From positions 1 through 32,715 of IMG/VR virus record IMGVR_UViG_3300032516_000103: DNA of 32,715 bases, one strand, 5' to 3'. How positions within the stretch are numbered: position 1 is the stretch's first letter; every line of letters begins with the position of its first letter. This document shows, piece by piece, positions 1 through 32,715 of this stretch. Under the pieces are notes generated by a model. That model did no database searches. It was not told the DNA's origin and saw only the letters and a list, made by a program, of their open reading frames with translations. Source of the DNA: a virus. The position numbers and the translations under genes were made by a program.

Positions 1-631
1 CTTTATAAGCTTTTTCAAGACGCTTAGATTGCACACGTGGAAGAGCAGATTGAACGTAATCAGTCGAATCACCACGTATACATTTTACGAATAGATAATA
101 TTTCGGATCGTTGTTGTATTCTTCAAGTGTGACTTCTTCATCAGTTGCAGGGGAAATAATCTTAACATTTGGATAACGAAGCAATTGTAACATATCACTA
201 TCACTGCTAATTAGTGTTACATTGTCATTGACGTGACTTTCACAAAATCCGGCAATTAGATCATCCGCCTCCATTTTCTCACCGGCAAGAGAAATGATTG
301 TTGAATGATTGGTGATCAATGCCTCAAATTCACGCACGTGTCCACAGAATAATTCATATTTGGATTGTTGTGCAGGAGACATGTCTTTGCGACGATTTCC
401 CTTGTAAGGCTTTTTTGAAATACACAAGTCACTAGCAGTATAATCTTTCCGCCAGCTGGAATGATCAAATGCCATAACCACACGATCAGGTTTGTGTTTA
501 CGAAAATATTTGTTCAGAGTCATCAATGCAGAATGTGTAGCAAGACCTGCAATGGTGGTATCAGTTTGATCTCGATGTGCAAAGAACGTGCGATATAGCA
601 TGTTCGAAATATCAAATACTAGGTATTTCAT
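1..631 (-). CDS. 5'-3' exonuclease (T4 RNase H / FEN-like), C-terminus beyond window
   Basis: The first 210 residues are present; the 3' end runs off the left edge of the window. The metal-binding pattern of FEN/5'-3' exonucleases is visible: an N-terminal Asp in VFDISNMLYR (D7), AFDHSSWRKDY (D56) followed by the basic arch YKGNRR, EADDLI (E121, D123, D124), SSDSDMLQL (D144, D146), and GDSTDY (about 187-192) where the family has GDSSDN. In T4 this enzyme removes RNA primers and flaps during lagging-strand synthesis, which fits its place in a replication block. The start ATG at 631 follows AAGAGAG at good spacing. The gene lies 22 bases after the preceding coiled-coil gene on the same strand. 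The family call is firm; equivalence to T4 rnh is inferred. Confidence 0.88.
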   Translation of the reverse strand, partial: MKYLVFDISNMLYRTFFAHRDQTDTTIAGLATHSALMTLNKYFRKHKPDRVVMAFDHSSWRKDYTASDLCISKKPYKGNRRKDMSPAQQSKYELFCGHVREFEALITNHSTIISLAGEKMEADDLIAGFCESHVNDNVTLISSDSDMLQLLRYPNVKIISPATDEEVTLEEYNNDPKYYLFVKCIRGDSTDYVQSALPRVQSKRLEKAYK

Positions 632-653
632 ATGATCTCTCTTATTTGGAGAC

Positions 654-1097
654 TTACTCAAAATCGGCAATTTTGCCCTTTGAGGATGATTGTTCTGTCA
701 CAGCTGCTTCAAGTTTTGCTACAAGGTCTTCATACAAAAATCCAATGTATTTGCGAATTGTATCTTCGTCAGTAGTACCAGTAATTCCATTGTCTTTGAG
801 ATATTGAATCATAGCATCGTTCCAATCCAAACCCAAAGCAATGCCTTTGACAGGGTCATAGCTTTCGCTCGCAATTTCGATCCAAGGATCACTTGCGTTA
901 TATCGATCCTTACGCTTTTGATGTTCTTCTACGAGAGAGTTGTGGGTTTCACGAAGAACTTTCATCTCTTCTTCAAGAGTTGTCTTTTCTTGTTGTAATC
1001 GTTGTTTTTCCGCGTCCTGGCTGTCCAGACGGTTGCCAATTATCGTTAACTGCTCTTCAACTGTTGGACCTTTGGGTGTTTTTTTAAACCAAGTCAT
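654..1097 (-). CDS. Hypothetical protein with N-terminal coiled coil
   Basis: 147 residues. After a short basic start (MTWFKKTPKGP), residues about 13-65 are rich in Gln, Glu, Lys and Leu and look like a coiled coil. The C-terminal part holds a compact segment, SYDPVKGIALGLDWNDAMIQ, followed by Asp/Glu-rich helices. Its start codon overlaps the clamp stop codon (TAATG), so the two are probably translationally coupled. I do not recognise a family. Its position between clamp and exonuclease suggests a replication-associated accessory protein, but that is only guilt by association. Confidence 0.7.
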   Translation of the reverse strand: MTWFKKTPKGPTVEEQLTIIGNRLDSQDAEKQRLQQEKTTLEEEMKVLRETHNSLVEEHQKRKDRYNASDPWIEIASESYDPVKGIALGLDWNDAMIQYLKDNGITGTTDEDTIRKYIGFLYEDLVAKLEAAVTEQSSSKGKIADFE

Positions 1098-1816
1098 TAT
1101 GTTCTCGGTGGAATGTAAAAGTCTAAACTATTAACTGTGACTTTCAGAATTCCTTTCCGCTCCGTTAGATAAATGTGTCCCTCTGGATTCTGTTTAAGCA
1201 GAATAAGAAGATTCTTAATGGGGTATGTATGTGCGAAATTTACAGGAGAACCATCTTCACTACGAACGTCATTTTTGGTGGCGAATTCACATGTGAACAT
1301 GTCTCGATTTACTGCATCTTCCATCTTAAAGGTAACTCCATCAGGAGTTCCAACAAATTCAACATCTTCCGTTTTCATAGCAGATGCACCACGAACCATC
1401 AACAGAACTGCTTCAGCATTCATGTGTATACGATATTTGACAGGATCGTTCATTTGTTTTGGAGTAGCATCTTGAAGCGTTGCAGGATTTGCTGCCCGAT
1501 AATCTAACTTTACACCCTTGCCCTTGAATGTTAATGCACGTGCAAATCCGGCTTTATCGTCAGTAATAACTTCAACCTCAACATTTTCACATCCCTTAGC
1601 AATGTCGTAGCGTGACAGTAATACATCTGTTCGATTCAATCCAATAGAACCGAAATCAAAATCAGGAACACCGTCTTGTTGGAAGATTACAATCGTACGA
1701 GCTTCATCAGCACCACGAACTTTATTGGGTTCGATAATGATGCGATCAATTTTAACGAGTGATGCCGTCTGAACGACATTGAGAATATATGCGAGGGATT
1801 GTGGCGAGAGCTTCAA
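1097..1816 (-). CDS. DNA polymerase sliding clamp, T4 gp45-like
   Basis: About 239 residues, close to T4 gp45 (228). The open frame reaches a TTG at 1840, but a strong AAGGAG at 1823-1828 sits inside that extension, six bases before the TTG at 1816. Starting there gives MKLSPQSLAYIL, resembling the gp45 N-terminus (MKLS...). Residues in the middle (AANPATLQDATP, then KYRIHMNAEAVLLMVRGA) match the gp45 layout of a D/N-P-x-T linker followed by the second clamp-domain helix. The clamp would ring DNA and tether the polymerase, and in T4 it also activates late transcription. The family call rests on length, N-terminus, layout and neighbours, not on a diagnostic motif. Confidence 0.68.
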   Translation of the reverse strand: MKLSPQSLAYILNVVQTASLVKIDRIIIEPNKVRGADEARTIVIFQQDGVPDFDFGSIGLNRTDVLLSRYDIAKGCENVEVEVITDDKAGFARALTFKGKGVKLDYRAANPATLQDATPKQMNDPVKYRIHMNAEAVLLMVRGASAMKTEDVEFVGTPDGVTFKMEDAVNRDMFTCEFATKNDVRSEDGSPVNFAHTYPIKNLLILLKQNPEGHIYLTERKGILKVTVNSLDFYIPPRT

Positions 1817-1840
1817 TTTGAACTCCTTATTATTGTTCAA

Positions 1841-2284
1841 TCAATTATTGTCCGTTGTTTTCTCCTTAGTATCAACATCTAACAATACAATCAGATCCTC
1901 AACACTGGTGGGAGTATCCATTGGTGTTCCATCTTTCTGCAGCTCATACACTTGGGCTAGACCGGATTGATTTAACCAAACAGCAACGATATGTCGGTGA
2001 CAAAAATCACCCACCTTTTCATAACACAGCATTGTTGCACCCTCTTTAAGGTTATCAATAACCGTTCGAGGAGTCAGATTGCGTTCTTTCAGCAAACGTC
2101 CAAACCATTCTGTATATCCGTATGCATCAATTTTTCCTTCTTTGTAGGCACGAAGTAGTTCCCAAGATGGGGCAAGTGTTAATGTTGCATCACCTTTATA
2201 AAAGAACGGAGCTTTTGCACTTATCGAAATTGCACCGGGACGTTTACCGGATCGAGCGTAGTAAGATGTATACAACGTTTTCAT
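1841..2284 (-). CDS. DUF488 family protein
   Basis: 147 residues. The pattern is typical of DUF488: YTSYYA near the start, GAISISAKAP, a LAPSWELL segment, a helix with YGYTEWFGRLL, and the conserved LCYEKVGDFCHRHIVAVWL near residue 85-105. The Cys/His cluster (CYEK...FCHRH) is the family hallmark. DUF488 members occur in many bacteria and phages and their biochemical role is not settled. ATG overlaps the stop of the D,D-peptidase gene (ATGA), so the genes are co-translated. Function unknown. Confidence 0.75.
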   Translation of the reverse strand: MKTLYTSYYARSGKRPGAISISAKAPFFYKGDATLTLAPSWELLRAYKEGKIDAYGYTEWFGRLLKERNLTPRTVIDNLKEGATMLCYEKVGDFCHRHIVAVWLNQSGLAQVYELQKDGTPMDTPTSVEDLIVLLDVDTKEKTTDNN

Positions 2285-3339
2285 ACGCGACGTCTTTTGT
2301 GCCTATGTTTCTGAATAGTTTGAACAGGAATTTCACCAGTCTCTACATACCGTTTAATACGAATAGCATCATCAGCTCTTTGATCATTATTGACCGTATT
2401 GAGTAGAATGATCATAATCTTTGTGGCGCCGGCTTGTGCCATCATTGCGACACAGTGGCCAGCATCTTTAATGTATCCTGTTTTCTGTAGTATAATGTCC
2501 CAAGTTCCGATACGAACGAGTCGGTTTGTAGATTTGAAATCAACCAGTTTTGGTTTGCGATGTTTCTTGTTGTACACAGAGAGTGCAAATGACGGAGAAG
2601 TACTAAAGTCACGAATCATCACATAATCACTTGCATGACGAAGTAGGATTGCCAAATCTGTAGCAGTAGATACGTTTTCTCTGTACAAACCAGTTGGATC
2701 GACGTAATGAGTATCATCCATTCCAAGCATTTGTGCTTTGGCGTTCATTGCTGCAACGAACGCCTCCAACCCACCAGGATAGGACCGACCGAGTGCATAG
2801 GCAGCACGATTGTTGGAGTTCATAAGAGCAAGGTGAAGTACTTCTGCTCGAGTTAGCTTCAATCCAACATAAAGGCAAGATCGCCCACAGTTTGCTTGCT
2901 TTCGTCCATGTTTAATTACAGTGGTTTCGACAACTTCTTCCTGCGTAATTGTGATTTCTTCGTCAAGAGAGAGGTTTGCATCTAGAATGACAACTGCACT
3001 CATTAGTTTTGTGATTGATGCAATGGAACGAATTTCAGTACTATTTTTATCGTAGAGTACTTCACCGGTATTGGCATCGAGTACGAGCGCGGCTTGGGCA
3101 TGAAGTTTGAATGGAATCTTGGCTTGTCCCGTGTTAAACGGCCGTGACTTTTCGACTATAATAGGTTCAGTTACAACTTGTTCGTCTTGGATAATAGTAG
3201 ATTCAAACGGCCGGGGCTCTTCGACTGTAATAGGTTCAGTTACAACCAGTTCGTCCTGAACGATATCAAATTCAGCACGACTTTGAGTGTTTACAAAAAC
3301 ACCCAACATCGCAATAATAATCAGTTCATACCATTTCAT
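2281..3339 (-). CDS. Secreted D-alanyl-D-alanine peptidase (PBP7/S11-like)
   Basis: The three active-site motifs of S11 penicillin-binding proteins are present in order: SITK (about residue 108), SNN (about 175) and KTG in LQKTGYIKDAG (about 286). These enzymes cut the D-Ala-D-Ala peptide or DD-crosslinks of peptidoglycan in the periplasm. I chose ATG 3339 because AAGGGG (3346-3351) lies six bases upstream; it gives a signal peptide MKWYELIIIAMLGVF...SRA. Between signal and enzyme is a linker made of two 23-residue repeats. The C-terminus is strongly basic (KHRHKRRR). The gene directly follows DNA polymerase, whose stop lies in the same AAGGGG region. A host-like gene in a phage; it may help lysis or remodel the wall, which is inference. 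Confidence 0.86.
   Translation of the reverse strand: MKWYELIIIAMLGVFVNTQSRAEFDIVQDELVVTEPITVEEPRPFESTIIQDEQVVTEPIIVEKSRPFNTGQAKIPFKLHAQAALVLDANTGEVLYDKNSTEIRSIASITKLMSAVVILDANLSLDEEITITQEEVVETTVIKHGRKQANCGRSCLYVGLKLTRAEVLHLALMNSNNRAAYALGRSYPGGLEAFVAAMNAKAQMLGMDDTHYVDPTGLYRENVSTATDLAILLRHASDYVMIRDFSTSPSFALSVYNKKHRKPKLVDFKSTNRLVRIGTWDIILQKTGYIKDAGHCVAMMAQAGATKIMIILLNTVNNDQRADDAIRIKRYVETGEIPVQTIQKHRHKRRRV
3136..3273 (-). repeat. Tandem 69-bp duplication inside the D,D-peptidase gene
   Basis: Two adjacent 69-bp copies (3136-3204 and 3205-3273) encode the pattern I-x-Q-D-E-x-V-V-T-E-P-I-x-V-E-x-x-R-P-F twice, forming an acidic Pro/Thr/Val linker between signal peptide and enzyme domain. The copies differ at scattered bases, so the duplication is not brand new. 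Being in frame, it probably lengthens a flexible spacer. Confidence 0.9.
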
Positions 3340-3349
3340 GATCATCCCC

Positions 3350-6300
3350 TTAGAATCCAAAAACATTTTCAACCATCAAATCATGTCGTGTTGGAGGTCG
3401 CTTTCCAATTGCCTTGAGAATATTTTGCAATGGATTATCAATCAACCGCTCAATGTGAGCATCCAAATCAACTTCAAACTCAGTCAAAAACCATTGTGGA
3501 ACTACTTCAATATCTGTTGGTAACGCAATACTTTTAAATCTACCGTACGTTTGATTCAAATAGAAGACTTTAATCTTCATCCCCGACATGATCGGGGTAC
3601 TTTGTCGATCATCGTATTGTTTCAGTAGCAAATTATAATGAATTGCAGCAGCAACATGACCAGGCAATCGTACACTATCACCAAATCGTTTGTATTGATC
3701 TTGATAGTCTTCAATCCCTTGAATGCCCTTAGGCAATCCAATCAACATGATATCTTTCTTTGAAGCTGATCGCAGCGCATCTTTGTATTCCACGATCAAT
3801 TCTGCTACATTTTCCCAAGGTGTTCCTTTCAAGAACATCTCGATAAAATTGTTTAGTTTATCACCTACCGCCCGTGGCAGTGTGGTCTTCTTTGTATCAA
3901 GACCCATGACCTTCATACTATCCGATGGTTTACCCTCTTTGTCAACAACATGTAGTATGTATCGTTTTTTGTCAACAAAAATTCCTCTATCTGTTACGAG
4001 TTCTCGACCACATTTAACAAGATCATCAAAACCTGGATTGCACATGAACTGTTCTTGTACAAATGGTTTGTACGAGTTGTTGACTTCTAAGGCAACTCGA
4101 TCAGCAATCTTAACTGCATCAGCAACTGTGGTAGCATGTGTCATAAAATATGTGCTATCAGTGTTATGTACTAAGATTCCATTGGCAAAAAACATATGTG
4201 TGTCATCAACTTCTATATCGTAGACATACTGTTGATATATCGGCAAGGTTTCAACACGTTGACATTTCACGAATGATAGGTTGTGCTTGAGTGCTGCTTG
4301 CTTCCCCCCTCCATAAGTAACAGGACGTATTTTTCGTGGCTGTATAAAACCAATTGTTTCGAGAAATAGTTTCTCATTTTTAATATGTAACCGTGATGAA
4401 AATGTTCCAGATAAAACTCCTCGGAAAGAGTTTTCGGTATTTTCAGTGCACCATGTCGAAGAAATACCACAAAACAGAAGTAGTCGGTGTATGTCTCTTA
4501 TGTGTTGTTCATTTACACTTGTGATACCAATCCCACCTTGGTTGTTTGTCCATCCGTCAGCAGAAAAAAATCCACGTAGAAACAAAGCAATGTGTTGTGA
4601 GGTTTCCTTGAACATCCACGATGGAGTTGCTTTCTTATTGTCTGTATATAGATGCAGCCGAAGAAACTTTCGAAGCTGTGCTGAAGATATTTGCACATCG
4701 TGGCCATTTGGCTTGTTTGTCCAGGAAGAAATCCATCCAAGTCGACGTAGAGACTGTAAGAGGGTTGAACAAACAATATCAAGATCCTGTTTTCCGATCG
4801 ACAGAAGTGTTCCACCTGTTGATTGAGTATCGACATGTCCATCGCCCATAACATATCCCATCAGAATGAAAAGTTCGTCAGGAATGTTTTGTTGAATGAT
4901 TCCCTGATGTGGAATCATTGGCAAATAAAGCAACGATGAGTCTATATTCTGTGGGGTCACTTCTTTCAAGAAGTCATCGTCGTTCTTTCGCCGCTCCCGT
5001 GTGTTTTTATAGGCAATCAGAGAATGATCTTCCGTCACATCAACATATTGACGATTGGTAATCCATACACGATACATCTGTTTAGCGACCTGGTGTCGTA
5101 CTACATATTTGATTGGACGGAACGTCGTCTCACGAGTTCGTGGATCATATGTTAAAGTCTGATGTTGTACTTCGGTACAATATTGTTTATCGCCTATCAC
5201 GTCATTGATTTTAGTGAACAAGGTTTCAATTGTCTTGGGACCCTGGTCAGTTTCTATGATTGTGTCACCTGCAACTGAATCACCATAAATCACTGACTCA
5301 CACATGAACTTTCCATTAAACTTTGGACCAAACAACGCTAATTCAGGAGGAACACCAGCATCTTGAGTATCTTTAATTGTTTCATATTGTGGAAAATCAA
5401 CATTGTATTCACCATCAAGGAATTCGGCAACCTTGCGACACTGATGACGAAGAATCATTCGACCAGTTGCAGTTACACTCTCACCCATTCGTAAATCAAA
5501 GAACCGGAAATTAATGTTTGTTAAAGCACCGTAAGTGGAATTCAATTTAATCTTGTATACGTATTGTAAACGATCGTAATAATTTGCTGTTTCTTTATCA
5601 CCTTTTGTAATAGCACCTCGCATCAACTTTTGATATTCTTTTCGTTGTTTATACCAATTTGCAAGAATAGCCGGAATAATCCCTTGTTGATTTTGATCAA
5701 ATACTGTTCCATAGCCTGAAAGTGACCATTTTTTATCCCTCAACCATTGAGGCCACTCACTTGCTTCTTTCGTTATTGTTTCACCAGTTTCAAGGCGCAA
5801 CGTAAGCATTGTAAATGATTTCTGAAATATTTCCGTCACGGCTGTAGCAAATTCATCAAATTGCCCTCGTAACGTTTCAGGAGAGATATTAATGGATTGA
5901 ATTGCCGTTGGATACAGTGAGTTAATGTCGATAGATCCTGTGAATTCTTGCATTGAAACTTGTGGATAGAGAACTAAAGCACCGTCAATAGGACGATCTT
6001 CATCGGAAGAATTACCATTTGGAACAATTTGATGGAGCACATGATGGCAATAATTGATGATTGATTGTTCAACTAGTTTGAGCGTTCCTGACACGTGTTT
6101 AAACAATCCCGTTGAAATATGATACATCTGGTTGGCAAGTTCAACATAGCCGAGAGTTTGTTCAAAGCCGTGTAAGATTTCAGTATCTCGAATGTTGTAT
6201 CGAACAAAGAATGGAAAGTTGTTTCTATATAGATCGTGCAGGTTGCCCTGGTATTCTAACTTGGGTAGATTAAGACCAACTTCTTGTTCAATTGATGATA

Positions 6301-7165
6301 GTTTATATGAAGCTTTTTCACCTGGTTCATATTTTTTATACAAATCCATGTAATCGGTACGAACCCGTCCAGCAAATTCAATTGTTGTACCAATGATTTT
6401 TGCAGATCCGTCTTTATTTCGAATTTTTCGCGAATATACAGGACGAAACCAAGGAAGTTTTTTTACTTCTGGAAAATCAAGACGAGTTAACGCTCTCTTA
6501 CCTAAACGTTTTTCAACACGCCTTCCAACATACGGAGTGTCAAACATATCACTATTCCAACCACAAATTACATCGCTATCTTCAATTTCAGTAAGGAAGT
6601 TATCAAGCAATTCTGCTTCGGTTCGACACAATACAACCTTTATGTTATATTCATCGGGAATTGGAGCTTCTGGAACAGCAATATTCATTTCAGCAATTAA
6701 ACGTTCTTCTGTCCAGCCATCTTCAGGAGGAATAGCAAAAACAACCAATTGTTTTGACCACTCGTGAAATAGTGAAACGGAATTGATTTCTGCGTACGGA
6801 TTGTCAATTGACGAGAATCCAATTGCTGGATCGTAATTTACCTCAATATCGAAGAATGTGATATGAAGTTTCGGAGCTGGTTTTCCAAAGTAAACTTGAG
6901 ATAAAATACGAAAATGTGGCTCAATGTCTATCTCATATAAGGTAAAGCCTTCAGCTTTGCACCGATCCTTTTTAGATACAAAATCTCTCTCACTGGTACA
7001 AATAATTGGTGTAACAGAATCACCGTAAATTGTCTTATGTTTTCCGTCAGGATCATCAACATAAAACATATACGGAGCCGAGTAGGGTATTGCCTGACGC
7101 CCATGCTCATCACGCTCCCAGACGATGACATCATCATTAATTGTTGTAGCTGAAATATAACTCAT
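3350..7165 (-). CDS. DNA polymerase family B (T4 gp43-like) with intein
   Basis: 1271 residues encoding the replicative polymerase precursor. Exonuclease motifs: FFDIEVNYD (about 104-112), CGWNSDMFDTPYV (about 201), YNIRDTEILH (about 323). Polymerase motifs: A, SIDINSLYPT (411-420); B, KIKLNSTYGALTN (about 538-550); C, YGD at 627-629 joined to TDST at 1002-1005. Residues 630-1001 are an intein; removing it leaves 899 residues, almost exactly the size of T4 gp43. The C-terminus MVENVFGF could be a clamp-binding tail like that of gp43. ATG 7165 follows TAGGAG, and a sigma70-type promoter lies just upstream. Activity requires splicing, because motif C is split by the intein. Confidence 0.97.
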   Translation of the reverse strand: MSYISATTINDDVIVWERDEHGRQAIPYSAPYMFYVDDPDGKHKTIYGDSVTPIICTSERDFVSKKDRCKAEGFTLYEIDIEPHFRILSQVYFGKPAPKLHITFFDIEVNYDPAIGFSSIDNPYAEINSVSLFHEWSKQLVVFAIPPEDGWTEERLIAEMNIAVPEAPIPDEYNIKVVLCRTEAELLDNFLTEIEDSDVICGWNSDMFDTPYVGRRVEKRLGKRALTRLDFPEVKKLPWFRPVYSRKIRNKDGSAKIIGTTIEFAGRVRTDYMDLYKKYEPGEKASYKLSSIEQEVGLNLPKLEYQGNLHDLYRNNFPFFVRYNIRDTEILHGFEQTLGYVELANQMYHISTGLFKHVSGTLKLVEQSIINYCHHVLHQIVPNGNSSDEDRPIDGALVLYPQVSMQEFTGSIDINSLYPTAIQSINISPETLRGQFDEFATAVTEIFQKSFTMLTLRLETGETITKEASEWPQWLRDKKWSLSGYGTVFDQNQQGIIPAILANWYKQRKEYQKLMRGAITKGDKETANYYDRLQYVYKIKLNSTYGALTNINFRFFDLRMGESVTATGRMILRHQCRKVAEFLDGEYNVDFPQYETIKDTQDAGVPPELALFGPKFNGKFMCESVIYGDSVAGDTIIETDQGPKTIETLFTKINDVIGDKQYCTEVQHQTLTYDPRTRETTFRPIKYVVRHQVAKQMYRVWITNRQYVDVTEDHSLIAYKNTRERRKNDDDFLKEVTPQNIDSSLLYLPMIPHQGIIQQNIPDELFILMGYVMGDGHVDTQSTGGTLLSIGKQDLDIVCSTLLQSLRRLGWISSWTNKPNGHDVQISSAQLRKFLRLHLYTDNKKATPSWMFKETSQHIALFLRGFFSADGWTNNQGGIGITSVNEQHIRDIHRLLLFCGISSTWCTENTENSFRGVLSGTFSSRLHIKNEKLFLETIGFIQPRKIRPVTYGGGKQAALKHNLSFVKCQRVETLPIYQQYVYDIEVDDTHMFFANGILVHNTDSTYFMTHATTVADAVKIADRVALEVNNSYKPFVQEQFMCNPGFDDLVKCGRELVTDRGIFVDKKRYILHVVDKEGKPSDSMKVMGLDTKKTTLPRAVGDKLNNFIEMFLKGTPWENVAELIVEYKDALRSASKKDIMLIGLPKGIQGIEDYQDQYKRFGDSVRLPGHVAAAIHYNLLLKQYDDRQSTPIMSGMKIKVFYLNQTYGRFKSIALPTDIEVVPQWFLTEFEVDLDAHIERLIDNPLQNILKAIGKRPPTRHDLMVENVFGF
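4163..5278 (-). mobile_element. Intein with LAGLIDADG endonuclease in DNA polymerase motif C
   Basis: 372 residues, polymerase residues 630-1001. It begins with Ser (SVAGDTIIET), ends with VHN, and the next extein residue is Thr, giving YGD/TDS after splicing. Splicing block B is visible as TEDHSLIAY (about 711-719), and the C-terminal block as VYDIEVDDTHMFFANGILVHN, split here as VYDIEVDDTH then MFFANGILVHN. Two LAGLIDADG helices are recognisable: FILMGYVMGDG (about 766-776) and LFLRGFFSADG (about 861-871). Ser1, the terminal His-Asn and +1 Thr suggest it is splicing-competent. YGD/TDS is the same insertion point used by archaeal and giant-virus polymerase inteins (pol-c). Confidence 0.93.
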
Positions 7166-7187
7166 GTAGTGCTCCTAGAATAGTATG

Positions 7188-7216
7188 ATTATAGCAGAGT
7201 CTTCAATAAACAGCAA
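7188..7216 (-). promoter_or_regulatory. Sigma70-type promoter for DNA polymerase
   Basis: On the minus strand TTGCTG (7211-7216) is followed after exactly 17 bases by TATAAT (7188-7193), a perfect -10. The predicted start lies just upstream of the polymerase Shine-Dalgarno, giving a short leader. It indicates early expression by unmodified host polymerase. Confidence 0.75.
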
Positions 7217-7232
7217 CATTGTACCCCTCTCG

Positions 7233-7240
7233 AATAAATA
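7233..7240 (+). promoter_or_regulatory. Candidate late promoter for tail-fibre gene
   Basis: AATAAATA, one base from the T4 late octamer TATAAATA at position 1, lies about 43 bases before the tail-fibre start and divergent from the early polymerase promoter. The other late-type octamers in the window are CATAAATA or TATAAATA in the same position relative to virion-type genes. Confidence 0.5.
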
Positions 7241-7283
7241 GTCATGCACAGTCTAACTGCGAATCTATTCAAGGAGAAACCCT

Positions 7284-8783
7284 ATGTCAAACTCTGTTCC
7301 ACTTCCTGGTGAAGCGGACAAGGAAATTGGTGCTGGTTTTGCACCATTAACTGTTACTGCTCAAGACATTCCAAATCTGACAGTAAAGATCCGAGCTGGA
7401 TCTTTTTGGAATGCTGATGATGCTGTTGTTCAATATCCAGGCGGTAATTCTCCGTCAGTTCCACCACCTAGCTCACTTTTTCGCTGGACAGTTGTATCAT
7501 TATCGAGCGCCGGTTCTGTAGTCTTTACACACGGTACTGCATCAGCCGCTCCATCGATCCCAGCTGTGGCAGCAGGGTTGCTACCATTAGCAGCTATCTA
7601 CATGGGTTCTACGACGACGCAAATTACAAGTGTACTGATTCAGGATGTTCGTCCATTGTACGATGTAGTTGATACTGTTCCTAATTTAGCAGCTGAGCTT
7701 GCTGATCGTCCAACCTTCGCAGATGTTGCAAATGATTTGGCACTGAAAGCTGATATTGATGGTACACCAAGTTCAGTTTTCTATTTGAATAAGGGTGCTG
7801 TTACACCAGCCAATGCAAATTTACTGGTTGATCGTTCTGCTTTGCCTGATGTTTCAATTCGTTGGAATGAAGGAACAATGACATGGCAATTCACAAACAA
7901 TGGTGTTACATTTGTTGATATTGCTTCAGTTTCTGGCACATTCATGGATCTCGTTGCATCGCCAACCGTTGGCCATGTTCTAACGGTAGATGCTCTTGGC
8001 CAAGCAATTGATAGCGGTACTTTGCTTTCAGCTCTGGCAACTACGTCGAGTGTTACCTCAAGTTTGGCATTGAAAGCTGATAAGGTTATTGCTGCAGTTA
8101 ATGGCGATCTTGCAAGCTTGAATGCATCTGGTAATTTGGTTGATAGTGGTATTCTTGCATCATCCCTCACAGGACTTGCTCATTTAGCAGGTGTAGAAAC
8201 ATTCACAGGTGCAAAGACATTCACAAGCAATGTTACAGTTGCTACTGGTCCAGTTGCTAATCCATCGTTAATTGCTGGTGTATTTGGTGGTACAGACATG
8301 GGTATTGAAGTTACTCGTGCTGCACTTCCAGCAAATCCAGCCATCGTCAAGTGGGATGAAGCATCTGGTACATGGCAAGTTGGTATCGTTGGTGTTTCCG
8401 TAGATACAATTCTTACAAATGTTGTGTTGTCTGATTATGTCAAGGCAGATGGTACAGTTCCAATGACTGGTGCACTACAGCTTGCTGCAGGTACAGCTGC
8501 TGCACCATCACTAACATTTAGTGGTGCAACAAACAAAGGCATGTATGACAGTGGGTTGAACGAGTTGAGTTTTGCAACGAATGGTACATCAGCTGTTGTT
8601 GTAGATGATACGCTCGCAACATTCAGCCGTATCCCTGTTCTACCACAACATTTGGTTGGATCACTACCAACTGGTGTACCTGGCGGCATGATTTATGTAA
8701 CAGACGCAACACCAGATCCAGCTATGTGTTTTTACAACGGAACAGACTGGATCGATGTTGTTACAGGTGTGGCAGTAGTTTAA
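7284..8783 (+). CDS. Tail-fibre-like virion protein
   Basis: 499 residues, rich in Ala, Val, Thr, Gly and Ser and low in Cys and charged residues. The N-terminal part has a domain ending near VLIQDVRPLYD, typical of phage fibre/baseplate attachment regions. The middle holds repeated short units of the form L-x-x-G-x-x-x-D-S-G (QAIDSGTLL, GNLVDSGILA) and the phrase VETFTGAKTFTSNVTV seen in many fibre proteins. It ends with GMIYVTDATPDPAMCFYNGTDW, a common fibre C-terminal module. AAGGAG precedes ATG 7284, a late-type promoter lies upstream and a strong terminator follows. Host adsorption is the likely role; I do not see an obvious chaperone domain. The type of fibre (long, short, whisker) cannot be decided. 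Confidence 0.78.
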   Translation: MSNSVPLPGEADKEIGAGFAPLTVTAQDIPNLTVKIRAGSFWNADDAVVQYPGGNSPSVPPPSSLFRWTVVSLSSAGSVVFTHGTASAAPSIPAVAAGLLPLAAIYMGSTTTQITSVLIQDVRPLYDVVDTVPNLAAELADRPTFADVANDLALKADIDGTPSSVFYLNKGAVTPANANLLVDRSALPDVSIRWNEGTMTWQFTNNGVTFVDIASVSGTFMDLVASPTVGHVLTVDALGQAIDSGTLLSALATTSSVTSSLALKADKVIAAVNGDLASLNASGNLVDSGILASSLTGLAHLAGVETFTGAKTFTSNVTVATGPVANPSLIAGVFGGTDMGIEVTRAALPANPAIVKWDEASGTWQVGIVGVSVDTILTNVVLSDYVKADGTVPMTGALQLAAGTAAAPSLTFSGATNKGMYDSGLNELSFATNGTSAVVVDDTLATFSRIPVLPQHLVGSLPTGVPGGMIYVTDATPDPAMCFYNGTDWIDVVTGVAVV

Positions 8784-8808
8784 TCGTAGCACGATTTTGT
8801 TCGGATGA

Positions 8809-8838
8809 AAAAAGAGCCACCAATTGGTGGCTCTTTTT
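8809..8838. terminator. Bidirectional intrinsic terminator
   Basis: Perfect hairpin GAGCCACC / AATT loop / GGTGGCTC (8814-8833) flanked by A6 on the left and T5 on the right. It works in both directions and sits between the convergent tail-fibre gene and the DsbA-like gene, whose stop codon lies in the T-tract. Confidence 0.95.
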
Positions 8839-9187
8839 ACGCTGCTAGTTTCTCTTCGTAGTCTAAATCAGCTGCAGGAAGTCTACCTTCAACGAGAGTT
8901 TCGTAGAGAATTTCAAAGTGTCGATTTTCTTCTTGTAACGATGCATAATTGTGTTTGAACATCGTATTAGCCAACTTTTTAATTTGCTTTTTTTCGATAC
9001 CTGTACCACTTGAAGCATCTCCGATCGTCTCCTTGATCGCCTCGCGTGAGTCTTCAATTTGTTTCATGTATTCGGTAATCGTAACGAGCATTGTCTTGAA
9101 TTTCCGACGTTCGTCAGTATCATTAACAACGTTTGTTACACTTTGATCTTGCGATGGTTTTGGTTGTTTCTTTTTGCTCTTGACCAT
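8837..9187 (-). CDS. DsbA-like double-stranded DNA-binding protein (tentative)
   Basis: 116 residues. A Lys/Gln/Ser-rich N-terminal tail (MVKSKKKQPKPSQDQS) is followed by an all-helical region. The C-terminal stretch GIEKKQIKKLANTMFKHNY, then EENRHFEILYETLVEG, resembles T4 DsbA, which has the same order of 'lgv-kk-..l...yk.n' and '..e.ve.LYd...'. T4 DsbA binds late promoter DNA and enhances late transcription. AAGGAG at good spacing fixes ATG 9187, so the gene truly overlaps the transglycosylase gene by 65 bases. The similarity is short; a generic helical DNA-binding protein is the alternative. Confidence 0.5.
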   Translation of the reverse strand: MVKSKKKQPKPSQDQSVTNVVNDTDERRKFKTMLVTITEYMKQIEDSREAIKETIGDASSGTGIEKKQIKKLANTMFKHNYASLQEENRHFEILYETLVEGRLPAADLDYEEKLAA

Positions 9188-9914
9188 ATTGTTCTCCTTG
9201 TAATTGACCTTTTATTCCCAACCAATTGTCCGGTAGGGTGGAATAATAATCAACAGATACTGTTGTAATCGTTTGACTTTCCTCGATCTTTTTGTTGAGA
9301 ATTTTTAAAATTGGTAACCAGTGTCGTACCTTTGTAACGTAGATACTTTTTGGTGCATTTGGTCGGTTCATGGCATTTCCAATACCCATGTTATATGCCG
9401 CAACTGTCCGAGCCCACTGATGTTTAACCATATCAAAATACATCGTATACAACATAATACCCATACGAACATTCAACTTATGATCAGTGAGAAGCAGTTG
9501 CATGATCTCCTTATCTTTCACAGATTTCAATACACGTTCTCCAAAATACTGAACACGCAAGTTATCATTATCTCGAAACAGCACTCTAGCTGTTGGGATA
9601 GTTAATTGCATCCAACCATATGAACGACGATTTGGATGTGCACGTGGCAGTCCAATTGAACCACCTGTTCCTGCTTGCGTTTCAACCATCATAATTGCCT
9701 GCAGTGTTAACAAGTGTTCTTGTGCATTCATTTCTGTTACTACTTCCCGAAGCAATTTCAGGTTTTGAACTGCAATGTTGGTAAATGTGAAGGACTTGTT
9801 ACTATTAATAACAATTGCTCCTTCGGCACTTGTCTGAGCTGCGCAGAATGACGCAGAGAAAAGTGAAACTAAAAACCAAAGCATTGCAGCGAGGCATGTT
9901 AATAATGTCTTCAT
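9123..9914 (-). CDS. Secreted lytic transglycosylase (SLT domain)
   Basis: I chose ATG 9914, which follows AAAGGAGGA at good spacing, instead of an in-frame start at 9950. It gives a clean signal peptide (MKTLLTCLAAMLWFLVSLFSASFCAA). The mature protein has SLT (goose-lysozyme-like) features: a catalytic Glu in MMVETQAG, the GWMQLTIPTARVL segment (family: G-x-M-Q-[I/L].P.TA), a middle segment KLNVRMGIMLY (family: N...G...L), and AVAAYNMG-like VAAYNMGIGNAMN. These enzymes cleave the glycan strand of peptidoglycan without water. Export by signal peptide points to action on the periplasmic wall, either lysis or as part of the virion. It overlaps the DsbA-like gene by 65 bases. Confidence 0.85.
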   Translation of the reverse strand: MKTLLTCLAAMLWFLVSLFSASFCAAQTSAEGAIVINSNKSFTFTNIAVQNLKLLREVVTEMNAQEHLLTLQAIMMVETQAGTGGSIGLPRAHPNRRSYGWMQLTIPTARVLFRDNDNLRVQYFGERVLKSVKDKEIMQLLLTDHKLNVRMGIMLYTMYFDMVKHQWARTVAAYNMGIGNAMNRPNAPKSIYVTKVRHWLPILKILNKKIEESQTITTVSVDYYSTLPDNWLGIKGQLQGEQYGQEQKETTKTIARSKCNKRC

Positions 9915-10017
9915 TGCGTTCCTCCTTTTCAGAGTGAATGAGAGCCCCACAGCATATTAAAAAAGCTGTTTGCATCTTACCTTACGTTTTCGCTATTGAG
10001 CAACTAGTAAGTCGATA

Positions 10018-10644
10018 TTACTTTGATTTTTGTGTAGAAAACCACGTTTGATAATTTCCAGGGAAGTCTTTTGGATTGTAAAGATAAGGACGATCGGCCG
10101 CCAAGTGGAACCGAACTTGAAATAAATCCCCTGCAAAAATGGGTGTTGTGATGTTGATAAAATGTGGATCGGCGGGAAACAACACCAGTGTTCCCCGTTG
10201 TGGGTTGAATCCAAAGTTGTGTTGCGGAAACTCTAATTTACCTCCGTATACGTCATAGTCTCTTTCAAATGGGATCTTGTCTTGAAAATCACTTAAAAAT
10301 ACCACCCCAGTTACATCACGACTAAGAGTACGAAGCCATTTTCCTCGTAAGAACTTGCTATTACCGCAAAGAAAATCCCCTTTACATCCTTGAGGAAACC
10401 ATTCAAACTCCATTGATTCAGTTCCCTTGTAAATGATGTTATAGTATTGCATAACTTCTGGTAGTAATAGTAGCAATCGTTCATAGATCATTGCTTCAGC
10501 CCGCTCTGAAGATTTGGTTGTCTTAATTTCAAGGCCATCTTTGTCAGCGTCGGGAACGTTAAAATCCATGTAATCCACAATCACATCACAGTGGTGAGGC
10601 GATAAGAATTCGTCTATTACGAAAAATGGTGATTTATTAGTCAT
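10018..10644 (-). CDS. 2OG-Fe(II) oxygenase-like (prolyl 4-hydroxylase fold), HxD motif not seen
   Basis: About 208 residues from the ATG at 10644, which overlaps the end of the preceding protease gene. The double-stranded beta-helix pattern is clear: FFVIDEFLSP near the start, a central RDVTGVVFLSDFQD, DVYGGKLEFPQHNFGF, then PQRGTLVLFPADPHFIN (distal His region) and GDLFQVRFHL (2-oxoglutarate-binding Arg). Where active members carry the first iron-binding H-x-D, the sequence here reads CKGDFLCGNSKF, with no such motif. It may be inactive or use other ligands. Related oxygenase genes are common in T4-like phages and their substrates are unknown. A larger protein from an upstream start (10662) is possible but less likely. 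Confidence 0.72.
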   Translation of the reverse strand: MTNKSPFFVIDEFLSPHHCDVIVDYMDFNVPDADKDGLEIKTTKSSERAEAMIYERLLLLLPEVMQYYNIIYKGTESMEFEWFPQGCKGDFLCGNSKFLRGKWLRTLSRDVTGVVFLSDFQDKIPFERDYDVYGGKLEFPQHNFGFNPQRGTLVLFPADPHFINITTPIFAGDLFQVRFHLAADRPYLYNPKDFPGNYQTWFSTQKSK

Positions 10645-11200
10645 CTTTGAGATTGCGTACAACTACTGTACGCATGTGTGTTAATAGCTCAGCAATTGTC
10701 ATATCTGATTCAGCAAGAATTTCAATTGCTTCGATAATTTTTGCATTGGCAATTTTAACACTAACATCTTCAGGAACAGATGGTGCAACCGGGGGTTCAC
10801 TACCATCCTTTGCAACATCAATTACAAAGTTACCTGCTTTTAGAACGTTTTGTCCAACAAGAACTGGAGTGTCCATATTGGAACGATCGTTGAGATTGAA
10901 TACAACACCTTGTATCTGAACACCATCGACTTCAATATCAACTTTAATTGTTGGGCGTTCATTTGCACCACCATCAGCAGAATGAACTTCCTGATGTCCA
11001 GCCAAATCCATTGTAAATCGTCGACCACCCAGTGCTTTAGACGTAAAAGTAATCTGATTACCATTTACTTCCGTAGAATCAGCATGGAGTGAAGAAGTAG
11101 TTGCTCCACTATCAACTTTCGCATCGACTTCTACACCATCGGCAAAGTTGGTAAATTTAACCTTAGTCGTATCACCAAGAACGTGCTGATTGTCCATCAT
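10637..11200 (-). CDS. Retropepsin-like protease (RimB / 'ATP-dependent zinc protease' family)
   Basis: 187 residues. The aspartic-protease signature appears as AKVDSGATTSSLHA (about residues 27-40), followed by GGRRFTMDLAGH and the family's second motif TPVLVGQNVLKAGNFVIDV (about 110-128). This family is often annotated as a zinc protease but has the retropepsin D-[ST]-G-A signature. A C-terminal extension of about 55 residues is rich in Pro and then helical. A late-type promoter sits just upstream and AGGGG precedes the ATGATG start. It is paired with the 2OG oxygenase-like gene, suggesting one late unit. Substrate unknown. Confidence 0.72.
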   Translation of the reverse strand: MMDNQHVLGDTTKVKFTNFADGVEVDAKVDSGATTSSLHADSTEVNGNQITFTSKALGGRRFTMDLAGHQEVHSADGGANERPTIKVDIEVDGVQIQGVVFNLNDRSNMDTPVLVGQNVLKAGNFVIDVAKDGSEPPVAPSVPEDVSVKIANAKIIEAIEILAESDMTIAELLTHMRTVVVRNLKDD

Positions 11201-11206
11201 AAGCCC

Positions 11207-11866
11207 CTATCTTTTGCTGTAATACGTATTTATGCGGTCAATCAACGGTCGAATCCATGTTTCTACTTGAGCTTTGAAAACAAGCGGTACAATTCCCTTT
11301 TCAACAGACATAACAATGACAACGTTATCGATTTGGATATTATATACCTCGTCAAACATCAGTGCATATGCTGTAGTTTGGAGATAGTAATCCTCAATCA
11401 TTTGTTTGTACTTGTCGTTTGTAGAAGTCTTAAAGTCAACAACAGATAATACCCCATCCCACTCAGCGATACAATCAGCGCGTCCTGCTACCTTGAGAAT
11501 ATTGCTATAAAGGGGAATTTCTTGAGCATAGATGTTGTTAACCTTCTTTAGAAGCAATTTCAAAGAATGAAATTCGGCGGCAGTTTCTTTGGGTTGATTT
11601 TCTGTTGGATTTGGATGATTATTCAGATACTTCTCAGCCATGAAATGAACAGCTGTACCACGATCCGCTGCTCGTTGCATTTCCTTGTTTGCTGCAACTT
11701 CACCCAGAGAAGTACGCCATTCCTGAAGCCAGGGCTTCTCCTTATGACCAAGTAGCGTTGTGATCGAGGGATACACGGCACCTTGTGGTGTTGTATAATA
11801 TCGACCCTTGGGTGTATCTTGAACGGAAATTGCTTTATGGGAAATCGTATCGTTGTGTACGAACAT
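11207..11866 (-). CDS. PD-(D/E)XK nuclease superfamily protein
   Basis: 219 residues. The Cas4/RecB-type active site is visible as VAGRADCIAEWDG (GxxD, about 143-155) followed by LSVVDFKTST (D-x-K, about 157-166), then a helix with YYLQTTAYALM that matches the QxxxY motif. An upstream helix contains GTAVHFMAEKYL, the usual His of motif I. The start ATG 11866 lies directly after the stop of the preceding gene (TAATATG) and after AGGA, better than the frame's first ATG. Such phage enzymes trim or recycle DNA ends. It follows two late-type genes, so it may be expressed late; recombination or packaging roles are speculative. Confidence 0.83.
   Translation of the reverse strand: MFVHNDTISHKAISVQDTPKGRYYTTPQGAVYPSITTLLGHKEKPWLQEWRTSLGEVAANKEMQRAADRGTAVHFMAEKYLNNHPNPTENQPKETAAEFHSLKLLLKKVNNIYAQEIPLYSNILKVAGRADCIAEWDGVLSVVDFKTSTNDKYKQMIEDYYLQTTAYALMFDEVYNIQIDNVVIVMSVEKGIVPLVFKAQVETWIRPLIDRINTYYSKR
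11227..11234 (-). promoter_or_regulatory. Late-type promoter CATAAATA
   Basis: CATAAATA on the minus strand, inside the 3' end of the nuclease gene, about 27 bases before the protease start. It differs from the T4 late octamer only at the first base and overlaps a 10-bp palindrome AATACGTATT. Confidence 0.6.
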
Positions 11867-11867
11867 A

Positions 11868-12170
11868 TTATCCTGGTTGTCCGGGCGTTTGAGCACCAGC
11901 ACTACCAGGAGTTGTTGTACCTGTAGTTGGAGTGTTTGGTTTCACCATTTGGCCCTGTTGTTCTTTTTCAGCCGCTGCGCGCTCTCGTTCAATCTGAGGC
12001 ATCAGTGCCTGTTTTTGTTTCTGTAGGCCCATTTTCTTCATATTAATAGGTTGAGTCAACCGTTGTAGTTGATTATCCAACGTTGCCATCATGGTGTCCA
12101 ACTGTGCAACTTTTGATGCAGCATCCTCGTCCAAGGCTTGCTGAATGAATTCTTTAAATGAAAGAGACAT
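11868..12170 (-). CDS. Possible internal/core protein with capsid-targeting-like leader
   Basis: 100 residues. It starts MSLSFKEFIQQALDEDAAS, which resembles the leader of T4 internal proteins (MKTYQEFIAEA) and contains L-x-E (LDE, residues 13-15), the T4 prohead-protease consensus. The middle is helical and Gln/Lys-rich (QLDTMMATLDNQLQRL, MKKMGLQKQKQALMPQ), and the C-terminus is Pro/Gly/Thr-rich (TPTTGTTTPGSAGAQTPG). The start overlaps the stop of the scaffold-like gene (TAATG). No known family was recognised; a prohead core or packaged protein is the best guess. Confidence 0.6.
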   Translation of the reverse strand: MSLSFKEFIQQALDEDAASKVAQLDTMMATLDNQLQRLTQPINMKKMGLQKQKQALMPQIERERAAAEKEQQGQMVKPNTPTTGTTTPGSAGAQTPGQPG

Positions 12171-13201
12171 TATTTGATCCTTTTCAGAATGAAATTGGCA
12201 AGATGAGAAGCAGGAATTCTACCACGAACACCAACAGCACGCCTGCCGATTTCCTCTTCTTCCTCTTTGGAACCTAACTCGGGTTCCTGAGGGATTGCAT
12301 TTTGGTCACCAGCAGTTTCTCGTTTCCATTGTGCAAGTTTAGCAAGTTGTTTGGATTCTTTCTTTTCTTCTTGCTTCTTCTTGTAATATTCTTCCATATC
12401 CATATTTTCTTCTTCTTGCTTAACACGTGCAACAGACCCACGTTCACCAGCTTGAAACCCCTTAGTTTCAGCTTCCTTTTGACGTGCAACAGCTTCAGCC
12501 TTGCGAGCATCAGCATCAGCACGCATCATATCAATAACTTGTGTCAGTAATGATGTGACTTCGGTCTCACCACCTGCAGCGGGTGTTTCCATACCTGCAT
12601 CAGCACCCATATCAACAGGAGGTTGTTCTCCTGGTGGAGCATTTGGATCCACTCCAGGTTGACCTTGATCGGCAACAGCTTGACTTTCTTCAGCGTCTTC
12701 TTCAACATCTGGCCAAGCAACATCAAGAATACTGAAACGATCACGAAGACGGAAGAGAACTTCAGCTACTTCTGGTGTGCGATCTTCATGTTCTTCTTCG
12801 GCAGCCAAGTATGCACCAAGAGCATTTTCGAATTCATCGGCTTGATCGGCCTGAACAGTAACTCGAACGATATTACCTTTGTCATCTTCTAGACCAAAGG
12901 TAGTAGCATTTTGACGATCAATTTTGTCTTTCTTTTCGAGAGATTTTAGCTTTGCAATTACTTCGGTTTGATCGAACTTCGGGTGGCCCATTGTTGGATC
13001 TTGATGTTCGCGCTGCTCAACTTCACTTAAACGTGTGAACGCTTCTTGGAGACCAATACCAGCCTTTTTCTTTGGTTTGCGAGTTTTCTTTATAGCACTT
13101 TTACTTGCCATGGAAAATAATGGCATTGAGTAACCAGCTATTGCGCCCGCACCTACAGAGCCACCTGCGGCATCCTCATTGAGTTTCTTGAGCAATTCCA
13201 T
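12170..13201 (-). CDS. Scaffold/prohead-core-like acidic protein
   Basis: 343 residues if started at ATG 13201, which follows AAAAGGAAAG; the frame continues to 13231, but that start would precede the predicted late transcript start. Order: leader MELLKKLNEDAAGG (L-x-E at residues 7-9), a basic segment (KSAIKKTRKPKKK), a helical domain, a very acidic Pro/Gly-rich linker (about 165-215, DVEEDAEESQAVAD and PPGEQPPVD) and a long charged coiled coil rich in Glu, Lys and Gln. Low complexity, high charge and coiled coil are typical of scaffolding or core proteins. No enzymatic motif was found. Its late promoter and the adjacent leader-bearing gene support a role in head assembly. Confidence 0.55.
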   Translation of the reverse strand: MELLKKLNEDAAGGSVGAGAIAGYSMPLFSMASKSAIKKTRKPKKKAGIGLQEAFTRLSEVEQREHQDPTMGHPKFDQTEVIAKLKSLEKKDKIDRQNATTFGLEDDKGNIVRVTVQADQADEFENALGAYLAAEEEHEDRTPEVAEVLFRLRDRFSILDVAWPDVEEDAEESQAVADQGQPGVDPNAPPGEQPPVDMGADAGMETPAAGGETEVTSLLTQVIDMMRADADARKAEAVARQKEAETKGFQAGERGSVARVKQEEENMDMEEYYKKKQEEKKESKQLAKLAQWKRETAGDQNAIPQEPELGSKEEEEEIGRRAVGVRGRIPASHLANFILKRIK

Positions 13202-13231
13202 ACGCGCTTTCCTTTTAAATGCTTGGTTCAT

Positions 13232-13239
13232 TATTTATG
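13232..13239 (-). promoter_or_regulatory. Late-type promoter CATAAATA
   Basis: CATAAATA on the minus strand. With T4 spacing the transcript would begin near 13226, leaving AAAAGGAAAG and the ATG at 13201 in the leader. This both supports the late call and fixes the downstream start of the scaffold-like gene. Confidence 0.62.
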
Positions 13240-13261
13240 ACCAGCACAGTGAAAAAGCCGT

Positions 13262-13588
13262 TTACTCAATGGTCTCTAGGTTATCAATGACAAAAGTGCG
13301 GTATTTCAACTCTACGTCGGGAGTTTGACTGGTATGTTCAAGCCATGTTTCGAAATTAAACATGCCAGCCAAGTAAGCCTCGCGATATTTCATGAAGTCC
13401 ATCCACAGATTTTGCAACTGAATCTGTTCTTGACCAGTATAATCGGTGACGTCAAAAGCCTTGATATTCTGTACAGCTGGAACTGCAAAGGGAATGATAG
13501 TTCTTTTGGTAACTTCACCCTTGCCGATGCTTGTGTATCGAATGTCGCAAATTGCTGCTTCTGCAATCTTAGAGATCTTGGTCGCCAT
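13262..13588 (-). CDS. Hypothetical protein, small beta-domain then helices
   Basis: 108 residues starting MATKISKIAEAAICD; ATG 13588 is seven bases after GGAG, a better fit than upstream Met codons. The first half (DIRYTSIGKGEVTKRTIIPFAVPAVQN, read as DIRYTSIGKGEV then TKRTIIPFAV) has the look of a small beta-rich nucleotide- or ligand-binding domain reminiscent of WYL-type domains. The second half is helical with many Trp/Tyr/Phe (NLWMDFMKYREAYLAG). It overlaps the upstream coiled-coil gene by about 20 bases and follows helicase in the same unit. I do not recognise it with confidence. Confidence 0.6.
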   Translation of the reverse strand: MATKISKIAEAAICDIRYTSIGKGEVTKRTIIPFAVPAVQNIKAFDVTDYTGQEQIQLQNLWMDFMKYREAYLAGMFNFETWLEHTSQTPDVELKYRTFVIDNLETIE

Positions 13589-13862
13589 CATTACTCTCCG
13601 GTGCATCATTTGCTACTTCTGGCAAAAATGCAGCTGCAGCTTTCATAGCAGCATCACGATCTGCTGTGATCGTTGTGTAAAGTTCACGCTGAAGATCACG
13701 GAGTGCTGCACGAAGCATCAAGAGGTCTGATTGTGCATCAACTTCTTTCTGACGCCACTCGTCGAACATTCCGACGAGTTGTTGAACGGTTGGGCTCATC
13801 TTTTCAACGGCGTAAGATTGGTCGTTGATATTGAGGGTTACTGTTGTTTGGATCTTTGGCAT
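13569..13862 (-). CDS. Hypothetical protein with coiled coil
   Basis: 97 residues. A short beta-like N-terminus (MPKIQTTVTLNINDQSYAV) precedes a long helix (about 28-65, LVGMFDEWRQKEVDAQSD and following) rich in Leu, Arg and Asp, then an Ala-rich and acidic tail ending SNDGDQDL. AAGGAG precedes ATG 13862, just 11 bases after the helicase stop, so it is in the helicase unit. Not recognised; a replication accessory role is possible. Confidence 0.65.
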   Translation of the reverse strand: MPKIQTTVTLNINDQSYAVEKMSPTVQQLVGMFDEWRQKEVDAQSDLLMLRAALRDLQRELYTTITADRDAAMKAAAAFLPEVANDAPESNDGDQDL

Positions 13863-13873
13863 TATTGTTCTCC

Positions 13874-15196
13874 TTATGTGTCCATTATGTCCAGTATAGA
13901 TCTCTTACTCTTTTCTGGCAAGCCTTTAATTGTAGATTTTCTTTCAATTGATCGCTGTAAATTACGATCGTCATCGTCTTCATTATCAGGATTGAGAATT
14001 CGGAGATATTTATTGTCCCATTTCATTGGAACAGTTTTGCCTACAGCATCACTGCTACGTGATTTTAAACACGTAAACATCATCACACCTTCCGCTTTCA
14101 TACTTCCTGTCATAACAATGGCCCATTGCCAGTCTACTGTATTTACTTTACTTAATCCACCGGCAGTGTGGCCTTGATTTAGTTCTTCAGCTTCAATTGC
14201 ACCTCTATTTAGTTGTGAAGCCGTCGCGATAAAAGCATTGTATTCTTTACCTAAATCATCAAGCTGTTCTGCGGCATATTTGTCTTTAACCCAAATATTA
14301 TCGTAAGACATTTTTTGATTTGTCCCCATTTTATCGAGATAATCAAGAATGATACTATCGGGTCTACGACCATACTTTAGTTCGTATTCTTTCAAATAAG
14401 CTCGTAATTGATTTGCATTTGTGTCACTTGGCAAATATTTGATAACTAATCTACCAAGACCTTTTGAAGCACTATTAACCTGATACGCAATCTGCTGATA
14501 TTCTCTTTCAACAAGTACAGAAGGAATGCCTGAGAACATAATGTCAAATCGCTGGGCAACAAGTTGCTCAGGAAGTTCAAGTGAAATGTACACGACATGT
14601 TTACCTTGATGTACAAAGTTATATGCAAGATTGGCCAATGTGATAGATTTACCAACACCAGAGTTTGCACAAAACATGATTACTTCACCGCGAGCCAACC
14701 CACCATTCATAAGATTATCAAGTGGACTAAAACCCATTGGTGTTCTTAATGGTTGTCGAACGAGTTCTTCCAGTCGTGACAGAGGATCATCAAAATAATC
14801 TAAACCAAGATCGTGATTAAGAGAAATGAGAATAGCTTCTTTCATTCCTTCTAAAATTTCATTGTACCGACCTTCTTTTGCTAATTCTGGAGCAGCATAT
14901 ACATTTCGCATTACGGCTCTTTGACGACAAAATGCTTCAATTTCATTTGTCGTGTATTTCACTTGATCAGATGTGATAACTCGTTTTTGAAGATTGAGTT
15001 TTGTTTCGGCGTAAATTTGTTCGAGCGATGGAAGGGAATGATATTGATCATAGTACATGTTAACGAACTCGAGACTCTTGCGGTACTCGGGATCGAAATA
15101 ATCTGGTTTGAGAATTGACTGACACACAGTATATGTATCAGGTGAAGAAAGCAAATACTCAAGCAATAATTGTTGCTTGTCTGCCTGATCTTTCAT
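13874..15196 (-). CDS. Replicative DNA helicase, DnaB family (T4 gp41-like)
   Basis: 440 residues, close to T4 gp41 (475). An N-terminal helical domain (about 1-145) is followed by the RecA-like core: Walker A in CANSGVGKSITLAN (about 178-190), a conserved Glu in VVYISLELPEQLVAQR, Walker B in SIILDYLDKM, and the H3-type segment IATASQLNRGA. The hexamer unwinds the fork and recruits primase, whose gene is at 30489-31490. ATG 15196 lies six bases after AAGGAG; the frame also has an in-frame TTG two codons earlier that lacks spacing. A strong sigma70-type promoter is directly upstream, making this an early unit between late units. Confidence 0.95.
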   Translation of the reverse strand: MKDQADKQQLLLEYLLSSPDTYTVCQSILKPDYFDPEYRKSLEFVNMYYDQYHSLPSLEQIYAETKLNLQKRVITSDQVKYTTNEIEAFCRQRAVMRNVYAAPELAKEGRYNEILEGMKEAILISLNHDLGLDYFDDPLSRLEELVRQPLRTPMGFSPLDNLMNGGLARGEVIMFCANSGVGKSITLANLAYNFVHQGKHVVYISLELPEQLVAQRFDIMFSGIPSVLVEREYQQIAYQVNSASKGLGRLVIKYLPSDTNANQLRAYLKEYELKYGRRPDSIILDYLDKMGTNQKMSYDNIWVKDKYAAEQLDDLGKEYNAFIATASQLNRGAIEAEELNQGHTAGGLSKVNTVDWQWAIVMTGSMKAEGVMMFTCLKSRSSDAVGKTVPMKWDNKYLRILNPDNEDDDDRNLQRSIERKSTIKGLPEKSKRSILDIMDT

Positions 15197-15226
15197 TGGC
15201 AACTCCTTGTTCTTATTGTGTTGATG

Positions 15227-15255
15227 ATTATAGGAGTAAACGAATAATTAGGCAA
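15227..15255 (-). promoter_or_regulatory. Sigma70-type promoter for helicase unit
   Basis: Minus strand TTGCCT (15250-15255), 17-base spacer, TATAAT (15227-15232). It overlaps the stop of the preceding virion-protein gene and gives a short leader ending at the helicase AAGGAG. Confidence 0.78.
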
Positions 15256-16234
15256 CAACGATTACTGGTGGGTAAATGGACCTGATTGCTGAAGGATTGG
15301 AATACATATTACCCAGATGATAATACGTTGCTGGATTTTGAGAATCGATTTGAGATATATCAATTACTTGATCTGGAATTCGATCGACAGGACCAAATGG
15401 AGAATTTCCAAGGAGAATAAAGTTTTCATTAATGTTCGGACTGAACCCGGTAAAATATACCGGCGATCCATCACTAATTAATCCGTTTGAGAAATATGCA
15501 GGACCAGGTATGTTTGTCAGAATATTAAAACTACGAACAGCATAATTTCGTCCACCAATATGAACAATATCAGCACCGACCCATGGAGAATTAACGGATG
15601 GAGCAGCGTCAATACCAACATATGACACAATTGTATCAGGCACATTGCCTTTATAAACAACTGTGACAGAAATCAATGCAGCAAAACTTGCTGTTGCAAT
15701 TGTAATTTCTCCGACATTGGTTAATAATTTATCAGGAACAACAGTTGTATTAATAACCTGAGGATTGACAAGGTTTTGTGAAGCAGTACCAATACACTGT
15801 GCAATACCACTCTCCGAACGAGTAAAAAATACATTGACGGTATTCAAATCAACCATAACAACTGTAAATTGATCTGGTGCTAATTCTACTTGAACAAACT
15901 CTCCGTTAGTATTCAGTTGGCGATTAACGAGAATTTGAACAACTGGTAATGAACCAAGATTGTGAGTAATCGTCCATTCAATATTAGCAATTGTTTGTGG
16001 ATGATTGAAAAGAATATTGCGAGGAAACCAATCTTGCAATCCAGGTACTTCCAATGGAAATGCTGGCGTGCTATTAATTTCTCGTACGTTCTTTACGGGG
16101 AAGAGTTTACCAGGACAATTTTCAGTAATGATGCATCGTTGAACAACATCAAAGCTGTATTGATTGAGTGGCACACGTGTGCGCCGTGTGCAAGTATCAC
16201 ATTGATAAACCACATCCCCACGGGTTGATTTCAC
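15248..16234 (-). CDS. Virion structural protein with N-terminal zinc-ribbon-like Cys cluster
   Basis: 328 residues. The start GTG at 16234 overlaps the stop of the preceding gene (GTGA). Near the N-terminus four Cys occur as CDTC ... C ... C (residues about 12-40), plausibly a small metal site. The rest is beta-rich. The stretch NIEWTITHNLGSLPVVQILVNR is a common element in phage tail and fibre proteins. Several Gly/Asn/Pro-rich loops follow, and the C-terminus is hydrophobic (IYPPVIVVA). Its unit begins at the late-type promoter near 17150. A baseplate or tail-associated protein is likely; the exact part cannot be named. Confidence 0.62.
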   Translation of the reverse strand: MKSTRGDVVYQCDTCTRRTRVPLNQYSFDVVQRCIITENCPGKLFPVKNVREINSTPAFPLEVPGLQDWFPRNILFNHPQTIANIEWTITHNLGSLPVVQILVNRQLNTNGEFVQVELAPDQFTVVMVDLNTVNVFFTRSESGIAQCIGTASQNLVNPQVINTTVVPDKLLTNVGEITIATASFAALISVTVVYKGNVPDTIVSYVGIDAAPSVNSPWVGADIVHIGGRNYAVRSFNILTNIPGPAYFSNGLISDGSPVYFTGFSPNINENFILLGNSPFGPVDRIPDQVIDISQIDSQNPATYYHLGNMYSNPSAIRSIYPPVIVVA

Positions 16235-16554
16235 TTAGGTATCCCTGTAGGAATTACCAAACCAGATACAGAACTGAGATATTCTTTTTCAAGAGCATCT
16301 GGCAAATCTGTTGATCGAGCCATAATGGCAGTTTTTGAAAGAAGCATAGACTTTTCTGTTCCACCTAGAGAAAAGATAAATGGTGCCAATGTTAATTTGA
16401 ATCCTTGTCGGCCTTCCCGGCCTTGGACAGGAACGGGCGCAATTTCACGTACATCTTCTAGTAAAAATTCTGCATCATTACCATGATTATCCATATTGAT
16501 TTTTGCAATGATTTCTTGACCATTAACCATTTTGAAAATACAGACTTGTGTCAT
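16231..16554 (-). CDS. Small beta-barrel protein, possibly LSm-like
   Basis: 107 residues. MTQVCIFKMVNGQEIIAKI followed by AEFLLEDVREIAPV has the short-strand order of LSm/Sm-like barrels (hydrophobic-NG-x-[E]-I-x-[A/G], then a Leu-rich strand). Later segments (FKLTLAPFIFSL) are hydrophobic strands. Such small barrel proteins are widespread in T4-like phages and mostly of unknown function. It sits between two late-type genes and overlaps the next by a GTGA junction. The assignment is structural guesswork. Confidence 0.55.
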   Translation of the reverse strand: MTQVCIFKMVNGQEIIAKINMDNHGNDAEFLLEDVREIAPVPVQGREGRQGFKLTLAPFIFSLGGTEKSMLLSKTAIMARSTDLPDALEKEYLSSVSGLVIPTGIPK

Positions 16555-16571
16555 ACAATTATCCTTTATTG

Positions 16572-17126
16572 TTATGTATTTAATAGTTTACTATATGTTG
16601 GGCAACTCTCAACTCTTACAGCATAATAATACGGAATGCCATAAAAAATGATCTCACTATCAGACATAATTCCTTCGATTAAATTTTCTCGAATATAGGT
16701 GTATTTAACAAGATCAGTCACAATCTCAACGGCTTTTGTTCCATCAAGACTTTCAAATAATGTGTTCAAAACTTGTTGATATTCAGTTGTTGAATTTTGA
16801 ACTTCACGACTATATAAAAACTTATACCCATCTATTGGGAAAATATAACACGGGTTACTACCTTCTACCATTGGTGGATTGCCATAGGCAAAAATAGCCC
16901 GCTGTCGAAGGTTTGTATTGAATGCTTTTGAGAATGCCTCCGCCACACAATCTGTTCGTTTTTGATGACGAACTTTGACTTTCTGTAACAAATCAGCACG
17001 TAGTGGAAGTTGTTTCAGAACGGGAATACCAGCCGTTTCACGAAGGAATTGTGAACATTCACGAATAATAACCCTTGCAGTGCTTCTTACTTCTTCATCA
17101 CATCCCAAGATATCTTCAATACGCAT
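16572..17126 (-). CDS. Hypothetical late protein
   Basis: 184 residues, MRIEDILGCDEEVRSTARV at the start, then helices with many Leu/Arg, a central segment FAYGNPPMVEG and CYIFPIDGYKFLYSREVQ, and a hydrophobic C-terminal half. I do not recognise the family. Translation would start at ATG 17126 from a G-rich Shine-Dalgarno (AGAGGGGGG). That site forms the 3' arm of a hairpin whose 5' arm overlaps the late promoter, so translation is probably prevented from early read-through RNA. It heads the late unit with the LSm-like and virion-protein genes, so a virion role is likely. Confidence 0.68.
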   Translation of the reverse strand: MRIEDILGCDEEVRSTARVIIRECSQFLRETAGIPVLKQLPLRADLLQKVKVRHQKRTDCVAEAFSKAFNTNLRQRAIFAYGNPPMVEGSNPCYIFPIDGYKFLYSREVQNSTTEYQQVLNTLFESLDGTKAVEIVTDLVKYTYIRENLIEGIMSDSEIIFYGIPYYYAVRVESCPTYSKLLNT

Positions 17127-17132
17127 AAACCC

Positions 17133-17156
17133 CCCTCTTTAGAGAGGGTATTTATG
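17133..17156 (-). promoter_or_regulatory. Late promoter overlapping a Shine-Dalgarno-hiding hairpin
   Basis: On the minus strand CATAAATA (17156-17149) is directly followed by CCCTCT / CTAA loop / AGAGGG (17148-17133). The 3' arm is the Shine-Dalgarno of the gene at 17126, seven bases from its ATG. With T4 late spacing the transcript starts near 17143, inside the hairpin, so late RNA would lack the 5' arm while read-through RNA would keep it. Confidence 0.6.
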
Positions 17157-17168
17157 GATTTAAACCTG

Positions 17169-17450
17169 TTACTTTTTTGCTTCTTCTTCTTGCTGATTAA
17201 GAGCCTGAACTACCTCATCAATGAATTCATTACACTTGCCAATATTCACTTGTTGAACAGCACGAGGACTTAACATTACTTCGTGGAGTCGGTAAGCAAA
17301 TTCGCTTTGCCATTGATATAGCTGATTGGCAATTCCCTTGTTACTACGAAATGGTCGTTCCATCTTAGAAGTAGCAGTATTAAATGTTGCTACCAGATAT
17401 CGAACAACTTGTGGAATATCCTTCTCTTTTGCTTCTTTGGTTTCTGCCAT
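17169..17450 (-). CDS. Hypothetical small helical protein
   Basis: 93 residues if started at MAETKEAKEKDIPQVV (ATG 17450); the frame's earlier Met codons add a hydrophobic stretch that looks like untranslated leader. The protein is helical, with a Gln/Trp-rich middle (NQLYQWQSEFAYRLHEVM) and an acidic/Lys C-terminus ending QQEEEAKK. No family was recognised. It lies at the edge of the divergent 159-base region before the reductase cluster. Confidence 0.55.
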   Translation of the reverse strand: MAETKEAKEKDIPQVVRYLVATFNTATSKMERPFRSNKGIANQLYQWQSEFAYRLHEVMLSPRAVQQVNIGKCNEFIDEVVQALNQQEEEAKK

Positions 17451-17546
17451 TATTAGAATTCCCAAGAAGTTGATCAAAAGCACCCTTGAAAGAATGCACC
17501 CTGTTACGTATTAAACATTACTTATGTTAATCGCTTAGGTCAACTG

Positions 17547-17575
17547 TTGTAAACCCAACCACGATGAACTATCAT
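17547..17575 (+). promoter_or_regulatory. Candidate sigma70-type promoter for the reductase cluster
   Basis: TTGTAA (17547-17552), 17-base spacer, TATCAT (17570-17575). The -35 matches consensus at 4 of 6 and the -10 at 5 of 6. Its -10 is embedded in a near-perfect palindrome, suggesting control. The 159 bases from 17484 to 17642 otherwise hold no gene that I can see. Confidence 0.5.
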
Positions 17576-17590
17576 ATCGAACGATATGAT
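17571..17590. promoter_or_regulatory. 20-bp palindrome, candidate operator
   Basis: ATCATATCGAACGATATGAT: 9-bp arms ATCATATCG and CGATATGAT around a central AA. It overlaps the -10 and the expected transcription start of the promoter ahead of the reductase genes, an arrangement typical of repressor binding. A short RNA hairpin is the alternative. Confidence 0.6.
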
Positions 17591-17642
17591 TTCTGCACAT
17601 AAAATTAAACCTAGATAAGCAGATTGTAAATAAGACAAACCT

Positions 17643-18002
17643 ATGAAAGAACGATACGCTCATGCCCACATGCGAGCGGCCTTAGAGTATGCAAAGTTAT
17701 TATATTATAAGGACAACCAAGTGGGGTGTTTGATTGTCAAAAACGATCAAATCATTTCTATCGGCTTCAGTGGTAGTAGAGACGTATATTACATTGAAGA
17801 CCATCCTAAGAGTTTTGCAGGACTAAAATTTCTCGAACGCTGTAACTTATCAATTTATCGTATGGCGATCGAATATGACACAACTAATAACAACAATAAG
17901 GAGCATACTACATGTCGACTTCTCTTCATGAGGATTCTGCACAGCATAAAGGTATTTTTCTACCCGATCATCAACTTCTTTCACAACCGGAAGAAAATCT
18001 AA
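17643..18002 (+). pseudogene. Truncated dCMP/cytidine deaminase-like remnant
   Basis: Open frame of 119 residues. Its first 45 residues match the start of dCMP deaminases: HMRAALEYAKLLYYKDNQVG, then CLIVKNDQIISIGFSGS (family: K-V-G-A-V-I-x-K-x-x-R-I-I-S-x-G-Y-N-G). The zinc motifs H-[A/C]-E and P-C-x-x-C are absent, and the last 30 codons run in another frame through the start of the reductase gene (overlap 17912-18002). There is no good Shine-Dalgarno before ATG 17643. The likely history is loss of the catalytic half. A functional, shortened protein cannot be excluded. Deaminase beside reductase is a natural dNTP-pool pairing. Confidence 0.6.
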
Positions 18003-21000
18003 GCGAACAAGACCTACTTTTTTTACTTAAACATCGACTAACCCGTGAACATCCGACGGTTTTTGAAGATGCTTTTGCTGAAGAAGTTTGGGCTAGTACG
18101 TACAAAGATCATAATGACGAAGATGTCAGTGATACTGTGTTCCGAGTTGCAGCCGCCGCTGGTGCAATGGAACAAACGGCAGAACTTCGTTTAGAGTGGA
18201 CAGAAAAATTTTACATGTTGTTAACAAAATTTCATGGCACATGTGGTGGAAGAATTTATGCAAATGCAGGGACGGAGTGGGGTGGTACCACACTTATGAA
18301 CTGTTACGTTGGTCCAAGAGTTAAGACTGATCCCGATAGTTTGGATGGTATTTTTGAACATGTTCGGTCACAAGCCCACACATTAAAATCAGAAGGCGGT
18401 TGGGGTGAGAATTTTTCATATCTGCGTCCTCGCGGTGCGTTCATTGGTGGTATAGGAGTTGAAACACCAGGTTCTGTAAAGTACATGGAAATTTTTGATA
18501 AGGTATCAGATGTTATTACCGCAGGATCTGGTCGTAAGAGTGATAATAAAAAAGCGAAAGGTAAAATTCGCAAAGGCGCAATGATGGGAGTCTTGGATTG
18601 CCTCGGTGGAAACACACCTATCAACACTCTTCTTGGAAAAATACCAATCAAGGACCTTGTAGGTCAAACGCCGTACCTGTATTGTGCAGATGAACAGGGA
18701 AAGGTTTTTGTGCGTCAAGCATTACTGGTATGGTCAAAGGGAGTAAGAAAAACCGTCAAGATTGTGTTTGATAATGACGACTTCATCGAATGTACTCCTG
18801 AACATGAGTTTATGTTGAGTGGGGGAGCATTCAAAAAAGCCAAAGATTTACAACCAAGTGATAGTTTGGCAGCTTTGAATAAACGACTTGTGAATGATTA
18901 TCTGTCGTTGAGTGTCACAGGCAGTCGTAAACTCATCGCCGAGCATAATGCGGTATTCGAGATGAAGTATGGCTACTATCCGTCTATACTAACTGGGTCG
19001 CGTACTCCGGAAAGCACTGTTGCACATCATGAAGACCATGTAAAGTGGAACAATCATCCCAACAACATTCAACAAATGACGTTACGTGAACACGGTATTC
19101 ATCATTCTACCGACTTGTGTGAACTACAACGCATGCGGGCAGAACGTATGAAAGGGAAAACGTGGAATGAGTTTTACGGAGAAGAGCAAGCACAGGAAAT
19201 CAGAACGAAATATATAGCGAAGCGCAAGGGATCGACGCCGTGGAACAAAGGCATGAAATTCGCAGTTGATCAAACAAATCACAAGGTTGTTCGTGTTGAA
19301 GAAGGCATAGAACAAGAAGTTTTTGACATTTCAATGCCGGATTATCACAACTTTGTGGCGAATGGTGTATTTGTTCACAACTGTTGGCATCCAGATATTA
19401 TGGAATTTATCACAGCAAAACAACATCCTGGTCGTTTGACAAAATTTAATGTTAGTGTTAATTGTACAGATGATTTTATGCAACGTGTTGTTGGTATTCT
19501 TAAAATTGATAACATGCTTGCTGAAGAAATGAATTTTGATCAACCTAATGATGAACGAGTTCAATCACTTCAAGCAGAACGTGCGCACCTTGATAAATGG
19601 CAATTGGTGTTTCCTGATACAACATTTTCGAAGTACAAATCTGAGTGGCAAGGTGATTTGAATCAATGGCGCACGAAGGGATACCCAGAAATTGTTTACA
19701 GTACAATTTCTACATTACAGTTGTGGGATTTGATTATGCAAAGCACATATAATCGTGCTGAACCAGGTGTTTTATTTCTCGACCGTGCAAATCAGTTTTT
19801 ACCACTAAATTATGCAGAGACGGTATATGCAACAAATCCATGTGGTGAACAAACATTGGCACCAGGTGGTGTTTGTAATCTCGGGTCGTTAAATCTCACA
19901 CAGTTTATTAATAATGATCGCTCGGGGTTTGATCTAGAAAAATTGACACAGTATACACAATACATGGTTCGATTTCTTGATAATATAAATGATTTGACGA
20001 AAGCTCCCCTTCCTCAATATGAGTGGAGTATCAAAAATAAACGACGCATTGGTGTTGGTATTCTTGGTTGGGGTTCTGCCTTGTATATGTTGAAGACAAA
20101 ATTTGCAAGTAAGCAGGCTGATCGTCTTCGTGATGAAGTAATGCAAACAATTGCTCAAACTGCTTATATGTATTCGATCGATCTTGCTGAAGAAAAAGGC
20201 ATGTTCTCCGTATGTGATCCAGAAAAACATCTGCAGGGTATTTTTATTCGTAGTCTTGATCTTCCTGCAGAATATTATGCAAAATTAAAGCAAACAGGAA
20301 TTCGTAATAGTTCGTTGTTATCAATTCAACCAACAGGTAATACATCAATTTTTGCAAACGTTGTATCAGGTGGTCTCGAACCAGTATTTCTTCATGAATA
20401 TGTTCGTACAGTAATCGTTGGTACCATGCCAACTAATATTGCAGATGTAACACCGAAATGGTTTGAAGGTGCGTGGCACGAAACGGCAATGTTCAAGTTT
20501 ACAAAGGAAGGTGACGAAGAAATTCTTAGAGGGCTTGGACCTGATGGTGTCGTTTATAAAATTGACAAGAATCGTGGTCTAACAAAGGAAGTTCTTTGTG
20601 AAGATTACGGGGTTCGTGTGATGAAACGTGCGGGGTTATGGAACTCAAATGCAGCATGGGCAGCCACAGCATTGAGTCTCAACGTAAAGGATCATGTTAG
20701 CGATCTGAAAGGATTTGCGCGGTGGGTTGATAGTGCTATGAGTAAGTGCGTTGCTGAGGGAACCTTACTTGTTACAAATAGAGGCATTGAACCAATAGAA
20801 GCACTGGGAGTGTGTCAAAATCAAGAAGGCTTTGGAGTTGCTGCTGATGATGTTTTTGTTTTAGACGAGAATGGAGTTCAACGTCGAGTAACACGTCACT
20901 ACTATGGTGGAGAGAAACCTTGCAAAACTGTTCGTTTTGACAATGGCTTCGAGCTCACAGCCACGCACACTCATAAACTGAAGACACAAGATGGATGGAA

Positions 21001-22657
21001 AGCATTTGATGAACTTGAAGAAGGGGATAAGGTCTTTTATCGAATGGATACACTCCAAACTGGACGACAATATTGCGATGCTCCACAGCCCGTGTTTGCT
21101 GCAAACGCAAAACACACGACATTTCCAAAGACAGTTGATGAAGATTTTGGAATGTTGTTAGGAATGTGGATTGCTGATGGAAGTAGTACAGATCATTCAA
21201 TAAGTATTTGTGAGAAAAATGATGTCGTAGAAGCATTGTGTACCGATCTTATGCACAAGTTGTTTGTGACACATAAACAACAACTCGACGATCGTTGGGG
21301 AGTTCGAAGCCACTATGTTCATTCATCATCGATTGCACGTTGGTTCAAACAACACTTTGGTCATGGTGCAGCGGGTAAACGCATACCAGACTGGTTTTTG
21401 CGTTCTCCACCAGCAGTCTGGAAATCGTTTTTGGAGGGTTTGACGCTCGATGGTTATATTAAAAAGGATGATTATTCTTCCGTGCTGGTTGTGTATGATG
21501 GATATTCCCAGGATGTAGCAACAAAGGTTTCCTATATGTTGTCAGCAATGGGTGTGCAGTATTCGATAATGGAAAGAAATGCCGGAGATGGACATAAAAC
21601 ATTTGGTGTTGTTGCGTGGCTGGAAGACAATGATACATTAGTTCCTGTTGAACCACATAAACGAAAGTATGGAGTCAGAGGAAAAACACAAAACCAAACA
21701 CATGTTTCAGAGCATTTGTTTGAACATCTGATTTCTCAACAACCTAACAATGTTTATGGTGCAACAATGCGAGCGCGCCTGCACAAGTGTCAAAAACGTG
21801 GTAATTTTGTTCGTATGTCGTTTCTTGATAAGTTGGGAGTGAACTATGACAACAACCTCACGTGTGTTGTGGTAACTAACATCGATGATGTGGGCAGTCG
21901 AAAAGTGTATGATATTGAAGTGGAAGAAACACATAGTTACCTAATCAATGGTATTGTCTCTCATAATACGGTAAATGTTCCGAATGAATATCCGTTTGAA
22001 GATTTTAAATCAATCTACATTGATTCTTATACATCCGGATATGTAAAGGGAGTTACAACGTATCGTGCAGGAACAATGACAACCGTTCTTGCAGCAAAGG
22101 ATGAAAAGACGGCAACTGATGCAGATGAAGAAATTGTTCTTGAGGATGTTAAATTACCTGATTCAGCTCCCGCAACAATGAAAACTTTGAAGGCGGAAGG
22201 TCGAAAATGGTACTTGACCGTTCTTTGGTGGGATGATCAAAAGTCGCGCCCCTTTGGTTTTTTTGTTCACACAAATAGCTATGAAAAGACCGTTACGTCA
22301 GCTGATGCTGTTGAAGTGTTAACAACGTTAGCACGAAGCAAAAAAATTCCAATGAAACATATCAACGAAACACTTGAGAAGATTGCAAGTGATAATAATA
22401 CGACGAAAGTTGCACGTATGATCAGTTTGAATCTTCGACATGGTGTCTTGATTAAAAATATTGTTGCTGCACTCGATCGTGTTCAAGATGTGTTTGTAGG
22501 TACTTTTTTGTTTCAGATCAAAAAGTACCTATCTACATTCATTCGTGATGGTGAAAAAGCTGAGGGTATTGTGTGTAGTGACTGTCAATCTCCGCACGTA
22601 GTTTTTAGTGAAGGTTGCCACAAATGCACAAATTGCGGATCTAGTAAATGTGGTTGA
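17912..22657 (+). CDS. nrdJ: Class II (adenosylcobalamin-dependent) ribonucleotide reductase with two inteins
   Basis: 1581-residue precursor; 913 residues remain after removal of inteins at 230-490 and 946-1352. Catalytic features: LMNC (C131), ATNPCGEQ (N642, C644, E646), partner Cys in GGVCNLGSLNL (C655), and IQPTGNTSIFANVVSGGLEP, split here as IQPTGNTSIF then ANVVSGGLEP (about 805-824). The C-terminus has a Cys-rich tail (CSDC ... C ... C ... C ... C, residues 1555-1580) ending SSKCG, as in class II enzymes; no nrdB-like radical subunit is in the window. The enzyme makes deoxyribonucleotides for phage replication and needs host or scavenged B12. Start ATG 17912 follows AAGGAG. Both inteins must splice for activity. 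Confidence 0.93.
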   Translation: MSTSLHEDSAQHKGIFLPDHQLLSQPEENLSEQDLLFLLKHRLTREHPTVFEDAFAEEVWASTYKDHNDEDVSDTVFRVAAAAGAMEQTAELRLEWTEKFYMLLTKFHGTCGGRIYANAGTEWGGTTLMNCYVGPRVKTDPDSLDGIFEHVRSQAHTLKSEGGWGENFSYLRPRGAFIGGIGVETPGSVKYMEIFDKVSDVITAGSGRKSDNKKAKGKIRKGAMMGVLDCLGGNTPINTLLGKIPIKDLVGQTPYLYCADEQGKVFVRQALLVWSKGVRKTVKIVFDNDDFIECTPEHEFMLSGGAFKKAKDLQPSDSLAALNKRLVNDYLSLSVTGSRKLIAEHNAVFEMKYGYYPSILTGSRTPESTVAHHEDHVKWNNHPNNIQQMTLREHGIHHSTDLCELQRMRAERMKGKTWNEFYGEEQAQEIRTKYIAKRKGSTPWNKGMKFAVDQTNHKVVRVEEGIEQEVFDISMPDYHNFVANGVFVHNCWHPDIMEFITAKQHPGRLTKFNVSVNCTDDFMQRVVGILKIDNMLAEEMNFDQPNDERVQSLQAERAHLDKWQLVFPDTTFSKYKSEWQGDLNQWRTKGYPEIVYSTISTLQLWDLIMQSTYNRAEPGVLFLDRANQFLPLNYAETVYATNPCGEQTLAPGGVCNLGSLNLTQFINNDRSGFDLEKLTQYTQYMVRFLDNINDLTKAPLPQYEWSIKNKRRIGVGILGWGSALYMLKTKFASKQADRLRDEVMQTIAQTAYMYSIDLAEEKGMFSVCDPEKHLQGIFIRSLDLPAEYYAKLKQTGIRNSSLLSIQPTGNTSIFANVVSGGLEPVFLHEYVRTVIVGTMPTNIADVTPKWFEGAWHETAMFKFTKEGDEEILRGLGPDGVVYKIDKNRGLTKEVLCEDYGVRVMKRAGLWNSNAAWAATALSLNVKDHVSDLKGFARWVDSAMSKCVAEGTLLVTNRGIEPIEALGVCQNQEGFGVAADDVFVLDENGVQRRVTRHYYGGEKPCKTVRFDNGFELTATHTHKLKTQDGWKAFDELEEGDKVFYRMDTLQTGRQYCDAPQPVFAANAKHTTFPKTVDEDFGMLLGMWIADGSSTDHSISICEKNDVVEALCTDLMHKLFVTHKQQLDDRWGVRSHYVHSSSIARWFKQHFGHGAAGKRIPDWFLRSPPAVWKSFLEGLTLDGYIKKDDYSSVLVVYDGYSQDVATKVSYMLSAMGVQYSIMERNAGDGHKTFGVVAWLEDNDTLVPVEPHKRKYGVRGKTQNQTHVSEHLFEHLISQQPNNVYGATMRARLHKCQKRGNFVRMSFLDKLGVNYDNNLTCVVVTNIDDVGSRKVYDIEVEETHSYLINGIVSHNTVNVPNEYPFEDFKSIYIDSYTSGYVKGVTTYRAGTMTTVLAAKDEKTATDADEEIVLEDVKLPDSAPATMKTLKAEGRKWYLTVLWWDDQKSRPFGFFVHTNSYEKTVTSADAVEVLTTLARSKKIPMKHINETLEKIASDNNTTKVARMISLNLRHGVLIKNIVAALDRVQDVFVGTFLFQIKKYLSTFIRDGEKAEGIVCSDCQSPHVVFSEGCHKCTNCGSSKCG
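18599..19381 (+). mobile_element. Intein 1 of the reductase, HNH endonuclease
   Basis: 261 residues (230-490), from Cys (CLGGNTPINTLLGKI) to VHN, with Cys as +1, rejoining GVLD to CWHPDIMEFI. Splicing block B is CTPEHEFMLS (about 294-303). The insert carries an HNH-type endonuclease, not LAGLIDADG: AHHEDHVKWNNHPNNIQQMT (about 371-390), followed by a KGKTWNEFYGEEQA ... STPWNKGMKF segment of NUMOD3 type. The end VFDISMPDYHNFVANGVFVHN matches intein blocks F and G, split here as VFDISMPDYH then NFVANGVFVHN. Confidence 0.9.
20747..21967 (+). mobile_element. Intein 2 of the reductase, LAGLIDADG endonuclease
   Basis: 407 residues (946-1352), from Cys (CVAEGTLLVTNRGIEPIEAL) to SHN, with Thr as +1, rejoining DSAMSK to TVNVPNEYPF. 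Block B is TATHTHKLKT (about 1016-1025). LAGLIDADG helices are FGMLLGMWIADG (about 1079-1090) and SFLEGLTLDGYI (about 1172-1183). The C-terminal block is KVYDIEVEETHSYLINGIVS plus HN. It sits at a conserved Ser-Lys-Thr-x-N-x-P segment of class II reductases. The terminal Ser-His-Asn is intact. Confidence 0.92.
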
Positions 22658-22678
22658 TCCTTTTTGAAAACAGGGTAA

Positions 22679-22686
22679 TATAAATA
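22679..22686 (+). promoter_or_regulatory. Perfect late promoter TATAAATA
   Basis: Exact T4-type late octamer between the reductase stop and the RMF-like gene. With T4 spacing, transcription would begin at or very near the ATG at 22692, so the first gene's late mRNA may be leaderless. There is no good Shine-Dalgarno at the usual place. Confidence 0.65.
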
Positions 22687-22691
22687 CAACT

Positions 22692-22916
22692 ATGAAGATC
22701 AATGATATACTACAAGAAAAGAACAGTGGAATTGCTCATGCCAAAGCTTATGCCAAGGGCTGCGAAGCGGGTGATGCCTTCATGAATTCTTACGGTCAGC
22801 ATAAGGGCAAAGTAATGCCTACGTGCGAATACGAAGAGAATTCTGAAGAACATCGAGCCTGGCATACCGGTTTTAAGAACACTGTACACACGTCTGAGTG
22901 GTTCGATGGAGATTGA
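22692..22916 (+). CDS. RMF-like small protein with capsid-targeting-like leader
   Basis: 74 residues. After the leader MKINDILQE (L-x-E at residues 7-9) comes AHAKAYAKGCEAG (about 15-27), then C-x-Y at about 45-47, then RAWHTGFKN (about 55-63). This order (AY..G..AG ... C-x-Y ... AW..GF) is the layout of ribosome modulation factor, which binds 70S ribosomes and drives 100S dimers in resting bacteria, and of RMF-like phage proteins. Likely roles: parking or inhibiting ribosomes, or another RMF-fold activity. It heads a three-gene late operon. Confidence 0.62.
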   Translation: MKINDILQEKNSGIAHAKAYAKGCEAGDAFMNSYGQHKGKVMPTCEYEENSEEHRAWHTGFKNTVHTSEWFDGD

Positions 22917-22917
22917 A

Positions 22918-23445
22918 ATGAAACTAGATGAGGTTATTGTGGAAGAACAGAAAATAGAAGGACTTTTTGTTGATTTGGATGGCGTTCTTGTTGATTTTGT
23001 AGCACTTGCGCAACAGTGGGTGCCACAATGGCAAGATGATAGTGTTCCAAATCGCAACAAGAAGTTGGATCGTGAATTGTGGGGCAGAGTGAGTGGGCGC
23101 GCGAAGCGGGGGGAACCATTTTGGGGTTCGATGAACCCAATGAATGATGCTCATGAACTTTGGACATATATTAGTAAGTACAATCCACAAATTCTTTCCG
23201 CTAAAGGAGTTGTTGGTAATCCTGATCCAGAGAAACGAGAGTGGGTTAAAAAGTTTCTTGGTCCTAATGTGGTGGTAAATCTTGTGACCAAAGCTATGGA
23301 TAAAGCGCAATTTGCTGCTCCTGGTCGTATCCTGATCGACGATAAAATGAAAGCAATTCAACCGTGGCGTGATGCGGGTGGAATTGGTATTCTTCATACC
23401 AGTGCGGCAAGCACAATTAAACAACTGAAGGATTTGGGACTATGA
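22918..23445 (+). CDS. HAD-superfamily phosphatase with capsid-targeting-like leader
   Basis: 175 residues from ATG 22918, preceded by GGAG at six bases; an ATG at 22906 lies inside that site. After a short leader MKLDEVIVE (I-x-E at residues 7-9) come HAD motifs: GLFVDLDGVLVDF (D19, D21), ILSAKG (about 92-97, motif II Ser), KREWVKKFLG (motif III Lys region), and ILIDDKMKAI (motif IV Asp). It resembles 5'-nucleotidase-type HAD phosphatases. The substrate could be a nucleotide, a DNA or RNA end, or a small phosphate ester. It starts two bases after the RMF-like stop and overlaps the 2H gene by four bases. Confidence 0.78.
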   Translation: MKLDEVIVEEQKIEGLFVDLDGVLVDFVALAQQWVPQWQDDSVPNRNKKLDRELWGRVSGRAKRGEPFWGSMNPMNDAHELWTYISKYNPQILSAKGVVGNPDPEKREWVKKFLGPNVVVNLVTKAMDKAQFAAPGRILIDDKMKAIQPWRDAGGIGILHTSAASTIKQLKDLGL

Positions 23446-23831
23446 AGTTGCAGCATCTTCGAGAGAGTTATTTGGCTTATGTAGTTCCCGATCAAGCTCG
23501 CAATGATCTTGCTCGGGAGTTTCAACCAAAGTATCCAGAATTTGTTGGTCATCATATCACTCAGCAGTTTGGTGTTCCCCTCAACACTCAAAATCCTGGT
23601 AATAGCGCTCAAATTACCGTAATTGGACATGCTGAAGAAGACGGTCTAGAAGCGCTTGTAGTGACCGTTAATGGTGCCAAACGTCGCGAAGATGGGAGAC
23701 TGTATCATATCACTTGGTCTTTAGATAGGAGCAAGGGAAAGAAGCCAGTAATGTCAAATGATCTCGTTCAACGAGGATATACACCTGTTGAGCCGTACAC
23801 GTTTAATGCACCACTTAAGTTGTTCTCTTAG
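23442..23831 (+). CDS. 2H phosphoesterase-like protein
   Basis: 129 residues. Two H-x-T motifs define the family: HHIT (H38, T40) and YHIT (H89, T91), about 50 residues apart as in small 2H phosphoesterases. The N-terminus MKLQHLRESYLAYVVPD has L-x-E (LRE, residues 6-8), like its two upstream neighbours. 2H enzymes open 2',3'-cyclic phosphates or cut cyclic or 2'-5' oligonucleotides; the T4 anti-CBASS protein Acb1 belongs to this superfamily. The gene overlaps the HAD gene (ATGA) and its end overlaps the convergent small gene by four bases. Substrate unknown. Confidence 0.7.
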   Translation: MKLQHLRESYLAYVVPDQARNDLAREFQPKYPEFVGHHITQQFGVPLNTQNPGNSAQITVIGHAEEDGLEALVVTVNGAKRREDGRLYHITWSLDRSKGKKPVMSNDLVQRGYTPVEPYTFNAPLKLFS

Positions 23832-24076
23832 TATTCATCATCAAATCGACCCTTGCCATTTCGTTTGATGAATGTGCCGTAGTTGTTGTCATCTTCTTGC
23901 TGAGCAATATATTCCGCCCACTGTTCAAGAGTAGCAAAGTGTTGATTTTCAGTTGGATCGAAAACTGTTCCATTCTCTCCAATATCGATACCATATAACT
24001 CAATAAGTTCTTCCGGAGATAAACGACGAATGTCGTTTATCACACTCGATTGAGTGTCCGAGTCATGCTTGTTCAT
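23828..24076 (-). CDS. Hypothetical acidic protein
   Basis: 82 residues, strongly acidic, with SPEELIELYGIDIGENGTVF followed by FATLEQWAEYIAQQED and a short basic patch FIKRNGKGRF. AGGAGCAATAAATG gives a good start at 24076. It lies downstream of the AAA+ gene on the same strand and converges on the 2H gene. No family recognised. Confidence 0.62.
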   Translation of the reverse strand: MNKHDSDTQSSVINDIRRLSPEELIELYGIDIGENGTVFDPTENQHFATLEQWAEYIAQQEDDNNYGTFIKRNGKGRFDDEY

Positions 24077-24093
24077 TTATTGCTCCTGCATGT

Positions 24094-25110
24094 TCATGTT
24101 GAAAAGCCAAAACTTCCTTTAATGTCGCTATCTGATGATTTGGGCATGTTTTCAGTCAAAGTACGGAGACGTTTAACTGCTTCATTGAAATCAACTTCAA
24201 ATACTTCAACAGATACAATCAATTCTTTTAAATGAGCAATAGAGAAGTTCTTTGTACTATCAACCCATTTATCGAGTTCGTCGACATTAGCTACATCTGC
24301 TAACCGTTGGTTCTTTGTTATAAAATAAAGACGCCGCGCATCTTCATTAGGCATCCCAATTTTACGAACAATATCGAAACGACTAGGTCGACATACAAAT
24401 CGCGGATCCAGGCGTTCTGGATAGTTTGTTGTAGCAATGAATACAACGTTATCGATTTGTAATTCACCATCCATCAATGCAAGTAGTTCAGCTTCGTTGT
24501 ATTCTTCAACGATCGCATCGACATCTTCAAGCATGATTACGATTGGTCGATGAGGTTCAACTTCACGAAGCATTTTTAATCCACGCGCTCCCAAATTAGG
24601 ATCACTAACATAGACGGCAATTCCGCCATTATCAATAATATGTTTTGCAATCATTTGTAGAGTTGAAGTTTTCCCACTTCCGGGAGGACCCCACAACAAC
24701 ACCCCCCGCTTCCACAAGAACCCAAATTTGCGAAAATGTGCTTCTTTTGTCCAAAAGGTTTGAATTTCCCTGAGCACAGTATCTGAGACACTATCAGGAA
24801 GCATAATTAATTCGTCGAGATTTACATCAGCACGATTGAAATAAATGCCAATTTGATTGCTCTGCTCAACTGTATATTGACCAGGCGGCAAAGTAGCAGC
24901 TGCTGTTTCACAAGCAGAGTACATACGCCCATTATATATGGCCCACATTTCACGTGCTAGTTGACTTGGTTGATGTTTGGTTTCTGACGGCTGCGGCATC
25001 TCGATACTCTCCGATCCACGTCCACGACGACGGACCGTGTTTTTGGTTGCAGCTTTTGCCAACTCTCGAGCAAACTCACCTAGTTCGGCGGCGATGTTTT
25101 CGCTACTCAT
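24094..25110 (-). CDS. AAA+ ATPase (BCS1/FtsH-like module)
   Basis: 338 residues. An N-terminal basic and helical part (RRRGRGSES region) is followed by the AAA module: Walker A GVLLWGPPGSGKTSTL (about 136-151), Walker B PIVIMLEDVDAIVE (about 189-202), sensor 1 NVVFIATTNYPERLDPRF and the arginine-finger region CRPSRFD. The C-terminal lid is helical. The order FWTKEAHFRKFGFLWKRGVL resembles BCS1-like phage ATPases. It overlaps the gp52-like gene by eight bases, so the two are co-expressed. Clamp loader gp44 is an alternative that the motifs do not favour. Confidence 0.88.
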   Translation of the reverse strand: MSSENIAAELGEFARELAKAATKNTVRRRGRGSESIEMPQPSETKHQPSQLAREMWAIYNGRMYSACETAAATLPPGQYTVEQSNQIGIYFNRADVNLDELIMLPDSVSDTVLREIQTFWTKEAHFRKFGFLWKRGVLLWGPPGSGKTSTLQMIAKHIIDNGGIAVYVSDPNLGARGLKMLREVEPHRPIVIMLEDVDAIVEEYNEAELLALMDGELQIDNVVFIATTNYPERLDPRFVCRPSRFDIVRKIGMPNEDARRLYFITKNQRLADVANVDELDKWVDSTKNFSIAHLKELIVSVEVFEVDFNEAVKRLRTLTENMPKSSDSDIKGSFGFST

Positions 25111-26464
25111 TTTTGTAGAGTCCTTTGGAGTAGTTCTTTAATACTTCTTCAAGTTCGGAAATGTAAACCTTACGGCGTTTTGCTTCACTGGACAACAGAT
25201 CAAGATAAACTTTCAGTTGTGTTTCCCCTTCTTTAATTTTTTCTTCATTTTTCAGACGTTCTTCCTCAGTAAAGCGGTATACAGGAAGATCGGCAATGTA
25301 GTCAACGTTAACAATTTTAATTGCATCAAGCCATTCTTTCAATTCAGCACGACTGTCACATTTAGCAGCCGTAGTACTAGCCTTGTGCTTAATTGCAATA
25401 CGTACATCATAGTGACGTTGAAGTTCATCTTGAAGCAAATCACGAAGTCGTTCGTATCGTTGAACGTACCACTGAAGCCTCCAATCGGTGAATAACCGTA
25501 TAAAGGCAACAGGATCAGTATTTAAAATTGCCTTGCCAGTGAAATCTACCACATTGAGGTTCTCAATATGGCGAATTGCTAATCCCACCAAATGCAATGT
25601 TTCGTCATCAGTTCGAGAACTTAACTCTCCCTTCTTAAACTTTACGACAATATCAATGATGTCTTTACTGTGATCGGTGTAATTAAGAATAATACCCTTC
25701 TCATAAAGATCATCTAATTTGTTGAGAAGTTTATCATGCATCAATCCATATGGGAGTTTGTTGATTCTAATTGTTGTTGCATCAATCTTTTCAAAGCTAC
25801 CCTCGAAATAATATGCAACACCACGTTCTGTTTCTTCACGTTTTGATGCAACAGATAGAAATGGTTTAGGAGCAGCGGTGGGTTTGAATTTTGGATATGG
25901 TTCTTTCAGATCTTTTGCACCACTTAAGTGAGTGAGTTGTAGAACAATTAAATCTTCAAGCGATCTCGGCAAAATGTTGGTTGCAAAACCAATTGCAATA
26001 CCTTCTGATGGATTAAGCAAAGCGATTGGTACCAACGGCAGAAAATGTACAGGTTCAAGCAAAGTTCCATCGTAATTCTCTTGCATGGGAACAATTTCAA
26101 TGTCACGAAAGACTACTTCTTTTGTGAACTTTGATATTTGAACAGACGTGTAACGACTTGCACCAAAATCTGTTGGTTTCAGCAGCGTGCCAAACATACC
26201 ATAAGGTGTTAGCAATGGAATGTTGTTTCCATACCGAGCTGCTAATGTGTTAACAGCACCTTCTGGAGTTGCATGAGGATGTAATGGTACAGCAGACGCT
26301 GCAAGCACGGAACTCTTGTACTTTGCACCATCACGACCCGTCCAAAGAACTCGTCGCGCCGCCGATTTCAAACCATCGGATGCAGCAGGGATGGCTCGCA
26401 TTTGCATCACATACAGCGAATATTGTCGACGTTGTTCGTCGATATAGCTGGAAGATTTAGACAT
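25103..26464 (-). CDS. Topoisomerase II medium subunit (T4 gp52-like, GyrA/ParC-type)
   Basis: 453 residues, close to T4 gp52 (441). Features: YSLYVMQMRAIPAASDGLKS, split here as YSLYVMQMRAIP then AASDGLKSAARRVLW (GyrA-type start), TPYGMFGTLLKPTDFGASRY (catalytic Tyr about 105), and the helical tower and C-gate with NPSEGIAIGFATNILP. It cuts DNA and joins with the gp39-like ATPase at 27956-29878. The frame extends to 26494, but ATG 26464 overlaps the stop of a remnant gene (ATGTCTAA) and gives the conserved start MSKSSSYIDEQRRQYSL. No strong Shine-Dalgarno precedes it; translation may be coupled. Confidence 0.93.
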   Translation of the reverse strand: MSKSSSYIDEQRRQYSLYVMQMRAIPAASDGLKSAARRVLWTGRDGAKYKSSVLAASAVPLHPHATPEGAVNTLAARYGNNIPLLTPYGMFGTLLKPTDFGASRYTSVQISKFTKEVVFRDIEIVPMQENYDGTLLEPVHFLPLVPIALLNPSEGIAIGFATNILPRSLEDLIVLQLTHLSGAKDLKEPYPKFKPTAAPKPFLSVASKREETERGVAYYFEGSFEKIDATTIRINKLPYGLMHDKLLNKLDDLYEKGIILNYTDHSKDIIDIVVKFKKGELSSRTDDETLHLVGLAIRHIENLNVVDFTGKAILNTDPVAFIRLFTDWRLQWYVQRYERLRDLLQDELQRHYDVRIAIKHKASTTAAKCDSRAELKEWLDAIKIVNVDYIADLPVYRFTEEERLKNEEKIKEGETQLKVYLDLLSSEAKRRKVYISELEEVLKNYSKGLYKNE

Positions 26465-26573
26465 GGAGTTCGATGTATTTTCGACCTTGTGCAATCACGT
26501 CTTTAATGTGACGTGGTGCGTAGTTGGTATGTTCAACGCAAATATTAATATTAATATCCACGGCTGCTTTCAT
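26457..26573 (-). pseudogene. Truncated metallophosphoesterase copy (C-terminal end)
   Basis: A 38-residue frame beginning at ATG 26573, just after an in-frame TAG. Residues NICVEHTNYAPRHIKDVIAQ align with the C-terminus of the intact metallophosphoesterase (NMCVEHTNYKPMHIKEFVKR), then GRKYI with ARKII. None of the metal-binding motifs remain. The GIY-YIG gene lies immediately beside its truncated end, on the other strand. It looks like the tail of a second copy cut by insertion or recombination. It overlaps the gp52 start. Confidence 0.8.
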
Positions 26574-26578
26574 AAATA
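26571..26578 (+). promoter_or_regulatory. Late-type promoter CATAAATA for GIY-YIG gene
   Basis: CATAAATA 20 bases before the endonuclease start; a 14-bp palindrome TAAATAGCTATTTA (26573-26586) overlaps it, followed by AGGAAGAG. T4 homing-endonuclease genes also have their own late promoters near hairpins. Confidence 0.55.
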
Positions 26579-26597
26579 GCTATTTAGGAAGAGAATA

Positions 26598-27194
26598 ATG
26601 ATAACATATAAGGTATACAAAATTACCAATAAAGTCAACGGTAAAGTATACATTGGTATAACCCAACAACAATATATTTCACATCGTTTTTGGGAACATA
26701 AGAATCGAAAACGCTCAGCCGGTGCATACTTACATTGGTCAATCAACAAATATGGCGATGAAAACTTTTTGATTGAAACTTTACACCAGTGTACCACAAT
26801 TCAAGAAGCAAAAAATACAGAAGTTGAACTTATAGCAAAGTTAAAACTTAACCGCTACAAATATCCAAATGGTAATGGAATGAACCTTACCGATGGAGGC
26901 GATGGTTCCTATGGTTGTAAACATAAAACTTCTTCAATCAAAAAAATGAGCGGTAAGAACAATCACAACTATGGCTTGTTTGGTTCAAAAAACCCAACAT
27001 CAAGAGCCATTAAACAATATTCTTTGGAGGGAAAATATCTGCAAACTTTTGGTAGTCTCCACGAAGTCGCTCGTTGGTTGAAACCTGGATGTTCTAAAAA
27101 TCAGCAAAATTCCATGGCCTCAAACATAGGAAGTTCAATAGCAGGTCGACGCGGCATGACGCAAGCGTACAATTTCACCTGGCAGTATGCTTAA
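26598..27194 (+). CDS. GIY-YIG homing endonuclease
   Basis: 198 residues. The GIY-YIG domain reads YKVYKITNKVNGKVYIGIT (residues 4-22), SHRFWEHK with the catalytic Arg, and EVELIAKL with the metal-binding Glu (about 74-81). Then GMNLTDGGDGSYG (about 94-106) and NUMOD3-like HNYGLFGSKNPTS, and a NUMOD1-type DNA-binding end AIKQYSLEGKYLQTFGS ... WL and SIAGRR ... AYNFTWQY. Free-standing phage homing enzymes cut related phage genomes lacking the gene and spread by repair. It lies on the opposite strand to all neighbours and its end overlaps the metallophosphoesterase stop by four bases. Confidence 0.92.
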   Translation: MITYKVYKITNKVNGKVYIGITQQQYISHRFWEHKNRKRSAGAYLHWSINKYGDENFLIETLHQCTTIQEAKNTEVELIAKLKLNRYKYPNGNGMNLTDGGDGSYGCKHKTSSIKKMSGKNNHNYGLFGSKNPTSRAIKQYSLEGKYLQTFGSLHEVARWLKPGCSKNQQNSMASNIGSSIAGRRGMTQAYNFTWQYA

Positions 27195-27904
27195 ATAACA
27201 ACGAACCCTTTTTCTGCTCCAATAATTTTACGAGCTCGCTTAACAAATTCTTTGATGTGCATTGGTTTGTAATTTGTATGTTCAACACACATGTTGAAAT
27301 TTTTTGGTCCTGCTAAGTTGTCATGGATGTGTCCGTGAATCGATATGCATCCATCCGGAATGGTATCTAACGGATAGTGTGTAAACAGCAACTGGATGTT
27401 GAAATCGTGATCATCAACATCAATCACTCGGCACAAATGCGTTTCGTCAAAACCAAGCTCCATTACTTTTCCTTCACGGGTGATGTCGTGATTCCCAACC
27501 ATCTGGATCTTGTATCCAGGCAATTGTGCCAGGATATGATTTGTATCAGCTTCTTTCAAAAAAGCAATATCCCCACCAAAGATACAAACATCTTGTGGTT
27601 TGACTGTGTTTTGATAGTTGCCGATCAAACAAGCATCCATCAATTGACGTGTTGGGAACGGTCGATTTGCGTATTTGATGATGTTGCCGTGTCCCCAGTG
27701 AATGTCGCTCCAAACCCAAATGTCAACATCACCATATGGATCAAGTTCTCGTGGTTCACCAGTTGCATTACGAAGAATCGTTTGAATCTTCTCCCATTGC
27801 TGAGGGCGCTTTACTTTCGGTGTAGTACGTCCATGAAAGACATCTGGTAAGTTCAGATCTTTCAAATATAGTTGTCGCAATTCAGCTTGTGTAATTTTTG
27901 TCAT
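27191..27904 (-). CDS. Calcineurin-like metallophosphoesterase
   Basis: 237 residues with the full set of motifs: WSDIHWGHGN (D-x-H), FGGDIAF (GD), MVGNHDI (GNHD), LFTHYPL (His) and SIHGHIHDN (G-H-x-H). Two metal ions are expected. Phage members include dinucleotide and nucleic-acid phosphatases; the substrate here is unknown. AAGGAG precedes ATG 27904 and a strong sigma70-type promoter is directly upstream. A truncated second copy of its C-terminus lies at 26457-26573. Confidence 0.93.
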   Translation of the reverse strand: MTKITQAELRQLYLKDLNLPDVFHGRTTPKVKRPQQWEKIQTILRNATGEPRELDPYGDVDIWVWSDIHWGHGNIIKYANRPFPTRQLMDACLIGNYQNTVKPQDVCIFGGDIAFLKEADTNHILAQLPGYKIQMVGNHDITREGKVMELGFDETHLCRVIDVDDHDFNIQLLFTHYPLDTIPDGCISIHGHIHDNLAGPKNFNMCVEHTNYKPMHIKEFVKRARKIIGAEKGFVVI

Positions 27905-27925
27905 AGTATTCTCCTTATTGGCAGG

Positions 27926-27954
27926 AGTATACTTGAAACGTATATAAGGGTCAA
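27926..27954 (-). promoter_or_regulatory. Sigma70-type promoter for metallophosphoesterase
   Basis: Minus strand TTGACC (27949-27954), 17-base spacer, TATACT (27926-27931), just after the gp39-like stop. The start would lie about 15 bases before AAGGAG. Read-through could also drive the gp52-like and AAA+ genes past the antisense GIY-YIG gene. Confidence 0.78.
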
Positions 27955-27955
27955 C

Positions 27956-29878
27956 TTACTTTGATAACCATTCTTTGCGTGCGTCTGCACTTTCGCCGAA
28001 TAGTAACGTGAGTGTATCATTGATTTTTCCATCATCAATGATGGGAATAAGTGTATCAGTTTCACCTGAGAGAACCATCTCCCAGTCCTCTTTCCACATG
28101 GAACCGAGGCCTTTCATGTATTCTACTGTCCATCCTTTATATTTATCTTTTCCCTTTTCGAAATCAGATCGACGTGTGAAATGAATACGTTTTCCATTTT
28201 TTGAAACAACAACGTTTGGGGCAACAAGACGATGTACAATGGGCTGATAGTTTTTATCAAATAGCTCAGGCCAAAATTGAAAAAATAGATTGACAAGAAG
28301 TGTGAAAATATCATCACCATCGTAGTCCGCATCTGTGGCAATTACAATTTTTCCATAATTCAAATGACTACGCACTGCCTTTTTGCCTGGTGTCAAACCG
28401 ATGGCGGCAAGTAAATCTGTAAGTTTTCCCATCTTCAATACTTCTGCTGCACTATTACCATATACGTTGTTGATCTTTCCGGTTAACGCAAACGCTGCTG
28501 TATTTGTAGGATTGCGAGCTTCACTGATTTGACCTTGAGCACTCTCACCTTCTGTGATCAAAATTCGACAATCAGACGGAACGCGTCCTGTTGCATCAAG
28601 CAATCCAGCTACACGCTTGCGTTTTTTATTGAGTTCGTGCTCTTCAATTGCTTTTGTATCCTCTTGGAATTTGTGACGACGTTCTGCTTTTTGAAGAACA
28701 TCTGATAGCCACTGATCATTCTTTTTAGCGAATGTTTTCCATTGTTTGTCAATTGAATCAACGAAATCCTTACGAAGATCTGGAGCAGTAAGTCGTGTTT
28801 TGGCTTGACTATCATACTCAGGACTTTTCATTTTGAGATTGCACAGAATCAAGAGTCCTTCACGGACATCGTTTCGTGTTACTTCACATTTGCGTTTTTT
28901 GGCTTCAGATGCAAAAGAACTAATCGCTTTCTCAAAGAAAGCGTTCAAGAACTGTGTGTTGCATTTGCCACCATCAAACAGAAGAGAACTATTTACCCAT
29001 GTAAACATTTCTTCATCTTCACCTTTGTGAACACCAAATAGCAAGTAAACTTCACCTTGCACATTAGAGGTATTAATAGTGAATACAGAATAAGAACCCT
29101 TGTCAAAATATCCACCAGTCATCAAACCTTCAACGTATTCACTAAAACCTTTTTTGTAGCGAATACGTTCACCGTTATACTCAACTGTGACATCAGGATT
29201 CGTAAGAGCAATTTCATGCATACGATTCTTAATTAGTGTTTCAGGTAGATTGATCTTCTTGAACACCGCTGAATCAAGAGCAAACTTAACGATCGTACCT
29301 GTACGATCGGAAACAACACTTTTTACCTTTGCACTGAAAACATCTTTTGCTCCGTTTAAAAAGGTTTGTTGGTAGTGTTTGTTATCTCGATATACATCCA
29401 CATTGAATTCAGTGCTACAAAAGTTCGTACAAGCAGCACCAACTCCGTTTTGACCAATAACACCAATGTCTTTTTCAGTTTTAAAATTACGACCGGACCG
29501 CAAGCGTCCAAGTACTAGTTCAGGAACCCATACTTGAGCATCTTCACGATCTTTTTTCTTTTCGATAGGAATTCCGCGCCCATTGTCTGATACAGTATAC
29601 AAGCCTTCTTTTGTATCAGCATCAATTTTCAACAATTTGACTTTAGAATTCACTTGAGCAAATTCATCAAGCGAATTGTCTATGACCTCATTCACAGCCT
29701 TATAAACAGCAGGTGTGAACTCAACCTCTTTAATCTTTAATTGATGTTCAGACAAAATTGGCATCCTGTACGACGTAGGATGCATATTGCCGAAGTAAAT
29801 CTGAGTACGAAGTCGAACATAATCCCTATCGCCCAAGTCTTGAATGTCCTTGGCGGTATATGTTTTATTCTTTGTCAT
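27956..29878 (-). CDS. Topoisomerase II large subunit (T4 gp39/gp60-like, GyrB/ParE-type)
   Basis: 640 residues as one uninterrupted gene. ATPase (GHKL) motifs: NEVIDNSLDEF (about 63-73), SDNGRGIPI (about 98), GQNGVGAACTNF. The TOPRIM domain follows: ILITEGESAQGQ (about 440), and VIATDADYDGDD (about 520), then VEYMKGLGSM. T4 splits this subunit into genes 39 and 60 with a translational bypass in 60; here both parts are fused. It pairs with the gp52-like subunit. Its ATG overlaps the preceding stop (TAATG). Confidence 0.96.
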   Translation of the reverse strand: MTKNKTYTAKDIQDLGDRDYVRLRTQIYFGNMHPTSYRMPILSEHQLKIKEVEFTPAVYKAVNEVIDNSLDEFAQVNSKVKLLKIDADTKEGLYTVSDNGRGIPIEKKKDREDAQVWVPELVLGRLRSGRNFKTEKDIGVIGQNGVGAACTNFCSTEFNVDVYRDNKHYQQTFLNGAKDVFSAKVKSVVSDRTGTIVKFALDSAVFKKINLPETLIKNRMHEIALTNPDVTVEYNGERIRYKKGFSEYVEGLMTGGYFDKGSYSVFTINTSNVQGEVYLLFGVHKGEDEEMFTWVNSSLLFDGGKCNTQFLNAFFEKAISSFASEAKKRKCEVTRNDVREGLLILCNLKMKSPEYDSQAKTRLTAPDLRKDFVDSIDKQWKTFAKKNDQWLSDVLQKAERRHKFQEDTKAIEEHELNKKRKRVAGLLDATGRVPSDCRILITEGESAQGQISEARNPTNTAAFALTGKINNVYGNSAAEVLKMGKLTDLLAAIGLTPGKKAVRSHLNYGKIVIATDADYDGDDIFTLLVNLFFQFWPELFDKNYQPIVHRLVAPNVVVSKNGKRIHFTRRSDFEKGKDKYKGWTVEYMKGLGSMWKEDWEMVLSGETDTLIPIIDDGKINDTLTLLFGESADARKEWLSK

Positions 29879-30087
29879 TATTTTGACCGATCGTTTATCA
29901 AATCGTTGAGATAATCCTGAGCATGACTCAGGGCTTTATACAATCCACCTGCTGTTGTATTAACAGGCAGCAACTCATGTAAAATGGTAAGTTTGTTCAC
30001 AATTTTATCACGTTCAACATTCAATTGCTGAAGTGTCATCTTGTGCCACTGATCAGCACGTAATTCAAAATTACTATCAGTAGTCAT
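29878..30087 (-). CDS. Hypothetical small helical protein
   Basis: 69 residues from ATG 30087, placed after GGGG; the frame begins earlier at a TTG. Sequence is helical, with MTLQQLNVERDKIVNKL and DYLNDLINDRSK. It sits between SprT-like and topoisomerase genes, overlapping both, so it is part of that operon. Not recognised. Confidence 0.6.
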   Translation of the reverse strand: MTTDSNFELRADQWHKMTLQQLNVERDKIVNKLTILHELLPVNTTAGGLYKALSHAQDYLNDLINDRSK

Positions 30088-30496
30088 CTTCACATACCCC
30101 AATCAATAAGTCAAGACCAACTGTTCGTTTGATTCTTGATTTCCAAACCATAAATCGTTTTCCATGTCCTGATATAGTGTGATGTTGATGTTCCCAACAA
30201 TGAACCATTTCATGAACAAGAACATCTAGAAACATTCTTCGTGAAGCAAAAGTATCATTCAATTCAATGGCACGAGGACGCCGTTCATGTTTTTTCTCTG
30301 TGATGTATACACACCTGCCCCATGCTCCACGTAACTTGTGAACTTCAAAATTAACAGGACGTTTTAATCGGTTGTAGAACACAGCAGTGTTGAGTACGTT
30401 GAACCACCGAGCAGCCAATCGTTCAGAAATGATCACATTTTTGTTACCAACTCGTTTGAGATGGTTTTTTAGAAGTTCACGTGCTTCATCATGCAT
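30077..30496 (-). CDS. SprT-like zinc metalloprotease-domain protein
   Basis: About 139 residues from ATG 30496, overlapping the primase stop. The signature H-E-x-x-H is in LVHEMVHCWEHQHH, followed by SGHGKRFMVW, as in SprT/Spartan domains (third zinc ligand in SGHG). Before this, ELNDTFASRRMFLD matches the family's strand and helix. Spartan proteases remove DNA-protein crosslinks; a related activity in phage is inference. It lacks a long C-terminal zinc ribbon. Start choice is uncertain. Confidence 0.82.
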   Translation of the reverse strand: MHDEARELLKNHLKRVGNKNVIISERLAARWFNVLNTAVFYNRLKRPVNFEVHKLRGAWGRCVYITEKKHERRPRAIELNDTFASRRMFLDVLVHEMVHCWEHQHHTISGHGKRFMVWKSRIKRTVGLDLLIGVCEDDY

Positions 30497-31490
30497 CACA
30501 ATAGAGTTTAGCCCTAACAGCACCTTCGTAATCACTAGATGTGCTGTCTTTAATTGTTCGTAAAGTGTATAACAGCCCGTACCTAACTACGGCGTCACTG
30601 ACATCTTTACACGATCCAATATCGGGTGTTGAAATTGACCAACCAAGTTCTAACGCTTGTTCGGCTAAACTAATACCATTACCGGTGCGATCTGGAACAA
30701 CAACTTTGGGGCGTTTCGTATCTTTGAGCCAACGTAATTGATTGGGAGTCATCTTACTTCCAAATACGGCCACGCCTTTCAATGCAAAGGCATCAAAGAA
30801 ACCTTCAACAACATATAGTGGTGTGTTCGTCTCCTCTTGAATTAGATCATATCCATGGAGTACGTTCTCACGTGGTACGTCAGGACTTAGATATTTACGA
30901 GTGCGCGTATCTGATAAATCACGCCCTTGCCAAAATATTATATTTTTCCCTTTAAAAACAGGGATAATTAATCTACCAAACCACTTCTTTTCATCGAGAT
31001 TGTCTGTTTTTCGACTCAAATAAAAAGGGTAATCTTCACATGTCATTCGACGCTTTTCCATCAAATGATCGTTAGCTGCAACTGCCCACTCATCACTGGA
31101 ATCTTCTGTCAGAGGATAGAAAGAATTTGGTAATTGCAGAACAGAAGGTTCGATGTCACGATTTCTCTCACTTGGTGTGAAAGTAATATCTTGATTAGCT
31201 AAAGCATGAAATACAATACGTTGCCACTCATCCTTAGGTACTCCAAACGCATCCAAAACTATCTTCATGTCTTTGGACATCAATCCACTTGTGGATGGAT
31301 CATACACCGCTGAATGACCACAATTAAAGCAATTGTATCCTACTTTTGGACCATCGAAGTTGAATCCAGCTCTCGGACCCTTGCGACCATGATCATTACA
31401 TACTTTGCATAGGACGGAGAACCAGCCATTACTCTTTGCACGTCTGGGTAGAGAAATATGTTGACGAATAATGTCTTCGAGATTTGTCAT
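30489..31490 (-). CDS. DNA primase, T4 gp61/DnaG-type
   Basis: 333 residues (T4 gp61 is 342). An N-terminal zinc finger, CKVCNDHGRKGPRAGF ... CFNCGH (about 25-60), is followed by the TOPRIM core: LYVVEGFFDAFALKG (Glu, about 225), SKMTPNQLRWLK, and VVPDRTGNG with D-x-D-like acidic residues. It makes RNA primers with the DnaB-type helicase. ATG 31490 is preceded by GAGGAAAA; the frame's first ATG at 31511 overlaps the promoter -10 and is excluded. Confidence 0.92.
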   Translation of the reverse strand: MTNLEDIIRQHISLPRRAKSNGWFSVLCKVCNDHGRKGPRAGFNFDGPKVGYNCFNCGHSAVYDPSTSGLMSKDMKIVLDAFGVPKDEWQRIVFHALANQDITFTPSERNRDIEPSVLQLPNSFYPLTEDSSDEWAVAANDHLMEKRRMTCEDYPFYLSRKTDNLDEKKWFGRLIIPVFKGKNIIFWQGRDLSDTRTRKYLSPDVPRENVLHGYDLIQEETNTPLYVVEGFFDAFALKGVAVFGSKMTPNQLRWLKDTKRPKVVVPDRTGNGISLAEQALELGWSISTPDIGSCKDVSDAVVRYGLLYTLRTIKDSTSSDYEGAVRAKLYCDA

Positions 31491-31506
31491 TTTGCTAGTT
31501 TTCCTC

Positions 31507-31535
31507 AGCATAGTGACAAATCAATAAAACGTCAA
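31507..31535 (-). promoter_or_regulatory. Sigma70-type promoter for primase
   Basis: Minus strand TTGACG (31530-31535), 17-base spacer, TATGCT (31507-31512), between the ClpP-like stop and the primase start. It starts the run primase, SprT-like, small protein, gp39-like. Confidence 0.75.
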
Positions 31536-31545
31536 CCTACTTGTC

Positions 31546-32220
31546 TTATTGTCGGCCGAGCTTACGAGCTGGTGGTTTGGGTTTCGACACTTTGCCTAAT
31601 GCGGCTACTTTCTTTGGTTGTGCAAGTTGTTTGATCATGGCATCAAGACGTTTGCGAATTTCAGGAGAATGCATATAGATGTCTTCGCCTCGAAGAATAC
31701 GATTAAATTCTTCTTCGGTCAAGAAGGGAATGTAAATCTTTTTAGCCAAGGCAGAGAACCACTTCATGGTAGCTTCCAACTGTGCTGCAAGTTCTTGACC
31801 CTTACCAAGAATACCACCCTTAAAGTTGTGGAACATCAACATGCAATGATCATTAACGATCATTTCATCACCTGCTAAAAAGATTAATGTACCAAGTGAA
31901 AATGCCATACTTTCAAGTACTGTAATAATTTTCGCTTGCGAATTTTGCATTGCATTAACAATTTGAACGCCTGTGTCAAGTCGACCACCGGGCGTATTAA
32001 GATGAATGAATAAAATATCGTTTGGACTAGCGACTAGAATACGATGAATCATGTCGGTGTATTCTTTTGGTTCACCAATTTCATCACTAAGATAAAAATG
32101 AACTTGCTGAGCGGTAAATGTCGTTTCATAAACTTCAAATGCTTTTTTCTTTGGATCCTTTTTTCGAAGGTCATCTTCTTCGTCATCCAATCGTTGATTC
32201 TGGTATTTGTATGTGAACAC
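31546..32220 (-). CDS. ClpP-like serine protease (S14)
   Basis: 224 residues. ClpP-fold features: ILFIHLNTPGGRLDTGVQI (about 69-87), SMAFSLGTLIFLAGDE with the catalytic Ser (about 108), MLMFHNFKGG with the catalytic His (about 131), and a helix with EEFNRIL, then GEDIYM containing the Asp. GTG 32220 follows TGGAGG. The N-terminus is acidic/Lys-rich and a basic tail (KPKPPARKLGRQ) follows the fold. It could degrade host proteins with host Clp ATPases or act in virion maturation; neither is shown. A late-like octamer is upstream. Confidence 0.9.
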   Translation of the reverse strand: MFTYKYQNQRLDDEEDDLRKKDPKKKAFEVYETTFTAQQVHFYLSDEIGEPKEYTDMIHRILVASPNDILFIHLNTPGGRLDTGVQIVNAMQNSQAKIITVLESMAFSLGTLIFLAGDEMIVNDHCMLMFHNFKGGILGKGQELAAQLEATMKWFSALAKKIYIPFLTEEEFNRILRGEDIYMHSPEIRKRLDAMIKQLAQPKKVAALGKVSKPKPPARKLGRQ

Positions 32221-32244
32221 GCCACACCTCCATGAAGATGCACG

Positions 32245-32252
32245 TATTTAGG
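32245..32252 (-). promoter_or_regulatory. Weak late-type octamer CCTAAATA
   Basis: CCTAAATA on the minus strand, about 25 bases before the ClpP-like start, with the right position relative to TGGAGG. It differs from TATAAATA at two bases, so it is only a candidate. Confidence 0.35.
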
Positions 32253-32260
32253 ACAACTAA

Positions 32261-32554
32261 TTACGTGGTCGTGCCAGACGTTGGGGTAACTGATTGAGAT
32301 TGTGCCGATTTGATACAAATCATGGATTGGTCATATTCGCCTAACACGCGAACAAATTCAGCTTTCTTGGTGAATGTGATGAGAACAAAACGAGGTCCAA
32401 TTCTATCGAATAACTCACGATGATCAACAACAGATTGGTTGAAAGTTTTCCCGGTGAGAGCGAGCACTTCAACCTTCATTTCTTTAAAAAGGTCACTAGC
32501 ACGACTACGCCAATACAGGGCACGTTTCTTATCTAATTCTAATACATTTTCCAT
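32261..32554 (-). CDS. Hypothetical protein
   Basis: 97 residues, MENVLELDKKRALYWRSR at the start, then helices and strands (GPRFVLITFTKKAEFVRV), ending in a Ser/Thr/Pro tail (SQSVTPTSGTTT). No family recognised. The start overlaps a short upstream gene by 26 bases, compatible with coupled translation. Confidence 0.6.
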   Translation of the reverse strand: MENVLELDKKRALYWRSRASDLFKEMKVEVLALTGKTFNQSVVDHRELFDRIGPRFVLITFTKKAEFVRVLGEYDQSMICIKSAQSQSVTPTSGTTT

Positions 32555-32654
32555 AATCTACCGCAAGTTGTCGACCATTGCTCATGACCGACATCTTACG
32601 CTCAATACAGGCTCGAATCAACTCTTCCTTTTTCCTCTTGATGGTGAATTTCAT
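32529..32654 (-). CDS. Small basic protein (41 residues)
   Basis: Frame starting MKFTIKRKKEELIRACIERK and ending CIRIR, very basic. Its ATG overlaps the stop of the partial gene at the right edge (ATGA junction) and its own end overlaps the next gene, a pattern used throughout this genome. The Shine-Dalgarno is weak. No function can be proposed. Confidence 0.42.
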   Translation of the reverse strand: MKFTIKRKKEELIRACIERKMSVMSNGRQLAVDYGKCIRIR

Positions 32655-32713
32655 AATCTAGCTTGTTCAACATAACCTGCATCCAACAATGCTTGTTGTC
32701 CCAAATACACATC
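32651..32713 (-). CDS. C-terminal fragment of a gene beyond the right edge
   Basis: The last 20 codons (DVYLGQQALLDAGYVEQARL, then stop) are open to the window end in one frame and joined to the next gene by an ATGA overlap. Too little is visible to identify it. Confidence 0.4.
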   Translation of the reverse strand, partial: DVYLGQQALLDAGYVEQARL

Positions 32714-32715
32714 AC

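Follow-up and report, generated by a model that had tools for sequence, protein, structure and literature searches.

Three small, unrelated genes that follow a putative late promoter in a T4-related jumbo phage encode proteins with a common N-terminal leader. Judged from sequence, this leader is a real, recurrent, protein-level feature of late genes, with properties of the capsid-targeting propeptides of T4. Its presence on unrelated proteins suggests that it marks cargo for packing into the phage head and delivery into the next bacterium.

The operon and its relatives

The DNA analysed here, called the window throughout, is an IMG/VR virus record of 32,715 bases, and this 32.7-kb fragment comes from a jumbo phage related to T4; reading of its ORFs revealed T4-like replication genes. 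An IMG/VR contig (G004) is 100% identical to the window and is a piece of the same virus. A search for DNA-level relatives among known phages gave one 92-base match only, and by ORF3 protein the nearest characterised relatives are Sinorhizobium phage Phosso, Salicola phage SCTP-2 and Agrobacterium phage Atu_ph07.

The promoter box, the arrangement of the genes and the three N-termini are, position for position, as the original prediction described them (Table 1). ORF1 and ORF2 almost abut, and ORF2 overlaps ORF3 by 4 nt. The leaders end in [L/I]-x-E at residues 9, 9 and 8 of ORF1, ORF2 and ORF3, respectively. The operon is also found in loci L001 (contig G1, 237 kb), L002 (contig G2, 89 kb) and L173, with differing gene content. 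L001 has the same three genes as the window, and L002 has in addition a 148-aa gene on the 5' side (MRLEEVKID) and a 120-aa gene on the 3' side (MKLNETTHAER). L173 has no RMF-like gene, and in its place is a 92-aa protein with the leader MKLADILTE, followed by T. These changing small genes with a common leader bring to mind the variety of internal proteins among T4-like phages (PMC9026906).

Table 1. Positions of the promoter box, genes and leaders of the operon in the window
Feature	Position	Strand	Remarks
T4-type late promoter box TATAAATA	22679..22686	+	sole perfect copy in window
ORF1, 74 aa, RMF-like small protein with leader	22692..22916	+	orthologs in L001, L002
ORF1 leader MKINDILQE	22692..22718	+	E then KNS in 3/3 orthologs
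ORF2, 175 aa, predicted HAD-type 5'(3')-deoxyribonucleotidase with leader	22918..23445	+	phrog_2643 4.6e-27
ORF2 leader MKLDEVIVE	22918..22944	+	M-x-L-D-E kept in three loci
ORF3, 129 aa, 2H-phosphoesterase-like protein with leader	23442..23831	+	phrog_36523 5e-31
ORF3 leader MKLQHLRE	23442..23465	+	missing from Phosso, SCTP-2, Atu_ph07 orthologs

The three encoded proteins

The protein families originally assigned to the operon roughly hold: the ribosome factor is RMF-like, the HAD phosphatase is a deoxyribonucleotidase with the expected motifs, and the 2H phosphoesterase stands on H-x-T motifs and a fold match. ORF1 is 68% and 48% identical to its orthologs in L001 and L002. It resembles ribosome modulation factor in having an A-Y-x-K-G-C-x-A and Y...R-A-W-x-x-G-[FW] pattern, but differs in being phage-encoded and late, in its extra leader and in a match that lies below the family cut-off. 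The L002 ortholog matches the Pfam RMF family PF04957 (1.1e-5, 25.8 bits, just under the curated cut-off of 27.9), and window ORF1, which does not reach the family cut-off, is not among the PF04957 matches in the Pfam search. The NCBIfam RMF model gives 0.017 for window ORF1 and 3e-4 for the L002 ortholog. We therefore call ORF1 only roughly RMF-like. Its predicted structure is too poor for use (pLDDT 51). The leaders of the three orthologs read MKINDILQE, MKIDELLNE and MKIQDLFE.

ORF2 has a GGAG sequence 6 nt upstream of its start at 22918, and an alternative, longer start lies at 22906. The Pfam NT5C model matches the L001 ortholog (3.5e-7, 30.7 versus a cut-off of 24.8), with window ORF2 below the cut-off at 19.9. 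The HAD motifs DLDGVLVDF (DxDGVxxDF) and IDDK are invariant in ORF2 orthologs, and the family match and these motifs together identify ORF2 as a predicted 5'(3')-deoxyribonucleotidase (NT5C). The ORF2 homologs of Atu_ph07 and Phosso have no leader and start right at the HAD domain. Where the leader is present its end varies, from IVE in the window to IMD in L001 and LNQ in L002 (P1 = E, D and Q), and the L173 protein starts MKLAEVTTPQG, without [L/I]-x-E. Alignment of the leaders in related phages, proposed at the outset as a check, thus gives a mixed answer: the cleavage-position Glu is kept in ORF1 (3/3) and mostly in ORF3 (3/4), but in ORF2 it is kept in only one of four. T4 IPIII with Asp at its processing site is still targeted, yet no longer processed (PMC9026906). 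ORF2 of L001 could likewise be targeted yet uncut, and the same may apply to ORF2 in some other relatives.

The H-H-x-T and H-x-T motifs of ORF3 are invariant in 7 homologs. Foldseek comparison of a moderate-confidence AlphaFold model (pLDDT 68) yields matches only in the viral library, to giant-virus proteins, one of them an RNA ligase, and to phage Acb1, with probabilities of 0.91-1.00; against the PDB, ORF3 has no significant match by fold or sequence. The similarity to Acb1 (T4 57B, an anti-CBASS 2H phosphoesterase) is a weak structural match of the model (probability 0.91, E 0.028), the best fold matches of ORF3 being instead the giant-virus proteins, and a Pfam search found no sequence match between ORF3 and the Acb1 family PF23474.

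Residues 1-7 of the ORF3 model, within the leader, have pLDDT <50. Orthologs without a leader begin M-AYLAY (Phosso), MK-GYTYY (SCTP-2) and M-YSGW (Atu_ph07). The predicted cut after Glu would leave S-YLAY in the window, G-YLAY in L002 and G-YEAF in L173, whose leader is MKVSHILRE followed by G; L001 has QRT-GYMAY, with the Glu lost. Cleavage would therefore leave S/G-Y-x-A, which corresponds to the natural start of the leaderless orthologs, and the leader ends at the domain boundary.

Recurrence of the leader

To count leaders, we called genes with our own simple caller in the window, G1, G2, SCTP-2, Phosso, Atu_ph07, RaK2, CBB and T4, and compared N-termini fitting M[KR][ILVMWFY]x2-3[LI]xE with column-shuffled N-termini. 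Observed and expected numbers are 3 and 0.12 in the window, 6 and 0.41 in G2, 21 and 1.18 in SCTP-2, and 20 and 1.97 in Atu_ph07, although fold changes in the window, SCTP-2 and Atu_ph07 are somewhat optimistic, as the pattern was refined after viewing these three (W was added for Atu_ph07). G1 has 2 leaders versus 0.44 expected, which for the E-bearing form is not clearly above chance (p=0.08 relative to internal Met). By column shuffle, leaders are at background in Phosso (1 versus 0.62), RaK2 (2 versus 1.24) and CBB (2 versus 1.25); T4 has 1 versus 0.75. The pattern is rare at internal Met residues (0/216 in the window, 2/2356 in SCTP-2, 3/2603 in Atu_ph07), and when each family is represented by one protein, SCTP-2 still has 10.6 versus 0.75 (maximum 4) and Atu_ph07 7.2 versus 1.25 (maximum 5). 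In all, five genomes or contigs have the leader, on a total of 28 homology groups; in SCTP-2, 14 homology groups are tagged. The recurrence of one leader layout on unrelated proteins speaks for the original interpretation. A count of [L/I]-x-E close to the N-terminus that did not require the M[KR]-hydrophobic start gave a weak signal, and was dropped.

The T4 protein that fits the pattern, MRLEDLQEE, is UvsY, which is not known to be a head protein. Phosso has the prohead protease and scarcely any leaders, and neither RaK2 nor CBB rises above background, which indicates that the tag is restricted to certain lineages.

An ordinary explanation is that these are simply late enzymes, among them small accessory proteins and a deoxyribonucleotidase that serves the nucleotide supply, whose unimportant extensions arose independently and look alike by coincidence. 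The variable leader of ORF2 fits this explanation, as does the abundance of phage deoxyribonucleotidases, of which 183 phage records were matched. We nonetheless find coincidence distinctly unlikely, given the enrichment above shuffled N-termini in several genomes, the association with late promoters described below and the unrelated L173 protein with the same leader.

Glu alone at P1 is found on 21 proteins of SCTP-2 and 20 of Atu_ph07, versus 19 and 10 for D, N, Q, K and R combined. A leader that directs late proteins to the tail, neck, membrane or assembly zone, with [L/I]-x-E as part of an uncut binding helix, would not be expected to favour Glu in this way, nor to stop at a domain boundary as in ORF3. 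It would, however, account for the ORF2 and ORF3 orthologs in which P1 varies while M[KR]L and the hydrophobic positions persist, and for relatives that have a protease and lack the tag. We rate such alternative destinations as unlikely, and prefer a leader that targets the head.

Late promoter and timing

A single copy of TATAAATA is not significant alone, with 1.36 expected in the shuffled window. We therefore rejected the idea that the box is meaningful by itself, since about one copy arises by chance, and consider only its position and conservation. An ATAAATA box precedes the first operon gene in all four loci (window, L001, L002 and L173). In G1, ATAAATA boxes lie ~20 nt 5' of many genes in the head-tail block, with a sense-strand peak at 20-29 nt and few antisense copies. 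Among six genomes, ATAAATA occurs at most 75 nt upstream of 23/55 leader genes and 242/2370 others (p=2e-9), and with one gene per homology group the numbers are 13/28 and 202/1728 (p=7e-6). The late expression originally proposed is supported by the box in all four loci and by this association with leader genes. Reasoning from the promoter only, we infer that the operon is expressed late, in time for head assembly.

T4 late boxes are located at -13 to -6. The gap between the box and the ORF1 ATG is 5 nt in the window and 6 in L001, and is also 5 before G2 gene 31959. With T4 spacing, the 5-nt gap would put the transcription start on the A of the ATG at 22692 or directly beside it, which predicts a leaderless mRNA. 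In such an mRNA the first codons could matter, and the leader codons at the start of late genes might then act on translation or on the stability of the mRNA. However, leader positions use codons no differently from the genome as a whole (smallest p 0.19), which argues for selection at the peptide or protein level, and the conserved stretch closes with a motif of amino acids. We consider an mRNA element highly improbable.

Protease and putative cleavage site

T4 gp21 cuts after [L/I]-x-E (PMC9026906). Genes for S77 (gp21-type) prohead proteases are present in G1, SCTP-2, Phosso, Atu_ph07, T4, RaK2, XacN1 and CBB, and in the 32.7-kb window fragment neither a protease nor a capsid gene was found. 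The gp21-type protease anticipated elsewhere in the genome is thus present in G1 and three complete relatives, but not in the window fragment itself. In an alignment of major capsid proteins from six jumbo phages, LxE with S, T or N as the next residue lies near the maturation site of T4 gp23, in the sequences LMETATAG, LMENATAG, LRESATAG, LKESATFG, LFESATAG and LAESAAVG. The P1' residue is S, T or N at these inferred capsid sites, versus K, E and S at the leader ends of the window. The putative protease site is compatible with the end of the leader. Candidate peptide substrates for an S77 protease are MKINDILQEKNSG, MKLDEVIVEEQKI and MKLQHLRESYLAY, along with the capsid peptide LAESAAVG.

Tagged proteins in other phages

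Among tagged proteins outside the operon is an Acb1 anti-CBASS homolog in G2 (L027:17103-17606, - strand), with the leader MKLEDLFE and a match to PF23474 of 1e-35. The T4 and G1 homologs of this protein have no matching leader, the G1 homolog starting MLLWEVTDKEKKGS. A search of the literature outside subscription journals found no report of this leader or of virion-packaged Acb1. SCTP-2 has a tagged Nudix protein (phrog_1185, 3e-36), and one tagged Atu_ph07 protein has a weak ART-PolyVal match (4e-4).

Most tagged Atu_ph07 proteins (MRWEQLTES, MKWHQLTEA and others) belong to one array at 39.5-50.6 kb, AUZ94865 to AUZ94875. The mature parts of these proteins are homologous to those of an SCTP-2 array with leaders of the MKINDILKE type. 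The leaders of the two homologous arrays are unlike in type but share their layout and the [L/I]-x-E end. Published virion data support packaging of tagged proteins only indirectly. For Atu_ph07, 131 virion proteins have been reported. By accession count, the tagged array lies within CDS 31-76 of Atu_ph07, and this block as a whole contributes 29 proteins detected in virions (PMC6102473).

In CBB, the tagged protein CBB_299 (MRFSQITED) was detected in virions by two peptides (PMC5259590 Table 4), and CBB_321 (MRYNQLQEA), which is annotated as structural, is absent from that table. One of two tagged proteins in virions is weak evidence on its own. As RaK2 and CBB are both at background for the tag, proteomics of the RaK2 group was dropped as a broad test, and the comparison covered CBB_299 and CBB_321 only. 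The original proposal that the operon proteins are delivered at infection is partly supported: tagged proteins outside the operon that resemble enzymes of takeover or counter-defence favour it, and the poor conservation of the cleavage Glu in ORF2, along with its loss from one ORF3 ortholog, weakens it.

A model for the leader

In T4, IPI, IPII, IPIII and Alt have N-terminal propeptides of 10-19 residues that are cut by gp21; some of these proteins are injected, and their mature parts are diverse (PMC9026906). The leaders of T4 IPII and IPIII were recovered in our N-terminal [L/I]-x-E scan. The operon resembles this system in encoding small unrelated proteins with a common N-terminal leader, which in the three window proteins ends in [L/I]-x-E. 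The parallel drawn at the outset with the T4 leader MKTYQEFIAE applies to the layout but not to the sequence, which in the operon is of the MKINDILQE type. Also unlike the T4 internal proteins, the cargo is RMF-like, deoxyribonucleotidase and 2H-like, and its packaging is predicted. In the jumbo phages phiKZ and SPN3US, too, a gp21-like protease cleaves head ejection proteins behind a Glu motif, and these are ejected (PMC9026906), but the phiKZ motif is S/A-x-E, and a short common tag is not reported for phiKZ or SPN3US in the literature examined.

On balance, we lean towards a leader that works like the T4 capsid-targeting propeptide (CTS) and loads effectors into the head. The three unrelated proteins would share a detachable leader of the form M[KR]-hydrophobic-x2-3-[L/I]-x-E, which late in infection would draw them into the prohead core. 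A gp21-type (S77) protease would then cleave behind the Glu, leaving a mature protein that would stay with the DNA and enter the next host. Targeting, cleavage, injection and a role in the host are all predictions for the three operon proteins. Once in the host, these might hold ribosomes, or handle RNA ends or immune nucleotides.

More tentatively, and as a possibility that we place somewhat below an even chance, this T4-related lineage of jumbo phages may preload enzymes by means of an exchangeable head tag. The cargo would include Acb1 and ADP-ribosyltransferase-like, Nudix, RMF-like and 2H proteins, and the tag could be gained by genes whose orthologs in related phages are produced only within the cell, such that the same counter-defence protein is delivered with the DNA before phage expression begins. 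If so, head cargo could be read from jumbo phage genomes, a leader together with an ATAAATA box designating a candidate injected effector, and the anti-CBASS enzyme would be predicted to arrive with the DNA. The principle of the T4 internal proteins would then extend to giant phages and point to unknown takeover or counter-defence proteins, and short tags could be used to put foreign proteins into large phage heads.

Other features

Two neighbouring genes of the window have N-termini of related appearance. In the gene at 12170-13231 (- strand), a CATAAATA box ends right at the first ATG, and an internal ATG at ~13201 has AGGA upstream. The true start is probably Met11, which would give MELLKKLNE followed by DAAGGSVGAGAIAG, a further [L/I]-x-E leader; in G1, the ortholog is laid out likewise, with MDLLKKLEE followed by EAAGG. 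The product of the gene at 11868-12170 (- strand) starts MSLSFKEFIQQALDE, followed by DAAS, similar to T4 leaders such as MKTFKEFIKE, and its G1 ortholog starts MDSFKQYLDQLNE. It is possibly a further internal or core protein.

Two tiny proteins elsewhere have, after a Glu, sequences like the N-termini of mature capsid proteins. These are CBB_293 (L111:28938-29096), with VNE followed by NASSGATSAGG, and a T4 protein (L130:18966-19130, - strand), with IKE followed by DMVAGDSGGNPENISIGTTSGA.

The ribonucleotide reductase and DNA polymerase genes of the window (17912-22657 and 3350-7165) are overlong and have intein-like insertions. The reductase insertions differ in L001 and L002, with none in the part of L173 covered here, and an AAA ATPase of L002 also has an intein-like insertion. 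The window at 26457-27904 has a gene for a GIY-YIG homing endonuclease (26598-27194; phrog_314 4e-25) that adjoins the end of a phosphoesterase gene, and beyond the endonuclease gene, at 26457-26573, is a leftover copy of the phosphoesterase C-terminal sequence (ICVEHTNYAPRHIK).
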